Positions 1 through 64,000 of a stretch of 64,000 bases of DNA are shown one piece after another; the first letter of the stretch is position 1, and each line of letters starts with the position of its first letter. Made by a program: the position numbers and the translations under genes. Origin of the DNA: Alphaproteobacteria bacterium (GTDB taxonomy: Bacteria > Pseudomonadota > Alphaproteobacteria > JAVJVX01); assembly GCA_040220875.1 (NCBI GenBank), contig JAVJVX010000009.1, forward strand, positions 186,001 to 250,000, given 5' to 3'. The notes beneath the pieces are model-generated. The model was not told the DNA's origin, made no database searches, and saw nothing but the letters and a program-made list of their open reading frames with translations.

Positions 1-161
1 TGCGTCTTGATGTACGCGTGATCCTGCGGCATCAGGTCGCTGAAGACTGTCCTGATCTGAATGTTGAAAGCGGAGATGCCAAGCGCCGCCGTTATCAGCA
101 CCAGGAGTCCGGTCACGGCGATGCGGTGCCGAACACAGAAAGCAATAAGTTTCTCGATCAC
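1..161 (-). CDS. RND/MMPL-family exporter, N-terminal fragment
   Basis: This is the start of a gene that runs off the left edge. A GTG at 161 opens a frame beginning V/M-IEKLIAFCVRHRIAVTG, then a hydrophobic helix, then FNIQIRTVFSDLMPQDH. A short cytoplasmic start, the first transmembrane helix and a periplasmic stretch with 'DLMP..H' is the usual N-terminus of RND/MMPL permeases. A GAGGGGG ribosome site precedes the start. The upstream gene is a Ycf48-like protein, a pairing commonly seen next to this class of exporter and to DUF1329 proteins. The substrate cannot be read from the fragment; hydrophobic compounds or lipids are an inference from the family. Confidence 0.72.
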   Translation of the reverse strand, partial: MIEKLIAFCVRHRIAVTGLLVLITAALGISAFNIQIRTVFSDLMPQDHAYIKT

Positions 162-190
162 TTGTGTAACCCCCTCGAGTAAGCCCTGGT

Positions 191-1246
191 TTAGTGGACG
201 GGTTTAGGTGCGGCGAATTCCGCCACGGAGACGGTCACGGCCGGCTCCCTGACACCCAGACCCTCGTCGGACCAACGGGCCCACTCTTCCCCTGTCCATA
301 ACCCCGCGCTCGCACCGGTAATGTAGGCCGTCCCATTGGTCACTGCTATCCGCGTGTGCCAGGACAGATCGTTCAGGGACAGCCGCCCGCCTTCCCAGTT
401 CGGGCCTTTTCCCTTGACGTAACGCCCCTTGTCACCAACGGCGAACCAGTGATCGTTCAGCCACGTCACGTCGTAGAGATGACGCTCGATCACTGACGGC
501 ACTTTCGCCCAGCTATCACCGCCGTCACTGGTGATGACTACGTCACCCTCACCGCCAACAGCGATGCCGTGGGTCGCGTTGCGGAACGCCACCGAGTTCA
601 AGGTGGCGGAGACCGGCGCCTGTCCCTCGACCCAGGTTTCGCCGCCGTCATCCGAATGCATCGTCGCGCCGAACTCGCCGACCAGGTAAACGCGGTCGCC
701 CGGGAACGCAATATCGGTCCAAACCTTGTCGCGCTCTTCCGCCATGCGCTGCCAGGTCTTACCATAATCCGCTGTTCTCAGGATCGCGTTGCCGAGGCCG
801 ACGGCCCAGGCCTCGCCGGCGCCACGCTTGCGCAGGCTGACCAGTTTGTTCCGGTCCTTCGACTTCGGGATTTCGGTCACTTCCACCCAGGTCTTGCCGC
901 CATCCTCGGTCCGGATAGCGACGCCCTCATTGCCGACGGCGGCAGCCCGTTCGTTGTCCCAGGCGACAATCGATTGAAGATTTTCACGTGTCGGCGTTTT
1001 CTGGATCGTCCAGGTCTCACCGCCATCATTGGACCGGATCACTTTACCCCAGGTCCCCGCCAGCCAGACCACGTCCTCGGCGGGATGGGCGACGCCGTAG
1101 TAGAAATCGCGGCTGCCGAGTGCCGGTTCGGGCAGGTCCCGGACGACAGCCTCAGGCTCAACAAACAGTGCTGCGTACAGCAAACCACCGATAATCAGCC
1201 ACGGCGCCACGGCCGCAACCACGTTCAAGGCTCTGCTCAATACCAT
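191..1246 (-). CDS. Ycf48/BNR-repeat beta-propeller protein
   Basis: A 351-residue protein with an N-terminal hydrophobic anchor (VAAVAPWLIIGGLLYAALFV) followed by repeated propeller blades. Each blade carries a 'S.DGG.TW' Asp-box-like motif, for example RSNDGGETW, RTEDGGKTW, HSDDGGETW and TSDGGDSW. This is the Ycf48/Hcf136-like fold. Outside photosynthetic organisms these proteins usually sit beside RND permeases and are thought to act at the periplasmic face of the membrane; their role there is not settled. The ATG at 1246 is preferred over the upstream in-frame 1315 start because GAGGGG lies immediately before it. The exporter gene starts 29 bases after its stop, so the two are probably co-transcribed. 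Confidence 0.8.
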   Translation of the reverse strand: MVLSRALNVVAAVAPWLIIGGLLYAALFVEPEAVVRDLPEPALGSRDFYYGVAHPAEDVVWLAGTWGKVIRSNDGGETWTIQKTPTRENLQSIVAWDNERAAAVGNEGVAIRTEDGGKTWVEVTEIPKSKDRNKLVSLRKRGAGEAWAVGLGNAILRTADYGKTWQRMAEERDKVWTDIAFPGDRVYLVGEFGATMHSDDGGETWVEGQAPVSATLNSVAFRNATHGIAVGGEGDVVITSDGGDSWAKVPSVIERHLYDVTWLNDHWFAVGDKGRYVKGKGPNWEGGRLSLNDLSWHTRIAVTNGTAYITGASAGLWTGEEWARWSDEGLGVREPAVTVSVAEFAAPKPVH

Positions 1247-1356
1247 GATCCCCTCGAGACCCCCCTCTTCCGGAAATGCTCCCAAATTGAAGTTGCCGGC
1301 CGACTCGGGAGGCACGCCCCCGACTCCACCCGCCCGGATGACCGGGAAGGGCCCCC

Positions 1357-2283
1357 TCAGGACCCGACCCGTGAACTCCCTCCAACGGTCTGCTGTGACT
1401 CGATCCAGGGTACCATGCGGCCCCCAAGGGATCGTTTCACCATTTTTTCGACCGCCGACACTGTACTGAGCAGCTTCGTAACATCAATACCTGTTTCAAA
1501 GCCACACTGATGTAACATCGTGACAAGGTCTTCGGTCGCGACATTGCCTGCGGCACCCGGCGCGAAGGGGCATCCGCCAAGACCACCGACGGACGAGTCG
1601 AATCGCCGGACCCCCTGCTGCAACGCAGCCCAAGTATTCGCCAAGGCGAGGGCTCTGGTATCATGGAAATGGCCCGCGACCAACGACATATCCGTCCGGC
1701 GTCCAAGCAGGCCGAAAAGCCGATCGACCTGGGAAGGATTTCCTGATCCAATTGTATCCGCAATTACAACCAGATGCGCGCCCTTTTCCAGCATTTCCTC
1801 CGCCAGCTCGCAGACCAGTTCGGGAGCCACGTCCCCTTCATACGGGCAACCAAGTGCCACCGAGATATAAGCCGTCCCGCGAAATCCCTCGTCCCGCGCG
1901 CGCCGCATCAGCCCGCCGTAAAGCGTCCGGGATTCCCCCAGGCTCTTGTTGTTGTTTTTCCGGCTCATGGTTTCGGTCGCGCTGAGCGCCACCGCGAGAA
2001 CCTTCGCGCCCGCGTCGACCGCCCGCTCATAGCCCTTCTCGTTCAGTACAAGGGCAGCGTATTCGATCCTGTCCTCATTCGGCAGGTTGCGGAAAACCTC
2101 GTCGGCATCGGCCATCTGGGGGACCGCCTTGGGCGACACGAAACTCGTTGCTTCAATATGCCGCAGGCCGGCATCCACCAACGAGCCGATAAGGGCCAGC
2201 TTGTCGGAGGCCGGCACCAGGACAGCCTGATTCTGGAGCCCGTCGCGCGGCCCAACCTCGTTGACGATGACTTTCTCACTCAT
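1357..2283 (-). CDS. Hydroxymethylglutaryl-CoA lyase family protein
   Basis: A 308-residue TIM-barrel lyase of the HMGL-like/pyruvate carboxyltransferase family. It shows the N-terminal substrate and metal motif GPRDGLQ (Arg13, Asp14), the metal histidines in GHFHDT (His205, His207) and the lyase signature GGLGGCPFAPGA with the catalytic cysteine at about 238. Classical members cleave HMG-CoA to acetyl-CoA and acetoacetate; relatives act on other 3-hydroxy-3-methylacyl-CoAs. Its ATG overlaps the stop of the CoA-transferase gene by one base (TGATG), so translation is coupled. The pairing suggests that an acid is activated by CoA transfer and then cleaved. The exact substrate is inference. Confidence 0.85.
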   Translation of the reverse strand: MSEKVIVNEVGPRDGLQNQAVLVPASDKLALIGSLVDAGLRHIEATSFVSPKAVPQMADADEVFRNLPNEDRIEYAALVLNEKGYERAVDAGAKVLAVALSATETMSRKNNNKSLGESRTLYGGLMRRARDEGFRGTAYISVALGCPYEGDVAPELVCELAEEMLEKGAHLVVIADTIGSGNPSQVDRLFGLLGRRTDMSLVAGHFHDTRALALANTWAALQQGVRRFDSSVGGLGGCPFAPGAAGNVATEDLVTMLHQCGFETGIDVTKLLSTVSAVEKMVKRSLGGRMVPWIESQQTVGGSSRVGS

Positions 2284-3485
2284 CAGCCCAGCACTCCCTT
2301 TTCAATCAGGGCCGCGATTCTTTCCGGAGGGAGCCCCGCGACTTCGCCAAAAACTTCGGCCGTATGTTGGCCAAGTTTGGGGGGCGGCGAAAAGGTATCT
2401 TCGTATGTTTCCGACAGTTTGACCGGATTTCCGGGCATCCGGACCTCGTCACCCTCGGGAAGGGTGACGGAGACTACCATATTTCGCGCCAATATTTGCG
2501 GATCCGACAGGGCGCGCTCGAAATTGTTGACCGGCGCACACGGAATTCTTTTTTCGCGAAGTCTTCCAAGCCAGTAATCGCCGGGCTTCTCGCGCAGCGC
2601 CTCCGACAATTTCGCATTGATCAGATCACGATCGCGATATCGTCCCGGCTGCGTCCTGTAATCGGCATTGTCCCGGAGCTCGGGGATATCCACCACCTCC
2701 ATGAGGTTGTCCCAGAACTTGTCGAAAATGACCGCGATGATGATGTGAAAACTCGCGGTCGGGAAAGTGTTGTAGGGCACGTGGACGAAATGGGCATTGC
2801 CCAGCGGCCCCGGATTGACGCCCGAAAGCAGGAACATCGTCGCCATATAATTCAGCAGCGAGATCTGGGCATCCAGCATGGAGATATCCACGTGCTGGCC
2901 GCGGCCGGTCTTTTCCCGCGCGAGCAGCGCCTGCAGTATGCCGATCGCAGCGAACAGGCCACCGCCCAGATCGCCGATCGGAATGCCCGAACGGTACGGA
3001 CCGTCGCCCTCGGGCCCCGTGATCGACATGCCGCCCCCCATGCCCTGGGCAACCATGTCGAAGGCCGGACGGTCGGGCAAGGGCCCGGTCTCGCCAAAGC
3101 CCGTCAGGGAACAGGTGATGATCCGCGGATTGATCCGGGACAGGCTTTCGTGGTCGATCTTCAGTCGCTTGGGCACGCCCGCGCTGAAATTGTCGAAGAC
3201 CACGTCCGATTTCTCCACCAGCTTGTAAAAGGCCTCGAGCCCCTCCTCGCTCTTGAGATCGATGCAGACGCTCCGCTTGTTCCGGTTCAGGGTCAGAAAG
3301 TAGGACCCCATCCCGTGGACAGAGTTCTCGGGGTCGTTTTCCTGCAGGCGTCGCGTGCCCTCGCCCTTGCCCGGTGGCTCGACCTTGATTGTGTCGGTGC
3401 CCATATCCGATAACAGCATGGCGCCATAGGGACCTGACAGCATATGGGTCAGATCGAGGACGCGAACACCTTCTAAACCTTTCAT
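2283..3485 (-). CDS. CaiB/BaiF family III CoA-transferase
   Basis: A 400-residue family III CoA-transferase. The start reads MKGLEGVRVLDLTHMLSGPY, typical of the family, and the catalytic aspartate is the one in GIPIGDLGGG (Asp172). These enzymes move CoA between acyl-CoA and a free carboxylic acid. A TTG nine bases further upstream is also in frame, but the AGGAA ribosome site is better spaced for the ATG at 3485. It is coupled to the HMG-CoA-lyase-like gene by a one-base overlap. The 280 bases upstream, to the nitrilase, hold no gene. They contain a short GGCCAG/TCCGGCGCC repeat near 3635-3680. Confidence 0.86.
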   Translation of the reverse strand: MKGLEGVRVLDLTHMLSGPYGAMLLSDMGTDTIKVEPPGKGEGTRRLQENDPENSVHGMGSYFLTLNRNKRSVCIDLKSEEGLEAFYKLVEKSDVVFDNFSAGVPKRLKIDHESLSRINPRIITCSLTGFGETGPLPDRPAFDMVAQGMGGGMSITGPEGDGPYRSGIPIGDLGGGLFAAIGILQALLAREKTGRGQHVDISMLDAQISLLNYMATMFLLSGVNPGPLGNAHFVHVPYNTFPTASFHIIIAVIFDKFWDNLMEVVDIPELRDNADYRTQPGRYRDRDLINAKLSEALREKPGDYWLGRLREKRIPCAPVNNFERALSDPQILARNMVVSVTLPEGDEVRMPGNPVKLSETYEDTFSPPPKLGQHTAEVFGEVAGLPPERIAALIEKGVLG

Positions 3486-3766
3486 TTTCTGCAATTTCCT
3501 GCTTGCGCCCCGGCCTTGCCGACGCGGCTGAAACGGTCGTTCCGGTCCCAGTTCCGAGGGTCCAGGGGAGTGCCGCCTCTATCGGTTTCTACGTAATTAC
3601 CGAGATGTGCCGCCTCACGCAACTCCGGGAGCCAGGTCCGGCCAGGTTCGGCCAGTCCGGCGCCAGTCCGGCGCCGGGCGGACCCGCCGCTCGGGCCCGC
3701 CAGCCCCGGCACCATAGCCAAGCCGGCGCCGTCGGACAAACCCCTTCGAAATCGGGCTGCCGCCGC

Positions 3767-4813
3767 CTACTCACCCGCCTGCAGGCGGGTGACCGGCGCA
3801 TCCTCCGCCTCGGCCCCGGTCTCGCGCGCGGAGGCCTCAACCGCATCCCTGAATGGCGCCGAAAGATGGAGGTTGCGCTGGGGCGTGGTGTTGAGCTCGA
3901 GGTGCAGGATTTCCGGCCTCGAATAATGGCCGGCATTATCCACGACACCCTTCACGATCTCGATATCGCCAAGATCGATATCGACGGCGACGAGCCGTTC
4001 CTCGGGCCCGGTATGGGGTTCGACCAAATGCACGCCCCAAGGGCCGATGATGGTCGACCACCCTCCGCCGGCCGACATCATCTGCTGGGGGCCGAGAGCT
4101 TCTTCGATGATCCGGATCGCGTCGTCCGTAACCGTCTCTTCGGCCACGATGACGAAACACTGGCCCGTGATCGCATGGTTCCGACACATCGCATCGACCT
4201 GCTGATCGAACATCTGATCGAAACCGACAAGGGTCGACAGCGCCGGCCAGCTTGCGGCGTGAATCTGGATGTGTTGCAGAATCAGAGCCTGACGGGCCAG
4301 ATTCATCGTGTGCTCCCAACAGGCGAGGCCGCCAAGCCGCCCCACGGCGGTGTCCCAGACACGCAGGGTCGATCCATCCCCCTGTCCCCAGATGAACCGC
4401 TCGGCATAGGTCGGCTGGAGCTTCCGGTGCTTGCCCAGATAGCGCCCGTCCTTGTCGATGAAGATCTGGGTGTTGTAGCAGGTCATATGGTCACGCTCGC
4501 TGGCCCCCATAACGACGGCCACGCCGGCACGCCCGGCGGCAGCGGCCAGCTGCTCTACTTCGGGACCAGGAACCTGGATCGAGGCGCGCATGTAGCGCCG
4601 GTTCATTTCCCCCTGGGCGAGCGGCGGATAACAGTTGATCCAGTACGGGAAGCCGGGAATGAAAACCTCGGGGAAAACGACGAGATCGATGCCCTCCTTG
4701 CCCGCTTTCTCGATCCATGTGCAGGCTTTCTGCACGGTTGCCGCGACATCGAGGAACACTGGTGCAATGTGGGCGGCTGCGACTTTCAGCTTCATTGGCG
4801 GCGATGTCGGCAT
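3767..4813 (-). CDS. Nitrilase (carbon-nitrogen hydrolase)
   Basis: A 348-residue nitrilase-superfamily enzyme with the full Glu-Lys-Cys triad: Glu49 in VVFPEVFIPGFPYW, Lys131 in KHRKLQPT, and Cys165 in GGLACWEHTMNL. The CWEH context and the length match true nitrilases (nitrile to carboxylic acid plus ammonia) rather than amidases. It is next to an acyl-CoA ligase and an isochorismatase-fold hydrolase on the same strand, which suggests a nitrile or amide is hydrolysed and the acid then activated to CoA. The substrate is unknown. The last codons contain a perfect 22-base palindrome (3771-3792); without a T-run it is not a clear terminator. Confidence 0.88.
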   Translation of the reverse strand: MPTSPPMKLKVAAAHIAPVFLDVAATVQKACTWIEKAGKEGIDLVVFPEVFIPGFPYWINCYPPLAQGEMNRRYMRASIQVPGPEVEQLAAAAGRAGVAVVMGASERDHMTCYNTQIFIDKDGRYLGKHRKLQPTYAERFIWGQGDGSTLRVWDTAVGRLGGLACWEHTMNLARQALILQHIQIHAASWPALSTLVGFDQMFDQQVDAMCRNHAITGQCFVIVAEETVTDDAIRIIEEALGPQQMMSAGGGWSTIIGPWGVHLVEPHTGPEERLVAVDIDLGDIEIVKGVVDNAGHYSRPEILHLELNTTPQRNLHLSAPFRDAVEASARETGAEAEDAPVTRLQAGE

Positions 4814-4835
4814 ATTTCCTCCAGACGGTGCGGTT

Positions 4836-6398
4836 TTAGGCCCCGGCCTTCCCGGCGCGCAAATCGCGCTTCAGCACCTTGCCGGCGGCGTTGCGGGGCA
4901 GAGCCTCGGTAAAGCTCACGATTTTCGGAATTTTATAGCCGGCCAGGCTTGTCCTGCAGAAATCGATGATCTCATCCGCGGTCGCGGCCTCTCCGGCACG
5001 CAGGGACACGATGGCCTTCGCCGCCTCGCCCCAGTAATCGTCCTCGATACCGATCACCGCGGCTTCGGCAACCGCCGGATGGGTATGCAGCACTTCCTCA
5101 ATCTCGCGCGGGTAGATGTTCACCCCGCCCGAGATGATGACGTCCTTCTTGCGGTCGACAATGTAGTAGTAGCCTTCTTCATCCTTGCGGGCCATGTCGC
5201 CGACACTGAGCCACCCTTCTTTCAGGCTGTCGGCGGTAGCTTCGGGCATGCCCCAATAGCCGTTGAACAAAAATGGTGAGTAGCTGTGAAGCTCGCCCAC
5301 TTCGCCATCCGGCACTTCCTGTCCCGCCTCATCCAACAGCTTGACGAAGGTACAGGGAAACGGCTGCCCGACGCACCTTGTTTTACGCAACTGGTCCGGC
5401 GGGCGGAGATTGGTGACGATACCGCCTTCGGTCGAACCATAGGTTTCGTGCAGCCGTCCTTCGCCGAAATGGTCGACAATTTTTTCCTTGGTCGCCTGCG
5501 GCAAGGGTGCCGCATTGGAAATGATCGTATGCAGGCTCGGCGCCTGATATTGCCCGAGTGTCTTCGCGCCGAGCGCGAAGATGGCATTGAAATGCGTCGG
5601 CACCATGAAGGTGTTGGTGATGCTCAATTCGTCGAATTTGCGGAGAACGGTCTCGGGATCGAACTTGGACAGGATCTCGCTGAAGCCGCCAAAGAATATC
5701 GGCGCCAGCCCAAAGGCGAAGCCGCCGCCGTGGAACAGCGGGGCAAGAACGAGAGAGCGGTCATCCGGTGAATAGCATCCGTATTCGACTGCCATGGCAT
5801 AGAACGTCAGCGCCCGCGAGCGGTGCGACAGCATGACCCCCTTCGGCTTGCCGGTGGTGCCGGCCGTATAGCTAAGCGCGAAAACGTCCCATTCATTAAG
5901 CCGGATCCGCGGCGGCCGGGGCCGCCCTGCCTGCCGCCATCCGTCATAATCCCTGCCGATCACGATCGTCCGGTCAGAGCTGGGGACATCGCATCCGGCG
6001 ATCAGATCTTCGAGAGTTTCATGCACGAAAATCGTGCGCACCTGACTGTCCGCGCAGATATATTCGATTTCCGGTGCCGTCAGCCGTGGATTGACCAGAA
6101 CCACCCCGAGACCGATCGATGAGAGGCCGAGGACGATTTCGATGAACTCGAGACAGTTGGGAGAGATCAGCGCAACATGGTCGCCCGGCGACAGATTGAG
6201 GCCCTCGGCGGCGTTCGCGACGCGATCCATGTTCTCGACAAGGGCGCGATAGCTTAGCTGTCGCGTCCCTTCCGCGAGGGCGATCTTGGCCGGCGTTCTT
6301 TCGGCGGAGCTCCGCACGCCCATGGCGATGGTATGTGCGACATAGGTCTCCGGCGGACTCTCGGCAGTTCCGGCCGGTCGCAGGGAATCAGGCGTCAT
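4836..6398 (-). CDS. AMP-dependent acyl-CoA synthetase (ligase)
   Basis: A 520-residue member of the ANL superfamily that adenylates a carboxylic acid and joins it to CoA. It has the P-loop-like motif SYTAGTTGKPKGV, the A5 motif YGSTEGG, the hinge and A8 region DRKKDVIISGGVNIYPREIEE, and the C-terminal catalytic lysine in AAGKVLKRDL. A longer frame exists, but the ATG at 6398 gives the normal family length. It overlaps the upstream isochorismatase gene by 11 bases, implying coupled translation. Relatives act on medium-chain or aromatic acids. Here the acid may be the product of the adjacent nitrilase; that is inference. Confidence 0.88.
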   Translation of the reverse strand: MTPDSLRPAGTAESPPETYVAHTIAMGVRSSAERTPAKIALAEGTRQLSYRALVENMDRVANAAEGLNLSPGDHVALISPNCLEFIEIVLGLSSIGLGVVLVNPRLTAPEIEYICADSQVRTIFVHETLEDLIAGCDVPSSDRTIVIGRDYDGWRQAGRPRPPRIRLNEWDVFALSYTAGTTGKPKGVMLSHRSRALTFYAMAVEYGCYSPDDRSLVLAPLFHGGGFAFGLAPIFFGGFSEILSKFDPETVLRKFDELSITNTFMVPTHFNAIFALGAKTLGQYQAPSLHTIISNAAPLPQATKEKIVDHFGEGRLHETYGSTEGGIVTNLRPPDQLRKTRCVGQPFPCTFVKLLDEAGQEVPDGEVGELHSYSPFLFNGYWGMPEATADSLKEGWLSVGDMARKDEEGYYYIVDRKKDVIISGGVNIYPREIEEVLHTHPAVAEAAVIGIEDDYWGEAAKAIVSLRAGEAATADEIIDFCRTSLAGYKIPKIVSFTEALPRNAAGKVLKRDLRAGKAGA

Positions 6399-7011
6399 GT
6401 TTGGCTGCCCCCGACCAGACCTGAAGCACTTCGCCTGCTTCGACAACCCGTCCAAAGCGTGTATCAAGCGTCGCCAAGGCCCATTCCTTGCGCTCGGGCG
6501 CGATTTCGCCCGTCGCATCCCGCACGATAAATGTCCGGAAATCGCGCTGGCCCGCATCGCGCGCTGTGGTTTCCACGCAGACATTGGTGGTCACGCCGCA
6601 GACCACGACGCTCCTGATATCCGCCGCCCGCAGGATCGAATCGAGAGGCGTGCCATGGAACGCGCTGTAACGGTTTTTATCGACGATAAAATCGGATTCT
6701 TGCGGCGCCATCTCGTCAATCAGTTCTGCATCCCACGTCCCGTCGGCGCAGCACCGTGCCTCCGCCAGCGCCGGCAAAAGTTCATCCGTGAGAACCCCGC
6801 CATCGCGATAATCCGCCCGCCATTTCAGCCGCGTGAAGATGACCGGAATGCCGGCCGCCCGGGCCCGGTCCACCAGACGAACGCAGGGCTCCACAGATTC
6901 CTGGCATTGCGTGATGTCAAAACCCAGCCGCGCCGCCGAACCGTCGGCATGACAAAAGCCGTTTTGCATATCGACGACGATGAGTGCCGTGCGCTCGGCG
7001 GTTAACAGCAT
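6388..7011 (-). CDS. Isochorismatase-family cysteine hydrolase
   Basis: A 207-residue hydrolase with the family's catalytic triad: Asp14 in VVDMQNGF, Lys112 in FIVDKNRYSAF and Cys145 in GVTTNVCVETTA. The cysteine places it with the nicotinamidase, N-carbamoylsarcosine amidase and maleamate amidase group, which attack C-N bonds, rather than with vinyl-ether-cleaving isochorismatases. It is translationally coupled to the acyl-CoA ligase that follows. Together with the nitrilase this suggests release of ammonia from a nitrogen-containing substrate. Confidence 0.85.
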   Translation of the reverse strand: MLLTAERTALIVVDMQNGFCHADGSAARLGFDITQCQESVEPCVRLVDRARAAGIPVIFTRLKWRADYRDGGVLTDELLPALAEARCCADGTWDAELIDEMAPQESDFIVDKNRYSAFHGTPLDSILRAADIRSVVVCGVTTNVCVETTARDAGQRDFRTFIVRDATGEIAPERKEWALATLDTRFGRVVEAGEVLQVWSGAAKHDA

Positions 7012-7047
7012 GGCGTCTCCTCCTTTTCTCGTGCCCGCCGCTCGCGC

Positions 7048-7956
7048 TTATTCAGCCGCCCGGGCTGTCTTCGCGCGGCTTCCTGGCAAGTCAAAAACTT
7101 TGAGGGCATTTTCGCGCATCAGCTTACGCAATGGCTGTTCCCGGATGTTCATGGCCGCGATCTCCTCGACAGCCCGTTCCGGATCGATCACGGGCCAATC
7201 CGTGCCGAAAAGCACCTTATCCTGCCCGTAGGTGTTGAGATAATGCACCAGCGCCTCCGGCCAGTATTTCGGCGCATAGGCATCCACGCCGATATAGACG
7301 TTGCGGTGCTTCCAGGCCATCGCAATCATCTCATCGGTCCACGGCACCCCGATATGGATCCCCAGAAGTTTGAGATCGGGAAAATCAATTGCCACCTGGT
7401 CGAGACAGATCGGCCGGCCGACGCTGGGGAGCGGGCGCTCCGGATTGTAAACGAGGTTCTGACCCACCTGCATCATGATCGGGATGCCCAACTCGCAACA
7501 TTTGGCATAGTACGGGTAATATTTCGCATGATCCGGCGCCAGCCCGAACCAATGCGGATAGAGGTGCGCCCCGACAAAGCCGAATTCCGTGACGGCTTCC
7601 TCCAACTCGCGAACACCGTCCATGCCCCGATACGGATCCACCCCCGCCAGTCCGGAAAAGCGGTCCGGAAAGGCCCTGCAGTATTCGGCCACCTGTGCAT
7701 AGGGGATTTCGACCGAGCCCTTCATGCGGATGTCGCCGGCACGGACCGCGATCAGAAGAGAGCGGGCAATCCCCGCCCGGTCCATCTTTTCGATATAGGA
7801 TTCCAGGGAAATACCCCGGCGCATTTCGTCAGGCATGCGGACCTGGTCCATGAATTCGGGGCCGAAGCCCGTCTGGCCAAGATCAAGCTCCCTCGCTGTG
7901 AAAGGGTTACAGACGATATCAATCGCCCCCGACATCGTCTCTTTCGCAGCCGACAT
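7048..7956 (-). CDS. Amidohydrolase 2 family metal-dependent hydrolase
   Basis: A 302-residue TIM-barrel protein of the amidohydrolase-2 group (ACMSD and gamma-resorcylate decarboxylase relatives). It shows the central GAHLYPH segment, the LGIHIGVPW strand and the late metal/catalytic aspartate in KVLFGTDWPV. The usual N-terminal HxH is not obvious; the start reads IDIVCNPF, so metal binding may be partial. Relatives hydrolyse rings or decarboxylate aromatic acids. It is the first gene of a minus-strand unit that goes on to the isochorismatase and ligase, and is divergent from the acetoacetate-decarboxylase-like gene. Confidence 0.8.
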   Translation of the reverse strand: MSAAKETMSGAIDIVCNPFTARELDLGQTGFGPEFMDQVRMPDEMRRGISLESYIEKMDRAGIARSLLIAVRAGDIRMKGSVEIPYAQVAEYCRAFPDRFSGLAGVDPYRGMDGVRELEEAVTEFGFVGAHLYPHWFGLAPDHAKYYPYYAKCCELGIPIMMQVGQNLVYNPERPLPSVGRPICLDQVAIDFPDLKLLGIHIGVPWTDEMIAMAWKHRNVYIGVDAYAPKYWPEALVHYLNTYGQDKVLFGTDWPVIDPERAVEEIAAMNIREQPLRKLMRENALKVFDLPGSRAKTARAAE

Positions 7957-8005
7957 GCTTGACCTCCCGCGTCATTTCGACGTTGAGCGCCTGGGAATTA
8001 GGGAA

Positions 8006-8015
8006 AATACGTATT
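8006..8015. promoter_or_regulatory. Palindrome AATACGTATT in a divergent promoter region
   Basis: The 121 bases between two divergent catabolic genes contain the perfect 10-base palindrome AATACGTATT in an AT-richer stretch. Its size and position suit a GntR- or MarR-type operator that controls both directions. No regulator gene is in the immediate neighbourhood, so this is a weak call. Confidence 0.3.
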
Positions 8016-8077
8016 CTGATATTGCGAGATGGCTGTGGGGGCTGGCAAGATAAAACCGGTATCAGAGGGAGGCGAAA

Positions 8078-8869
8078 ATGGCGCTAAGCACGAAGAAGCA
8101 CCAGTCGACAAACGGTTTTCTCATGCCGAACTGGAGTCCGCCCTTCGGCCCGCCGCCCTATCCGATGCTGATGGCGGAACTCCTGATGGTCGAGTTCGAG
8201 GCCGACCGGGAAGAGATCGAGCGAATTACTCCCCCGCCCTTCGAAGCGGCGGACCACAACCGGCTGATTGCCTTTGTCGGCGATAACTCGCAGCTTTCCC
8301 ATTCGCTGGCCTATCATGAGGCAGCGATCCTCCAACCCGTCGTATACAAGGGCCGCACCGCCATCACCGTGCCCTATATCTGGACGTCGACCGACACGGC
8401 ATTGATTGCGGGCCGCGAAATCTATGGGATGCCCAAGCTGATCTGCGATGACGGCGAGCTCCGCCGGCATGCAAATTCGGTGGCCGGCACACTGGAGCGC
8501 GACGGCCGGCGCATGATGTCTCTCTCGATGACCATCGACCGACAGGGATCGATGGCGGATCTGCCATTCGGCGCCGATTGGGCATTTATGCGCCATATCC
8601 CGAGCCCCGACCCTGACTGGCCCTCCCTGCGCCAGCTCGTTTGGGTCACGCTGGAAGATTTCAATATGCAGGAATGCTGGATGGGCAAGGGCTGGCTGGA
8701 AATGGGCGATCCCGGATCTTCCGGGCTGGACCGGCTGAAGCCGCGTTCGATCACCAATGCGTGGTATGGAAAATTCCAGTGGTCCTTAGGCTGGGGCAAA
8801 ATATTGATGGAAGAGAAGATCGACTCGGCCATCAAAGTCCCGGGGCAAGTCGGTCTGGTCGATGCGTAG
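8078..8869 (+). CDS. Acetoacetate decarboxylase-like protein (PF06314 family)
   Basis: A 263-residue protein of the acetoacetate decarboxylase fold. The active-site segment reads AGREIYGMPKL. The lysine after Pro corresponds to the Schiff-base lysine, but the neighbouring lysine that lowers its pKa in classical enzymes (PKK) is here leucine. Such family members often catalyse Schiff-base chemistry other than acetoacetate decarboxylation, such as aldol, hydratase or ring-modifying reactions. The start has a strong GGAGG site (gggaggcgaaaATG). It heads a plus-strand unit with an amidohydrolase, a PaaD-like protein and a dehydrogenase. The true substrate is unknown. Confidence 0.83.
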   Translation: MALSTKKHQSTNGFLMPNWSPPFGPPPYPMLMAELLMVEFEADREEIERITPPPFEAADHNRLIAFVGDNSQLSHSLAYHEAAILQPVVYKGRTAITVPYIWTSTDTALIAGREIYGMPKLICDDGELRRHANSVAGTLERDGRRMMSLSMTIDRQGSMADLPFGADWAFMRHIPSPDPDWPSLRQLVWVTLEDFNMQECWMGKGWLEMGDPGSSGLDRLKPRSITNAWYGKFQWSLGWGKILMEEKIDSAIKVPGQVGLVDA

Positions 8870-8910
8870 GCCCGCTGTAACCGCCACGCGTCACCTGAAG
8901 TGACCGCGCC

Positions 8911-9966
8911 ATGACCGATCCTTTCGTGATCGACGGCGTCACTCACCCCTACAATTTTCATCCGGGCAATCTTCGCGGCCGGTTTGGCCGGATGTTCGCA
9001 GATGTGATGTACAGTTTCTATCCGGCCGTCAATCCGCCCGATATCGCTGTCAGCCGGGAACAGTGGCACCGCGACTGGGACCCCGAGGAGTTCATCGAGA
9101 CGATGCTTCTCGAAAGCGAGACAGACATGGTGTGCACTCATTCCCTGCCGATCTTCGATGCCTTCGAGGACGGCCTTGCGCGCGCCGAAAAGGGCGCCTA
9201 TCTCAAAAAAGCCTATCCGGACCGGGTCCTCTGGTATGCGCGGATGGATATGTTCGATGTCGAGAAGTCGCTTGATGAGCTGCACGCACAGCTCGACGCC
9301 GGGGCGGACGGAATCAAGATGTACCCCGCGCGCTACGTCGACGGCCATACCCGTTACTGGCGCATGGACGATGAAAAACTGGCCTTCCCCATTTTCGAAC
9401 TGGCGGAAAAACGGGGCATTCGCAATATTGCGATCCACAAGGCTCTGCCGCTTGGTCCCGTTTCGCACGAATCCATGGGCGTGGGCGATATTTCGGATGC
9501 GGCCGAGTGTTTTCCCGACCTCAACTTCCAGATCGTTCACGCCGGATTTCTGTTTGTCGATGAAACGAAATTCCTGCTCCTGAACAACGATAACGTTTAC
9601 GCCACAATGGAAGCTTCCTTTCTCGCCTGCATGCTGAACCCGCCGGAATTCGCCCGGCTTCTGAGCGAGTTCATGGCTTACGGAGGCACGGAAAAAATTA
9701 TCTATGCTTCTGCCGCCGTGAACCCACACCCCCAGCTTGTTCTTGAGGCCTTCCGCCGTTTCGAAATGCCGCCCGAATCGCCATTCCAGTTGACGGACGA
9801 GATACGGGCGAAAATCCTGGGCGGGACGCTTGCCCGCTTGCATGGAATAGATATCGGGGCACAACGACGAAAAATCGCGAATGACCGTTTTTCTGAGGCG
9901 CGCCTCCAGAATGGCCTGCGGGCGCCCTGGTCCGCCGTCCACAACGAGTCTGCCCGCGTCCGATGA
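8911..9966 (+). CDS. Amidohydrolase 2 family protein
   Basis: A 351-residue second amidohydrolase-2 protein. Visible features are the N-terminal VIDGVTHPYNFH (a degenerate metal motif), the ADGIKMYPARY segment, the NIAIHKALP strand with a candidate metal histidine, and FQIVHAGF. The usual late FGSD motif is replaced by IIYASAAVN, so the metal site differs from hydrolytic members. It lies 41 bases after the acetoacetate-decarboxylase-like gene and overlaps the next gene by four bases (ATGA). It and the 7048-7956 protein are different branches of the same family. Reaction unknown; ring hydrolysis or decarboxylation is the family expectation. Confidence 0.8.
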   Translation: MTDPFVIDGVTHPYNFHPGNLRGRFGRMFADVMYSFYPAVNPPDIAVSREQWHRDWDPEEFIETMLLESETDMVCTHSLPIFDAFEDGLARAEKGAYLKKAYPDRVLWYARMDMFDVEKSLDELHAQLDAGADGIKMYPARYVDGHTRYWRMDDEKLAFPIFELAEKRGIRNIAIHKALPLGPVSHESMGVGDISDAAECFPDLNFQIVHAGFLFVDETKFLLLNNDNVYATMEASFLACMLNPPEFARLLSEFMAYGGTEKIIYASAAVNPHPQLVLEAFRRFEMPPESPFQLTDEIRAKILGGTLARLHGIDIGAQRRKIANDRFSEARLQNGLRAPWSAVHNESARVR

Positions 9967-10325
9967 CGAGCCGAGCGGCGATCTGGGATACCCTAGGTGG
10001 CGTAGCCGACCCCTGCATGGCGGCGGTCGGCCTGGATCTTTCCGTCGTTGACCTCGGTCTGATTTACGACGTGGACCTGGACGACGGACATGTGTCCGTC
10101 ACCATGACCTTTACGGAGATAGGGTGCCAGTTCACACATGTCGTGGTGAGCGGCATTTACGATGCCATAGAAGCCCTCCCCGGCGTCGCCTCCGTGAAAG
10201 TGGTTCCATGCTGGGAACCGCTCTGGACCGAAGCGCGGCTTACGGAGAAAGCCGCCTCTGCCCTGGCCCTTAGCGGCGTGGCGCTGCACAGGCTCAAGCG
10301 GCATGAGCATAGCCTGAAGAATTAA
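9963..10325 (+). CDS. MIP18/PaaD-like (DUF59) protein
   Basis: A 120-residue member of the MIP18/DUF59 family, with VVDLGLIYDVDLDDGHVSV and the family's conserved cysteine in FTEIGCQF, followed by ALPGVASVKV and a WEPLWT segment. Relatives (SufT, PaaD, MIP18) help deliver Fe-S or iron centres to target enzymes; PaaD serves the phenylacetyl-CoA epoxidase. It overlaps the amidohydrolase by ATGA, so the two are translated together. No multi-component oxygenase is in this unit, so its client is either the amidohydrolase or a protein encoded elsewhere. Confidence 0.82.
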   Translation: MTSRAAIWDTLGGVADPCMAAVGLDLSVVDLGLIYDVDLDDGHVSVTMTFTEIGCQFTHVVVSGIYDAIEALPGVASVKVVPCWEPLWTEARLTEKAASALALSGVALHRLKRHEHSLKN

Positions 10326-10353
10326 GCCGAATACCTGGACCCTTGGAGGCGCA

Positions 10354-11394
10354 ATGAAAGCGATCGTGATCCACGAGCATGGCGGCGTTGATAAGCTGCG
10401 GTATGAAGACGTTCCCTCGCCCGAGCCCGGACCCGGCGATGTCGTGATCCAGGTCCACGCGGCCGGCCTTAATCATTTTGACCATGACGTCCGCGAGGGA
10501 CTGTCCGGGATCGATCATCCAAAGCCCCACATCATGGGACTTGAGGCCGCAGGAACCGTGGCCGCGATCGGCACCGCCGTCACGGGCTTCAAAACAGGTG
10601 ATCGGGTCGCCCCCGTATTCGCCCTGAGCGCAGGGCGCTGCAACCTGCCGGTCTGCAATTGCGAAAAGGGCTTGGACAACCTCTGCCCCGTCGGCGGAAT
10701 TCTTGGCGTGACCCATCCCGGGTGCTACGCCGAATACGTCAAGGTGGCCGCCCATAACGTGCTGCACCTTCCCGAGGGACTCGATTTCGAGGAAGCTGCC
10801 TCGGTCCAGGTCACCATGGCCACGGCATGGCACATGATGGTGACGCAGCTCCGTCTTATTCCCGGGGAAACCGTCCTCGTGAATGCCGCCGGCAGCGGCA
10901 TTGGATCTTCCGCGATCCAGATTGGGAAATTGCTCGGAGCCACCGTCATCACTACCGCCGGGCAGGACGAGAAACTGCGCCAAGCGAAAGAGTTGGGCGC
11001 CGATTTCACAATCAACTACACGGAAAAGAACATCTCGGCCGAGGTCATGGATATCACCCGGGGACGAGGCGTTGACGCCGTCGTGGAAAGTGTCGGCGGA
11101 ACGGCCTTGCAACAGAGCCTCGATGCCCTTGCCTGGGGCGGCCGGCTTGCCACCTGCGGTGCTCATGCGGGCGAGACCGTGCCGATCAATATTATTGAAT
11201 TCTTCCGTAAGGAAATTTCAATGACGGGCACCCATGGCGCCACCAAGGGCCAGATTGCCGAAGTCTTCCGGCTCGTGACGGCCAAGAAGCTTCGTCCCAT
11301 CATCCATAGCCGCTTCGCCCTTGCCGATGCGGCTAAGGCGCATGAGTTGGCAGATTCCCGAAATTTCTTCGGGAAGATTCTGCTCTGTCCCTGA
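10354..11394 (+). CDS. Zinc-type medium-chain alcohol dehydrogenase
   Basis: A 346-residue MDR-superfamily oxidoreductase. The N-terminal half has the GroES-like catalytic domain with GLEAAGTVAAIG, and a cysteine cluster CNLPVCNCEKGLDNLC that matches the structural-zinc loop of zinc alcohol dehydrogenases. The Rossmann half shows VNAAGSGIGSSAIQIGKLLGA. It should oxidise an alcohol or reduce an enone or aldehyde with NAD(P). A GGAGG site lies five bases before the ATG. It is the last gene of the plus-strand catabolic unit and faces the aminotransferase gene tail-to-tail. Confidence 0.87.
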   Translation: MKAIVIHEHGGVDKLRYEDVPSPEPGPGDVVIQVHAAGLNHFDHDVREGLSGIDHPKPHIMGLEAAGTVAAIGTAVTGFKTGDRVAPVFALSAGRCNLPVCNCEKGLDNLCPVGGILGVTHPGCYAEYVKVAAHNVLHLPEGLDFEEAASVQVTMATAWHMMVTQLRLIPGETVLVNAAGSGIGSSAIQIGKLLGATVITTAGQDEKLRQAKELGADFTINYTEKNISAEVMDITRGRGVDAVVESVGGTALQQSLDALAWGGRLATCGAHAGETVPINIIEFFRKEISMTGTHGATKGQIAEVFRLVTAKKLRPIIHSRFALADAAKAHELADSRNFFGKILLCP

Positions 11395-11416
11395 GCTCTC
11401 CACGCGAAGGCCGGTG

Positions 11417-12295
11417 TCAGATGTCGGTCGAATATTCGCCCGCTTCCCGCATCCGGAAATAGGCATCCTGAAGCCGCGTCGTCACCGGCCCCGGCGCCTG
11501 GCTGATTTTCCGCCCCATGATCTCGCGCACGGCAAGGGCGCCTCCCGCGGTGCTGGTGGTGAAGACTTCATCGGCATTGTAAAGATCGAAAGGGGTAAAG
11601 TTGAGCTGGCGCACCGGCACGCCCTCGCGTTCTGCAAGTTCGATGAACGTGGCCCGGGTGATGCCCGGCAGAATTTCCTCGCCGGGCGTGATCAGAGCGC
11701 CGTTCTTGACCAGGAAGAGATTAGAGGCAGGCCCCTCGAGAACGTATCCGGCGCGGCTGAGCCAGATCACGTCGTCATAGCCGGCTTCCAGGGCATCCAG
11801 GCGGGCAAGCTGGAAATGCAATCGGTCGAGCGACTTGAAGGCGGGATCGAGAGTGTCGGGACTCATCCCCCTCAAATGGGTGATATACAGCCGAATGCCG
11901 TTCTTCCGGGTTTCCTCATCCGCAAGAAAGATGTACGGCACCGCCCAGACCACAATAGTCGGAATGAAGTCTCTCGGATCAGCCAGAACTTCTTTCGGCA
12001 CACCCCGGGTCACGATGAACCGGATGCTGGCATCCTGGAGATCATTGCGGCGGCAGACCTCGAGGATGATATCGCGCCAGTCATCCTTCGTCAGCGAGAC
12101 ATTCAGACGCGCGGCCTGCAAGGATCGGAAAAAGCGCTCGATATGCTCGTCCATCTTGAAAATCCGGCCCTTCCAGGCCGAGACCACGTCGAACACGCCG
12201 TCGCCCAGCAGGAATCCCTGATCGAAGACGGAGAGTCCGGCTTCGCTGGCCCGGCTGTAAGTTCCGTTAACGTAAACAATCGGATCGAATGACAC
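11417..12295 (-). CDS. Class IV PLP aminotransferase (BCAT/D-amino acid aminotransferase type)
   Basis: A 292-residue fold-type IV PLP enzyme. The catalytic lysine is Lys154 in AFKSLDRLH, the cofactor glutamate is in VLEGPASNLF (Glu187), and the phosphate-binding glycine is in ILPGITR. The GTG at 12295 is chosen because GGGGGG lies just upstream and because longer starts run into the SDR gene. Branched-chain, D-amino acid or (R)-amine transaminase activity cannot be told apart by eye. Within this island, amino-group transfer from or to a catabolic intermediate is plausible. Confidence 0.85.
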   Translation of the reverse strand: MSFDPIVYVNGTYSRASEAGLSVFDQGFLLGDGVFDVVSAWKGRIFKMDEHIERFFRSLQAARLNVSLTKDDWRDIILEVCRRNDLQDASIRFIVTRGVPKEVLADPRDFIPTIVVWAVPYIFLADEETRKNGIRLYITHLRGMSPDTLDPAFKSLDRLHFQLARLDALEAGYDDVIWLSRAGYVLEGPASNLFLVKNGALITPGEEILPGITRATFIELAEREGVPVRQLNFTPFDLYNADEVFTTSTAGGALAVREIMGRKISQAPGPVTTRLQDAYFRMREAGEYSTDI

Positions 12296-12309
12296 CGCAA
12301 CCCCCCAAG

Positions 12310-13083
12310 TTACCCGAGATCTCCCAACGTGATGCCGCCATCGACGACAACTGTCTGCCCAGTCACATAGCTTGACTCGTCCGAGCAAAGCATCAGCGCG
12401 ACCTGGGCGATTTCTTCCGGTCTTCCGACCCGCCGGAGGGGAATGATCTCGTGGATCTTCGCCAGACCTTCCTCCCCGATCGAGTTAACAGGATCGGCAC
12501 TCATCGCCGTCCGGATAATCCCCGGTGCAATCGCGTTCACCCGGATCCCAGCGGGCCCGAATTCGACCGCCAGCGCGCGGGTCAGGCCTTCCAGGGCCGC
12601 CTTCGAGGCACTATAGGGGGCATGATTTTTCCAGCCCCAGGGGCGGGCCGCAACCGAGGAGATCGAGATCACGTTGCCGCCGCCATTATCCACCATGCCC
12701 GGGGCGGCCGCGCGTATGAGCCGGACCGTCCCCCCAAAATTGACGCCCATGGTTTCTTCGATGTCTTCATCGGTTAAGTCCATGAAGGGTTTTGTCCGCG
12801 CGATCCCGGCGATACTGACGACGGCATCAATCGCACCAAACCGGTCTTCGACATCACCGACAAACTTGTTGACCTCATTCGTGCTGGCGACGTCGGTCAC
12901 GGCTCCGAGAACGTCCGCGCCCATCTTCCGAAGTTCCGTCACGGTCTTTTCAAGATCTTCCGGCACCCGGTCACATATGCCCAGCTTCGCCCCCTCCCTG
13001 GCAAACGCCAGGGCGGCCTGCCGTCCAATGCCGACCTGGCTGCCTGCCCCCGTGACGACGACAATCTTGTCCTGAAAACGCAT
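12310..13083 (-). CDS. Short-chain dehydrogenase/reductase
   Basis: A 257-residue classical SDR. It has the nucleotide motif TGAGSQVGIG, an acidic NAD-type region (DVAS), the catalytic serine in ISISSVA and the YxxxK motif in PYSASKAALEG (Tyr157, Lys161), ending with the family's YVTGQTVVVDGG. It oxidises or reduces a hydroxy/keto group. It lies 14 bases upstream of the aminotransferase start, so both are one unit. The substrate is unknown. Confidence 0.88.
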   Translation of the reverse strand: MRFQDKIVVVTGAGSQVGIGRQAALAFAREGAKLGICDRVPEDLEKTVTELRKMGADVLGAVTDVASTNEVNKFVGDVEDRFGAIDAVVSIAGIARTKPFMDLTDEDIEETMGVNFGGTVRLIRAAAPGMVDNGGGNVISISSVAARPWGWKNHAPYSASKAALEGLTRALAVEFGPAGIRVNAIAPGIIRTAMSADPVNSIGEEGLAKIHEIIPLRRVGRPEEIAQVALMLCSDESSYVTGQTVVVDGGITLGDLG

Positions 13084-13113
13084 GCTCGCTTTTCCTTTCC
13101 TGTGATTCCGGGC

Positions 13114-13935
13114 TTATCGGGGCGCGAGAAGAGTCACGCTTTGGGAATCGACCGCCTGATCCGCAAGTCTCCGGTGAAGGGCGGCTTCAGTCTCACATTC
13201 GCCAGCGGCCAGATAGCGCCCCTCGAACGGGACCTCGATCCGATCTTCAGCAAAGGGAAACGGGTCGAGAACATAGCCATCAGCCACCGGCGTCACGGTT
13301 ACGCTCACATCCTCCACCGCTGTCAAGGGCACGTGCTCGATCCGCATTGCTTTCCGGTTCGCGGCATGGGTCATATGGAAATACAGTGAGAACGTGTCAA
13401 AGAATTGCAGTTGCTTGTAGTTCTGCATTTTTTTATCGGTAGAAATCCACGCACGCACATCCGGATCGCTGGCAAGATCCTTTTCGAGGCGCGCCTGCCT
13501 GCCAACTTCGTGGTCCAGCATCGGAGCGATCCGCTTCTTCTGATCCTCCGAAAAATTTTCCATAAGCACCTTGTCCGACAAGCCATAGCGCCCGTTATAG
13601 AGCCCCCAACTGTGCATGGACGAGATAAGCCCGGCATAAGGATGATAGGCTTCGTTGAAATCGGGCGAAGCGCTGCTCGTCTTAAGGATATCGTCGAGCG
13701 GTGTTCTGGTCAGGTTATAGGGCAGGCCGGTTTCCCGATCGAGGCCGGGGGCGGCGTCGTAGGCGGCCCAGCCAGCGTCATGATGCGCGATAACGAACTC
13801 CATCTCGGCTTTCGGTGAAATCTTTTCGAATCGCTCATTGCCGAACACCTCGGCAAGCGCGCCCGCGAACCGGGTGTGTTGCGCCATCGTAATGAGGAAA
13901 TGCGGCTGGCCGTCCGGAGCGGATTGTACAATCAT
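13114..13935 (-). CDS. DUF3891 family protein
   Basis: A 273-residue protein matching DUF3891, with the early AQHTRFAGALAEVFG segment and the AHHDAGWAAYD motif, whose histidine/aspartate cluster looks like an HD-type metal site. Its biochemical role is not established; hydrolase activity is a guess from that cluster. The ATG at 13935 is preferred because GGAG lies six bases before it; an in-frame ATG at 13947 has no site of its own. It is 30 bases upstream of the SDR and so likely in the same unit. The 268 bases upstream, to the hydrolase stop, show no gene. Confidence 0.78.
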   Translation of the reverse strand: MIVQSAPDGQPHFLITMAQHTRFAGALAEVFGNERFEKISPKAEMEFVIAHHDAGWAAYDAAPGLDRETGLPYNLTRTPLDDILKTSSASPDFNEAYHPYAGLISSMHSWGLYNGRYGLSDKVLMENFSEDQKKRIAPMLDHEVGRQARLEKDLASDPDVRAWISTDKKMQNYKQLQFFDTFSLYFHMTHAANRKAMRIEHVPLTAVEDVSVTVTPVADGYVLDPFPFAEDRIEVPFEGRYLAAGECETEAALHRRLADQAVDSQSVTLLAPR

Positions 13936-14203
13936 CTCGTGCTCCATCGATGCTTGTTCGTTGAACGTTCACGTGTCCAAGCATGACTCGCCAGGCGCGG
14001 CAGGACAAGAGCGTGATGGGCCCAGGGGCCCGCAACAGGTGAGCGCGGGGGTATTGCCCTCGCCTCCCGGTCCCGGAAGGGGTTAATTTTCGTCCGGTTC
14101 AGTGATTCGCGTTGTCTGGCGACCCACGACCCGCGCGTCCTCGGCAATGGCCGTGCTTTGTGGCTTCATTGAGGGATCGGCCCTTCCCTGACCCGGCAGT
14201 CTT

Positions 14204-15034
14204 TTAATCTTCCGCCACGAAATCTCTGACCAGCCTGTTGAACCGGTTGCGCTGCTCGATCTGGGTCCAGTGACCACATTTTCCGAAAACATGAAGCTGG
14301 GAATCAGAAATAAGCTGATTCAAGCGAATCGAGTTCTGAACCGGTATCACCTGGTCGTCACGGCCATGCAGAATGAGAGTGCGATGTTTGAGCGCCGCAA
14401 CATCGTCTTCCGATTGCGCGAGCGCCTTGATCCAACGTTGCCGTGGTGCCGGAAACATGGACGCATATGCCTCCTGGATGCCCTCACGCATGGTAGCCTT
14501 ATAGCGGATTTCCGCGAGTTCGTCCGTCACGAGAGACCGGTCATAAGCCATGATATCCAGGATCTTCCGCATATAATCGATCGACGGCGTATACCCCCAG
14601 ACATCGTCCAGCCCCTTGGTCAGCTCAAATTCAAGGCCGGCCGCACCCATCAGGACGAGGCGACGAATTCTTTGCGGATGACGAACGCCGAGGGCCAGGG
14701 CCAACCCTCCGCCGAAGGAATTACCGACCACGTCCACCTGATCCAGACCGAGCGCGTCCATGAGGCCAATGGCGTGGGCAACCCAGTTTTCCATGGAATA
14801 GGTTACGTTCTCCGGCCGCTCCGTAAACCCGAAGCCCACCATATCGGGGGCAATCACACGAGCGTTCTCGGCCAACTCATTCATGTTGAGGCGCCAGTTC
14901 GCGAAAGCACTCACGCCAGGGCCCGAGCCGTGCAGCAGCAGAAGCGGCGCACCCGATCCGAGGTCATGGTAATTGGTCTCGATGCCGGCGGCCTGAATGA
15001 ATTTGCCGATTTCCGGATTATCGTTTTGAGCCAT
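14204..15034 (-). CDS. Meta-cleavage product hydrolase (alpha/beta hydrolase)
   Basis: A 276-residue alpha/beta hydrolase resembling 2-hydroxymuconate semialdehyde hydrolase (XylF/DmpD type). The nucleophile elbow is GNSFGGG (Ser106), the acid is Asp226 in HGRDDQVIP, the base is His255 in CGHWTQIE, and the oxyanion region is LHGSGPGVSAFANW. Such enzymes cut the C-C bond of the ring-cleavage product. It is the last gene of the minus-strand meta-cleavage set, 35 bases after the isomerase, with an AGGAACGAG site. Confidence 0.86.
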   Translation of the reverse strand: MAQNDNPEIGKFIQAAGIETNYHDLGSGAPLLLLHGSGPGVSAFANWRLNMNELAENARVIAPDMVGFGFTERPENVTYSMENWVAHAIGLMDALGLDQVDVVGNSFGGGLALALGVRHPQRIRRLVLMGAAGLEFELTKGLDDVWGYTPSIDYMRKILDIMAYDRSLVTDELAEIRYKATMREGIQEAYASMFPAPRQRWIKALAQSEDDVAALKHRTLILHGRDDQVIPVQNSIRLNQLISDSQLHVFGKCGHWTQIEQRNRFNRLVRDFVAED

Positions 15035-15069
15035 TCTTCTCGTTCCTCTGTTTTTTTTTGCCGTGGCCG

Positions 15070-15681
15070 TCAGGGAAGGGTGGATGCTTCCGGCCTGACC
15101 AGGCCCTTCTCACGGAAAATGTCTTCCAGATACTCCAGCCGGTCATTCCCCCAGAACACCTGGTCCTCGTACACGAAGGTCGGCACGCCGATCACATGAG
15201 AGGCCTGAGCCTCTTCCCAATTGGCATCAAGCTGTTTGAGACGCGCCTTATCGCTTGCTGCCGCGGCCAGCTCATCGCGGTCCAGCCCGATCTTTTCTCC
15301 AACCTTCAGCAACACGTCCAGATCGCCGATATTCTCACCCTCGGCCCACTCCGTCCACATCATCATAACGACGTACTGTCGCAGCAGGCCCTTCTCCTCC
15401 GCGAGGAGAGACCCCGCCCCGGCAGCGGTTGGGTCCGTGTCGATCGGCGGTGGATTGACCGGCAACCCCATCTTGCGGCCGATGCGTGCCACGTCCTGAC
15501 GAGTCCCGGGGATCTTGACCTTGGCCCGATCCGGCGCGGAGCGGCCCTGCCATCCGCCAAGGGGCCGCCATACCAAATTGGCCTGAAAATTATCAAAAAG
15601 CCGAAACATCCGTTTGGAGACGAGATAGCAATAGGGGCTTCGGAAATTGAAGAAAACGCGAACGTTCGCCTGTTCGGACAC
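15070..15681 (-). CDS. DsbA-fold 2-hydroxychromene-2-carboxylate isomerase-like protein
   Basis: A 203-residue kappa-class GST/DsbA-fold protein. The N-terminal FFNFRSPYCYL places a serine where thioredoxins have the first cysteine, as in NahD-type isomerases that use glutathione as cofactor. The C-terminal cis-proline segment is HVIGVPTFV. Family members isomerise hydroxychromene carboxylates made by ring-cleaving dioxygenases. It sits between the decarboxylase terminator and the hydrolase, so it may be a separate transcript with the hydrolase. Confidence 0.82.
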   Translation of the reverse strand: MSEQANVRVFFNFRSPYCYLVSKRMFRLFDNFQANLVWRPLGGWQGRSAPDRAKVKIPGTRQDVARIGRKMGLPVNPPPIDTDPTAAGAGSLLAEEKGLLRQYVVMMMWTEWAEGENIGDLDVLLKVGEKIGLDRDELAAAASDKARLKQLDANWEEAQASHVIGVPTFVYEDQVFWGNDRLEYLEDIFREKGLVRPEASTLP

Positions 15682-15819
15682 GGCCAGGGACCTCCAAATA
15701 CGTCATGCATTGGGCCCACCATAGCAAAGCCCGGTTAGACGGGCGACTGTTCCCTCCCGGGTAAATCCCGCCAGGGCCACACCAGAAACCCCAAGGTGAA
15801 AAAAATCCGGGACATAAGA

Positions 15820-15848
15820 AAATCCCCCAGGGATGGCCTGGGGGATTT
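15820..15848 (-). terminator. Rho-independent terminator after the 4-oxalocrotonate decarboxylase gene
   Basis: A perfect 12-base stem (AAATCCCCCAGG with CCTGGGGGATTT) around a five-base loop. On the minus strand it runs into TTTTCTT. It lies 71 bases after the stop of the decarboxylase gene and probably ends the upper meta-pathway transcript. Confidence 0.8.
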
Positions 15849-15919
15849 GGCGCCTCTGTCCTGCCGACGAGCTCTTACATTTCGACATACAAGCTCTCGA
15901 CGTCTGCTTCCCTATTCCG

Positions 15920-16708
15920 TTATCCGAAGTTGACGGAAATCGAGCCCAGCCCCTGATATCGGGCCACGATCGAATCGCCGGCACTCACGGAAACTGCAGC
16001 CGTCACGCCGCCTGTCATGATAAAGGTTCCCGCCGGTATTTCCTCTCCGCGATGTCCAAGCATATTGGCCAGCATCGCCACACTCATGGCCGGATGGCCG
16101 AGCACGGCTGCGCCGGCGCCCAACTCGACCACGCTGCCATTTTTCTCGACAACCACCCCCAAAGTCTTGAGATCGACGTCCCGCACGCTCTTGGAACGCC
16201 CGCCCGTAACAAATCTGGCAGACGACGTGTTGTCGGCAATTACACTCTTGAGATCGAATTTGAAGTCCCGATAGCGCGAGTCGATGATCTCGATCGCCGG
16301 CAGCACGAAATCTGTCGCCGCCAGCACCGACCCGATATGGCATCCCGGGCCTTTCAACGGCGCCTTGGTGACAAAGGCGATTTCAGCCTCGATCTTCGGG
16401 TGGATCAACTCCTTCGTATTGACCGTTCCCCCATCCGGAACGCTGAAATAATCGGCAAGAAATCCGTAGACCGGATCAGACACTCCCATCTGTGCCATTT
16501 TCGCCTGGGAGGTAAGCCCCATCTTGAGGCCGACAATCTTGTGTCCCCGCTTAATTTTCCTGTCCCGAATGGCGTACTGGATGGCGTAGGAATCCTCCCA
16601 ATCCATGTCCGGGTATTCGTCCGTGATCTTGGTCACGTCCTTTGCGTTCAGCTCCGCCTCTTCCAGCCGTTCAGCGAGGGCCCCAATTACTTTTGCCGAT
16701 AGCGCCAT
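15920..16708 (-). CDS. dmpH: 4-oxalocrotonate decarboxylase
   Basis: A 262-residue member of the hydratase/decarboxylase family. The pattern LKMGLTSQAKMAQMGV, DYFSVPDGG, HPKIEAEIAFVTKAPL, GPGCHIG and the ending RYQGLGSISV is that of DmpH/XylI decarboxylases rather than the hydratases. The metal ligands are Glu107, Glu109 and Glu140. It decarboxylates 2-oxohex-3-enedioate to 2-oxopent-4-enoate, with Mg or Mn. The hydratase partner with which it forms a complex is encoded at 18754-19542. The aldolase gene ends 46 bases upstream. Confidence 0.9.
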   Translation of the reverse strand: MALSAKVIGALAERLEEAELNAKDVTKITDEYPDMDWEDSYAIQYAIRDRKIKRGHKIVGLKMGLTSQAKMAQMGVSDPVYGFLADYFSVPDGGTVNTKELIHPKIEAEIAFVTKAPLKGPGCHIGSVLAATDFVLPAIEIIDSRYRDFKFDLKSVIADNTSSARFVTGGRSKSVRDVDLKTLGVVVEKNGSVVELGAGAAVLGHPAMSVAMLANMLGHRGEEIPAGTFIMTGGVTAAVSVSAGDSIVARYQGLGSISVNFG

Positions 16709-16754
16709 ATTTTGAATTTTCCCTGTTTTTTCGAATCCGGGGAGGGCTCGGCCC

Positions 16755-17807
16755 TCAGGCCGCCGCCTCGCGTGTGCGTTTCATTTCGAGTGCGAGATCC
16801 TCGATCATGTCTTCCTGACCGCCCACCGTCCCCCGACGGCCCAGTTCGACAAGAATATCGCGCGCTGGAATGCCATGCTTCTTTTCGGCCCGTCTTGCGT
16901 GCAGAAGGAAGGATGAGTAGACGCCTGCATACCCCAGCACCAGGGAATCCCGGTCAACGCGGATAGGCTGATCCATCAGGGGAATTATAAGCTCTTCAGC
17001 AACATCCATGAGCTTGTAGACATCGATCCCCTTGTTGTTTCCCATGACCGCGGTGTCCGCTCCCATGCGTTCGAGCACCGCCGCAAGGACTTCCAGAGGC
17101 GTATTACCGGCCCCCGCGCCCAGTCCGGCGGCCGACCCGTCGATCCTGTTCGCACCGGCATCTATGGCGGTCAGCGAATTTGCCACCCCCATGCCAAGGT
17201 TGTGATGCGCGTGAAAGCCGAGCTCAGTGTCGGGGTTCAATTCACGCCGCAGCAGTGAAATACGTGCCGTCACATCGTCTGGCAGCATGGTTCCTGCCGA
17301 GTCCGTGCAGTAGATGCAGTTGGCCCCGTAGGATTCCATGAGTTTTGCCTGTTCAAGGATTTCCTCGGGCCCGATCATGTGGGCCATCATGAGAAATCCG
17401 ACCGTATCCAGGCCAAGCTCGCGGGACAGGCCGATATGCTGCTCGGAGACGTCGGCTTCGGTACAATGGGTCGCCACACGAATCGTGTGGACGCCGCAAT
17501 CGCGTGCCATCCTCAAATGGTCGACGGTCCCGATCCCCGGTAACAACAATGCGGAGACTTTGGCCTGCTTCATCTCGGGAATGACGGCGCGAAGGTATTC
17601 CTCGTCCGTGTAAGCACCGAATCCGTAATTCACCGACGAGCCACCCAGGCCGTCGCCGTGCGTCACCTCGATCAAGGGAACGCCGGCTTCGTCGAGGCCC
17701 TTGGCGATCGCCTTCATCTGCTCCAACGAGATCTGATGAGCCTTGGCGTGCATCCCATCGCGAAGACACATATCGTGGAGCGTGACCTTTTTTCCCTTGA
17801 GATCCAT
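16755..17807 (-). CDS. dmpG: 4-hydroxy-2-oxovalerate aldolase
   Basis: A 350-residue aldolase that splits 4-hydroxy-2-oxopentanoate into pyruvate and acetaldehyde. It has the N-terminal [11 protein letters not shown] motif (Arg16, Asp17, His20), the metal histidines in [11 protein letters not shown] (His199, His201) and [18 protein letters not shown]. DmpG-type enzymes channel acetaldehyde to the acylating dehydrogenase, whose gene is immediately upstream (11-base gap). This is standard final-step meta-cleavage chemistry. Confidence 0.95.
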
Positions 17808-17818
17808 GAGGCGCCTCC

Positions 17819-18727
17819 TTACGCAGCCGGCTCAAGAACCAGCGAGCCGTCGAGGAGCTCCTCGGCGAACATCTCCCCGGTCCGCGCCGCGGCCGCTGTC
17901 ATGATGTCCAGATTGCCCGAGTATTTGGGCAGATAATCCCCGAGACCTTCCACCTCCAGGTAGATGGAGACCCGATTTCCGTCGAAAACGGGGCCTTCCT
18001 TGATCCGATAGCCGGGGACGTAGCGCTGTACCTCCTTCAGCATATCCTGAATGGACTTGGTGATCGCTGCCTCGTCGGGTGTCGTCTCTGTCAGGCAGTG
18101 CACCGTGTCCCGCATAATCAGGGGTGGCTCCGCCGGATTGAGAATGATGATCGCCTTGCCTTCCTTGGCGCCACCAACTTTTGTGATGCCATCGGCGGTC
18201 GTCCTGGTGAATTCATCGATATTCTTTCGCGTGCCAGGGCCGGCGGACTTGGAGGCCACGGTCGCGACAATTTCACCGTATTTCACCGGCTGTACGCGCG
18301 ATACCGCTGCCACCATCGGAATTGTCGCCTGGCCGCCGCAGGAGACCATGTTGACGTTAAGCTCCCGCTTGCCGACATGATCCTTGAGATTGACAGGTGG
18401 CACGCAATACGGGCCGATCGCCGCCGGCGTGAGGTCGATGACAACGACATTGTAGGGCTTGAGCTTGTTCCACGTTTCCGGATGCACATAGGCGGACGTG
18501 GCGTCGAACACGATCTGAATATTGTCATCCTTGATATGCGGCAGCAGGCCGTCGATTCCATCGGGGGTGGTCTTGAGTCCCATGTCGCCAGCCCGCGCGA
18601 GGCCTTCCGACTTCGGGTCGATACCGACCATCCACACTGGATCGAGGACATCGCTTCGCTTTAGCTTGTACAAAAGGTCGGTATTGATGTTTCCCGAACC
18701 AACAAGCGCACATTTGATCTTGGCCAT
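17819..18727 (-). CDS. dmpF: Acetaldehyde dehydrogenase (acylating)
   Basis: A 302-residue CoA-acylating acetaldehyde dehydrogenase. It has the NAD-binding [10 protein letters not shown] near residue 10, and the catalytic cysteine in [14 protein letters not shown] (Cys130). It oxidises acetaldehyde from the aldolase to acetyl-CoA. The GSGNIN motif, instead of the common GSGNIG, is a small variation. Genes for its aldolase partner and the hydratase flank it with short gaps. Confidence 0.95.
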
Positions 18728-18753
18728 TGCGCCGCTCCTTCACTTACACCGAA

Positions 18754-19542
18754 TTACTCTTCAAACCTGACGCTGGCCGAGCCGATGCCGCCGACTTCGA
18801 CACGCAGGTGGTCCCCGGCTTGTGCCGGCACCAATGGCACAAGAGAGCCGGAAAGGATGACTTCCCCAGCCCGCAACGTGATGCCCAGACTGCCCAACAT
18901 GTTGGCAAGCCAGACTACGCAACTGACCGGCGACGACCCGAGCGCCGCGGCGCCCGCGCCGGTCGCAACGATCTCGCCGTTCTTCTCGAGGACCATGCCG
19001 CAAACACCAAGATCAACTTCGTCGACACCAACCGCGGTTCCACCGAGGACGAAAAGCCCGGACGACGCATTGTCGGATATGGTGTCCTGGATCTTGATTT
19101 TCCAATCCTTGATTCTGGAATCGACGATTTCGAAGCACGGCATAACGAAATCCGTGGCTGCGATCACGTCCGCCGCCGTCACGCCGGGTCCAGCAAGGTC
19201 CTTTTTCAAGATGAAGGCAATCTCGCCTTCCGCGCGCGGCTGCAACAGCGAGTTCGTCGGCAAGACGTCACCGTCACCGTAAACCATGCCGGACAGGAGG
19301 TGCCCGAAATCCGGCTGGTTGACATTCAGCATGTTCATGACGGCCTTGCTGGTCACGCCGATCTTCCAGCCGACGATCTCTTCCCCGTCCTTCAGGCGCC
19401 GGCTGATAACCCGTTCCTGTATTTTGTAGGCATCCTCGATCGTGATACTGCTGTCCCGCTCCGTCAGCGGCAGAACGGGCGTCGCGCTGCGGACGGCGTC
19501 GAAAAGCTCATCACCGAATTTGTTTATCTGCTTCGTATCCAT
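18754..19542 (-). CDS. dmpE: 2-oxopent-4-enoate hydratase
   Basis: A 262-residue hydratase of the same fold as the 15920-16708 decarboxylase, but with hydratase-type sequence: GWKIGVTSKAVMNMLNVNQPDFG, LLQPRAEGEIAFIL, and LSGSLVPLVPAQAGD. It adds water to 2-oxopent-4-enoate to give 4-hydroxy-2-oxovalerate. A GGCCTGCC/GGCAGGCC inverted repeat (19567-19587) lies just upstream of its start and may be an mRNA processing or stability element. Confidence 0.92.
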   Translation of the reverse strand: MDTKQINKFGDELFDAVRSATPVLPLTERDSSITIEDAYKIQERVISRRLKDGEEIVGWKIGVTSKAVMNMLNVNQPDFGHLLSGMVYGDGDVLPTNSLLQPRAEGEIAFILKKDLAGPGVTAADVIAATDFVMPCFEIVDSRIKDWKIKIQDTISDNASSGLFVLGGTAVGVDEVDLGVCGMVLEKNGEIVATGAGAAALGSSPVSCVVWLANMLGSLGITLRAGEVILSGSLVPLVPAQAGDHLRVEVGGIGSASVRFEE

Positions 19543-19672
19543 AGAACCTGGCGACTCTCGTTCGCGGGCCTGCCTCGTTGGCAGGCCGTGTCATTGCGGG
19601 AATATAGACGGCCGGACAAGGACTGATTTTGTCGAACCGCCCACTCGGTCCAGCTGACGGACCGGGCAGATC

Positions 19673-19700
19673 GCGGAACGGACAGAACTGTCCGTTCCGC
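19673..19700. repeat. Perfect 13-bp inverted repeat between dioxygenase and hydratase genes
   Basis: GCGGAACGGACAG and its exact complement are separated by two bases, ten bases after the dioxygenase stop. Neither strand shows a T-run, so it is not a standard terminator. In the transcript it would form a very stable hairpin that could protect the dioxygenase mRNA 3' end or mark a processing site. Confidence 0.6.
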
Positions 19701-19710
19701 CGCACTCAGC

Positions 19711-20643
19711 CTAGGTGACCACACCGAGGAAATTCTCGTTCAACTCCTGATCCACGTAGAAGATGGCGGACCCGAGATTACTGGTCATCCAAGTCAGCAC
19801 CGGCATGTCCGGATAGCGGATATAGCCGCCCGCGAACACCTCGTTCCGGTTCCCGGAAGGATCGAAGAAGTAGATCGTGGCGCCACGCGTAATCCCGTGG
19901 CGGGTTGGCCCGATATCGGTCGAGATCCTGTATTTCCCGATAATATCGCCTGCGTGGTAGATGTCCTGAACCGAGGGCAGGTTGAATGACACGTGATGCA
20001 GCTTGCCCGGCTCGGGATGGCTTACAAAGGCAATGTCGTGCGCCTTGTTGGAGCATGCAAGAAACGCACTTACCTGTGTGCCTGACTCGTCATCAATGAT
20101 CTGTTCCGTCAGCTCGAAACCAAGTGCCTCGATGAGGAACTTGGCCGTTTCGGGAATATTCGGCCCATAGAGCAACACGTGGTCCGTTCTGGTCGGCGCC
20201 ATGCCCTTGACGACGGCGGGATCCGGCAACACTTCGGGGTTGGTCGTCGGGATCGTGTTCCCGTTCTGCTCCTTTTCCGCGTAGAGCTGCATTGTGTGTC
20301 CCGACGGAATCTGGAACTGGATGCGCCGCCCGCTCTTCGGGTAGACCCCGGCGTCGATCCGCTCCACGGGGACGCCTGCAGCCGCGACCCGTTTTTCAAG
20401 CGCTGTCAGGGTCTCATCATCCAGAACCTTGAAGGCGAAATAATCAATGCCGGCCTCGTTGGTTTCGCGCAGAACGACGCTGTGGTGGTCATGCTCGTCC
20501 CATGCCTTGAGATAGGCTTGGCCGTCCTTGTCACGCATGACTTCGCTGAGGCCGATATAATCGGTGTAATGAGTCAGCGTCTTGTCAAGGTCAAGGACCC
20601 TGAGTGCGACTTCGCCGAGTCGCAGAACTCCGTTGACCGTCAT
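19711..20643 (-). CDS. xylE: Catechol 2,3-dioxygenase (extradiol)
   Basis: A 310-residue type I extradiol dioxygenase with two vicinal-oxygen-chelate domains. The iron ligands are His155 (TRTDHVLLYG), His216/217 (LHHVSF) and Glu268 (GNRNEVFAGGY). The diagnostic stretch GPTRHGITRG...YFFDPSGNRNE is intact. Length and pattern match XylE/DmpB, which open catechol to 2-hydroxymuconate semialdehyde. Its ATG overlaps the ferredoxin stop by four bases (ATGA), the usual xylT-xylE arrangement. Confidence 0.95.
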   Translation of the reverse strand: MTVNGVLRLGEVALRVLDLDKTLTHYTDYIGLSEVMRDKDGQAYLKAWDEHDHHSVVLRETNEAGIDYFAFKVLDDETLTALEKRVAAAGVPVERIDAGVYPKSGRRIQFQIPSGHTMQLYAEKEQNGNTIPTTNPEVLPDPAVVKGMAPTRTDHVLLYGPNIPETAKFLIEALGFELTEQIIDDESGTQVSAFLACSNKAHDIAFVSHPEPGKLHHVSFNLPSVQDIYHAGDIIGKYRISTDIGPTRHGITRGATIYFFDPSGNRNEVFAGGYIRYPDMPVLTWMTSNLGSAIFYVDQELNENFLGVVT

Positions 20644-21023
20644 GTCTTTCCCTCCGTCTGGGGGGTGGATCTTCTGTTGCCACCCTGGTTCGTTGGCTTG
20701 TCAGGTTTATGGCCCGCATATCCAGTCGGGTCAAACGCCCTCACGATCTTGCCTAGTACCTTAATTCTAATGTCGCTCTCCGGAAAGGCCCGACAAGCCA
20801 AAAAAATCCCGCTTTTTTCGTCTTTTTCAGTGACATGAGCCCGACTCATTTTCAGGGTTCGAACCTTGCCTTCAAGCAACCTGACCTTGCAGATACCGCA
20901 GCCCCCGCCGCGGCATCCTACGGGAATTCCCTTGCGCCCGAGAGCTTGCATGCCACGGAGGATGTCCTTGCCTGGAGGGCAGATGAATTCCTCTCCCGTA
21001 TCCTCGATCTTTACCTTCGCCAC
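20640..21023 (-). CDS. xylT: XylT-type 2Fe-2S ferredoxin
   Basis: A 127-residue plant-type ferredoxin. Cysteines 37, 42 and 45 (CRGGGCGIC) and Cys77 (FLACRAF) hold the 2Fe-2S cluster. XylT/DmpQ ferredoxins reduce the iron of catechol 2,3-dioxygenase when it is oxidised by substituted catechols, and the four-base overlap with the dioxygenase fits that role. It starts with GTG behind an AAGAAGG site. A C-terminal tail of about 30 polar residues (from about residue 98) extends past the domain. It is the first gene of the operon. Confidence 0.92.
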   Translation of the reverse strand: MAKVKIEDTGEEFICPPGKDILRGMQALGRKGIPVGCRGGGCGICKVRLLEGKVRTLKMSRAHVTEKDEKSGIFLACRAFPESDIRIKVLGKIVRAFDPTGYAGHKPDKPTNQGGNRRSTPQTEGKT

Positions 21024-21094
21024 GCTGGCCTTCTTTCGCTTCCTGACATTTCCCCGTCCGTCTTTTCAGTCCGGTCAAAGCCGAAACTGTCCAT

Positions 21095-21108
21095 ATTTGG
21101 TTCCAAAT
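21095..21108. promoter_or_regulatory. Palindrome ATTTGGTTCCAAAT upstream of the meta-cleavage operon
   Basis: A perfect 14-base palindrome located 72 bases upstream of the ferredoxin start in the 222-base region before the operon. Its position suits an operator for a catabolic regulator. No regulator gene is adjacent, so its binding protein is unknown. Confidence 0.4.
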
Positions 21109-21245
21109 TTTTCGAGCACCGCGCCGCACCGGACCGGCTTATTCGGCATCCGTAACCGACCGGCGGGCATTGGAAAAGGGCGCGACGGAAGTTCCGTCCC
21201 CCTGGGCGTTTCTGAAGCGCAGAATGCTGGGGGAAATCACCGCGA

Positions 21246-22508
21246 TCAGCGGGCGGCCAGAGCCTTGAGGGCCTCCAGGCTGACTTCTTCCGGCGCGAGA
21301 TCTCCATTCAGGGAATCTATATCCGACACCCAGGCTGTGGCCAGATCCTCGCTACGGTCAATAACCAGGCCCCACACGGCCTCCGTCACCTGTCGCCCGT
21401 CCGCGGCGGTCTGGGTCCGGAAACCCTGGGAAAGATCGCGCCAGAACCGGCCGTCACGGTCATACGCCTCACCACGATAAATCTGCCAGCCGGCCTGATC
21501 GATATATATCACCTTCCGGCCATAACGATGGCTTTCCGGCGGGATGGCTTCGATGACGTAAACCTTGCGTGCTTCCCACCTGTCGACCGGATTCCACCCG
21601 GGGCTCGCCGCCAAATCAAAGCGGGGAAATTCCTGGCCCCCTCCGTTCTCGGAAGGCTTCCAGGAAACCCCTTGGCTATGCCGCGAGACAAGCAGCCTGC
21701 GTTCCCCCAGAAGGCGGATGGTTTCATACCAGGTCGGGTATGCGCCAAAGATGCCAACATCGTCCCCTGCCTGAACCGTCCCTTCCATATCCTCAACCCA
21801 GACATCTCCGGGCACTTCCATCGGCGGGCCGAAACCCGGAATATAAATCCAGCCTTCCGATGGCGCGCCCGTATCGAGGTGGCGCACGAAGTTTCCGAAC
21901 CCGGCAACCTGCTGTGGCGCAAGCCCGGTGACGAGAATCTTTCTCAGGGTTTCGAGGTCGCCGTTTGCGTCCTGCCTTTTCGATATTGCGCCTTTCACCC
22001 TGAATCGCTTGAAGCTGAAAATCGAGACAGACTGCAGCCCGTCATTCTTGCCTATATTGAGTGATGCCAGCCGGCCTTCGAACCGGTCAGCGCCCTGATG
22101 ACCATAGACCGCGTTCCAGATAATCCGCCATCCGGCGTCCGGGCTTTGTCCTTGCACATCGGGAAACGGTGCGCCCGAGACCCAGCCCGTCACCCTTTTG
22201 GTTTCGGGGTCCAGCACGGTTGCGGGTGGATTTTTCCGGGTCAGGGCGAGATATAACTCATCCGCCTGCTCCCGTGTCGTCGGCCCCACATTCATCACGA
22301 GACCATCGCCCCGGATCCGAGCCAATTGCTGTGCCGTCAGCGCGTCGGCGGCCTTTGTCCCGTCCGGGAGGAGAACCCCGTCTGCCAGGGTCTCGGCATC
22401 GATCCGAATTGTATCCGTCGCGGAGGCCGAGGCTGAAGTCAGCGCGACTATCGCGCATAAACCTCCGAATATCCGCAATCGACGCCACAAGCGACAAGAA
22501 ATCCGCAT
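21246..22508 (-). CDS. DUF1329 family secreted protein
   Basis: A 420-residue protein with a signal peptide (RRLRIFGGLCAIVALTSASASA) followed by the DUF1329 domain, whose fold is LolA/LolB-like. Visible landmarks are PFPDVQGQSPDAGWRIIWN, a central PTWYETIRLLGERRLL and the late VYVIEAIPPESHRYGRK. DUF1329 genes recur beside RND exporters, Ycf48-like proteins and DUF1302 porins, and probably handle hydrophobic molecules across the periplasm; the function is not proven. GGAG is well spaced before the ATG. A second DUF1329 is at 26548-27864 and the RND/Ycf48 pair is at the left edge. Confidence 0.85.
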   Translation of the reverse strand: MRISCRLWRRLRIFGGLCAIVALTSASASATDTIRIDAETLADGVLLPDGTKAADALTAQQLARIRGDGLVMNVGPTTREQADELYLALTRKNPPATVLDPETKRVTGWVSGAPFPDVQGQSPDAGWRIIWNAVYGHQGADRFEGRLASLNIGKNDGLQSVSIFSFKRFRVKGAISKRQDANGDLETLRKILVTGLAPQQVAGFGNFVRHLDTGAPSEGWIYIPGFGPPMEVPGDVWVEDMEGTVQAGDDVGIFGAYPTWYETIRLLGERRLLVSRHSQGVSWKPSENGGGQEFPRFDLAASPGWNPVDRWEARKVYVIEAIPPESHRYGRKVIYIDQAGWQIYRGEAYDRDGRFWRDLSQGFRTQTAADGRQVTEAVWGLVIDRSEDLATAWVSDIDSLNGDLAPEEVSLEALKALAAR

Positions 22509-22658
22509 CAGTACTCCGCGAGAAAACCGATCCTATGCCCATCTATGACCGCGGCAGGCGATACACCGGGCGACACACGCTGTTTCAGCCGTCCGATCAT
22601 GTCCAATTGGCCCGCTCACGGCAATACGGCTAGCAAGCAAAAGCCTGAAACAAAAAGA

Positions 22659-22679
22659 AAGGGGGCCAATGGCCCCCTT
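22659..22679 (-). terminator. Rho-independent terminator downstream of the histone-like gene
   Basis: A nine-base stem (AAGGGGGCC with GGCCCCCTT) with a three-base loop, followed on the minus strand by TCTTTTTG. It lies 44 bases after the stop that would end a frameshifted histone-like product (22724) but 138 bases after the annotated stop (22818). Confidence 0.78.
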
Positions 22680-22723
22680 CCGTCTCTGCTGCGACCGGTC
22701 CCGTTTCCGGCGTGGGCCAGGCG

Positions 22724-22820
22724 TTAAGCCTGTCTGTTGCCGAAGCGGCCGTGAAATACGACCGTGTAGGGCGACTTTGCTTTCGCGCCGCCGCCCTTGC
22801 GGGACTTAGTTACAGGGTTA
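22724..22820 (-). other. Possible frameshifted C-terminal extension of the histone-like protein
   Basis: Directly after the run of nine A residues that encodes the last lysines, the -1 frame stays open for about 32 codons: it encodes NNPVTKSRKGGGAKAKSP, then YTVVFHGRFGNRQA, then TAA at 22724. The codons are GC-rich in third position like real genes here. A AAA AAA is a classic slippery heptamer. A single-base length error in the A run would also fuse the two frames. The downstream terminator fits this later stop better. Confidence 0.5.
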
Positions 22821-23147
22821 TTTTTTTTTGGTGGTCGTCCGCTTGCGGGCGGGCGCCTTGCGCTTGGCGGCCTTCTTAGCCGTCTTGCGCTTCGGTGCCT
22901 TGCGCTTCGCAGTCTTGCGCTTAGCGGCCTTCTTCGCGGTCTTGCGCTTTGGCGCCTTACGCTTAGCGGCCTTCTTAGCGGTCTTGCGCTTCGGCGCCTT
23001 ACGCTTAGCGGCCTTCTTGGCGACTTTGCGCTTAGCGACTTTACGCTTTGCGACTTTACGCTTCGTCGTCTTACGGACAGCCTTCCGCTTCGGCGCCTTG
23101 CGCTTAGCGGCCTTCTTCCGTGTGGTTTTCTTCGTCGTAGCGGCCAT
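22818..23147 (-). CDS. Histone H1-like lysine/alanine-rich DNA-binding protein
   Basis: A 109-residue very basic protein built almost entirely of K, R, A, P and T. After MAATTKKTTRKK it carries repeats of a 14-residue unit AAKRKAPKRKTAKK (a 42-base tandem DNA repeat), with one copy carrying a five-residue insertion (TAKRK). It resembles the C-terminal tail of histone H1 and bacterial H1-like proteins that bind and compact DNA. The start is ATG with GGGGAG six bases upstream. The reading frame ends AAA AAA AAA TAA, and a frameshift at this run would add about 32 residues. The low-complexity sequence gives no other functional clue. Confidence 0.82.
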   Translation of the reverse strand: MAATTKKTTRKKAAKRKAPKRKAVRKTTKRKVAKRKVAKRKVAKKAAKRKAPKRKTAKKAAKRKAPKRKTAKKAAKRKTAKRKAPKRKTAKKAAKRKAPARKRTTTKKK

Positions 23148-23861
23148 GCCGAGCTCCCCTCGTTGCCGGATGGTAATTGAACTTAGTCTACTGGGAATTC
23201 CTCAAACAAATAAAATTCAGAAACCAGCAAGTTAAGTTCCTAATCGGAATCGGTTAATAAAACATTACTTATCCTTTGTCTATAGTAAGTTAAATCTAGA
23301 ACTCAGGACCGAATCGGTGACTTGCCGGCAGTCTTGAATCCTTCGACCCCATGATTCGACATTTCAGCACCGCGCGAGAATTCTATATTCGGCCGGTCAT
23401 TTCAGAGCCCAATGGAGAGAACCGCCCTCCAGACCTTGCAATTAACCAACCCCGTCTTTGAAGTCGAAGAATGAATTCTTGGCAAAACGGGAAATTACCT
23501 GCCCGGTTATTCATGCGTTTTTTATCTTTTAAAAACAGTTACTTAGAATGTGACACTTGGAAATTTCGGCGCGCTGCCAACGGGTTGCGGAACTCCCTCT
23601 CGGGCGTGTCGGCCTGGATCTGTCCCCGGCCCCGCGGCCCTTCTTTCCATACATCGCAGCGCAACCAAAAAATCGCGCGCTCTTCCCCCTCGACCTTCCG
23701 AAACAGCCGAAGTCGAGCCGGCAGGAATGCAGCCGATGCCAGGATCGGGGATTGCCTCCCTACTAATTTTTTTTCTGGCCGCCTAAATTAGGGCAACCTT
23801 TGACGGGGGGATTTCCGTACCCCGAAACGCCACCGACGTCCCCGGAAGGAGCGAACGAAAA
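23148..23861. other. 714-base gene-free, AT-richer region
   Basis: I find no convincing gene on either strand. The first ~400 bases next to the histone-like gene are clearly AT-richer than the surroundings (runs such as ATAAAATTCAG, TTAATAAAACATTACTTATC). They probably carry its promoter on the minus strand. The frames that stay open on the plus strand lack ribosome sites and have non-coding composition. The last part is the leader of the DUF1326 gene. Confidence 0.5.
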
Positions 23862-24482
23862 ATGGCCAAGAGCGACTGGAAGGTTTCTGGACGATATCTG
23901 GAGGCATGCAGCTGCGCCTACCTTTGCCCCTGCATCGTTACCAATATGAGTGCTCCAGCCACACAGCCCTTCTGCAAAGTGGTCATGGGCTTTCAGATCG
24001 AAACAGGCTATTTCGACGAGATTCCGCTGGCCGGCCTGGCATTCGTCCTCGTATCGGAGACGCCCGCGATAATGGCTGAAGGCAACTGGAAGGTAGGGCT
24101 GATCGTCGACGAGCGCGCGTCCGATGCACAGGTGGAAGCCCTGTCGGCAATCACCAGCGGAAAATCGGGCGGCCCGCTGACACCTCTCTCTCCCCTGATC
24201 GGGGAATTCCTCGGCATCGAGCGCAAACCGGTCGAAATCTTTTGGGACGGGCTGCGTTGCGGTCTCCAGGCTGCCGATGCCGTGGATATTGGGGTCGAAG
24301 GAACACCCAGCGCGGTGGCTGATGGCGAGCCCATTTATCTGGAGAATACCCTGCATCCCGCCAACAAGCGGCTGGCGCTGGGGCGGGCCGTGCGCAACCG
24401 GATCACAGCCTTCGGAATAGAGTGGCTGGATGACAGCGGTGAAACCAACGGCCACTTCGCCCCGTTCAATTGGCACTCATAG
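23862..24482 (+). CDS. DUF1326 domain-containing protein
   Basis: A 206-residue protein whose N-terminus W-KVSGRYLEACSCAYLCPC is the DUF1326 signature. Four cysteines cluster near residues 16-37 (CSC, CPC, FCK), suggesting a metal or Fe-S site. The rest is beta-rich, with FLGIERKPVEIFWDGLRCGL. The family's function is unknown. GGAAGGAG precedes the ATG by ten bases. It ends two bases before the stop of the convergent YgjP-like gene. Confidence 0.82.
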   Translation: MAKSDWKVSGRYLEACSCAYLCPCIVTNMSAPATQPFCKVVMGFQIETGYFDEIPLAGLAFVLVSETPAIMAEGNWKVGLIVDERASDAQVEALSAITSGKSGGPLTPLSPLIGEFLGIERKPVEIFWDGLRCGLQAADAVDIGVEGTPSAVADGEPIYLENTLHPANKRLALGRAVRNRITAFGIEWLDDSGETNGHFAPFNWHS

Positions 24483-24484
24483 CC

Positions 24485-25258
24485 TCAAGGCAATTCGGGC
24501 TCACATTGACCGTAGCGGTAGAGCGCCGGCCCGTTTTTCCGAAGCCACTCCTGGGCCGGCCGAAACTCTCCCACGAGGGTTTTCACGAGAGCCCAGAAAT
24601 TACGACCGTGGTTCATCTCCCGGAGATGGGCCACCTCATGCGCGACCACATAATCCAATACCATTTCCGGTGCAAAAATCAGTCGCCATGAGAACCTCAA
24701 ATCCCCTTCGTATGAGCAACTACCCCATCGGGATTTCGTATCGGACACGATAATCCTCCGGTAGCTGGCCCCTAACTGGACGACACCGGCCTGGGCCCGG
24801 ACACGGATTTCCCGCTCGGCTTGCTGCCGGAGCCAGAGACCAATTCTTTCCGGCAATGTTTCCGCGGGGCCATCGATTTCCAGGAAATCTTCCGTCGGCA
24901 GGATGAAGCCCGCCTCACCCGGCCTACACCTTATGGTCAAGGACTGCCCCAGGAACGGGATCTCGACACCTTCCTGAAACGGTACCGGGGCGGGAAGCTC
25001 GTCGAGACTGGCGGCGATCCAGTCCCCTCTCTCCGTCACGAATGCCAGTCCCTCAGCCAGAAGGCCGGGGCGCGGCAGGACCAGTTCGATGCCGGCAAAA
25101 TGCGGCGAGACCGAGATCAGAATGCGACGGGCCCGAGGATTGACCCGGACTCGAAGGGGAACCTGCCGCCCCTTCTTCAGCCGGAGCAGGGATGGTCCCG
25201 ACAAAAGCTGCGCCATATGGGCTCCCGAGCAGGCCGGTCGTGATTTGGCAGTCATCAT
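24485..25258 (-). CDS. YgjP-like M48-type metallopeptidase (DUF45)
   Basis: A 257-residue protein with the YgjP/DUF45 pattern: KSRWGSCS, LDYVVAHEVAHLREMNHGRNFW. The HEVAH motif (His207, Glu208, His211) and His217 form a zinc site as in SprT/WSS1-type proteases. The N-terminal half is a beta-rich domain ([16 protein letters not shown]). The role of bacterial YgjP is not settled; protein turnover is the family expectation. The start could also be Met15. Confidence 0.83.
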   Translation of the reverse strand: MMTAKSRPACSGAHMAQLLSGPSLLRLKKGRQVPLRVRVNPRARRILISVSPHFAGIELVLPRPGLLAEGLAFVTERGDWIAASLDELPAPVPFQEGVEIPFLGQSLTIRCRPGEAGFILPTEDFLEIDGPAETLPERIGLWLRQQAEREIRVRAQAGVVQLGASYRRIIVSDTKSRWGSCSYEGDLRFSWRLIFAPEMVLDYVVAHEVAHLREMNHGRNFWALVKTLVGEFRPAQEWLRKNGPALYRYGQCEPELP

Positions 25259-25559
25259 GCCGGCTCTTCGTCAGACGCATAAATGCCTGCGTGTATCTCC
25301 AATATTTTGTAGGTATCAGACTGCAAGATCGCAAGCAATTGCGGTTTCCGAAAGGCTCCTTGGGAAGAATACTCAGCGTGTCGGTGATCCTGACAGGCGT
25401 CAAAACGCGATCCCCGTTGATTTTGGAGGAACGCTCAGTCACTCTCCCAAGGTGCTTCCGAAAAATATGAGGGCCGGGCTGGAGCAAGAGTATGGAAGCG
25501 CGTTTTTGAGGCTGGTGGCAGCCCCTGGCCTCTTCTGACGACCAGTACGAGTAAATTCC
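25259..25559. other. Gene-free 301-base divergent region before the cold-shock gene
   Basis: No gene is supported here. It separates the YgjP-like start from the cold-shock start and likely holds both promoters and a long 5' leader for the cold-shock mRNA, as is common for csp genes. I see no clear riboswitch or hairpin-terminator. Confidence 0.4.
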
Positions 25560-25835
25560 ATGTCAAATGAGGAATCCGCGGCAGAAGGCGGATCGCTCGT
25601 TGTCGGGAAGATAAAGTGGTTCAACCCTGAAAAGGGTTATGGCTTCGTCATCCCCGATGATGGGACTCCGGACGCCTTCCTCCACATCTCGGTATTGAAG
25701 GATGCTCAACTGCGAGACGCTCCTGAGGGGTCGGTCATAAAGTGTGAAATTGAGCAGGCGCAAAAAGGACGGCAGGTAGTCAAAATCGTCGAGCTTGATA
25801 CCAGCACAGCGGTAAAACGAGGGGCACGCGACTAG
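25560..25835 (+). CDS. Cold-shock-domain protein
   Basis: A 91-residue protein with one cold-shock domain. Both RNA-binding motifs are visible: KGYGFV (RNP1) and DAFLHIS (RNP2, with H-I in place of V-H). It begins with a 13-residue acidic stretch and ends with a short basic tail. CspA-type proteins bind single-stranded RNA and melt structure. The motif order G-IKWFNPEKGYGFV matches alphaproteobacterial members. Confidence 0.9.
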   Translation: MSNEESAAEGGSLVVGKIKWFNPEKGYGFVIPDDGTPDAFLHISVLKDAQLRDAPEGSVIKCEIEQAQKGRQVVKIVELDTSTAVKRGARD

Positions 25836-26046
25836 GGGGGTCCGAGCGATCAGTTGACGCTTCGGCTCTGAGTGCCGGGGCGCTTGATACCCGGCCGGGC
25901 GGAGCGGCTCAGCAGGAATGGCGAAGCTGCGACTTTAGTCGTCGCAGTGAGAAACATCTCAGCGTCTTTGACGTGGGGTTCGAGGACGACGCGACAGCCA
26001 TCCGCCTGCTCACGGGCCCGGCCCGCCGGCCCTCCTCCGCGCGCTG

Positions 26047-26352
26047 CTAATTCGAAAGCTGGATACCGGTGCGGTTGCGATAGGTTTCCGCCAGCAGAAA
26101 GGTGCCCAGAGCACGGCGCAATTCCTGCGTTCCCATGCCTGACAGCCTCTCGGAACTGCTGGCAAATTGGCGCGGCTCCTGCGGCCCGCGCATTTCCAGC
26201 AGAATCGGCCCCGCGGTGGTTAGAAGGGACGGGTTCGTGCTGGCGTTGGCACCGGGGGCCGCCGCTGCGGTCATGCCCAGAAACAACGCGCCCCCGACAG
26301 CGCTCATTACCGGGGACAGGCTGTTTCGTCGCTTCTTCGACGACACTGACAT
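26047..26352 (-). CDS. Small secreted protein of unknown function
   Basis: A 101-residue protein not recognised as any family. It has a clear export signal: basic start MSVSSKKRRNS, a hydrophobic core (VMSAVGGALFLGMTAAA) and a small-residue cleavage region near PGANAS. The mature part is about 60 residues, polar, without cysteines, ending ETYRNRTGIQLSN. The ATG at 26352 is preferred over upstream in-frame starts because GGAG lies seven bases before it. It is downstream of the second DUF1329 gene on the same strand with a 195-base gap. Confidence 0.55.
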   Translation of the reverse strand: MSVSSKKRRNSLSPVMSAVGGALFLGMTAAAAPGANASTNPSLLTTAGPILLEMRGPQEPRQFASSSERLSGMGTQELRRALGTFLLAETYRNRTGIQLSN

Positions 26353-26547
26353 TGTTCTGCTCCAAGCCTTTTTCCAGGGCACCATCACCCTTTGGAGCAA
26401 ACTTACCGGAGGGGAATAAAAACCACGTTAACTATTGCCGCGGCTTTAGATTGATGTTTTTGAAATTAAAGGAGAAATCGGAGCGAATTTTAGGCATCCG
26501 TCCGCAACCGCCGAGGTCGGGCCGGACACCTGTCCTCCCGGTCCGTT

Positions 26548-27864
26548 TTACTGGCCTTGCGCTTCCAGGACACCCAAAGATATTTCATCCGGAGTCATTG
26601 GGCCGTTGAATGTCGTCTGTGGAGATCCAACGAAAATCGTCGCGTGGAAGTTCTGGAAATCGATGGCGCCACCATATGCACCCCAGTACGCGTGCCCGTT
26701 CGGATCATCCGCTGGGACATGATGCAGCACCGGCTGATACATCCACTTTTTAAAGACCCCGGCGTCATCGTAAGCCTCGCCGTGAGTCCCCAGCCATATC
26801 TCGGGATCGATATAAGCGATTTTTTCCGAATACGGATGTTCCTCCGGAGGAATCGCTTTCACGATCAATGCCTCGCGAACTTCCCACGGCTCGTTCGGAT
26901 ACCAGTAAGGGGCAGTCTCCAGATTAAGATGAGGGAACCGTTGATTAATGTCCTCAGCACCTTCGATCCAGGGTTCGCTGCGAACTGACCCGTGAACCAA
27001 GATTTTCTTCTTTCCGACGAGGCGAAAATCTTTGTACCAGGTGGGAAAAGCCGCCAACACGTCAATATCGTCATTCAGCCAATCCGTGCTTCCGGCGGGA
27101 TTCATCCAGGCGCCTCCGGACAATCGGCGCACCCGCCTCAAGTCCCGGATATACGCCCAGCTATCGTCAAAGGCGCCAGTCGTGTAACGGATCGTAAAGG
27201 TACCGATCCCCTTAAGATCCTGTGGTGCCAAGCCAAAAAAGATCTGTTTGAAGTGAATTGTGCCGTCACCGAGTGTCGGCCCTTCACTGGCGGCACCATA
27301 GCGACCGGCCATGCGGATGCGCCGAAAATTCCAGTGTTGCAACCGCTCTATACCATTTTGGCCGTCGATAAGAATCCAGATGAAAAGCTCGCGGTTAATG
27401 CTGTCACCATTCATCGGGCCGTAAGCCTGGTTCCAGGCAACCTTCCAACCGGCGTGGGGATCTGACGGATCGATCGACGGAAATGGCACGCCGGCGACCC
27501 AGCCGACCGGGCGCCGTGTCTCGGGGTCAAATGACACTGTTTTCTTGTTACGCTCATTCCGTGCCGCGTAATGCCGGTCGATATGATAGCGCTGCGTATC
27601 TCTCAATCCGACCCGAAGCCCGGTATTCCGGATCTGCCATTCGACTTTTTCCGGCAGCAGATCGCCAAGACGCTCGCCTTTGAATTTCTTTTCGAGCAAT
27701 TCGTCGATGTTTCCGGCCACGATCGTCGCGCCGGGTTGAATCCGTCCGGGGTCTTCGCTGTCGGCGATTTTCTCCTCTGCCTGGGCAGTGGACACAGCCA
27801 GGGCCAGGGCCAGCGGAAGCGCGAACATGCCGGTCAACTTTTTTGCTCGGATGTGTGATGTCAA
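26548..27864 (-). CDS. DUF1329 family secreted protein (second copy)
   Basis: A 438-residue DUF1329 protein with a signal peptide (MFALPLALALAVSTAQA) and the domain landmarks GWVAGVPFPSIDPSDPHAGWK, FPTWYKDFRLVGKKKIL and ALIVKAIPPEEHPYSEK. It is clearly related to, but divergent from, the copy at 21246-22508. A TTG start at 27864 is preceded by GAGGGGG; an ATG at 27828 is the alternative and would still keep the signal peptide. DUF1329 proteins are exported and probably assist transport of hydrophobic compounds. Two copies near an RND exporter suggest a shared system. Confidence 0.85.
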   Translation of the reverse strand: MTSHIRAKKLTGMFALPLALALAVSTAQAEEKIADSEDPGRIQPGATIVAGNIDELLEKKFKGERLGDLLPEKVEWQIRNTGLRVGLRDTQRYHIDRHYAARNERNKKTVSFDPETRRPVGWVAGVPFPSIDPSDPHAGWKVAWNQAYGPMNGDSINRELFIWILIDGQNGIERLQHWNFRRIRMAGRYGAASEGPTLGDGTIHFKQIFFGLAPQDLKGIGTFTIRYTTGAFDDSWAYIRDLRRVRRLSGGAWMNPAGSTDWLNDDIDVLAAFPTWYKDFRLVGKKKILVHGSVRSEPWIEGAEDINQRFPHLNLETAPYWYPNEPWEVREALIVKAIPPEEHPYSEKIAYIDPEIWLGTHGEAYDDAGVFKKWMYQPVLHHVPADDPNGHAYWGAYGGAIDFQNFHATIFVGSPQTTFNGPMTPDEISLGVLEAQGQ

Positions 27865-28025
27865 AAGAATGGCCCCCTCGCCCGCGTAATTCAGCCCACC
27901 GTCCGCCTATCGGTTCCCGAAAACCCAAAAAGGGTCGGGCGCCTGCTTCCCATGCCTGCCGGGGAAGCCCTGGCGGCGCCAGCATCCGCGAAAATACCGG
28001 GGAATTTTGGCTCGAGGCTCGAAAC

Positions 28026-28101
28026 TGGCGACCCCAACGGGATTCGAACCCGTGTTGCCGCCGTGAAAGGGCGGTGTCCTAGGCCTCTAGACGATGGGGT
28101 C
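28026..28101 (-). tRNA. tRNA-Glu (anticodon TTC)
   Basis: The minus strand folds as a complete 76-base tRNA including encoded CCA: acceptor GACCCCA/TGGGGTC, D arm with TAGAGGCCTA, anticodon stem CCGCC/GGCGG around CTTTCAC (anticodon TTC), and T arm with GGGTTCGAATCCC. Sequence and anticodon are those of tRNA-Glu. Confidence 0.95.
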
Positions 28102-28113
28102 ACTGCCGTTTTC

Positions 28114-28141
28114 GTCTAAAGGGTCGATGCCTGAAAATCAA
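28114..28141 (-). promoter_or_regulatory. Possible promoter of tRNA-Glu
   Basis: On the minus strand TTGATT, 16 bases, then TTAGAC lies just upstream of the tRNA. Spacing is acceptable and the match to consensus is moderate. Confidence 0.35.
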
Positions 28142-28176
28142 ATGGAAAATCCTTTGGCTCCAGGCCGCAGAAAGTC

Positions 28177-29952
28177 CTACCGGCCGCCACCGGCAGCGGC
28201 GGCATCGGTAATGACGAGCTGAACCCGATTATGGCCCTGCCAGCTATCCAGGCGAAGATGCCCGGCAATGTGAAGCGGCCGGCCGCCCGATGACAGGAGT
28301 GCCTGGCCCCAAGCCTGGTCCGCGCTTCGAAAGGAAATCCCCTTCAGTTTTTTTCCGTCATTGCCCTGAAGTGTGCAGCGGACATGATTTTCTCCCACGA
28401 TATCGGCATAAGCGATCGTCGCGTCGGCAATCGCCAGCCGCGGCTCGGCATTTCCCGCGCCGAACGGCCCGAGATCCTGCACCTTCTGTACGAGTTCGAA
28501 ATTCGCCCCCCCGACAGACAGCGCTGCATCAAGATTAAGGATGGGAGTGACATCGCCCCGATCCTGAAGCCGCTCATCGAGGAAAGCCTCGAAATCGCCA
28601 ACTTTCTCCCGTTCGATCGTCAGTCCGGCCGCCATCCGATGCCCGCCACCATTGACCAGGAGGCCGGCCTGACGGGCCGCAATGACAATCGCACCAAGGT
28701 CGACACTGGGGATGGAGCGCCCCGAGCCTTTGCCAGTCTCACCATCCAAAGAAATTACGAACGCCGGCAGGTCGTAGCGATCCTTTAGTCGGCTCGCGAC
28801 GATCCCGATGACTCCGGGATGCCACCCCGCGGACGCCACGACAATTACCTTGCGGCCTGGGCGTCCCTTCCCGACCAGCGCCGTCGCCGCCTCAAGGACA
28901 GCCGCTTCCACGGCCTGGCGCTCGCGATTGAGACCGTCCAAGGTCCTGGCAATGGTCCGGGCTTCGGTCATGCTATCCGTTGTCAGCAGACGCGCGCCCA
29001 ACGCCGCCTCTCCAACCCGGCCACCCGCGTTGATCCGGGGTCCAAAAACAAACCCCGCATGGTAGGCATCCGGCGCCTTGTCAATATTCGCCACTTCGGA
29101 CAGGGCGGCCAGACCCACATTGCCGCGGCGAGCCATGACCTTCAGCCCCTGACGGGCGAGCGCACGGTTGAGACCCACCAACGGCACCACGTCGCAAATC
29201 GTCCCCAGCGCCACCAGATCCAACAGGGACATCAAGTCGGGCTCATTTCGCTCAACATACCAGCCCGCATCCCGCAGCACCCTGTTGGTCGCGACGCACA
29301 GCAGAAACGCCACCCCGACCGCGGCCAACTGCCCGTAGGCACCGCTCTCATCCAGACGGTTCGGGTTGATGACGGCGAAGGCCTCGGGCAGTGAGGGCTC
29401 CGCCTCGTGATGATCCACCACGATGAGATCAAGACCCATGTCCCTGGCTGCCCTGATCGGCTCGAACGCCGTTATGCCGCAGTCCGCGGTGAGAACCAGG
29501 GATGCTCCCTGTGCCTTGATGCCTTGCAGCGCTGGTGTGTTGGGGCCGTAGCCTTCGGTAAGACGGTCCGGAATGTAGAAGAACGTCTTTCCTCCGGCGG
29601 CGGCAATAAATCGCGTCAGCACCGCGCTCGAAGTCGCGCCATCTACGTCATAATCACCGAAAATACAGATTCTCTCTCCGCCCATGATCGCAGCTGCCAG
29701 CCGCTCCGCCGCCCTATCCATATCTTTGAACTGGGAGGGGTTAGGGAGAGAATCACGAAGTGTCGGATCCAAAAACCACGACGCCTGATCGAGGGCGATG
29801 CCGCGGCCCACCAGAATCCGCGCAAGAATTTCCGCAATGCCGAGGCGCTGCGCCAGGGCCAGCGCCTGCCGATCATCGGAAACGCGCGATTGCCAACGTT
29901 TCCCGGAGAAAGATTTCTCGACACCCAGAAAAGCAGGGGTCTTTGGCTCCAA
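28177..29952 (-). CDS. recJ: Single-stranded-DNA-specific exonuclease RecJ
   Basis: A 591-residue RecJ. The DHH-family catalytic motifs are visible: FGDYDVDGATSS (motif I), LTADCGI (II), VVDHHEAEP (III, DHH) and later the DHHA1 domain motif GGGHRMAAGLTI. It degrades single-stranded DNA 5' to 3' in recombination and mismatch repair. A TTG start at 29952 is supported by AGGTGA six bases upstream, and the gap to glpX is six bases, so the two are co-transcribed. Confidence 0.93.
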   Translation of the reverse strand: MEPKTPAFLGVEKSFSGKRWQSRVSDDRQALALAQRLGIAEILARILVGRGIALDQASWFLDPTLRDSLPNPSQFKDMDRAAERLAAAIMGGERICIFGDYDVDGATSSAVLTRFIAAAGGKTFFYIPDRLTEGYGPNTPALQGIKAQGASLVLTADCGITAFEPIRAARDMGLDLIVVDHHEAEPSLPEAFAVINPNRLDESGAYGQLAAVGVAFLLCVATNRVLRDAGWYVERNEPDLMSLLDLVALGTICDVVPLVGLNRALARQGLKVMARRGNVGLAALSEVANIDKAPDAYHAGFVFGPRINAGGRVGEAALGARLLTTDSMTEARTIARTLDGLNRERQAVEAAVLEAATALVGKGRPGRKVIVVASAGWHPGVIGIVASRLKDRYDLPAFVISLDGETGKGSGRSIPSVDLGAIVIAARQAGLLVNGGGHRMAAGLTIEREKVGDFEAFLDERLQDRGDVTPILNLDAALSVGGANFELVQKVQDLGPFGAGNAEPRLAIADATIAYADIVGENHVRCTLQGNDGKKLKGISFRSADQAWGQALLSSGGRPLHIAGHLRLDSWQGHNRVQLVITDAAAAGGGR

Positions 29953-29958
29953 CTTCGA

Positions 29959-30957
29959 TCACCTGTCCAGAAAGGGCCTGAAGGCCGTTTTTCTCGTGAA
30001 GTCGTGGTTTGCCTCAATCGTCCGGACAGTGCCTGTTTTCGAGCGCATGACGATCGAATGGGTAGTTGCACCGCCAGGAAAGTTCCGAACGCCGCGCAGC
30101 ATCGACCCGTTGGTCACACCTGTCGCGGCGAACATCACGTCATTGGCGGCAAGATCGTGCAAGGTATACTTGCTGTCCAAATCTTCGATCCCGCAACGCC
30201 GCGCACGCCGCCTTTCGTCATCGTTACGAAACGTCAGGCGCGCCTGCATCTGCCCACCGATACAGCGCAATGCAGCGGCGGCCAGAACGCCCTCCGGCGC
30301 ACCTCCAATACCCAGATAGAGATCGACACCGCTATCCGGACGTGAGGTCGCGATGACACCGCTCACGTCCCCGTCAGAAATGAGCATGATGCGTGCCCCT
30401 GCCTCGCGAACCCTGGCGATCAGTTCTGCATGCCGCGGACGGTCGAGGATACAGACGACCAGGTCGGAAACCTCCATTCTCTTGGCCTTTGCCAGGCTCT
30501 CCAGATTTTCCTTGGGGCTTGCGTCGAGATCAACGACGTCATCAGGCAGGCCGCCCCCAACCGCAACCTTGTCCATATAGACGTCCGGGGCGTTGAGGAA
30601 GTCACCCTCATTGGCCATTGCCACCACGGCAAGCGCATTGGCGCCCCCTTTGGCCGTGATCGTCGTCCCCTCGAGCGGGTCAAGCGCGATGTCAATTCTG
30701 GGCCCTTCGCCCCGGCCGACTTTCTCGCCGATAAACAACATCGGTGCTTCGTCTCGCTCACCTTCACCGATGACGACCGTGCCCTCGATCTGAAGTCCGT
30801 TCAACGCCCGGCGCATTGCATCTACCGCCGCCTGATCCGCAGATTTCTCATCCCCCCGTCCCATGAGTCGCGAGGCGGCCAGAGCGGCGGCTTCCGTTAC
30901 TCGAACTACTTCCAGAGCGAGGTTGCGATCCATGACGGCTTCTAACGCCTGGGTCAT
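29959..30957 (-). CDS. glpX: Class II fructose-1,6-bisphosphatase
   Basis: A 332-residue GlpX-type phosphatase. It has VVIGEGERDEAPML, the metal motif LDPLEGTTITAKGG (Asp-Pro-Leu-Glu-Gly) and DGDVSGVI. It removes the 1-phosphate of fructose-1,6-bisphosphate in gluconeogenesis. The position between hom and recJ is a conserved alphaproteobacterial arrangement. Confidence 0.93.
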   Translation of the reverse strand: MTQALEAVMDRNLALEVVRVTEAAALAASRLMGRGDEKSADQAAVDAMRRALNGLQIEGTVVIGEGERDEAPMLFIGEKVGRGEGPRIDIALDPLEGTTITAKGGANALAVVAMANEGDFLNAPDVYMDKVAVGGGLPDDVVDLDASPKENLESLAKAKRMEVSDLVVCILDRPRHAELIARVREAGARIMLISDGDVSGVIATSRPDSGVDLYLGIGGAPEGVLAAAALRCIGGQMQARLTFRNDDERRRARRCGIEDLDSKYTLHDLAANDVMFAATGVTNGSMLRGVRNFPGGATTHSIVMRSKTGTVRTIEANHDFTRKTAFRPFLDR

Positions 30958-30972
30958 GATGTATTTTTCCTT

Positions 30973-32265
30973 CTACAACGCTTCAATTCTGATCATGCGG
31001 GATGGCTCGAGCACGGGGTCAAGACCATCGATCCTGTGAAGCGCTCTCATCATGTTGGCTTCAATTGTCTCATGAGTGGTCAGGACGATAGGGACTTTCT
31101 CCCCGGGCGCCCGGCCATGCTGGAGCATCGACCGCATCGAGACATCCTCGTCTCTCAAAATAGCCGCGACATCGGCAATCACACCGGGCCGGTCGAGGAC
31201 CATGAGGCGAATATAGTAATCACCACGGTGCCGGGTCATGTCGCGCGGCTTGAGGGTCTCCAACCGCTCTGAGGGGCTGCCGAAGACGGGGCGCGCCGCG
31301 TTCCGGGCGAGTCGGACCAAATCGGAGACAACGGCGCTGGCCGTTGGAGCGCCCCCAGCCCCCGCCCCCTCCAGCACGATACTCCCGGAATAGGCGCCCT
31401 CCGCGACGACCGCGTTGGTCGCGCCGTCGACATTGGCAATGGCGGCACTGATGGGGACAAGACAGGGATGAACGCGCTGCTCGACCTCGTCACCGTCCCG
31501 TCGTGTGATCCCGAGAAGCTTGATCCGAAACCCCAATTCCTCGGCGAACCGGATATCGAGCTGTGTGACATTTCGAATGCCTTCGACATAGACACCGGAG
31601 AAATCGACATGACATCCAAAGCCCAGAGCAGTCAGAAGTGCCAGCTTGTGGGCGGTATCGGTTCCGTCCACGTCGACGCTTGGGTCCGCCTCCGCGTAGC
31701 CAAGACGCTGGGCGTCCGACACAACATCGGAAAATTCCAGACCGTCGCTTCGCATGCGGCTGAGGATATAATTGCACGTGCCGTTCAAAATGCCGTAGAT
31801 GGCCCGAAAAGGGTTGGCCGATAGTCCCTCCTGCAGAACATCGATGATCGGAATGGCGCCGGCCACGGCGGCTTCGTATCCCAGTCCCGCCCCCGACGCC
31901 TCGGCCAGGCGAGCCAGGCTATTCCCGTGCACGGCCAGAAGCGCCTTGTTGGCGGTTACCAGGTGTTTGCCGCTTTGCAGCGCGGTTTCTGATACCGCGC
32001 GGGCAATCCCGTCCGAGCCCCCGACGAGTTCGACGATTACATCGAGATCGCCGCTTCGCGCCATGTCGACCGGATCATAGAACCAGCGGACCCCGTCCAG
32101 GTTGACCCCCCGGTCCCTGTTCCGGTCTCTGGCTGAAACGGCCGACAATTCGAGACGACGCCCGGCGCGGTCGGACAGCAACTCTTCCTGTTCCTGCAGC
32201 ACCCGGGCGGCCGATGCCCCCACCGTCCCCAAACCGGCAATCCCTATTTTCAAACTGGAACTCAA
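30973..32265 (-). CDS. hom: Homoserine dehydrogenase
   Basis: A 430-residue enzyme with an N-terminal NAD(P) domain (IAGLGTVGASAARVL), the homoserine dehydrogenase core (YILSRMRSDGLEF, AEADPSVDVDGTDTAHKL) and a C-terminal ACT domain (YYIRLMVLDRPGVIADVAAIL) that senses an amino acid, usually threonine. It reduces aspartate semialdehyde to homoserine for threonine and methionine. Its start overlaps the upstream aminotransferase by four bases. Confidence 0.94.
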   Translation of the reverse strand: MSSSLKIGIAGLGTVGASAARVLQEQEELLSDRAGRRLELSAVSARDRNRDRGVNLDGVRWFYDPVDMARSGDLDVIVELVGGSDGIARAVSETALQSGKHLVTANKALLAVHGNSLARLAEASGAGLGYEAAVAGAIPIIDVLQEGLSANPFRAIYGILNGTCNYILSRMRSDGLEFSDVVSDAQRLGYAEADPSVDVDGTDTAHKLALLTALGFGCHVDFSGVYVEGIRNVTQLDIRFAEELGFRIKLLGITRRDGDEVEQRVHPCLVPISAAIANVDGATNAVVAEGAYSGSIVLEGAGAGGAPTASAVVSDLVRLARNAARPVFGSPSERLETLKPRDMTRHRGDYYIRLMVLDRPGVIADVAAILRDEDVSMRSMLQHGRAPGEKVPIVLTTHETIEANMMRALHRIDGLDPVLEPSRMIRIEAL

Positions 32266-33476
32266 GAGGCCAAAGCCGATTTGCCTGATGCCGTTCCGGC
32301 ATAACGGTTGAGGAAAGATTTGATGTTCCTGGCGGCCTGGCGGATGCGCTGCCGATTCTCGACGAGTGCAATCCGGACATGCCCGTCGCCATATTCACCA
32401 AAGCCGATGCCTGGCGACACGGCCACATTCGCCTCCTGCAGCAGGAGTTTTGAAAATTCGAGAGACCCGAGGTGGCTGAATTGCGGCGGGATCGGCGCCC
32501 AGACGAACATCGTCGCGGGAGGCGACGGAATGACCCAGCCGGCCTGCCTGAAACTGGATATCAGGACGTCTCGCCGTTCCCGGTATCGGTTGCGAATTTC
32601 ATCAACGCAGTCCTGTGGACCATTCAGCGCAGCAGCCGCAGCAACCTGAACGGGTGTAAACGCGCCATAATCGACATACGATTTTATTCTGGCGAGCGCA
32701 TGGATCAGCTTCTTGTTTCCCGCGGCAAAACCGATCCGCCATCCCGGCATCGAATAGGTCTTGGACATCGTCGTAAATTCGACAGCGACGTCCTTAGCCC
32801 CTGGGACCTGAAGGATCGAGGGGGGCGGCTGGCCATCATAATAGAGTTCGCAATAGGCCAGATCGGACAGGACATAAATGCCCTCCGCACGACAGAAATC
32901 GACAATCGCCTCGTAGAAATTCAGGCCGACTACCTGTGTCGTCGGGTTCGACGGAAAATTCACCACAAGGGCCAAAGGCTTGGGAATACTGTGGGCAACC
33001 GCTCGTTCCAGTTCGCGGAGGAATCCTGCTTCATCGGATACCGGAAGATGACGTATCGACGCCCCTGCCAGGATGAAGCCGAAGGTGTGGATCGGATAGC
33101 ACGGGTTTGGCGCCAGAACGAGGTCACCCGGATTGGTCATGGCCTGAGCCAGATTGGCCAATCCTTCCTTCGAGCCAATGGAAACGACGATCTCGCTCTC
33201 CGGGTCCAGTGACACACCGAAGCGCCGGGCGTAATACGCACTTTGCGCGCGTCGCAAACCCGGAATTCCTCTCGAGTTGGAGTAGCGGTGAGTTCGCGGG
33301 TCCCGGGTCGCCTCCACAAGTTTTTCGACGATATGCGGGGGCGTCGGTGAATCCGGATTACCCATACCGAAATCTATGATGTCGTCACCCCGCGCCCGGG
33401 CGCGCGCCTTCATCGCATTGACTTCGGCCAATACGTAGGGAGGGAGACGGCTGATCCGCAAAAAATCGTGATCCAT
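32262..33476 (-). CDS. AlaC/DapL-type class I aminotransferase
   Basis: A 404-residue fold-type I PLP enzyme. The PLP lysine is in TTMSKTYSMPGWRIGF; the N-terminal FGMGNPDSPTPPHI and RYSNSRGIPGLRRA match glutamate-pyruvate aminotransferase AlaC and LL-diaminopimelate aminotransferase relatives. Located directly upstream of hom with ATGA overlap, it belongs to amino acid synthesis. Alanine or related transamination is most likely; the exact substrate is not certain. Confidence 0.88.
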   Translation of the reverse strand: MDHDFLRISRLPPYVLAEVNAMKARARARGDDIIDFGMGNPDSPTPPHIVEKLVEATRDPRTHRYSNSRGIPGLRRAQSAYYARRFGVSLDPESEIVVSIGSKEGLANLAQAMTNPGDLVLAPNPCYPIHTFGFILAGASIRHLPVSDEAGFLRELERAVAHSIPKPLALVVNFPSNPTTQVVGLNFYEAIVDFCRAEGIYVLSDLAYCELYYDGQPPPSILQVPGAKDVAVEFTTMSKTYSMPGWRIGFAAGNKKLIHALARIKSYVDYGAFTPVQVAAAAALNGPQDCVDEIRNRYRERRDVLISSFRQAGWVIPSPPATMFVWAPIPPQFSHLGSLEFSKLLLQEANVAVSPGIGFGEYGDGHVRIALVENRQRIRQAARNIKSFLNRYAGTASGKSALAS

Positions 33477-33533
33477 AATATCTAGATGCCGGCCTTCAGA
33501 TGCCCATGCGGAGCCTGTCTAATCCCGGACCGA

Positions 33534-34808
33534 TCAATAATCGAGGAAAATCTCTGTCCGCCGATTGCCCGCCTCCCCCGAGGGCATGAACTCGTAATAA
33601 ATGGGTTCGGAATCCGAGGCCGCCGTTACAAGGATGCGGTTCTTGGGGACACCCACAGCAATTAAATGGCTGGCGACAGCCTCCGCCCTTTGGACGGATA
33701 CTTCGAAGTTTACAAGCTTGTGATCCAAGGGCGGCAAATCCCTCGTCCGGCTGCTGGCGTGCCCCACGACCCGAACATATCCCCCATAATCTTCGTGCAA
33801 TTGCGCGATTTCCCGGATGAGCCGCCGGTCCTCCGCCGATAATTGGGAAGAGCCGCGATCGAAGCCGATCACGCCCACCTGGATCGTCCGCGACGGTTTC
33901 TCCGGCGGGGTCGCCAAAGACGCCAACGGAAGCGCAGCCAGGCTTTCGCCCGCCTCGGCGCCTGTACCTGCCGGCCCGGACTGGGCGAATGCCGCCGCCG
34001 CCGCCTCGTCGGCCGTAACCTGTTCCGGCGGCGACGAGTCGCGCCCCGCTTCCGGGAGAGCTCCGCCTCCTATCACCCTTTCCGGATCCTCCCCGGACTC
34101 GAACGGCGTTCCGGCCTCTTCCTCGCCCGCCCCGGGGGCGGCATTGTTTTCAGCTTCGTCCGCGTCAGCTACGACCGACCGGTCCGGGACAGGCGCCAGG
34201 GCAGTGTCCTGGGTGCCGTCGCCAGGATCAGGTGAGCCAGGGTCAGGTGAGAGTGCCGAGGAGGCCGGAGTCGCGTCCCCTGCCCTGGACCCGGCCTGCT
34301 CCTCTGCCTCATCCTCATAGAGAACATTTTCCCGATCAGGGCGTAAACCGTTGTCATCCTGGGGCAGCGCCACCGACGGCTCCTCCGCCTGACCAGGAAC
34401 TTCCTCGGGCGCCTCCGCAATACCGGGCTCCTGAGTTTCGGTCTCTTCCGAGGATGCGACGGTCGTGGCTGCCGCCCCATCGCCTTCCTTTTCCGTTTCG
34501 GCCTCGGCAGACGCCTCGCTGCCATCGCCTTCCGACGGTGTGGGAGCCTCGGCCTCGACCGACGGTTCGGCCCCATCGCTGCCAAATATCCCGTCATAAG
34601 CCTCACCAGTCCAGTCCGCCGCGCCCTTGTACCATTCCACCGGATTCACGGCGTCGGGCACCGAGGCACACCCCGTCAGAAAGACCGCGAGCGCGCAGGC
34701 CGGACCCGCCGTCCGGAGGCCCCGCCAAGAGGGTTGAACTACTTCAGACGGGCGCATAGGGTGGCGCCCGGCTTCCCGGTCTTGCGTGAGAGGACGGTCT
34801 GAGGCCAC
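33534..34808 (-). CDS. OmpA-family peptidoglycan-associated lipoprotein with acidic linker
   Basis: A 424-residue protein in three parts: a signal peptide ending in the lipobox LTGC (Cys47); a 200-residue linker very rich in Glu, Ala, Pro and Ser (about residues 70-280); and a C-terminal OmpA-like domain (VGVIGFDRGSSQLSAEDRR, VVGHASSRT, NRRTEIFLDY) that binds peptidoglycan. A GTG start at 34808 has a strong AGGAG site; an ATG at 34757 has none but would give a more usual signal length. The disordered linker may let the anchor span the periplasm. Confidence 0.86.
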   Translation of the reverse strand: MASDRPLTQDREAGRHPMRPSEVVQPSWRGLRTAGPACALAVFLTGCASVPDAVNPVEWYKGAADWTGEAYDGIFGSDGAEPSVEAEAPTPSEGDGSEASAEAETEKEGDGAAATTVASSEETETQEPGIAEAPEEVPGQAEEPSVALPQDDNGLRPDRENVLYEDEAEEQAGSRAGDATPASSALSPDPGSPDPGDGTQDTALAPVPDRSVVADADEAENNAAPGAGEEEAGTPFESGEDPERVIGGGALPEAGRDSSPPEQVTADEAAAAAFAQSGPAGTGAEAGESLAALPLASLATPPEKPSRTIQVGVIGFDRGSSQLSAEDRRLIREIAQLHEDYGGYVRVVGHASSRTRDLPPLDHKLVNFEVSVQRAEAVASHLIAVGVPKNRILVTAASDSEPIYYEFMPSGEAGNRRTEIFLDY

Positions 34809-35011
34809 TGGATTATTCTCCTCTGGAAATTCGCCCGCAGTCTGCCTTGAAAATGACCGCTGGAAAAGCCATTAAGCGGCTGTTTTTAAAACCTTACTTG
34901 GCGGTTTTCAGGGAATCTTCGGTATCACCCGGTTATAATCGCCCCCACGGCTGCGAAACAGCCGCTTTCTCCTGTTCTTGACCCGTCCCTGAACCCCCGA
35001 AGGCTTGGCCC

Positions 35012-36841
35012 ATGAACACCTCATCCCCGCCCGAAGAAAATGACGAATTTGGCCAGCACCTGGCCAAAATCGCGGAAAAGAGTCAAAAGCTGATTGTCGA
35101 CTTCCTCTCTCGCCGGGGCGGATCGGACCAATCCCCTGACTTGCAGCCGGACCCCCTGAACATCGGCGGACCGTTTCTGGAAATGACCACCCGTTTGATG
35201 TCCGACCCTGCCAAGCTGGCCAACGCCCAAATGGCCCTTTGGAAGGGATATCTGGATCTGTGGACTTCGACGGCCCAACGGATGATGGGAGAACCTGCGC
35301 CTTCGGTGGTCGAGCCCGAAAAAGGCGACAAGCGTTTTACCCACCCCGACTGGGAGGAAAACGCTGTCTTCGATTTTCTCAAGCAATCCTACCTGCTGTC
35401 GTCAAAATGGATGCTCGAGACTGTGAGGCAAGTTGACGGTCTTGACGAACAGGCGGCAAGAAAGGTCGATTTTTACACCCGCCAGTTCATTGACGCTCTG
35501 TCGCCGACAAACTTCGTGATGAGCAATCCCGAAGTGCTTCGCGCCACGCTGGAAAGCCACGGCGAGAACCTTCTCAAGGGACTCGAGAATCTCCTTACCG
35601 ATCTTGAACGAAGCAAGGGCCAGCAACTGCGGATCACCATGACCGATCCGAACGCTTTCAAGGTTGGCCAGGATCTGGCCGTGACGCCGGGCAAGGTCAT
35701 CTATCGAAATGACCTCATGGAGGTGATCCAGTACGCGCCGGCCACAGAGGAAGTCTACCAAACGCCCCTTCTGATCGTGCCGCCCTGGATTAATAAGTTT
35801 TACATCCTCGATCTTCGTCCCAAGAATTCATTTATAAAATGGGCGACCGAGCAAGGGTTTACGGTCTTCGCAATTTCGTGGGTCAACCCGGATTCCAGCC
35901 TCGGACAAAAAACTTTCGAGGATTATTTAAGCGAAGGCCCGCTGGCCGCCCTGGAGGTAATTCAGTCCATAACCGGAAGCGAAAGCATCAACGGCGTCGG
36001 CTACTGCCTCGGAGGAACGCTTTTGGCTATTGCCATGGCGTATCTGGAATCCAAGGGAAGCCCCATCATCGAATCCGGGACCTTTTTAACAACGATGATC
36101 GACTTCCAGGAAGCCGGTGAACTTGGCGTCTTTATCGACGAAGCTCAGTTGACTGCGCTGGAACAACAAATGAGCGAGCAGGGCTATCTCGACGGCGCGT
36201 CGATGGCCAATACGTTCAACCTGTTACGGGCAAACGACCTGATCTGGTCATTCGTAATCAATAACTATCTTCTTGGAAAAGAACCGTTCCCGTTTGATTT
36301 GCTGTATTGGAATTCGGACTCCACCCGTATGCCCGGAGCGATGCACAGCTTTTATCTTCGCAATATGTATCAGAAGAACCTGCTGACACGTCCGGGTGGC
36401 ATCTCGATGCTGGGAACACCGATAGACCTGTCAGGAATTACCTGCCCCGCGTTTTTCCTTTCCACGCGCGAAGACCATATAGCGCCTTGGAAATCGACAT
36501 TTTCCGGCGCAAAGATTCTTTCTGGCGAGACGCAGTTCGTACTTGCCGCATCCGGACATATCGCCGGTGTGGTCAACCCGCCGGAAAAGGGAAAATACTG
36601 TTTCTGGACAAACGGAAAACCGGCGGGAGAGCCAGGAAATTGGCTTGAGGCGGCGGAGCGGCAGGAAGGGTCCTGGTGGCCTTACTGGGGCAGGTGGATC
36701 GCCGAAAAATCGGGACCCAAGATCAGCGCCCCCCAGAGCCCTGGCAATCCGCAGTATACGCCGATCGCCGATGCGCCAGGTGAATATGTCCGGGTGCGAG
36801 CAGATTTGACAGCGGAAGAATTGAAGGCGCGAACGGCCTGA
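35012..36841 (+). CDS. phaC: Class I poly(3-hydroxyalkanoate) synthase
   Basis: A 609-residue PHA synthase. The N-terminal PhaC domain holds a helical stretch; the alpha/beta-hydrolase core shows VPPWINKFYILDL, the lipase-like box GYCLGG with the catalytic cysteine at 332, the catalytic aspartate in FFLSTREDHIAPW and the histidine in ASGHIAGVVNPP. It polymerises 3-hydroxyacyl-CoA into storage granules. No phaA, phaB or phasin gene is adjacent, so they lie elsewhere. Confidence 0.95.
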   Translation: MNTSSPPEENDEFGQHLAKIAEKSQKLIVDFLSRRGGSDQSPDLQPDPLNIGGPFLEMTTRLMSDPAKLANAQMALWKGYLDLWTSTAQRMMGEPAPSVVEPEKGDKRFTHPDWEENAVFDFLKQSYLLSSKWMLETVRQVDGLDEQAARKVDFYTRQFIDALSPTNFVMSNPEVLRATLESHGENLLKGLENLLTDLERSKGQQLRITMTDPNAFKVGQDLAVTPGKVIYRNDLMEVIQYAPATEEVYQTPLLIVPPWINKFYILDLRPKNSFIKWATEQGFTVFAISWVNPDSSLGQKTFEDYLSEGPLAALEVIQSITGSESINGVGYCLGGTLLAIAMAYLESKGSPIIESGTFLTTMIDFQEAGELGVFIDEAQLTALEQQMSEQGYLDGASMANTFNLLRANDLIWSFVINNYLLGKEPFPFDLLYWNSDSTRMPGAMHSFYLRNMYQKNLLTRPGGISMLGTPIDLSGITCPAFFLSTREDHIAPWKSTFSGAKILSGETQFVLAASGHIAGVVNPPEKGKYCFWTNGKPAGEPGNWLEAAERQEGSWWPYWGRWIAEKSGPKISAPQSPGNPQYTPIADAPGEYVRVRADLTAEELKARTA

Positions 36842-36869
36842 GCCTGCGCCCTTTCGGTCCGAGATTAGG

Positions 36870-37424
36870 TCAGTTGCCGGACGTCTGGCCCATATATTCC
36901 TGGGCAAGCGCCCAGTACTGGCGAGCGAGCGGAGAAAACTCCGCCCTCTCCTCGCTCGTCAGCTGACGCAGCCGCTTCGCCGGCGCGCCCGCCCAAAGCT
37001 CGCCTTCCGGCACGGTTTTTCCTGAAGTAACCAGGGCTCCCGCCGCCACCATCCCCTCCGTTTCGACGACAGCGCCGTCGAGAACCGTCGAGGACATGCC
37101 GATGAAGGATCGGGGCTGAGCGCAGCAGGCGTGAAGCACTGCCCGGTGTCCGACCGTAACCTCGTCACCAATTATCGTGGGGAGGTTCTTGCTCGAAACA
37201 TGGATGATCGTGCCGTCCTGGATATTTGACCTCGCTCCAATGCGGATGAAATTGACATCCCCGCGCAATACGGCACCAAACCACACGGAGGCTTCGGGAC
37301 CGACCTCCACATCTCCGATGATCACGGCACCCGGCGCGATGAAGGCCGTCGGATGGATCTTGGGCCAGCATCCTTTATAAGGGATTATTGTCCCGCCGCC
37401 GCACGGCGCATCAGAACTGTTCAT
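36870..37424 (-). CDS. Gamma-carbonic anhydrase family protein
   Basis: A 184-residue left-handed beta-helix protein of hexapeptide repeats (IIGDVEVGPEASVWFGAVLRGD). The three metal histidines of gamma-carbonic anhydrases are present: His75, His93 and His98. Many family members (YrdA, PaaY) have weak or other activities. GGGGA lies before the ATG, and the gap to argC is nine bases. Confidence 0.87.
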   Translation of the reverse strand: MNSSDAPCGGGTIIPYKGCWPKIHPTAFIAPGAVIIGDVEVGPEASVWFGAVLRGDVNFIRIGARSNIQDGTIIHVSSKNLPTIIGDEVTVGHRAVLHACCAQPRSFIGMSSTVLDGAVVETEGMVAAGALVTSGKTVPEGELWAGAPAKRLRQLTSEERAEFSPLARQYWALAQEYMGQTSGN

Positions 37425-37433
37425 CCTTATCCC

Positions 37434-38486
37434 CTACGGGAACAGTGGGGCCTGTTCAAGGCCCAGACCTTCCTCGAAACCAAGCATCAAATTCATGTTC
37501 TGGATGGCCTGTCCGGAAGCTCCCTTGACGAGGTTATCCAGAACAGAGAACAGGATTGCCCGGCCCTTTATGCGGTCCTCGAACACAGCGATGCGACATT
37601 GATTCGATCCCTTGACATGCCGCGTTGCCGGAACAAGGCCTTCGGAGAGGACCGAAACGAATTGCTCACTTGCATACGTTTCCTCAAGACATGACCTGAC
37701 TTCACTCACCGAAACCTGGCTCGACAATTTCACATAGATTGAGGACAAGATCCCCCGGACCATCGGCATGAGGTGTGGAGTAAAATTCACGGTGATATCC
37801 TGGCCAACGGCAAGTGACAGCTCCTGCTCTATCTCGGGCAAATGCCTATGGCTGGCAACTCCGTAAGGATGGACGCCTTCGGTCACTTCGGCAAAAAGGG
37901 TCGCCTCCTTTGCAGCGCGGCCGGCCCCGCTGACACCGGACTTGGCATCAATGATAATCCCTTCCGGCTCGACGAGCCCTGCCCGCAGCAAGGGAATCAA
38001 GGGCAAAAAGACAGAGGTCGGGTAACAGCCCGGATTGGCAACGAGCCGAGCTTCCCTAATTTGGGACCTCGCGATCTCGCTCAACCCGTATACGGCCGTT
38101 TTCTGCAGCCCGGGCGCATAATGCGCATGTCCATACCACTTCGCATAAAGGTCGGGATCTCGCAGGCGGAAATCGGCCGACAGATCGATCAGCCTCAGCG
38201 TCTCGGGCAGGCCGGCGACAACCTCCTGGGTGGTTCCGTGCGGGAGAGCGCAAAAACAGAAGTCGATCTCAGACCAATTCACGTCTTCTATTCTCGTCAG
38301 CCTGGGCAGATCTTTCAACGAAAGGTGGGGGAAGACGTCGCTGAGCTCGGCACCCGCTCGCCTGTCGGCCGTAAGCGCGGTAATCCGTGCGAGTGGATGG
38401 CCATTCAGCAGCCGTACCAACTCCGCCCCGGTGTAGCCACTGGCACCCAAGATAGCGATATTCGCGGATTCTGAAGCTTTTAACAT
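37434..38486 (-). CDS. argC: N-acetyl-gamma-glutamyl-phosphate reductase
   Basis: A 350-residue ArgC of arginine synthesis. The NADP motif GASGYTGAELVRLL is near residue 14, the catalytic cysteine is in VANPGCYPTSV, and the substrate stretch is GVHPYGVASHRHLPEIEQEL. It reduces N-acetylglutamyl phosphate to the semialdehyde. It follows rpsI on the same strand, a common alphaproteobacterial order (rplM-rpsI-argC). Confidence 0.94.
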   Translation of the reverse strand: MLKASESANIAILGASGYTGAELVRLLNGHPLARITALTADRRAGAELSDVFPHLSLKDLPRLTRIEDVNWSEIDFCFCALPHGTTQEVVAGLPETLRLIDLSADFRLRDPDLYAKWYGHAHYAPGLQKTAVYGLSEIARSQIREARLVANPGCYPTSVFLPLIPLLRAGLVEPEGIIIDAKSGVSGAGRAAKEATLFAEVTEGVHPYGVASHRHLPEIEQELSLAVGQDITVNFTPHLMPMVRGILSSIYVKLSSQVSVSEVRSCLEETYASEQFVSVLSEGLVPATRHVKGSNQCRIAVFEDRIKGRAILFSVLDNLVKGASGQAIQNMNLMLGFEEGLGLEQAPLFP

Positions 38487-38593
38487 CAGGCACGTGTCCC
38501 AGACGCCAACTCTTTTCCAAGGTTGGGAGTGCTGACCGGGGACTGAAGGCGCGAGCGGATCTTTCGGCCGGATACTTTCCCCAGTGTCGGGAT

Positions 38594-39085
38594 TTAGCGC
38601 TTCGAGAACTGGAAGCTGCGGCGGGCCTTCCTGCGGCCATACTTCTTTCGCTCAACCACGCGGGGATCTCGCGTGAGAAACCCGCCCTTCTTGAGGGCCG
38701 AGCGCAGTCCGGGCTCAAAGGCGACCAGAGCCCGGGAAAGCCCGTGGCGCAATGCGCCAGCCTGCCCGGACAGCCCCCCGCCGGAAACCGTGCAAACGAC
38801 ATCAAATTCGGTATCGCGCTCAGTCGCAACCACCGGCTGTCGGATTACCGCCTGCAATGTGGGTCTCGGGAAGTATTCAGCCGAGTCCTTTCCGTTCACC
38901 GTGATCCGCCCGGATCCAGGCTTGATCCACACGCGTGCGACAGACGATTTCCGCTTCCCGGTCCCATATGACCTTCCGAGTTTATCGCGCACCGGTTCGG
39001 TCGAAATGGCGGAAGCCTGTTCGATAGCCGTGCCGCTAATTCCGGCCGGCGCCACATCTCCAAGCGTTGGTGTCTCGTCGCTCAT
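38594..39085 (-). CDS. rpsI: 30S ribosomal protein S9
   Basis: A 163-residue S9. The conserved core starts at [14 protein letters not shown], and the C-terminus is the usual basic tail [19 protein letters not shown] whose end reaches the ribosomal P site. It has an N-terminal extension of about 35 residues compared with E. coli, as in many alphaproteobacteria. The ATG at 39085 follows the rplM stop by one base, better than the in-frame ATG at 39103, which overlaps rplM. Confidence 0.95.
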
Positions 39086-39086
39086 C

Positions 39087-39548
39087 TTATCGGGTCCTGG
39101 CATTCTTGGAGTTCATCGCGGCGATATCCAGAACTTCTGGCGCCTGGGCTTCATGCGGGTGTTCCGCCCCTGAATAGACCTTCAGCTTTTTCATCTGAGC
39201 CCGCCCAAGGGGTGTGCGCGGGACCATTCGACGGACCGCATTCAGGATCAGGTCTTCCGCGCGATGCTCGCGCACTTCGTCGAGGGTCCGCTCCTTGATC
39301 CCTCCCGGATATCCCGTATGCCAGAAGAACTTTTCGTCCGTGCCCTTATTCCCCGTCAACCGGACCTTGTCCGCATTGATCACTACGATATGATCACCGC
39401 AATCGATATGGGGCGTATAGCTGGGCTTATGCTTCCCCCGCAGGCGGCTGGCAATTTGGGTTGCCAAGCGGCCCAGAATCAGCCCGTCCGCGTCCACCAC
39501 GTACCATTTTCTTTCAATTTCTGACGGTTTTGCTGAATATGTCCGCAT
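39087..39548 (-). CDS. rplM: 50S ribosomal protein L13
   Basis: A 153-residue L13, beginning [20 protein letters not shown], with GLLATQ-like [20 protein letters not shown] and the signature [13 protein letters not shown]. It joins 23S rRNA early in assembly. It is first in the operon with rpsI. Confidence 0.96.
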
Positions 39549-39599
39549 CGTCCACTTCCCTTGAGGCGCATCGGCAGCCCTGCTGCCAAGGCCGCGCCA

Positions 39600-39626
39600 G
39601 TATTAGCACCAGGCGGCGAGAGTCAA
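39600..39626 (-). promoter_or_regulatory. Likely rplM-rpsI promoter
   Basis: On the minus strand a TTGACT box (39621-39626) is followed after 15-17 bases by CTAATACT. It lies about 52 bases upstream of rplM. Box quality is good at -35 and fair at -10. Confidence 0.5.
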
Positions 39627-39769
39627 GGGAATATTGTGCCCGGATTTGATATTTCTTACGTGTTTTCATAGTTTTAGATATGCGGTTTCATATTACCTCA
39701 CCTCGCCACTCACATCCGAGGTACGTCACATTCCGGCCCTCCTCCGGCCAATAAAGGAAAGGCATCCTT

Positions 39770-40561
39770 ATGGCCCAGAACCTAAAGCTCAAATACACCA
39801 GTTCGACAGGCATCGCCGAGATCGTCCTCGATCGTCCGGATGCCCGAAATGCCCTCTCCTACGCTCTACTGACGGAACTCGAGGCAACGCTACGGGATGT
39901 ACGCGAAAATCCGGAAATCAGGGTGCTTGTCATAAGTGCCACCGGGCCCGTGTTCAGCGCGGGCCATGACCTGAAAGAGCTCCTGGCGGCAGATGACCCG
40001 GAATTCCACCGACAAACATTTTCCCTTTGCTCCCGTGTGATGAGCGCCTTTCCCGAATTGCCCCAGCCCATCATCGTCCAGGTTCAGGGCCCTGCCACCG
40101 CCGCCGGTTGCCAGATGGTCGCGGCCGCGGATCTGGCCGTCAGTTCAACCGATGCGAAGTTCAGCACACCCGGAGTGAATATCGGCCTTTTTTGCGCGAC
40201 GCCAATGGTTCCGATCTCACGGAGTGTTGCTCAGAAACAGGCGATGGAAATGCTTTTGACAGGCGATTGGATTGACGCTCCTACAGCGAAAGCCATCGGG
40301 CTGATCAACCAGTTCACGGCGCCAGGCAATCTCCGGGAATTGGTATGGGCGCTGGCCGAGAAAATTGCGGCCAAACCGCGCCGCGTCATACAGGAAGGAA
40401 AGGCCGCATTTTACGCCCAGCGCGGAAAATCGCTCCTCCAGGCCTACGAAATGACGACCGGGATTATGGTTGATAACATGGGTAAACCGGAAGCGATTGA
40501 AGGGATCTCCGCCTTTTTGGAAAAAAGGGCACCCAACTGGAAAGTCGGCATCGACCACTAG
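39770..40561 (+). CDS. Enoyl-CoA hydratase/isomerase family protein (ECHDC3-like)
   Basis: A 263-residue crotonase-fold protein: LDRPDARNALSYALLTEL, FSAGHDLKELL and GPATAAGCQM. The two glutamates used by true enoyl-CoA hydratases are not present: their positions read GCQM and TPGVN. This pattern is that of the ECHDC3-like branch, whose activity is unclear, so ordinary beta-oxidation hydratase activity should not be assumed. It is seven bases upstream of the CoA-binding gene. Confidence 0.86.
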   Translation: MAQNLKLKYTSSTGIAEIVLDRPDARNALSYALLTELEATLRDVRENPEIRVLVISATGPVFSAGHDLKELLAADDPEFHRQTFSLCSRVMSAFPELPQPIIVQVQGPATAAGCQMVAAADLAVSSTDAKFSTPGVNIGLFCATPMVPISRSVAQKQAMEMLLTGDWIDAPTAKAIGLINQFTAPGNLRELVWALAEKIAAKPRRVIQEGKAAFYAQRGKSLLQAYEMTTGIMVDNMGKPEAIEGISAFLEKRAPNWKVGIDH

Positions 40562-40567
40562 AGAAAA

Positions 40568-41080
40568 GTGATTTTGAAAAGCTCGGACTCAATGGCGCCT
40601 TCTGTCGACACGTTCTCTATCCTAAAACGTGCCAAGCGAATCGCTGTGGTCGGCGCAAGCAACAAGCAAACGCGTGCCAGTTATTTCGTCATGAAATACA
40701 TGACGACCAAGGGGTATGAGATTTTTCCCGTCAATCCTCATCTCGCGGGAACGGTCATTCTGGGAAGAACGGTCTGTAGCAGCCTCCTCGAAACCCCGCC
40801 CGAAACGATTGACATCGTTGATATTTTCCGGCGGCCTGAAGAGGTCCCCGGTATTGTGGATGAAGCCATAGAAATTGGCGCCGGGGCAATATGGATGCAA
40901 CTCGGAATAAAAAATGATACCGCTGCTCTCAAAGCAGCAGCGGCGGGACTTGACGTCGTTCAGGACAGATGCCTGAAAATCGAATACGGGCGATACAGTG
41001 GAGAGATGGGCTGGGGCGGCATGAATACCGGCGTGATCAGCAACAGACGTACAAGGAAACTGGACTATGGCCGGAAATAA
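40568..41080 (+). CDS. CoA-binding domain protein (YccU type)
   Basis: A 170-residue Rossmann-type CoA-binding protein. It has RIAVVGASNKQTRASYFVMKYM near residue 24, YEIFPVNP and IDIVDIFRRPEEVP, ending with IEYGRYSGEMGWGGMNTG. The GTG start at 40568 follows the crotonase stop; the ATG at 40592 is equally possible since neither has a strong ribosome site. It overlaps metY by 14 bases. The family has no settled function. Confidence 0.83.
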   Translation: MILKSSDSMAPSVDTFSILKRAKRIAVVGASNKQTRASYFVMKYMTTKGYEIFPVNPHLAGTVILGRTVCSSLLETPPETIDIVDIFRRPEEVPGIVDEAIEIGAGAIWMQLGIKNDTAALKAAAAGLDVVQDRCLKIEYGRYSGEMGWGGMNTGVISNRRTRKLDYGRK

Positions 41081-42353
41081 AGAGGAATTCGGGTTCGAAA
41101 CAAAAGCGATCCACGCGGGTGCTGCGCCGGACCCGACCACAGGCGCGCGCAATACGCCAATCTATCAGACAACTTCGTATGTTTTTGAAGATGTCGAGCA
41201 CGCGGCATCGCTCTTCAACCTCGAGACCCTGGGATTCATTTATACGCGGCTCACTAACCCGACGGTCTCTGTCCTGGAAGAACGGATTGCGACGCTGGAA
41301 GGTGGAATCGGCGCCTGTGCGACGGCATCTGGCCACTCCGCCCAGATGGTTACTCTCTTTAATCTCCTGGAAGAGGGCGACGAATTTTTAGCTTCAACTG
41401 CTTTATACGGAGGTTCGATCAATCAGTTCTCGCACACGTTCAAGCGCTTCGGGTGGCACGTCAGGTTCGTCGACCCCGACCACCCAGAGAACTTCAGGAA
41501 AGCCCTGACCCCCCGCACGAAGGCAATCTTCATCGAAACACTAGCCAATCCGGGCGGAGTTATTGTCGATCTCGAAGCCGTCGCAAACATCGCTCACGAA
41601 GCCGGCGTTCCCCTGATCGTGGATAACACGATGGCAACACCGTATTTGAGCCGGCCGTTCGACTGGGGCGCTGACCTCGTCGTCCACTCGACAACAAAAT
41701 TCCTCTCGGGGCATGGCACCTCCCTTGGTGGTGCGGTCGTGGACTCCGGAAAGTTCGACTGGGCGAAAGATGGAAAGTACCCGTTTTTGACAGACCCGGA
41801 TCCGGGCTATCACGGCCTTAAATTCTATGAAACCTTCGGCGAACTGGCATTCACCTTCAAATCAAAAGCCGTCGGCTTGCGCGATCTCGGCCCTGCCATG
41901 GCGCCAATGAATGCGTTTATGACCATTACCGGAATTGAGACGCTGCACGTCCGAATGGACCGACACGTGGAGAACGCTTTAACGGTCGCCGAGTTTCTTG
42001 AGGGTCACCCGAGAGTGTCCTGGGTTTCCTATGCCGGCCTCAAATCCAGCCCCTATTACGCCTTAGCGAGGAAATATCTCCCGAAGGGGGCCGGTTCCGT
42101 CTTTACCTTCGGGGTCAAGGGGGGCTACGAGGCAGGCGTGAAAATCGTCGAAAATATGGAGATTTTCAGCCACCTCGCGAATATTGGTGACACACGAAGC
42201 CTGATCATCCACCCCGCTTCGACCACCCACCGCCAACTTGACGAGGCTGCTCAGGAGAGAGCCGGCGCGGGTCCCAACGTCGTACGCGTTTCGATCGGAC
42301 TCGAGTCCGTCAACGACCTGATACGGGATCTGGATCAGGCACTCGGCCGATAA
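41067..42353 (+). CDS. metY: O-acetylhomoserine sulfhydrylase
   Basis: A 428-residue PLP enzyme of the Cys/Met metabolism family. It shows NTPIYQTTSYVFEDVEHA, TRLTNPTVSVLEERI, and the PLP-lysine motif HSTTKFLSGHGTSLGG. It makes homocysteine from O-acetylhomoserine and sulfide. AAGGA lies before the ATG. The upstream overlap with the CoA-binding gene implies coupled translation. I looked for a SAM riboswitch ahead of the three-gene unit and did not find one. Confidence 0.93.
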   Translation: MAGNKEEFGFETKAIHAGAAPDPTTGARNTPIYQTTSYVFEDVEHAASLFNLETLGFIYTRLTNPTVSVLEERIATLEGGIGACATASGHSAQMVTLFNLLEEGDEFLASTALYGGSINQFSHTFKRFGWHVRFVDPDHPENFRKALTPRTKAIFIETLANPGGVIVDLEAVANIAHEAGVPLIVDNTMATPYLSRPFDWGADLVVHSTTKFLSGHGTSLGGAVVDSGKFDWAKDGKYPFLTDPDPGYHGLKFYETFGELAFTFKSKAVGLRDLGPAMAPMNAFMTITGIETLHVRMDRHVENALTVAEFLEGHPRVSWVSYAGLKSSPYYALARKYLPKGAGSVFTFGVKGGYEAGVKIVENMEIFSHLANIGDTRSLIIHPASTTHRQLDEAAQERAGAGPNVVRVSIGLESVNDLIRDLDQALGR

Positions 42354-42361
42354 CATCCAAA

Positions 42362-42682
42362 TCAGATTGTCTCGCGGTTCACCCATTCGAGGAAAGCGCT
42401 GTTCCCGCCCTCGATTGCCAATGACACGATACAAGGACAATCGTAACTGTGCAGGCTCTTGATCCGGTCTGTGACAGTCCTAACCAATTTTTCTTTGGTC
42501 TTGGCAATCAGCACAGCCTCCGTGTCCTCGACTACCTTGCCCTTCCAACGGTAGAGGGATGAGGCATTTCCGATGATATTCGCACAGGCGATCAGCTCTT
42601 CCTCAAGAAGAACTCTCGCGACCCTATCGGCCTCTTCTTTGGATCCGCAGGTCACGTAGACAAGTCCGGCATTCTCCGCCAC
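42362..42682 (-). CDS. cutA: Divalent-cation tolerance protein CutA
   Basis: A 106-residue CutA1 trimer-forming protein: VYVTCGSKEEADRVARVLLEEELIAC, then SLYRWKGKVVEDTEAVLIAKT and the ending FLEWVNRETI. CutA is linked to copper tolerance in E. coli but its role is still unclear. It converges with metY with eight bases between stops. It marks the last core gene before the prophage remnant. Confidence 0.93.
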   Translation of the reverse strand: MAENAGLVYVTCGSKEEADRVARVLLEEELIACANIIGNASSLYRWKGKVVEDTEAVLIAKTKEKLVRTVTDRIKSLHSYDCPCIVSLAIEGGNSAFLEWVNRETI

Positions 42683-42709
42683 AAAGTCCTCCGATCACTT
42701 TCTGACATA

Positions 42710-43105
42710 TCAAGATTTCACACGTCTCCATTTATCGAAACTTCTGCCCGCCGTGTAACCCAAATATCCTGAACCGAAAAGCCACCACATCGGCTCCGGT
42801 ATTGCCGCCAGCCACGCCTGAACACCGATCGAGATCTTTCCCGCCGCTTCTGGTGCAAAGACATGGAGAATTCCTACCGGCATGGCCATCAGGATAAACG
42901 CGTAAACAACATAAAGGAATGTCGGGCGCGCCCGGCTCGTCCACGGGTCGGGGGATCTCGCCTCTGCGAGAATTGCTGAAAGCTGCGCCTCAGCATCCTT
43001 AAGACGGCCATCTGCCTTCGCTTCAACAAGTGCTCTCCTGGCCTTTGCCTGCTCGGCAGGGTCTGGCCAAACTCTTTCCAACAAAGCTTCCGCGAACTCG
43101 AATAC
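42710..43105 (-). pseudogene. 3TM holin (GTA_holin_3TM type), missing its start
   Basis: The frame encodes FEFAEALLERVWPDPAEQAK, a helical charged stretch, DPWTSRARPTFLYVVYAFIL, two further hydrophobic segments and WWLFGSGYLGYTAGRSFDKW. This is the phage/GTA 3TM holin, which makes pores for host lysis. No start codon or ribosome site of its own is visible: upstream the frame runs into terminase sequence read in the wrong frame. The N-terminus has probably been lost in a deletion that joined it to the terminase gene. Confidence 0.72.
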
Positions 43106-43679
43106 CCTCGACGGTGAGCCGCTCCGATTTCCATGCGTCGTTGTTTTGCGCCATGGAAAACAGGTCGTGGCCGTGATTGCGGCCCCGTGGAGTAAAGGCG
43201 AAGACGGCCCACCCGTCGTTTTCAGCAAGAATTGGCCGAATGAAATCCCACGCTGCAGGGTCCGCCAAGGCGAATTCCGAGAACACGACGCCGACCGGGT
43301 TCGCCCCCACAAGGCTGTTGTAATTATCCGAGCCGCATACCTGCCAGATAGAGCCACACTTGAGCTCGATTTTCATTTCGGACCCGTTTGTCGCCCGTCG
43401 AATTGATGGCGGGAAGACCTGGTCGATCACCCGTCGTCCAGTGCTGTCAATTGCGTCCCAGACCACCCGGCGCCCCTGCACATTGGTCGGAAGCATATGC
43501 CAGTACGTGCCCACACGACGGTGTGCGGCGACCGCCGTCCAGTTCAGGCAAAGACTCTCCTTCCCTGCGCGGCGATGCCAAAGGGCGACCGCGCGTTTCC
43601 CTCCGCTTTCGAGAAAGTGCCAAACTGGGAGCTGGTAACCTCGCGGCGCCCAGTCGTTTGGAAGGGAAATCTCGAGCAT
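43106..43679 (-). pseudogene. Terminase large subunit, N-terminal ATPase part only
   Basis: About 190 residues of a phage DNA-packaging ATPase: RGYQLPVWHFLESGGKRAVAL, the Walker A-like WHRRAGKESL, the Walker B-like VGVVFSEFAL and the coupling region VFAFTPRGRNHGHDLF. After ERLTVEGI the terminase sequence stops and holin sequence follows in another frame, so the nuclease domain is absent. The ATG at 43679 is preceded not by a ribosome site but by the T-run of a terminator. It is surely non-functional as a motor. Confidence 0.78.
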
Positions 43680-43684
43680 CGGGC

Positions 43685-43711
43685 AAAAAAACGCCCGGTT
43701 TGTACCGGGCG
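43685..43711 (-). terminator. Rho-independent terminator after the small-paralogue array
   Basis: On the minus strand an eight-base stem (CGCCCGGT/ACCGGGCG) with a four-base loop is followed by seven T residues. It lies 32 bases after the last paralogue and ends six bases before the terminase start. This is the strongest terminator in the prophage region. Confidence 0.85.
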
Positions 43712-43742
43712 TTTCCAAAATTCGGGCTGACTGTTTCGCTTT

Positions 43743-43946
43743 TCAGGCCGCAGGCTCGTAGACCCCGTCGGCATATCCGACCGTTCTGTCTTTCCCTTTC
43801 AGACCATCCGCCACGATGTAAATCTTTTCCGCCTCGAAATCATCGGGCAGTAACATCAAAAGATTCACATTGTTCTGCGCGATGCATACCCAGCTTCGTG
43901 GGCTCCCCGAGTGGGGATCCGAACCATTCACCACAAAAAGCTTCAT
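43743..43946 (-). CDS. Prophage small protein, MKLFxVNG paralogue 1
   Basis: A 67-residue protein of unknown function, starting MKLFVVNGSD, with SWVCIAQN, LLPDDFEAEKI and VADGLKGKDRTVGYADG. It shares the same plan as three other genes in this array: an N-terminal MK-hydrophobic-F-x-hydrophobic-NG strand, a Ser-Trp-hydrophobic strand ending in Ala, a Leu/Pro/acidic middle and a V-x-DG-x-x-G turn. It is closest to paralogue 2. GGGGAG precedes the ATG by five bases. No signal peptide, membrane segment or cysteine pair. Confidence 0.7.
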   Translation of the reverse strand: MKLFVVNGSDPHSGSPRSWVCIAQNNVNLLMLLPDDFEAEKIYIVADGLKGKDRTVGYADGVYEPAA

Positions 43947-44055
43947 TCTCACTCCCCTTCGACATTGCCGCGTTTAGGCGCTGACCCGTGGCGGAGGTCT
44001 TACCACGCCCAATTCGCGGGCTCAACCAACCCAGGCTCTGTCGAGAGGCCGGACC

Positions 44056-44331
44056 TCAGACGCCGCTGGTGGACTGCGCGGGGATCGGCGGGTTAGACGC
44101 TGGCATGCCGTGGAGCATCGCCGCCGCCTCGGTGACCGTTGCCCAGGATCCGCACGAGCCGAGCCGACGGTCCCGACCGACAAAGCCATCGGCTACCCGA
44201 ATGATCTCTTCCGTTTCAAAATCATCCGGTAGCATCAGGTTAAGATTCGTTGGGTTCTGCGCGATGACCATCCAGCACTTGCGGACACCACCCTTGGACA
44301 GGTCTTCACCGTTCACGATGAAAAGTTTCAT
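44056..44331 (-). CDS. Prophage small protein, MKLFxVNG paralogue 2
   Basis: A 91-residue paralogue starting MKLFIVNGEDL, with CWMVIAQN, LMLPDDFETEEI and VADGFVGRDRRLG. The first 56 residues align well with paralogue 1 (IAQN, LPDDFE, VADG and G-DR shared). It differs by a C-terminal extension of about 30 residues (AAMLHGMPASNPPIPAQS). GGAGGG lies eight bases before the ATG. Function unknown. Confidence 0.7.
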   Translation of the reverse strand: MKLFIVNGEDLSKGGVRKCWMVIAQNPTNLNLMLPDDFETEEIIRVADGFVGRDRRLGSCGSWATVTEAAAMLHGMPASNPPIPAQSTSGV

Positions 44332-44370
44332 AGGATGTCCCTCCAATAACTCTTTAGGCGCCACGCTGTT

Positions 44371-44574
44371 TCAAGCGGCCCGTTCGGTCAGTTCCTGAAT
44401 GTCCGGCACGAACGGCGCGTTCATCTCCGCCACGATACCCGCGTCACCCTTGACGTTATCGAGAACCTCAAAGACTTTTTCCGCTCTCGCCGCCGCCAAG
44501 GATTTCGCGGCGGCTTCCGTCTCGGCGATGATCAGCCAGGACCGGCTTTCGCCATTCACTGCAAATAATTTCAT
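44371..44574 (-). CDS. Prophage small protein, MKLFxVNG paralogue 3
   Basis: A 67-residue paralogue starting MKLFAVNGES, then RSWLIIAETEAAAKSLAAA and VFEVLDNVKGDAG. The loop between the NG and the SW is shorter than in paralogues 1 and 2, and the LPDDFE stretch is replaced by an alanine-rich helix-like segment. It resembles paralogue 4 more. GGGGAG lies six bases before the ATG. The start is taken at MKLF, not at longer in-frame positions, because of that site and the family pattern. Confidence 0.66.
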   Translation of the reverse strand: MKLFAVNGESRSWLIIAETEAAAKSLAAARAEKVFEVLDNVKGDAGIVAEMNAPFVPDIQELTERAA

Positions 44575-44861
44575 CGTCTTCTCCCCTCGGTTGCGGTTGG
44601 TCCCCTGCTGCCCCAAATCTGCGATCGGTGTCCGCTTTCAACGGGGCGTGAGGGTCGGGTCCCAAATACCCGAGAATTCCACTTAGATATTTCCACAACG
44701 TTGATAGGGTTATTATGTGGCCCCGCGCGCCGGATCGCCAGACTTTTCACGAAGCTGCGACAGATTGCCCAACTGACATGCGGCTGGCACGCAGAACGTG
44801 CACGCGTGGCAAAGGCGCCTCCCCGCAGGAAAGCGCCTTTCTTACAGTCTTTCGCTGATGA

Positions 44862-45050
44862 TCAGTTTTTCGTTTGCACGAGTGGCCCCGAACCGGAGGC
44901 GATCACCTTCGCCTCACCCTCAAAGCCATCCACGAGTTCGATTACCTCGTCAGGCGCCGCATCCGGGGGCAAGAGAGCCCTTGCCGCCGCCGCGTCCTCG
45001 GCCGTGACAAGCCAGCTTCCTGTCGATCCGTTCAAGGAAAATATCTTCAT
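44862..45050 (-). CDS. Prophage small protein, MKIFxLNG paralogue 4
   Basis: A 62-residue paralogue starting MKIFSLNGSTG, then SWLVTAEDAAAARALLPPD and VIELVDGFEGEAKVI. It keeps the complete family plan with the shortest first loop. A G-rich ribosome site (GGGGGGCGG) lies directly before the ATG. It is the first of the four in transcription order, after the terminase small subunit. The 287 bases between it and paralogue 3 hold no gene I can support. Confidence 0.66.
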   Translation of the reverse strand: MKIFSLNGSTGSWLVTAEDAAAARALLPPDAAPDEVIELVDGFEGEAKVIASGSGPLVQTKN

Positions 45051-45149
45051 TCCGCCCCCCAAGCGATGCCTGTTCCAAAACGACAGAGAGAGTAGAGCAG
45101 CCGATGTAATTTTTCGAGGGGCCTTGTCGCGGAACCCCTACTCGACCCC

Positions 45150-45587
45150 CTACTCCGCCGGTATTGCATTTTCGGGCACCCGCTCGCCGCCAAACTGGAC
45201 GATCCGTATTGTTGGGACCTCTTCATTACCGGAGACACGCTCCCGGAATTTTGCGGGACGGTACGCCCGAAGCAGAAACATGAGGAGCTGGTCAGAATAT
45301 TCCCGGACTACGCCGATCTGCTTCCCCTGGTAAAAAACCGGCTTGTCCCACCCTTCGAGGGCACGCCGTCGTGCCTCGGATTCGAGTAAATCAAGCGCTT
45401 CTTCGAGAGCCGCCCGCCAGGCCGCCCTGAATGCCGGACTTTTCTCCCGGGCCCGATATGCCTGAGCACGGGAAATTCCGGCCTCGGCGGCGGCGACACT
45501 GACCACGCCTCTTTCCCGCAGGGCCTCGAGAAAAGCTCCCCGGCGGGCCCGGTCAAACTTCCGGGGTGCCAGAACCTGGTTCGTCAT
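45150..45587 (-). CDS. Phage terminase small subunit
   Basis: A 145-residue protein with an N-terminal helix-turn-helix (FLEALRERGVVSVAAAEAGISRAQAYRARE) and the stretch SPAFRAAWRAALEEALDLLE, EARRRALEGWDKPVFYQGK, DQLLMFLLRAYRPAKF. This is the pattern of phage small terminases, which recognise the packaging site on phage DNA. It is separated from its large-subunit partner by the four small paralogues, an unusual spacing. Confidence 0.82.
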   Translation of the reverse strand: MTNQVLAPRKFDRARRGAFLEALRERGVVSVAAAEAGISRAQAYRAREKSPAFRAAWRAALEEALDLLESEARRRALEGWDKPVFYQGKQIGVVREYSDQLLMFLLRAYRPAKFRERVSGNEEVPTIRIVQFGGERVPENAIPAE

Positions 45588-45617
45588 GATTCTCTGCTCT
45601 TTGGTTCCGAATCAAAA

Positions 45618-45640
45618 AGGGCCGGCTGGTGGCCGGCCCT
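45618..45640 (-). terminator. Rho-independent terminator after the DUF6362 gene
   Basis: A nine-base stem (AGGGCCGGC/GCCGGCCCT) with a five-base loop, followed on the minus strand by TTTTGATT. It separates DUF6362 from the terminase small subunit. A lone repressor-type half-site TGTACGTA sits nearby at 45666-45673. Confidence 0.72.
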
Positions 45641-45681
45641 GCTTTGTATGTCTTCAGCGTATGACTGTACGTATATAACAT

Positions 45682-46176
45682 TCACGACATCTGCGACAAG
45701 CGTTTTTTTGACCTTCCCGGAAAAAAATCTTTCCCTCTGGCGCCAGCCGGCCCGGCTGCTTGATCGAGTTCGCGCCGGATCTCGGTGATTGCCGTCCTGA
45801 ACCGCCGCTGCAGTGTCCGGCTGCTCCGACGAAATACGTATTCCAGGTCCCGCCACGCGATCCCCGAGCACCGCAACCAGACGAGCTCGCCCTCCCGCTT
45901 CTCCAGCCATAAAAGCCAAAGGATTGCCTCGTCCATCCGATCGATCTGGTCCGCATTGGGGGGGATTCGTGCGGCCGTCGGCGTGCCATACCCGTATGCT
46001 TCTCCGGCAACGTGGATAACTGCCGGCCAGGAACTCCATTTTCCCTTCAGGTATAGAAGCTCTTTTGGCCTGGGCAGGCGCTTCAGAAAGTCAGCGGCCT
46101 CTTCCAGGCGCCGGATGATTTCCGCGTGGCGGGCCTCTCCTGCAGGTGGGTCCCGGTCGGAATCAGTCCCTGCCAT
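45682..46176 (-). CDS. DUF6362 family phage protein
   Basis: A 164-residue protein of the DUF6362 type: a helical N-terminal half (EIIRRLEEAADFLKRLP), KWSSWPAVIH, then a region resembling a sigma-type helix-turn-helix (MDEAILWLLWLEKREGELVW, GIAWRDLEYVF, SSRTLQRRFRTAI). Probably DNA-binding; common in phages of alphaproteobacteria next to replication or packaging genes. GGAG lies six bases before the ATG at 46176; another in-frame ATG is at 46188. Confidence 0.76.
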   Translation of the reverse strand: MAGTDSDRDPPAGEARHAEIIRRLEEAADFLKRLPRPKELLYLKGKWSSWPAVIHVAGEAYGYGTPTAARIPPNADQIDRMDEAILWLLWLEKREGELVWLRCSGIAWRDLEYVFRRSSRTLQRRFRTAITEIRRELDQAAGPAGARGKDFFPGRSKKRLSQMS

Positions 46177-46363
46177 GTCGTTCTCCATACAGTTTTTCGC
46201 CGATCTGGCGGATTAGCTCTTTCTCGGGCCAGGTGAGGCGATCATCGTCGAGCCTGACCACCAGGACCCCCCCACGCCAGCCATTCTGCAGACGGGCGAA
46301 TGTCCGCCGGGCATCGTCAGCATTACGGCCGGATGCCACCACGCTGGAGAGGCTTGATTTCAT
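46163..46363 (-). CDS. Small phage protein, unknown
   Basis: A 66-residue protein without a known family. It ends RLTWPEKELIRQIGEKLYG, a motif I associate with short phage proteins upstream of DUF6362. Its 3' end overlaps the DUF6362 start by 14 bases, which supports it as a real gene of the same operon. Ribosome site is weak. Confidence 0.5.
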   Translation of the reverse strand: MKSSLSSVVASGRNADDARRTFARLQNGWRGGVLVVRLDDDRLTWPEKELIRQIGEKLYGERHGRD

Positions 46364-46402
46364 GAAGGAATTGAATCCCCTATCGGTTCTTGCGCCATTG
46401 CT

Positions 46403-46618
46403 TCACCCTGTTTCCTCAGGCAAACGCTCGAAAACGCGGATCCATTTTGTGAAATGGCGATAGGTTGGATTTCCAGGGCCGGCACCACCGGCAACATCGG
46501 GATATAATGCCGCGGCCGCACGGTAGGCACGCCAGCGCTCAGGCTCCTGCGCCCTCAGGGCGGCGTGAAAATTGACGATGTTTTCTGGAAACGGTCTACT
46601 GGGAGGGGGCTTGATCAT
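46403..46618 (-). CDS. Small phage protein, unknown (first leftward gene)
   Basis: A 71-residue protein starting MIKPPPSRPFPENIVNFHAA with ERWRAYRAAAALYP and NPTYRHFTKWIRVFERLP. No family recognised. It has a good AGGTGA site and lies directly downstream of the leftward repressor-controlled promoter (46676-46704), so it is probably the first early gene of that transcript. Confidence 0.55.
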   Translation of the reverse strand: MIKPPPSRPFPENIVNFHAALRAQEPERWRAYRAAAALYPDVAGGAGPGNPTYRHFTKWIRVFERLPEETG

Positions 46619-46667
46619 ACGGCATCACCTGCGTCTGCGACCCGGGGCTTCCTCGGGAAGCCGGAAC

Positions 46668-46704
46668 TGTACGCATAAGTACTATTTTTGCGTACATCCG
46701 TCAA
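46668..46704 (-). promoter_or_regulatory. Leftward prophage promoter with repressor operator
   Basis: On the minus strand TTGACG (46699-46704), a 17-base spacer and TACTTA (46676-46681) form a promoter. It is overlapped by an exact inverted repeat, TGTACGCA (46668-46675) and TGCGTACA (46689-46696), arms 13 bases apart. The same half-site occurs in the promoter of the 47999 gene. The S24 repressor encoded next to it is the likely binder. Confidence 0.62.
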
Positions 46705-46768
46705 GGGGAATGTCGCAAAAAACCGTGTCGACGGGCCCGAAAAAGAAATCTGAAAGGAGGAGGTGACC

Positions 46769-47452
46769 ATGACCGACACCTCACAGGCAGCATCTCGCCT
46801 GAAGGCCCTGCGGCAAAAGGCCGGTCTATCGCTGCGGGAAATGGCGCGCGAGATCGGTTGGGGGGCGACCCGCTATCAGCATTACGAGGACCGATACAAG
46901 AAACCGTATCTGCCGATCGAGGTGTTGGACGCAATTTTGCCCGTCCTGGCCCGCCACGGCGTTCCGCATCGGGATCTCGAAAAGCTCACCCCCGCTATGC
47001 CGGGAAACATGCGTGAAAAGCAAAAGGCAGAATCCGATGATCTCGTTTTCGTGCCTGTTTACGACGTCGCGGCCGCCGCCGGCGATGGCACCATGGTGGA
47101 CGCCGAACACCAGACTGGTCGCCTTGCCTTTCTCCCGGAATGGCTGAAAAGCGTCACTACCGCGGCCCCCGCCAGCCTGGGGGTCATCATGGTCCGGGGC
47201 GACAGCATGTTCCCCACGCTCGTCGACGGGGATCACATCCTCATTGATTTCACTCAGACAGTGCCCAGACAGGACGGTATTTTCGTCATCCGGCTCAATG
47301 ACGTGCTCCAGGTTAAGCGCGTGACCCTGCACCCGGGGACTGGGCGTCTTACGATCTCATCCGACAATCCTGCCTATTCGGCCTATCCGGACCTGGCGCC
47401 CGAGTCCATCCATGTCGCAGGGAAAGTGATCTGGCTGGGACGCCGGGTCTGA
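46769..47452 (+). CDS. S24-family phage repressor (cI/LexA-like)
   Basis: A 227-residue two-domain repressor. Residues 8-45 form an XRE-type helix-turn-helix (ASRLKALRQKAGLSLREMAREIG). The C-terminal half is the S24 peptidase domain with the catalytic serine in VRGDSMFPTL (Ser146) and lysine in VLQVKRVT (Lys183). Such proteins hold a prophage silent and often self-cleave upon RecA activation; no clear Ala-Gly cleavage site stands out here (AAAAGDG near 104 is a candidate). The ATG at 46769 has a perfect AGGAGGTGA site. Two matching operators lie at 46668-46696 and 47939-47957. Confidence 0.9.
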   Translation: MTDTSQAASRLKALRQKAGLSLREMAREIGWGATRYQHYEDRYKKPYLPIEVLDAILPVLARHGVPHRDLEKLTPAMPGNMREKQKAESDDLVFVPVYDVAAAAGDGTMVDAEHQTGRLAFLPEWLKSVTTAAPASLGVIMVRGDSMFPTLVDGDHILIDFTQTVPRQDGIFVIRLNDVLQVKRVTLHPGTGRLTISSDNPAYSAYPDLAPESIHVAGKVIWLGRRV

Positions 47453-47503
47453 TCCCCATGCCGATGTAAAGTTCGGCGCCGCCTTAAGAGCCTGCCAGAT
47501 GCC

Positions 47504-47752
47504 TCACCCGACCAGGCCAAGAGCACTCTTGTAGAGATCCAGCAGGGCCTCGCGCTCGGCACGATCGGCGCTATCGAGCTTTCGAAGCTTCACCACCTGC
47601 CGCAAAGTGGGCACATCGAAACCGTTCGCTTTCGCCTCGGAATAGACTTCGCGAATATGCCCCGCAATCTCGGCCCTCTCTTCTTCGAGGCGCTCAATCC
47701 GTTCCACATACCGCCGTAAATGTTCGCCGGCCACTCCTGCTGCTTCTGCCAT
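47504..47752 (-). CDS. GapR family (DUF2312) DNA-binding protein
   Basis: An 82-residue GapR/DUF2312 protein: LRRYVERIERLEEERAEI, REVYSEAKANGFDVPTLRQVV, LRKLDSADRAEREALLDLY. In Caulobacter, GapR binds overtwisted AT-rich DNA and helps topoisomerases. Phage-encoded versions exist. This copy lies inside the prophage remnant, between the repressor and the 47999 gene, on the opposite strand. GAGGAAG lies well before the ATG. Confidence 0.86.
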   Translation of the reverse strand: MAEAAGVAGEHLRRYVERIERLEEERAEIAGHIREVYSEAKANGFDVPTLRQVVKLRKLDSADRAEREALLDLYKSALGLVG

Positions 47753-47792
47753 AAACTTCCTCTACCCATACGCATGTCACCAATCGGGCCAC

Positions 47793-47819
47793 CCGGCCGG
47801 AACATTTGGCCGGCTCTTT
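47793..47819 (+). terminator. Possible rho-independent terminator
   Basis: A six-base stem CCGGCC/GGCCGG with a nine-base loop is followed by CTCTTTTTT on the plus strand. It lies 340 bases after the repressor and close to the next rightward gene. The stem is short and competing foldings exist. Confidence 0.35.
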
Positions 47820-47929
47820 TTTGGCACCCCGGAATTGGCCGGCACTCTCTCCAGTTGCGTCGATATCGTCAATGAGAGATGCGTTTTGTATCAGTCAGGC
47901 CCGTCTCCCGATTTGCCGTAATGCACCGC

Positions 47930-47959
47930 TTGACCACATGTACGTATTTTACGTACACT
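47930..47959 (+). promoter_or_regulatory. Rightward prophage promoter with repressor operator
   Basis: TTGACC (47930-47935), an 18-base spacer and TACACT (47954-47959) form a promoter about 40 bases before the 47999 gene. Its spacer and -10 box are covered by TGTACGTA-TTT-TACGTACA (47939-47957), a perfect inverted repeat with arms three bases apart. Compared with the leftward operator the arms are exactly ten bases closer, i.e. one helical turn. Confidence 0.62.
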
Positions 47960-47998
47960 TGCCCTTCCCGATGCCTGACCAGAAAAAAGGAGCAAGCC

Positions 47999-48352
47999 AT
48001 GGCTTTGGAATTGTCATCCCTCAGGGCTCTCGGCGGCGGTGGCGGCTTCTGGCTCTGGCATTATCGGACGCCCGACGGCCCTGACCGCCTGCTCGGCCCG
48101 GATTATTTTCGCGGCCATGATGGTGTTCTGCGCGCAGGGCATATGATACTCGCGGCCTGCAACCTGAACGCAAGCCCCATGGGCCTCGTACTTTTTGTAT
48201 CGGCCGCAGACGGCGAAAAGGCTGAGATTACCTTGCTTTCGCGGGAACCGCTGGAGGGGACCGTCGTTGTGGAGACTCCGATCACTGGCCCACGTGGCAG
48301 CAGAACCGGCCAAACCAGAGACGGCGGAATTGGTCGGAGCGGCGGGATTTGA
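47999..48352 (+). CDS. Phage virion-associated-type protein, C-terminus replaced at tRNA-Pro
   Basis: A 117-residue protein containing FWLWHYRTPDGPDRLLG, a pattern frequent in short phage structural or tail-region proteins that begin with 'WHYRT.D' and continue with a 'LR.GHMI' stretch. The start follows AAGGAG. The final ~25 residues (PRGSRTGQTRDGGIGRSGG) are compositionally odd, and the last seven codons are the antisense of the tRNA-Pro gene. This suggests that the original 3' end was lost or exchanged at the integration site. Function unknown. Confidence 0.62.
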   Translation: MALELSSLRALGGGGGFWLWHYRTPDGPDRLLGPDYFRGHDGVLRAGHMILAACNLNASPMGLVLFVSAADGEKAEITLLSREPLEGTVVVETPITGPRGSRTGQTRDGGIGRSGGI

Positions 48353-48407
48353 ACCCACGACCCCCACACCCCCAGTGTGATGCGCTACCAGACTGCGCTA
48401 CGCTCCG
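48331..48407 (-). tRNA. tRNA-Pro (anticodon GGG)
   Basis: The minus strand gives a complete 77-base tRNA with encoded CCA: acceptor CGGAGCG/CGCTCCG, D arm GCGCAGTCTGGTAGCGC, anticodon stem TCACA/TGTGG around CTGGGGG (anticodon GGG), T arm GTGGGTTCAAATCCCGC. The prophage remnant begins at its 3' end, the usual side for phage integration into a tRNA. Confidence 0.94.
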
Positions 48408-48481
48408 ACCTTGGAAACCGCGCAAATCTAGCTGCGCAGGCCTTCTACTGCAACAAGGGCAGCCACGATTTTGACGGAAAT

Positions 48482-48919
48482 TTACTTTGGATCGCCGTCC
48501 AGTTCGGCCCGGATTTCCTGGAGTTCGGCCACGACGGCACTCAGCTTGGCGCGCGCGCTCGATGACAGTCCAGAAGGTGCCGCCGTCTTGACCTCCGGGT
48601 TTTGGCCCTTGTCCTTGACGAGTGCCCGTGCACCCTTTTCTTTCAAGAGCCGCTGAACACCCCTGATCGTATACCCGTCCTGATGGAGCAATTCACGAAT
48701 ACGGCGGAGAAGCTGAACATCCTCGGGACGGTAGTAGCGGCGCCCGCCAGCCCGCTTCATGGGCCGGACCTGGGGAAACTTTGATTCCCAGAAGCGCAGG
48801 ACGTGCTGCGGCACTTCCAGCTGGTTGGCCACCTCGCTGATCGTCCGGAAAGCCGCGGCGGATTTTTGGGGCGATTCCCGATCTCCGTTCTGGAGATCTA
48901 GATCACGAGATTCCGACAT
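48482..48919 (-). CDS. MerR-family transcriptional regulator
   Basis: A 145-residue regulator. The MerR helix-turn-helix reads [25 protein letters not shown], and [14 protein letters not shown] is the wing. The C-terminal part is short and charged ([16 protein letters not shown]), with no cysteines for metal sensing. It sits eight bases after ihfA, the conserved alphaproteobacterial order ihfA-merR-tRNA-Pro. The effector is unknown. Confidence 0.9.
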
Positions 48920-48927
48920 CAGAAAAT

Positions 48928-49242
48928 TCAGTCAGTCGTGTCCGCTGCCGGACGACGGTTAATGCGTTCCTTCAGGACGTGGGATGGACGAAATACCAGA
49001 ACCCTGCGAGGCAGGATCGGCACCTCCTCACCTGTTTTGGGATTCCGGCCAATGCGCCGCCCCTTCTGGCGCACCGCAAAACTCCCGAAGGAGGAGATTT
49101 TCACCGAGCTGCCCTTGATCAGCGTGTCCGAAATTTCCTTGAGGACTGACTCGACAAGGTCGGCCGACTCGTTTCTCGACAGGCCCACTTCCTGATATAC
49201 CGCTTCGCTGAGTTGTGCTCGGGTAACGGTGTTTCCAGCCAT
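48928..49242 (-). CDS. ihfA: Integration host factor subunit alpha
   Basis: A 104-residue IHF-alpha: [73 protein letters not shown]. It forms a heterodimer with IHF-beta that bends DNA at specific sites. GGAGGA precedes the ATG. Confidence 0.95.
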
Positions 49243-49341
49243 CCGCCGATCCTCCTAAAACCAGAATAGCCCTTAGACAGTCAACAATCAATGATTTCAA
49301 GGGGATGGACATTCCCCCTCAAAGCCCGCTTCAGCCGAGGA

Positions 49342-50313
49342 TTACCAACGGACGAGGCCGGCACCCCAGGTCAGCCCCCCACCGATGGCCTCCAGCAGGA
49401 CGAGGTTGCCGGGCTGTATCCGGCCATCTCGCACCGCCTGATCCAGGGCCAGCGGGATGGAGGCGGCCGAGGTATTGGCGTGGTCCTCGATCGTGATCAC
49501 GACACGGTCGACAGGAAGTCCAAATTTCCGTGCCATGCCCTCCATGATCCGCCGGTTGGCCTGATGCGGTACAACCCAGTCAATGGCGTCCGCCTCAAGG
49601 CCGTTAGCATCGAGAGCTTCCTGGATGACCTCGGACAGCTTGGTCACCGCGTGGCGGAAGACCTCCTTGCCCTCCATGCGCAGATGCCCTGTCGTGCCAG
49701 TGCTGGACGGGCCACCGTCGACGTACAGAATGTCATGAAGCGATCCGTCGGAATGGAGGTGTGTGGACAGGATACCCCGATCGCCGCTGCCGATCTCTCC
49801 CTCCACCGCCTCCAGCACGACGGCGCCGGCGCCGTCACCAAAAAGAACGCAGGTCGAGCGGTCCTCCCAGTCCAGGATCCGCGAAAACGTTTCGGCCCCG
49901 ATGACCAGCGCCCGTCTGGCCTGCCCAACCTTGATAAAATTGTCCGCCACCGCCAGCGCGTAAACGAAACCGGTACAGACCGCCTGCACATCGAAAGCGG
50001 CCGCGTTGGCCGCCCCCAGCTTGTCCTGCACCCGCGTAGCCGAAGCCGGAAAGGTCTCGTCCGGGGTGCTCGTCGCCACCACGATCAGGTCAATCTGGAA
50101 TGGGGTCAGTCCTGCCGTATCAAGTGCCCGAACTGCCGCGCAGACCGCCATGTCCGACGTAAGCTCGCCGGGCGCGGCGATATGCCTGGCACGAATCCCG
50201 GTCCGCTGGGCGATCCATTCATCGGAAGTGTCGAGCCGGCGCGCCAACTCGTCGTTGGTCACAACCTTTTCCGGCAGGTAGGCGCCACTGCCAATGATTC
50301 TCGAATGCTGCAT
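49342..50313 (-). CDS. fabH: 3-oxoacyl-[acyl-carrier-protein] synthase III
   Basis: A 323-residue FabH. The catalytic Cys113 is in [10 protein letters not shown], the histidine in [10 protein letters not shown] and the asparagine in [10 protein letters not shown]. It condenses acetyl-CoA with malonyl-ACP to start fatty-acid synthesis. It follows plsX by two bases, the usual lipid-synthesis order. Confidence 0.96.
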
Positions 50314-50315
50314 AC

Positions 50316-51371
50316 CTAAATCGCAGCCGCCTGTTCGCCGGCCCCGGATGCGGTTTCTGCATTCAGCACGGCGATTTCTTCCCGAATACCATCATTATAC
50401 CCCTGTTGCACCATATCCACCGCGACGCTGATAGCGCTCGCAAATCCCAGTGCATCGGTACCGCCGTGACTCTTGACCGTGATGCCATTGAGCCCGAGGA
50501 AAACCGCCCCGTTATATTGCCGGGGATCCATGCGCATCCAGAGTCGGGACAGGGACCGCTTCGCAAGAAGATAACCAAGACCGGCGATGAAGGAGCTTCC
50601 GAAAGCCTGTCGAAGGGATGTCGAAAACAGCTTGGAAACGCCTTCTGCCGTCTTGAGGGCGACATTTCCCGAAAATCCGTCGGTCACAATCACATCGACC
50701 GTGCCCATGGCGATGTCGTCACCCTCGATAAAGCCCAGAAAATTCTGATTGAGCCGGGATGCCTTCAGCGCCACCGCCGCGGCCCGCACGGGCTCGCGAC
50801 CTTTGAGTTCTTCTTCCCCGACGTTCAGCAAGCCTACCGTTGGCTCAAGAATTCCCAGCGTAAGACGGGCGAATACCTCACCCATGGCCGCAAATTGCAC
50901 GAGGTTGGCCGCCGAACACTCGATATTGGCCCCAAGGTCAAGCATCACGCTTTCACCCCGGAGCGTCGGGAACACACTGGCAATCGCGGGCCGGTCTATG
51001 CCGGGAAGAGTTTTCAGAACGAACTTGCTCATGGCCATCAAAGCGCCGGTATTACCAGCGGAGACGACGGCGGCCGCCTCCCCGTCACCGACGGCGTTGA
51101 TCGCGAGTCGCATGCTGGAGTTCCGTCGGTTACGCAAGGCAACCGAGGGCTTGTCGTCATTGGTGACCACGTCGGTGGTGTGACGAATCTTTGAAATCTG
51201 ACTGAGTTTGGGGAAGCGCTCGATCAGGGGCGCCACCTGGCCCTCATCGCCAACGAAGAGGAACCGGGCGCTGGGGTGGCGTTCGCGGGCAATGTTCGCA
51301 CCTTTGACCACGACGTCTGGCGCCCGATCGCCGCCCATGGCGTCCAGCGCGACAGTGAACTCCGCTGACAA
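50316..51371 (-). CDS. plsX: Phosphate acyltransferase PlsX
   Basis: A 351-residue Pls[17 protein letters not shown] at the start, [34 protein letters not shown] and [13 protein letters not shown]. It makes acyl phosphate from acyl-ACP for phospholipid synthesis. The start is TTG, three bases after a strong GGGGGAG. It is 31 bases after rpmF. Confidence 0.95.
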
Positions 51372-51402
51372 AAGCTCCCCCTATCCGGTCCCGTACCGGG
51401 CC

Positions 51403-51585
51403 CTAGATGTCGCTGCTCAGAACGACTTCCCGGTCCCTGTAATAGCCGCAGGAGGGGCAGACATGGTGCGGCAATTTCAGCTCGCCGCAATTGGGGCATT
51501 CGGCCGAGGCCACCGGCGCCAAGGCGTGGTGAGACCGGCGCAGATCCCGCCTCGAACGCGATACTTTTTTCTTCGGAACGGCCAT
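51403..51585 (-). CDS. rpmF: 50S ribosomal protein L32
   Basis: A 60-residue L32: [22 protein letters not shown] and the zinc-ribbon [18 protein letters not shown] with four cysteines. It belongs to the widespread DUF177-rpmF-plsX-fabH cluster. Confidence 0.96.
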
Positions 51586-51656
51586 TCAGTCTCTCCAGTT
51601 GCGGCTAACCCGCCAGGCGCAGCTTGTTTATCGGAAAAGTACCGGAGGGGCAAGAG

Positions 51657-52241
51657 TTAGCGTTTTTGTCGCCCTTTATGCTCTAACATATTGGAAAGAC
51701 TGGAAAAAGGATTTTTTCTCGGGGCCTGCGGCTGCTCCTCTTCCCTGTCGTTTTCACGCGGCAAATTGGCTTCAAGCCCGGGCCGCCGCGGATACGGATC
51801 AAGGGCCAGGGCAAGAAACTGGCAAAGGATTTCCCCAATATCGATTTCGCCGCCATCCAGCGGCTCGAAATCGGTCACCTCGCCTTCAAACAACCCCTCC
51901 TGGGGCGGCCCCATCATTTCCGGATCCGGGGTCATGTCACGATCGAACAGAATGCGAAGGTCCTCTTCTATTTCCTCCGCCACCGGCTCCAGGCTTACGA
52001 CACAGGACTGGACAACCTCCGCGCTCAGATGAGCATCCAGCAGGTAGGCTCGACCTCCCCGCCGGGGCGCCAGCCGGAAAGTCGCGCTAAACCGGGGCAG
52101 ATCAACGATCCCGAGCCGCCGGACAAGGGCCGCGCGGGCGGGCTCACTTGCCGCAAGCCTTTTTTCGAGTCCTGCCTCGGACACTGTGGCGAGACTGATC
52201 CGGCAGGCGAATTCCGATTTCGGCTCTGCTTTGTCCGGCAT
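51657..52241 (-). CDS. DUF177 (YceD-like) protein
   Basis: A 194-residue DUF177 protein with the core RRGGRAYLLDAHLSAEVVQSC, VVSLEPVAEEIEEDLRILFD and ALDPYPRRPG. The family goes with rpmF in most bacteria and is involved in 23S rRNA processing or accumulation in studied species. It ends in a basic tail. Confidence 0.88.
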   Translation of the reverse strand: MPDKAEPKSEFACRISLATVSEAGLEKRLAASEPARAALVRRLGIVDLPRFSATFRLAPRRGGRAYLLDAHLSAEVVQSCVVSLEPVAEEIEEDLRILFDRDMTPDPEMMGPPQEGLFEGEVTDFEPLDGGEIDIGEILCQFLALALDPYPRRPGLEANLPRENDREEEQPQAPRKNPFSSLSNMLEHKGRQKR

Positions 52242-52256
52242 CCAAAAACGCTTTCC

Positions 52257-52832
52257 TCAATGGTCCAGCACGTCGGCCGTGGCGCCGAGTGTCGGAAGGA
52301 CCGGGAAGACCGCCAGGCCCCTCTTCAGATCGTCCACATCCTGCGTCGCCACCGCCTTTGCCTGAGCTTCGATATAGCGCGACAAGCTCGCCAGGCGATC
52401 CGGCGTACTGACGGTCTCGTCACCGCCATAAAGATTGCGCCGCAGCACGCCCGCCATATCCGTTTCCGGCGCCGCCAACGCGGCCTCAAACATGGCGGAG
52501 CGCCCATAGAATCCCTGGGCCAGCGCTTTTACCTGGCGCCCGACCGACAGGTCCCCCACACCCATTTCCCGAAGTGAGCGATCCATATCGGCGAACATAT
52601 GGTCGAATAGGTCCTGTGCCAGGTCGCGCGCCTCCGAATCAGCCTCTCTCAATCGTCGAATGAGGAAGAAAACATGGAGAACAATGAGATCGAACCGGCC
52701 AGTCGCCGTATCCGGAACCCCCAGCTCGACATAAAAAGCCGGCTCCCGCGCTGCTCCCACCGCTGTGGCATACAGCGCTTCAGCAGCCGGGTTGCGGGCT
52801 GAAAAACCTAGTTTTCGGAGAAATCTGCGCAC
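52257..52832 (-). CDS. Ubiquinol-cytochrome c chaperone (CBP3/UQCC family)
   Basis: A 191-residue helical protein with the family's core YVELGVPDTATGRFDLIVLH, VFFLIRRLRE and DLFDHMFADMDRSLREMGVGDLSVG. Homologues assist cytochrome b assembly in the mitochondrial bc1 complex; in alphaproteobacteria the gene sits next to DUF177, as here (15-base gap). It begins with GTG behind AAGGG. Confidence 0.89.
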   Translation of the reverse strand: MRRFLRKLGFSARNPAAEALYATAVGAAREPAFYVELGVPDTATGRFDLIVLHVFFLIRRLREADSEARDLAQDLFDHMFADMDRSLREMGVGDLSVGRQVKALAQGFYGRSAMFEAALAAPETDMAGVLRRNLYGGDETVSTPDRLASLSRYIEAQAKAVATQDVDDLKRGLAVFPVLPTLGATADVLDH

Positions 52833-53029
52833 AGCCGGCCCTTAACCTTAAGGATCATTGACAAAATCGGGCGCCGCCCTACATTTCTGCGATTAATGGG
52901 GACTGGGAGCGCCATTGTAAACCCCCTCGGCGCCCGCACGCTGGCGGTGGCCCCTGGCTCCCGAAAACCGGCTCGACGCCGTGACCGGCAAGCAAGAGTG
53001 AACTGACAGGACTGACAGGGTCGCATCAA

Positions 53030-53482
53030 ATGGCCAAAACTTCGACCAGAACGCGAGCGAACTCCCTGGCGGCGACTGCCGTGATCGGCCTCCTCGTGCT
53101 GGGCGGCTGCGCGCCGATCGAACATCAGGCGGGCAATCTTCCCCAGGAGCCCCAGCTTTCGAAATTGACCCCCGGCGTTTCCTCGAAAGAGGACGTGGTC
53201 CGGGCGCTCGGCACCCCGTCGACGACAGGCACATTCGCAGCCGACAAGTGGTATTACGTCAGTCAGTACTCCGAGGCGGTGGCCTTTTTCGAACCCGAAC
53301 TGCTGGACCAGCGCGTGGTCGTTATCAGCTTTAATGGGGACGGCGTCGTTGAAGATATCGACCATCTGGATCGCGACAATGGGCAGTTTGTCCAGATGGT
53401 AGAACGAAAAACACCTACTGCCGGTCACTCTCTCACCGCCATCGAGCAAATCCTCGGCAATATCGGTCGAGTCGGCAACTAG
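53030..53482 (+). CDS. bamE: Outer-membrane assembly lipoprotein BamE
   Basis: A 150-residue SmpA/OmlA protein. The signal peptide ends at lipobox VLGGC (Cys27); the domain shows LTPGVSSKEDVVRALGTPST and a WYYVSQ strand. BamE is a lipoprotein of the BAM complex that inserts outer-membrane proteins. It is divergent from the bc1 chaperone gene, with a 197-base shared upstream region. Confidence 0.9.
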   Translation: MAKTSTRTRANSLAATAVIGLLVLGGCAPIEHQAGNLPQEPQLSKLTPGVSSKEDVVRALGTPSTTGTFAADKWYYVSQYSEAVAFFEPELLDQRVVVISFNGDGVVEDIDHLDRDNGQFVQMVERKTPTAGHSLTAIEQILGNIGRVGN

Positions 53483-53506
53483 ACCGGCTCGTCACCGCGC
53501 AAGAAA

Positions 53507-53537
53507 ACCCCCCGCCGCGGGGTAGGCGGCGGGGGGT
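53507..53537 (-). terminator. Rho-independent terminator of hppA
   Basis: A 12-base GC stem (ACCCCCCGCCGC/GCGGCGGGGGGT) with a seven-base loop is followed on the minus strand by TTTTCTT, 25 bases after the hppA stop. It may also stop bamE transcription from the other side, although no T-run is present there. Confidence 0.82.
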
Positions 53538-53561
53538 CTGATCGACCGCTCAGGCGGCTTC

Positions 53562-55649
53562 CTAGATGGCGTGCAGGATCGCCAGAAGGAGAATCGCCAC
53601 GATATTGGTGATCTTGATCATCGGGTTGACCGCCGGTCCCGCCGTGTCCTTGTAAGGATCGCCAACCGTGTCCCCGGTCACCGCGGCCTTGTGGGCTTCC
53701 GAGCCCTTGCCACCGTAATGACCATCCTCGATGTACTTCTTGGCGTTATCCCAGGCGCCGCCGCCGGAGGTCATCGAAATCGCCACGAACAGGCCTGTGA
53801 CGATAGTCCCAAGCAGCATCGCCCCCAGGGCCGTAAACGCTGCCGACTGTCCGCCAAACGCCATCACGACGATATACAGCAACACTGGCGCCAGGACCGG
53901 CAACAATGAGGGAACAATCATTTCCTTGATCGCCGAACGGGTCAGCAGGTCCACGGCACGGCCGTATTCCGGCCGGGCCGTTCCTTCCATGATGCCCGGG
54001 ATCTCTTTGAACTGCCGGCGAACCTCCACGACAACGGCGCTGGCGGCCCGGCCCACTGCCTGCATGGCAAGCGCGCCGAAGAGAAACGGCAGCAGACCGC
54101 CGATGAACAGGCCGATGACCACGAACGGGTCCTTCAGGCTGAATGCCACTGAAGCCTCGGGGAAGTAATGATTTAGATCTTCCGTGTAGGCGGCAAACAG
54201 AACGAGCGCCGCCAGCCCGGCCGACGCAATCGCGTATCCCTTGGTAACGGCTTTCGTCGTATTCCCGACAGCATCGAGAGCATCGGTGGTTTTTCGGACG
54301 TCCTCGGGCAAATCAGCCATTTCGGCGATGCCGCCCGCGTTGTCTGTTACCGGCCCGTATGCATCAAGTGCGACCACCATGCCGGCAAGCGCCAACATCG
54401 TCGTCGCGGCGACGGCAATTCCGAACAGGCCCGCCGTGAGATAGGCCACGATGATGGCCGCGCAGATAACGATGACCGGGAGTGCCGTCGCTTCCATCGA
54501 AACGGCGAGCCCCTGTATCACGTTGGTTGCGTGCCCTGTTTCCGAGGATTTCGCTACGCTCTTGACCGGCCGATAGCCGGTCCCGGTGTAGTATTCGGTA
54601 ATCCAGATCATCAGACCGGTTACGACGAGACCGATAAGGGCACAATAAAACAGATGCCGACCTTCGATCACCGCACCCCCGACGAGCTGGTATTCGGTCG
54701 TGAATCCGAGCTGAAAATGGGTTATCGCGCCGATCAGTCCAGCCGACAAAACCGCCGAAACAATAAAACCCTTGTACAGGGCGGCCATGATGTTCTGACT
54801 CGCGCCAAGGCGAACGAAGAAAGTGCCAATAACGGAGCCCACGATGCACACGGCGCAGACCAGCAGCGGATATAGCATCATTTGCTCTTGCGCCGCCCCT
54901 GAGAAGAAGATGGCGCCAAGAAGCATCGTCGCAACGACCGTTACCGCGTAAGTCTCGAAAAGGTCGGCCGCCATACCGGCGCAGTCTCCGACATTGTCGC
55001 CCACGTTATCGGCGATGACAGCCGCGTTCCGCGGGTCGTCCTCCGGAATACCGGCTTCGATCTTGCCAACCAGGTCGGCTCCGACATCGGCGCCTTTGGT
55101 GAAAATGCCGCCACCCAGACGCGCAAAGATCGAGATCAGCGAGGCGCCAAAGCTGAGCGCCACCAAGGCCTCGACGATCGGCCGCGCCTCTCCACCGAAA
55201 TGATCGCGCAGGAAGATGTAATAGACTGCCACGCCCAGCAGGCCGAGACCGACCACGAGCAGGCCCGTGACAGCGCCGGACTGGAACGCGATTTTGAGCG
55301 CTCCCTGGAGACTGGTCCGCGCTGCTTCCGCGGTCCGGACATTCGCTCGCACCGATACGTGCATCCCGACATAGCCGGCCAGGCCGGAGAGGATCGCACC
55401 GACAAAATACCCGATAGCCGCATAGATGCCCAGGAACAGGCCCAAGATGATGCCGATGACGGCACCGACCAATGCGATCGTTGTGTATTGCCGATTCAGG
55501 TAAGCTCTCGCGCCTTCTTGAACGGCGCCGGCAATCTCTCTCATGCGATCGTTACCGGCAGGCGCCGACATGACCGCACGAGATGCATAGAGACCGTAGA
55601 GCAGGGCCAAAACCCCGCATGCGATCACGAACCAGTAATACGCTGACAT
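53562..55649 (-). CDS. hppA: K+-independent proton-translocating pyrophosphatase
   Basis: A 695-residue membrane pyrophosphatase with about 16 transmembrane helices. The substrate motif [11 protein letters not shown] and the acidic motifs [19 protein letters not shown] are intact, as is [17 protein letters not shown]. The diagnostic [12 protein letters not shown] has lysine at the position where K+-dependent enzymes have alanine, so this is the K+-independent H+ pump type. It uses pyrophosphate to export protons. The ATG at 55649 fits the family start; the longer frame does not. Confidence 0.95.
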
Positions 55650-55850
55650 TCGCCAACCCTTTGTTATTTTTCGGAAGGTTAAGGACTCGTGGAAGGTGCC
55701 CGGAGTGGGCGCCATCCCCCTGAATGGCCCCTGTCTACCCCTCGCGAGGCCGGCTGGAACATGCCAGAACCGGCCACAGGGCGCAACCTGCGAGATGCCG
55801 AAAAAAGGCCGAAAATCGGGCCGCGCGGGTTCCGCCGGCGCCTCCTGACG

Positions 55851-56294
55851 CTAGCCTTGCTGCTCGAGAATCCGCGTGAACAGGATTTCGCGGACAGTCC
55901 CTTCTCCCAGGATCGCGTCCGTGCGCTGATCGAGAATTTGCTTCGCCCGGCCGGCATCGAAGCGGACATGGCCGCCTGGATAGGGAACCGAGAGGAGCCG
56001 GTGCAGTTCGCCACGATAGGCATCCACCAGCCGCAACTGAAGCCGTTTGACTTTCTCGATGTCTTCCTCGCCCACGACGTGAAGCACGATGGTGATGGAT
56101 ATCTGCTTCAATGGCCGCCCTTGGCGGATAACCGAGATCACAACGGGCTCCAGGGAGAGATAGCGGGCGGTTTCACCTGCCTCGGCGGGTGCCGCGGCGG
56201 CCTCGGCCGACCGCCCCGGCAGGCCGAGCAGCAGCGCCAGCCCGATAATCGGGGCGCTCCAGACAGCGACTTTGGACGGTTTCCGGCGTGGCAT
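55851..56294 (-). CDS. Secreted or membrane-anchored protein of unknown function (FliL-like C-terminus)
   Basis: A 147-residue protein. It starts with a basic N-terminus and a hydrophobic segment (VWSAPIIGLALLLGLPG) followed by AEAAAAPAEAG, then a domain reading YLSLEPVVISVIRQGRP, ITIVLHVVGEEDIEKVKRL, ILGEGTVREILFTRILEQ. The beta-strand/helix pattern with 'LEPVVISV...R' recalls FliL-like periplasmic domains, but I do not claim that identity. AAGGAG lies six bases before the ATG. It is downstream of thiL on the same strand. Confidence 0.68.
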   Translation of the reverse strand: MPRRKPSKVAVWSAPIIGLALLLGLPGRSAEAAAAPAEAGETARYLSLEPVVISVIRQGRPLKQISITIVLHVVGEEDIEKVKRLQLRLVDAYRGELHRLLSVPYPGGHVRFDAGRAKQILDQRTDAILGEGTVREILFTRILEQQG

Positions 56295-56388
56295 CACGGG
56301 CTCCTTCTGCGGAACCCATCCTGAACGCCTCAGGTAAAGCGCCCGTAAACAACAGATCAATTATAAGTAGCTGATAAGAAAGAGAATT

Positions 56389-57372
56389 TTAGAAATGCGC
56401 GTAGCCGCGTCTGGGGCTTTCCATACGATTTCCCGCCTGGTCCAGCAATGCCACGCCATGTCCGGGCACGATCTCGCCGATCCGCGTCACGCCAACCGCC
56501 CTTGATCCCAGGGCCAGGACCTCGGGCGCGCGCGCAGGCGGGGCGGTAAACACCAGCTCATAGTCATCGCCTCCGGAAAGAGCCAGAGCGAGCCGGTCGG
56601 GATCATTACCGACGATTAGGGCGGCCGCCGCCGAGAGCGGCACGTCGCGGGCCCGGAGGACGGCTCCCACGCCGGAGTTCTCGCAAATATGGCCGGTATC
56701 GGCCAGCAGGCCATCCGACACATCTATCGCCGCCGTCGCCAACCCGCCCAGCCCTTGTCCCAGCGCAAGACGCGGATCCGGCAGGGCCAGTCGATGCGCC
56801 AGCCAGGCGCGACTCTCGGGCCCCGGATCGGGCACGCGGTTTTCCCGGATCTCCAGCGCCAGCGCTGCGTCCCCGATAGAACCGGAAACATAAATGCCGT
56901 CGCCCGCCCTGGCACCGTCGCGCCGCAGGGCCCGGCCCGCCGGCACCAGACCCACCGCCGTCAGGGAGAGGACGGCGGGTCCGCGGGTGGCGACAGTGTC
57001 GCCGCCAGCCAGGGAGAGCCCGAAAGTTTGCTGATCCGCCGCAAGACCGGCGCTCAGACCCGCCATCCAGTGGTCGCCCCGCGAGGCGGGAAGCGCGAGG
57101 GTCAGGAAGTAGGCGTACGGCGCCGCACCCATGGCCGCAAGATCGGACAGATTAACCCGCAGCAGCTTCCTTGCGACGTTATCAGGCGGATCGTCCGGAA
57201 AAAAATGGACGCCCTCAACCATCGCGTCGGCGGTGACGACTATATCCTGTCCCGGTGGGGGCGCGAACACGGCGGCGTCATCCTTCAGCCTGAGCGCCGG
57301 CGCGAAATCCTTTGCAAGCGGCGCCAGATAGCGCTCGATCAGGGCAAATTCACCGGAGGTTTTCGCCGCCAT
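56389..57372 (-). CDS. thiL: Thiamine-monophosphate kinase
   Basis: A 327-residue ThiL with the order expected: GEFALIERYLAPL, the ATP/metal region LKDDAAVFAPPPGQDIVVTADAMVEGVHF, LSLAGGDTVAT, AIDVSDGLLADTGHIC and SGGDDYELVF. It phosphorylates thiamine phosphate to thiamine pyrophosphate. The ATG at 57372 overlaps nusB by 23 bases and has GGTGGA eight bases upstream; the long upstream frame is a shadow of nusB. Confidence 0.94.
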   Translation of the reverse strand: MAAKTSGEFALIERYLAPLAKDFAPALRLKDDAAVFAPPPGQDIVVTADAMVEGVHFFPDDPPDNVARKLLRVNLSDLAAMGAAPYAYFLTLALPASRGDHWMAGLSAGLAADQQTFGLSLAGGDTVATRGPAVLSLTAVGLVPAGRALRRDGARAGDGIYVSGSIGDAALALEIRENRVPDPGPESRAWLAHRLALPDPRLALGQGLGGLATAAIDVSDGLLADTGHICENSGVGAVLRARDVPLSAAAALIVGNDPDRLALALSGGDDYELVFTAPPARAPEVLALGSRAVGVTRIGEIVPGHGVALLDQAGNRMESPRRGYAHF

Positions 57373-57868
57373 CCTTTTTTCCACCTTGCATCTCGTCGGC
57401 ACGCAGCCGTCGGGCAAGTCCATCGAGGACACCATTGACGAAACGGGTCTGGCGGTCTTCAAAAAACGCGTCCGCGACCTCGACATATTCGGACACGATC
57501 GCCCGTGCGGGAGTGCCGGTCTCGCGCAGCAATTCGTAGGCACCAGCGCGTAGAACAGCACGTACCAGCGGCTCGATCTGGTCGAGGCCGCGTGCCAGCG
57601 TGAGCACTTCCTTCAATTCGGCCTCGATGGCGGATTTTTCTCGCGCAACGCCAAGCACCAGATCGGTAAGAAGCGGCTCGGACAGTTTTGCCGACCCGAG
57701 GCCGAGAGAACCGTCGCGCGCGCGATGATCGACAAATTCTCCCAGCACCTCCTGAGGAGAGACGCCCGTCATCTCGCTCTGGTAAATCGCCTGCACCGCC
57801 GCGAGGCGGGAAGTGCGACGGGGTCCTGAAGAACCTCTGGATTTTTTTCTGGAATCTGTGTTCGCCAC
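57350..57868 (-). CDS. nusB: Transcription antitermination factor NusB
   Basis: A 172-residue NusB: RRTSRLAAVQAIYQSEMTG at the start, LVRAVLRAGAYELL and VSEYVEVADAFFEDRQTRFVNGVLDGLAR at the end. It joins NusE on boxA RNA to promote rRNA antitermination. The start is uncertain: GTG at 57868 or TTG at 57880; neither has a clear ribosome site. It continues the riboflavin operon after ribH. Confidence 0.92.
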   Translation of the reverse strand: MANTDSRKKSRGSSGPRRTSRLAAVQAIYQSEMTGVSPQEVLGEFVDHRARDGSLGLGSAKLSEPLLTDLVLGVAREKSAIEAELKEVLTLARGLDQIEPLVRAVLRAGAYELLRETGTPARAIVSEYVEVADAFFEDRQTRFVNGVLDGLARRLRADEMQGGKKDGGENLR

Positions 57869-57928
57869 ATCGGCTCGCAAATTATGATGCCAGGGGCGCT
57901 GGGCGAGATGCCCTTATTCTCGCCGCCC

Positions 57929-58393
57929 TCATCGGGGATAAAGTCGGAAGTCCCGCTTCAGTTCGATCATCCGAAGGCACGCCCTGGCGGCCTCGCCGCC
58001 CTTGTCACCCTGCTCCCGGGACGCGCGCACCCAGGCCTGGTCCCTGTTCTCCACGGTCAAAAGGCCGAACCCGATGGCAAGCGTATATTTGAGCGTGAGG
58101 TCCTGGACGCCGCGCGCAGTCTGCTCGCAAACGATATCGTAATGGGATGTTTCTCCACGAATGACGCAACCCAGCGCGACATACCCGTCATAACGCTTCC
58201 TGGCGTTGTAGAAATCGAGCGACCGTACTGCCATTTGTATCGCCGACGGGATCTCAAAAGCGCCGGGAACCGGCACCCTTTCATGGGTTGCGCCGGCATT
58301 CTCCAGCACGGCGATAGCGCCCTTCGCCAATTCCTCGCTGATATCCGTGTAATAGGGCGCTTCAACGATCATGATATGGGGTGCGTCAGACAT
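57929..58393 (-). CDS. ribH: 6,7-dimethyl-8-ribityllumazine synthase
   Basis: A 154-residue lumazine synthase: IVEAPYYTDISEELAKGA, VPGAFEIPSAIQM, CVIRGETSHYDIVCEQ with the active-site histidine. It condenses the pyrimidine with dihydroxybutanone phosphate, made by the neighbouring RibB domain. Confidence 0.95.
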   Translation of the reverse strand: MSDAPHIMIVEAPYYTDISEELAKGAIAVLENAGATHERVPVPGAFEIPSAIQMAVRSLDFYNARKRYDGYVALGCVIRGETSHYDIVCEQTARGVQDLTLKYTLAIGFGLLTVENRDQAWVRASREQGDKGGEAARACLRMIELKRDFRLYPR

Positions 58394-58435
58394 GGGTCAT
58401 CATCCTATGCGGTATTGCGTCCGGGTAAAGCCGCC

Positions 58436-59557
58436 TCATCCCTGGATGCCAAGATCAAGGGGGCGCTGATCCACCACGCGCAGGCCGTAGCCTTCGATCC
58501 CTACGATGTTTCGCGACGTGTTTGACAGCAGAATCATGTCCGATACTCCGAGGTCGAGAAGGATTTGGGCCCCCACGCCGTAATCCCGCAATTCAGGATT
58601 GTGTTGTCCACCCGGGTCCACCATGTGGCGGACAGCGTCGGAAAGAGCCGTCGCCCGCGATTCCCGGATCACGACAACAACACCCCGGCCCTCGTCGGCA
58701 ATCATCTGCATGGCGCTGTGCAGCCGGCCGGAGGCACCATACACCGTGTGGCCCAGCGCATCATCCAGCACATTGAGCGCATGCATCCTGACCAGGACCG
58801 GCTCAGGGGTCGAAATGTCGCCCTTCACCAGCGCGATATGCTCCGAATAGGTGACATTGTTCACGTACACAAAGAGTTTGAAGAGCCCGCCGAAGCGGCT
58901 GTCGATGCGCGCCTCCAGCGTCCTTTCCACGAGTTTCTCGGTACGTCGGCGATATTCGATGAGATCGGCAATCGTGCCAATTCTCAGCCCCTGCTCCTTC
59001 GCGAACTCGACGAGCTCCGGCATGCGCGCCATGGTGCCGTCGTCGTTCATGATCTCGCAAATCACGCCGGCCGGATAAAGCCCGGCGAGACGGGCGATGT
59101 CGACGGCGGCCTCGGTGTGACCCGCCCTAAGCAAGACACCGCCATCATTTGCCACAAGTGGAAAAACATGCCCCGGGCTGACAATATCCGTCTGGCCCTT
59201 GGATTCATCAATAGCCACGGCAATGGTCCGTGCCCTGTCGTGCGCTGAAATCCCTGTCGAGATACCTTCGCGTGCCTCGATGGAAACGGTAAACGCTGTC
59301 TGGTGCCGAGACTGGTTGGCCTGACTCATGAGTGAGAGCCCCAACTCTTCAACCCGGCGCCGATTAAGAGCGAGACAAATCAGGCCACGCCCGTGCTTGG
59401 CCATGAAATTGATGACGTCGGGCGTGGCCATCTGGGCCGGGATAACCAGATCACCTTCGTTTTCCCGCTCCTCATCGTCCACGAGTATGACCATACGACC
59501 ATTGCGCGCTTCTTCGATGATGTCATCGGGATCGGAAAGAAACTTACTGTGAGACAA
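58436..59557 (-). CDS. ribB: RibB with degenerate GTP cyclohydrolase II domain (RibBX type)
   Basis: A 373-residue fusion. Residues 1-205 are a complete 3,4-dihydroxy-2-butanone 4-phosphate synthase: [41 protein letters not shown]. The C-terminal half aligns with GTP cyclohydrolase II but lacks its three zinc cysteines: the region at 259-277 reads [19 protein letters not shown] instead of HSECLTGD...RCDCG. The GRGV..RQEGRG stretch is replaced by [16 protein letters not shown]. The half is thus not expected to act on GTP. Such fusions are known in proteobacteria as RibBX. It starts with TTG five bases after the ribE stop. Confidence 0.92.
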
Positions 59558-59562
59558 AGCGA

Positions 59563-60147
59563 TCAGCTCTCCATTAAACGGGCGATATAACGCGCCAGCA
59601 TATCGATTTCGAAATTGACGCGATCGCCGATCTTGAGGGCGCCCAAGGTGGTCTCGGACTGAGTGTGCGGAATTATGTTGATCCCAAAATTGCCGTTTTC
59701 GACTTCGTTGACAGTCAAGGATACACCGTCAAGGGCGACCGAGCCCTTCGGAGAGACGAACTTGCGCAAATCTTCCGACACACCGAAAACATATCTGAGA
59801 CTATCTCCTTCGGGCCGGATGTCGAGAACGCGAACCGTGCCGTCGACATGACCGGAGACCAGATGCCCCCCCAGTTCGTCTCCCATCTTGAGCGCACGCT
59901 CGAGATTAACCCTGTGGCCAACCCTCCAGGCTTCCAGTGTGGTCTTGGACAGGGTTTCGGCTGAAACATCAACCGAAAAATTTCCCGGCCCCTTGTCGAC
60001 GACGGTCAGGCATGGCCCTGAACACGCGATGGAAGCCCCAAGATCGATCGTACCGGTCTCATATGACGTGCGAATCCTGAATCGCGTGTCGCCAGCCTTT
60101 TCGATGGCATCTACGGTTCCGATATCCGTGATGATTCCGGTGAACAT
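59563..60147 (-). CDS. ribE: Riboflavin synthase subunit alpha
   Basis: A 194-residue enzyme with two lumazine-binding repeats, each with a G-x-x-V/L motif: MFTGIITDIGTV and CSGPCLTVVD in the first, LVSGHVDGT and LDGVSLTVNEV in the second. It dismutates two lumazines to riboflavin. The ATG at 60147 (MFTG) is the classic start. Confidence 0.95.
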   Translation of the reverse strand: MFTGIITDIGTVDAIEKAGDTRFRIRTSYETGTIDLGASIACSGPCLTVVDKGPGNFSVDVSAETLSKTTLEAWRVGHRVNLERALKMGDELGGHLVSGHVDGTVRVLDIRPEGDSLRYVFGVSEDLRKFVSPKGSVALDGVSLTVNEVENGNFGINIIPHTQSETTLGALKIGDRVNFEIDMLARYIARLMES

Positions 60148-60156
60148 GGTTCTCAA

Positions 60157-61263
60157 TCAGTCGCGCACGTAGGTTGTCAGCATATCCTCGGCCATTTTCT
60201 GGCAGGCCTGGCGTCGAAAACGCGGCATATTCTCGATCAGTTCGACACCCAGCCCGCTGACCGCCGGGATCCCGTCTTCTCCCATGATCCCGGGTGCGTG
60301 AAACCATGAGAGTGCATCGACCAGCCCCCCTCTCAGCAGCCCTGCAGCCAATTGGCCGCCCCCTTCCACAAGAAGGCGGGAAATGCCACGCCCCGCGATT
60401 TCCTTCAAGCCATCCTTCAAGTCGACAGAGCCTTCCCGGCCGCGCCCGCACAGGATGATCTCGACGCCCTGATCCACAAAAGCCGCCCGCCGGTCGCTGT
60501 CGGCCTCGCCAAGTGACAGGATCCAGGTGGGGATCTCATGCGCGGTTCGCACCAGGTTATGCGTGAGCGGCAATGAAAGGCGGCTGTCAACCACGATACG
60601 CACGGGAGAGTAAGCGGCCATGCCCGGAAGGCGGCACGTCAAATCCGGATTGTCCTGGATGGCAGTCCCCGCTCCGATCATTACGGCATCGAACTCCGCC
60701 CGCATCCGGTGAACGTGTAAACGTGCAAGCGGTCCGGTGATCCAGCGGCTCTTCCCACTTTCAGTTGCGATCCGCCCATCCAGCGTCGTCGCCAGTTTCA
60801 GGTTTACGAAGGGAAGCCCCCTTTGGATCCGTTTGAGAAAGCCGCAATTGACCTCCCGCGCTTCGGTATCAAGAACTCCCTTGGTTGTCGCAATCCCCGC
60901 TTCGGCCAGCCTGAGGAGCCCTTTTCCCGCCACACGAGGATCCGGATCCTCGAACGGGATGACAACGCGCGCGATTCCGGCCTCGATCAGCGCGTCGGCG
61001 CAGGGTGGCGTCTTGCCGTGATGGGCGCAGGGCTCGAGAGTCACATAGGCCGTTGCCCCCTTTGCCTCCGCCCCCGCCCTCTTCAGCGCTTCGGTCTCCG
61101 CATGGGGGCGGCCCCCCGGCTGGGTCCATCCCCGTCCGACCGGTACGCCGTCGCGGGCGATGACACAGCCGACGGCAGGGTTGGGGCCTGTCCGCCCGAG
61201 AGAGCGGCGAGCGAGACTGAGGGCAGCCCGCATGAAATCCGTGTCAGTCAACGGGCTTGTCAC
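60157..61263 (-). CDS. ribD: Bifunctional pyrimidine deaminase/reductase RibD
   Basis: A 368-residue fusion. The N-terminal deaminase has the zinc site HAETEAL and [15 protein letters not shown]; the C-terminal reductase has [40 protein letters not shown]. It converts the first riboflavin pyrimidine to the reduced intermediate. A GTG at 61263 behind GGGG gives a normal start and overlaps nrdR by 20 bases. The enzyme needs GTP cyclohydrolase II (ribA), which is not in this operon as an active domain. Confidence 0.93.
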
Positions 61264-61711
61264 TTGACCCCAATTGCCCGACGAAATCCTCGAAGTCGCT
61301 GGCTTCGTGGAAATTTCGATACACGGAGGCAAATCTCACATAGGCCACCTGATCTATGCTGCGCAGGGCATCCATCACCATTTCGCCGATAACGTCGGAC
61401 GCGATGTCGGACTCGCCCATGCTTTCCAGACGTCGAACGATGCCGCTGACAGCCCGCTCGATTTTTTCCGGCTCGATCTGCCGCTTTCTCAGGGCCGTTT
61501 CCATCGACCGGTACAGCTTGTCCCTGTCGAATGGCGCACGGCGACCGTTTTTCTTGATGACCATCAATTCACGAAGCTGAATCCGTTCAAACGTCGTGAA
61601 TCTGGCACCGCAGTTGGCACAGTGGCGGCGACGCCTGATGGCGGCACCGTCCTCGGCCGGGCGCGAATCCTTTACCTGAGTATCTTCGCTACCGCAAAAA
61701 GGGCACTTCAT
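61244..61711 (-). CDS. nrdR: Transcriptional repressor NrdR
   Basis: A 155-residue NrdR with a zinc ribbon (Cys3, Cys6, Cys31, Cys34: MKCPFCG and [11 protein letters not shown]) and the ATP-cone ([19 protein letters not shown]). It senses dATP/ATP and represses ribonucleotide reductase genes. The glyA-nrdR-ribD order is common in alphaproteobacteria. Confidence 0.96.
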
Positions 61712-61738
61712 TCCCCGCCTAACTCCCCCATCGAATTT

Positions 61739-63052
61739 CTAGTTCAGGCCCTGATAAATCGGAAACCGACGACACAGCGCGATTACCTGTTCTCTCACTT
61801 TTGCTTCGACCTTGCCGTTATCTTCCGGATTCGCAGCGCATCCGTCCAACACTTCCGCAATAAGCTCGCCCACGCGGCGGAACTCTGTTGTGCCGAAGCC
61901 CCGGGTTGTCGCGGCCGGCGCCCCAAGCCGGACTCCCGAGGTCACGGCGGGTTTTTCCGGATCGAACGGTATGCCGTTCTTGTTGCAGGTGATGGCCGCC
62001 TTCTCCAGGCTGGCCTCCGCCACGCGGCCCGTGAGCCCCTTGGGCCGAAGGTCGACCAGCATCAGATGCGTGTCGGTGCCCCCGGAAACGATTTCGCAAC
62101 CCGCCCCTTTCAGCGTCGTGGCCAGCGTTTGCGCGTTTTCAACAATCGCGGCCGCGTAGTTCCGGAAAGCAGGCTCGAGCGCTTCACCAAAGGCAACCGC
62201 TTTGGCAGCGATGATATGCATCAGCGGACCACCCTGCAGGCCGGGAAAGACTGCCGAATTTATTTTTTTGGCGATTTCCTCGTCGTTCGTCAGAACCATA
62301 CCGGCACGTGGACCGCGCAGCGTTTTGTGGGTCGTCGTCGTGACCACATGGGCGTGAGGAAATGGGCTGGGATGAACGCCGCCGGCGACAAGCCCCGCGA
62401 AATGCGCCATATCGACCATGAGATATGCGCCAACCTCATCCGCAATCTGCCGGAACCGGGCGAAATCTATGATGCGCGGATAGGCTGATCCGCCGGCAAT
62501 GATAATGCGGGGCTTGTGTGTCCGGGCCAGTTCTTCCACTTCATCAAAATCAATCAGTGCATCCTCGCGCCGCACGCCATACTGATGCGCCTCGAACCAC
62601 TTGCCCGAAAGATTGGGACGCGCCCCATGTGTCAGGTGGCCACCGGCGGCGAGCGACATGCCGAGGATCGAATCTCCGGGCTTGAGCAGGGCCAGGAAGA
62701 CCGCCTGATTTGCCTGCGAGCCCGAATGGGGCTGGACGTTCGCAAATCCGCAGCCAAACAGCCGGGTTGCCCGGTCTATCGCCAACTGTTCGGCCCGGTC
62801 CACCTCCTCGCAACCGCCATAATACCGCCGGCCCGGATAGCCTTCGGCGTATTTGTTGGTAAGGACGGACCCCATCGCTTCAAGAACCGCGCGGGAAACA
62901 ATGTTTTCGGACGCAATCAGTTCAATTCCGTCCTGCTGGCGTCGCAGCTCGGCCTCGATGATCTCCTTGATCGCCGGGTCCCGGGCCGCCAGGGGCGCGT
63001 CGAAGAAATCAGGGTCGAAGGGAGATTCGCCCCTGCTGCTGGCTACTGTCAT
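61739..63052 (-). CDS. glyA: Serine hydroxymethyltransferase
   Basis: A 437-residue PLP enzyme: [34 protein letters not shown] and the PLP lysine in [13 protein letters not shown] (Lys243). It interconverts serine and glycine with tetrahydrofolate. It lies 15 bases downstream of rpiB. No glycine riboswitch is seen. Confidence 0.96.
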
Positions 63053-63067
63053 TTCAGGTATCTTCCT

Positions 63068-63520
63068 TCACTCCGAATTGTTCAGGGCCGAGAGCTTGGC
63101 TACCCGGTTTTCGTGCCGCCCCCCCTCGAACGGCGTGGCAAGAAACTGCGTGAGACAATCCCAGGCGGTTTCCTCTCCGATCAGCCGTGCCCCCAGGGCC
63201 AGGACATTGGCGTCATTGTGCTGCCGTGCGAAACGGGCCGAGAGCCCGTCATGGCACAGCGCAGCACGGACCCAGGGGAAACGGTTCACGGCAATGGAGA
63301 TGCCTATTCCCGTGCCGCAAATGACAACCCCGCGCGAAGCCTTGCCGTCGCCAAGCGCGGCCGCCAGGGCTGCGCCAAAATCGGGATAATCCACCGATTC
63401 CTCGCCGTCGGTCCCCAGATCCACGACCTCGTAGCCTGCTTGGTCCAGCCGCGCCGAAAGCCTCTGTTTCAGCGGAAAACCGGCATGATCTGCCGCTACC
63501 AGGATGCGTTCGGGGGCCAT
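63068..63520 (-). CDS. rpiB: Ribose-5-phosphate isomerase B
   Basis: A 150-residue RpiB/LacAB-type isomerase: ILVAADHAGFPLKQRL, YEVVDLGTDGEESVDYPDF, the active cysteine in VVICGTGIGISIAVNRFPWVRA. It interconverts ribose-5- and ribulose-5-phosphate. It begins the rpiB-glyA-nrdR-rib transcript. Confidence 0.95.
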   Translation of the reverse strand: MAPERILVAADHAGFPLKQRLSARLDQAGYEVVDLGTDGEESVDYPDFGAALAAALGDGKASRGVVICGTGIGISIAVNRFPWVRAALCHDGLSARFARQHNDANVLALGARLIGEETAWDCLTQFLATPFEGGRHENRVAKLSALNNSE

Positions 63521-63863
63521 GGCCAGTTTTCTGAGAATCCGTCAAAAATGGGAGCGGCACGATACCAAATCTCGTTCCCCGGCACCAGCCTGCCACTAGG
63601 TCTGGCGGAATGCCGGAAATCGGCCGGAATGCCCCAAAACTGGGTGATTGCTCCCGGCGCACAACAAATGCTTAAATGAAGTTTCAGTAAATCCAGGCCC
63701 TTCTCGTCAAATGCCCTGTAATCATGGAAAAAAACAAATAAAACGGGTTTCGCTGCGCGGACCAATCAAAAAAATCGACAATCAAGAACTGTCGGACAAA
63801 AGTCTTTTGGCCTTGCAGCGGATAAAACAAACAATAAGCAATCGACCTTGAGCTGAGAAGAAG
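63521..63863. other. Gene-free 343-base divergent region between rpiB and the mucR-like gene
   Basis: No gene is supported. The half next to the mucR-like start is AT-rich (for example AATAAAACAAACAATAAGC), as is typical for promoters that MucR-type proteins bind, including their own. The other half holds the rpiB leader with short GGCGGAATGCCGG-like repeats (near 63602-63640). Confidence 0.4.
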
Positions 63864-64000
63864 ATGGCACAGGAAAAACCGTCCCACGACGACTTGCTCA
63901 AGATGGCAACGCGAATCGTCACGGCCTACGCATCATTCAACAATCTTGGCTCGGCCGAGTTGCCGCGCGTCATCGACACGGTCTACCGCACCCTGTCCGA
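63864..64000 (+). CDS. MucR/Ros family regulator, N-terminal fragment
   Basis: The frame runs off the right edge after 45 residues: MAQEKPSHDDLLKMATRIVTAYASFNN, then LGSAELPRVIDTVYRTLS. The 'I-V-T-A-Y-S-N-N...LP..I..V...L' pattern is the N-terminal oligomerisation part of MucR/Ros regulators; the zinc-finger half lies outside. Members silence AT-rich DNA in alphaproteobacteria. GAGAAGAAG lies before the ATG. Confidence 0.8.
   Translation, partial: MAQEKPSHDDLLKMATRIVTAYASFNNLGSAELPRVIDTVYRTLS

Follow-up and report, generated by a model that had tools for sequence, protein, structure and literature searches.

The 64-kb stretch of DNA analysed here (hereafter the window) carries on its minus strand four small paralogous genes that are situated between the two terminase genes of a decayed prophage. 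Judged by its gene order and spacing, this array is built like a moron-type accessory insertion in the remnant of a prophage. The explanation that we favour, tentatively and with a probability of roughly 0.45, is that it forms a moron-type cassette, cargo of a siphovirus-like prophage, and encodes small acidic binding proteins. What is new here is an orphan family that is present as a four-copy array; orphan accessory genes in prophages are already well known.

Four paralogs of one family

The array consists of gene 1 (43743..43946, 67 aa, beginning MKLFVVNG), gene 2 (44056..44331, 91 aa), gene 3 (44371..44574, 67 aa) and gene 4 (44862..45050, 62 aa), all on the minus strand. All four reading frames are intact and start with ATG, and a purine-rich ribosome site is present 5' of each of them (AGGGGAGTGAGA-ATG, GGAGGGACATCCT-ATG, GAGGGGAGAAGACG-ATG and GGGGGGCGGA-ATG). 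An earlier description of this DNA (the sequence-only reading) had placed the four open reading frames at 43743-45050 on the minus strand with lengths of 67, 91, 67 and 62 aa and had given each gene its own ribosome site, and it was correct in all of these details. The encoded proteins are all acidic, with pI values of 4.2-5.2, and the gene 4 protein is the most acidic of the four (net charge -5.5).

Alignment of the four proteins gives nine invariant columns, M1 K2 F4 N7 G8 W19 A23 D47 G51 in gene-1 numbering. Pairwise BLOSUM62 local alignments, scored against 2000 shuffles, gave Z = 33 for genes 1 and 2, Z = 19 for genes 3 and 4, and Z = 6.8-13.5 for the alignments across the two pairs. Because such scores were obtained for all six pairs, both the family and its division into pair A (genes 1 and 2) and pair B (genes 3 and 4) are well beyond chance, and the single family in two pairs proposed by the sequence-only reading is thereby upheld. 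Within pair A, gene 2 is 55% identical to gene 1 and has in addition a C-terminal extension of ~30 aa, and the two genes have in common a 73-nt direct repeat with 71% identity; in pair B, gene 3 has a short loop and an Ala-rich middle. In single-sequence searches with gene 1, the match to gene 2 has a value of 1.6e-15, and those to genes 3 and 4 are weak (0.08 and 0.02, respectively). A profile (HMM) of the four sequences matched exactly the four array genes in the 2.54 Mb genome, with E values of ~1e-28 to 1e-30; since it was built from these same genes, this result shows only the absence of a fifth copy. The 287-nt and 110-nt intergenic gaps of the array were also searched for a decayed fifth copy, and none was found. 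Finally, codon-usage log-odds, with twelve long ORFs of the window as the training set, are more favourable for the frame of each of the four genes than for any of its five alternatives, and chance ORFs are ruled out by these values and by the shuffle scores.

The divergence of the copies was estimated by the NG86 method. Genes 1 and 2 have dN 0.46 and dS 2.37, and genes 3 and 4 have dN 0.58 with a dS that could not be computed; for genes 2 and 3 the values are dN 0.81 vs dS 1.01, although cross-pair estimates of this kind are noisy. With dS near saturation and dN at 0.46-0.58 within pairs, the duplications appear to be old and the paralogs to have been kept under constraint, so that by these estimates amino-acid change within pairs is held back relative to silent change. 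The sequence-only reading had suggested selection for diversity among the copies. The divergence values do not bear this out: a dN well below the saturated dS argues against diversifying selection as a recent force, and we reject it as a present claim. The duplications are probably older than the decay of the prophage, and such constrained divergence of the paralogs argues that the array genes were functional for most of their history. Since the prophage decayed by deletion and its surviving genes look intact, the intactness of the array is weak evidence of present selection.

The prophage remnant and the insertion between its terminase genes

The remnant extends from ~42.7 to 48.3 kb and is bounded by a cutA-like gene, recognised by eye, and a tRNA-Pro gene (48331-48407), which is the sole structured RNA found in the region. 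In a search for an att duplication, no repeat was found that pairs this tRNA gene with the left end of the remnant. From right to left the order is a GapR-like gene, a CI-like repressor gene, small unknown ORFs, a DUF6362 gene, the terminase small subunit gene (TerS), the array, a truncated terminase large subunit gene (TerL) and a holin ORF. The match of the GapR-like (UPF0335/DUF2312) gene (47504-47752) exceeds the cut-off of PRK13694 but falls short of that of the GapR equivalog model, and the CI-like repressor (46763..47452, plus strand), which has HTH and Peptidase S24 domains, matches phrog_4 (E 3e-36) and PF00717. The remaining genes are on the minus strand. The DUF6362 gene (45682..46188; PF19889, E 9.5e-24) is located upstream of TerS, which is intact (45150..45587, 145 aa; phrog_4044, E 9.7e-39). 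TerL is represented by its N-terminal part only (43023..43679; phrog_2, E 1.3e-10), with up to 59% identity across residues 14-207 in tblastn searches. The holin-domain ORF (42710..43357) matches GTA_holin_3TM PF11351 over residues 85-206 (E 6.8e-24) and the phrog_3427 holin. These TerS, truncated TerL, holin and repressor matches agree with the earlier placement of the array in a decayed prophage, amid both terminase genes. TerL homology stops near 43100, and the holin domain begins there in another frame; this out-of-frame junction indicates that the structural genes and the remainder of TerL were lost in an internal deletion.

The point of insertion can be recognised from the four relatives that have both genes, in every one of which TerS and TerL abut or overlap. 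The TerS-TerL spacing is +1470 bp here, and -119 (L035), -26 (L065), -8 (L155) and +57 bp (L146) in the four related loci where this prophage's own proteins recognised both subunits; in Achromobacter phage JWT the TerS relative is overlapped by its TerL. A gap of 1.47 kb vs one of at most 57 bp in 4/4 relatives supports the accessory-insertion character that had been read from this region, but the accompanying statement that phages often use the terminase gap for cargo does not hold among the closest relatives (0/4 with both subunits recognised). One short ORF is present at the TerS-TerL site in a few more distant relatives (L070 and L071). A base composition unlike that of the surrounding phage genes is a frequent, not universal, feature of morons; the GC content of the array is 0.56-0.60, the same as that of its flanks.

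The array is followed by a strong intrinsic terminator (43685..43711, minus strand), which lies after gene 1 and before TerL and consists of a stem at 43692-43711 and then 7 T; the RNA fold over 43680-43725 has an energy of -21 kcal/mol and a z of -3.7. The automated terminator scan missed this site, probably through a stem rule that runs into the T-run. A second strong intrinsic terminator (45619..45639, minus strand) is located directly upstream of TerS and parts it from the DUF6362 gene, and TerS and the array form one unit that is bounded by strong terminators. Strong terminator-like hairpins are found at five distinct sites in the 64 kb, those before TerS and before TerL included. Gene 4 is followed by a 13-bp hairpin that has A- and T-tracts (44811..44840, minus strand; z -1.8), a possible further terminator. 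The TerL start is 5 nt past the T-run of the terminator and has no Shine-Dalgarno sequence; a terminator followed by a TerL gene that lacks a ribosome site argues that the insert uncouples TerL from TerS. A scan of 43000-46500 for sigma-70-like sites found no promoter of this type.

The concept of morons, accessory loci of prophages, has been discussed elsewhere (PMC7067206). Like morons, the array is inserted between genes that are adjacent in relatives, has a terminator, encodes orphan proteins and lies outside the core gene set of its relatives. Unlike morons, it holds four paralogs in place of one or a few unrelated genes, it has no detected sigma-70 promoter, and its GC content is not distinct.

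A separate observation concerns TerL itself. In several alphaproteobacterial MAGs, from rumen and other sources (L147-L151), there is a TerL that is 67-70% identical to that of the remnant; it adjoins genes that do not look like phage genes and has no recognisable TerS upstream. It may be a prophage remnant that has been conserved, or a packaging gene that has become domesticated.

Searches for relatives and the predicted fold

No array protein was matched by profiles of Pfam, PHROGs or NCBIfam, and the PADLOC models gave no match for any of the four, in agreement with the unrecognised family of the sequence-only reading. A profile search of PDB sequences returned a chance match to Rubisco only. 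Searches of 50,697 phage records, of plasmids (by tblastn with genes 2 and 4) and, by pattern scan, of 85,000 species genomes brought up no relative. When IMG/VR was scanned for patterns from all four proteins and from two alignments (the gene 1+2 pair included), there was no credible match; the candidates L010 and L061 proved to be short coincidences in unrelated sequence of an AT-rich phage. Profile searches of ~1,000 genomes, mostly Alphaproteobacteria, gave chance-level matches only, as did those of 50 records of related phages and host genomes. We also rejected the weak genome matches, which were found in 24 of 385 genomes at E <= 0.05 where ~19 are expected by chance and which were partial and mostly inside long unrelated frames, and the match L012 (6.6e-4), which lies inside a 385-aa frame and spans positions 25-55 only. 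The genomes searched include no second member of the same order. Since pattern scans require near-exact peptides and the profile scans covered a sample of genomes, distant relatives may exist; within reach of the searches made, the array proteins are, by sequence, an orphan family.

The AlphaFold2 model of the gene 1 protein (pLDDT 86) has strands at residues 2-9 and 16-23, a helix at 26-32, and strands at 38-47 and 54-59. That of the gene 4 protein (pLDDT 90, with one of five models confident) has the same beta-beta-alpha-beta-beta fold; both models use the same four-sequence alignment with a different lead sequence. Agreement of predicted folds had been proposed as a check on the family, and the agreement of these two models supports one common fold for it. 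Foldseek returned many small uncharacterised phage proteins of similar shape, none of them significant (best E 0.13, viral), and its best E against the PDB, 2.4, was also non-significant. Similar predicted folds include those of A0A6G8R6G9 of Synechococcus phage S-H34 (TM 0.84 by target length, 32% identity over 41 columns) and A0A514TVF6 of Aeromonas phage D3 (TM 0.69/0.65); at E 0.14-0.36, common descent of these two with the array is not shown, and we know of no array of either.

Possible functions of the array proteins

On the explanation that we favour, an accessory cassette would have become inserted between TerS and TerL of a siphovirus-like prophage, bringing with it four paralogs, old and kept under constraint, of a single small acidic beta-beta-alpha-beta-beta protein. 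The array proteins appear too small to hold an enzyme active site and would be small binding proteins. Their size, their fold and precedent suggest that each may bind either a host protein or one from an incoming phage, altering its activity, and that the loops joining strands 1 and 2, which are specific to each pair, and the differing C-terminal tails may confer different partners or affinities. The precedent comes from other small phage proteins, since T7 Gp2 acts on RNA polymerase and phi29 p56 on uracil glycosylase. The small alpha/beta protein Orf55 of phage lambda is reported to resemble phi29 p56, RNA polymerase epsilon and T7 Gp2 (PMC8614690). This illustrates in what way folds this small can inhibit host enzymes; membership of the array in those families is not implied, and its own weak fold resemblance to epsilon is a lead only.

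A closer analogy, in which the proteins would bind host RNA polymerase in the manner of epsilon or Gp2 and alter transcription, seems to us very unlikely. The array proteins are like RNA polymerase epsilon (YkzG, 4njc) and T7 Gp2 in size and in having, by prediction, a small strand/helix fold of related order, lambda Orf55 has itself been modelled as Gp2/epsilon-like (PMC8614690), and 4njc, at Foldseek rank 2 (probability 0.51, TM 0.55/0.69), is the sole coherent, like-sized match among solved structures. However, the E of 2.6 for this match is non-significant, the strand order is generic, and the array proteins differ from both in having an extra fourth strand and no sequence match. In T7 Gp2 a basic pair near strand 3 matters and contacts RNA polymerase (PMC8614690); strand 3 of genes 1-4 reads EKIYIVADG, EEIIRVADG, EKVFEVLDN and DEVIELVDG, with the basic pair in 0/4 copies and a single Arg, in gene 2, so these key residues are missing. 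The location of the array suggests another role, since it lies inside the packaging module and shares a terminator-bounded unit with TerS; its products could assist TerS and TerL in packaging, for instance in terminase regulation or DNA marking, as a lineage-specific elaboration of that module. We consider this unlikely, given that the array is missing from all four relatives with both subunits and from the other related loci scanned, and that the strong terminator and the lack of a TerL ribosome site uncouple TerL from it.

Several diverged copies of a small acidic orphan protein, encoded at an accessory site, might also be expected of a dedicated anti-defence or superinfection-exclusion cluster, each copy of which would inhibit its own variant of an immune protein of the host or of a phage, and many characterised morons do affect phage immunity (PMC7067206). 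Such a cluster is nonetheless a rather doubtful explanation: there was no PADLOC match, the dN values well below saturated dS give no sign of diversifying selection, and, unlike anti-CRISPR loci, the array contains no HTH (aca-like) gene, its neighbours being TerS, DUF6362 and TerL. At the other extreme, the genes could be junk, duplicates without function that were left behind in a dead prophage. The phage has indeed lost what lay between TerL and the holin, and no integrase was noticed among the ORFs of the remnant, but four intact frames with ribosome sites and coding-type codon usage, together with the constrained divergence of the paralogs, make this highly improbable.

A further explanation, in which a new family of small phage proteins neutralises a varying host or phage target and the diverged copies each cover one variant of it, strikes us as quite unlikely. 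Should the array prove to act on a protein of the host or of a rival phage, it would be a new fold-level type among phage accessory genes; otherwise it is another set of orphan cargo genes, of a common sort. With four diverged copies in one place, the sequence variation for finding a binding surface is already present in the array.
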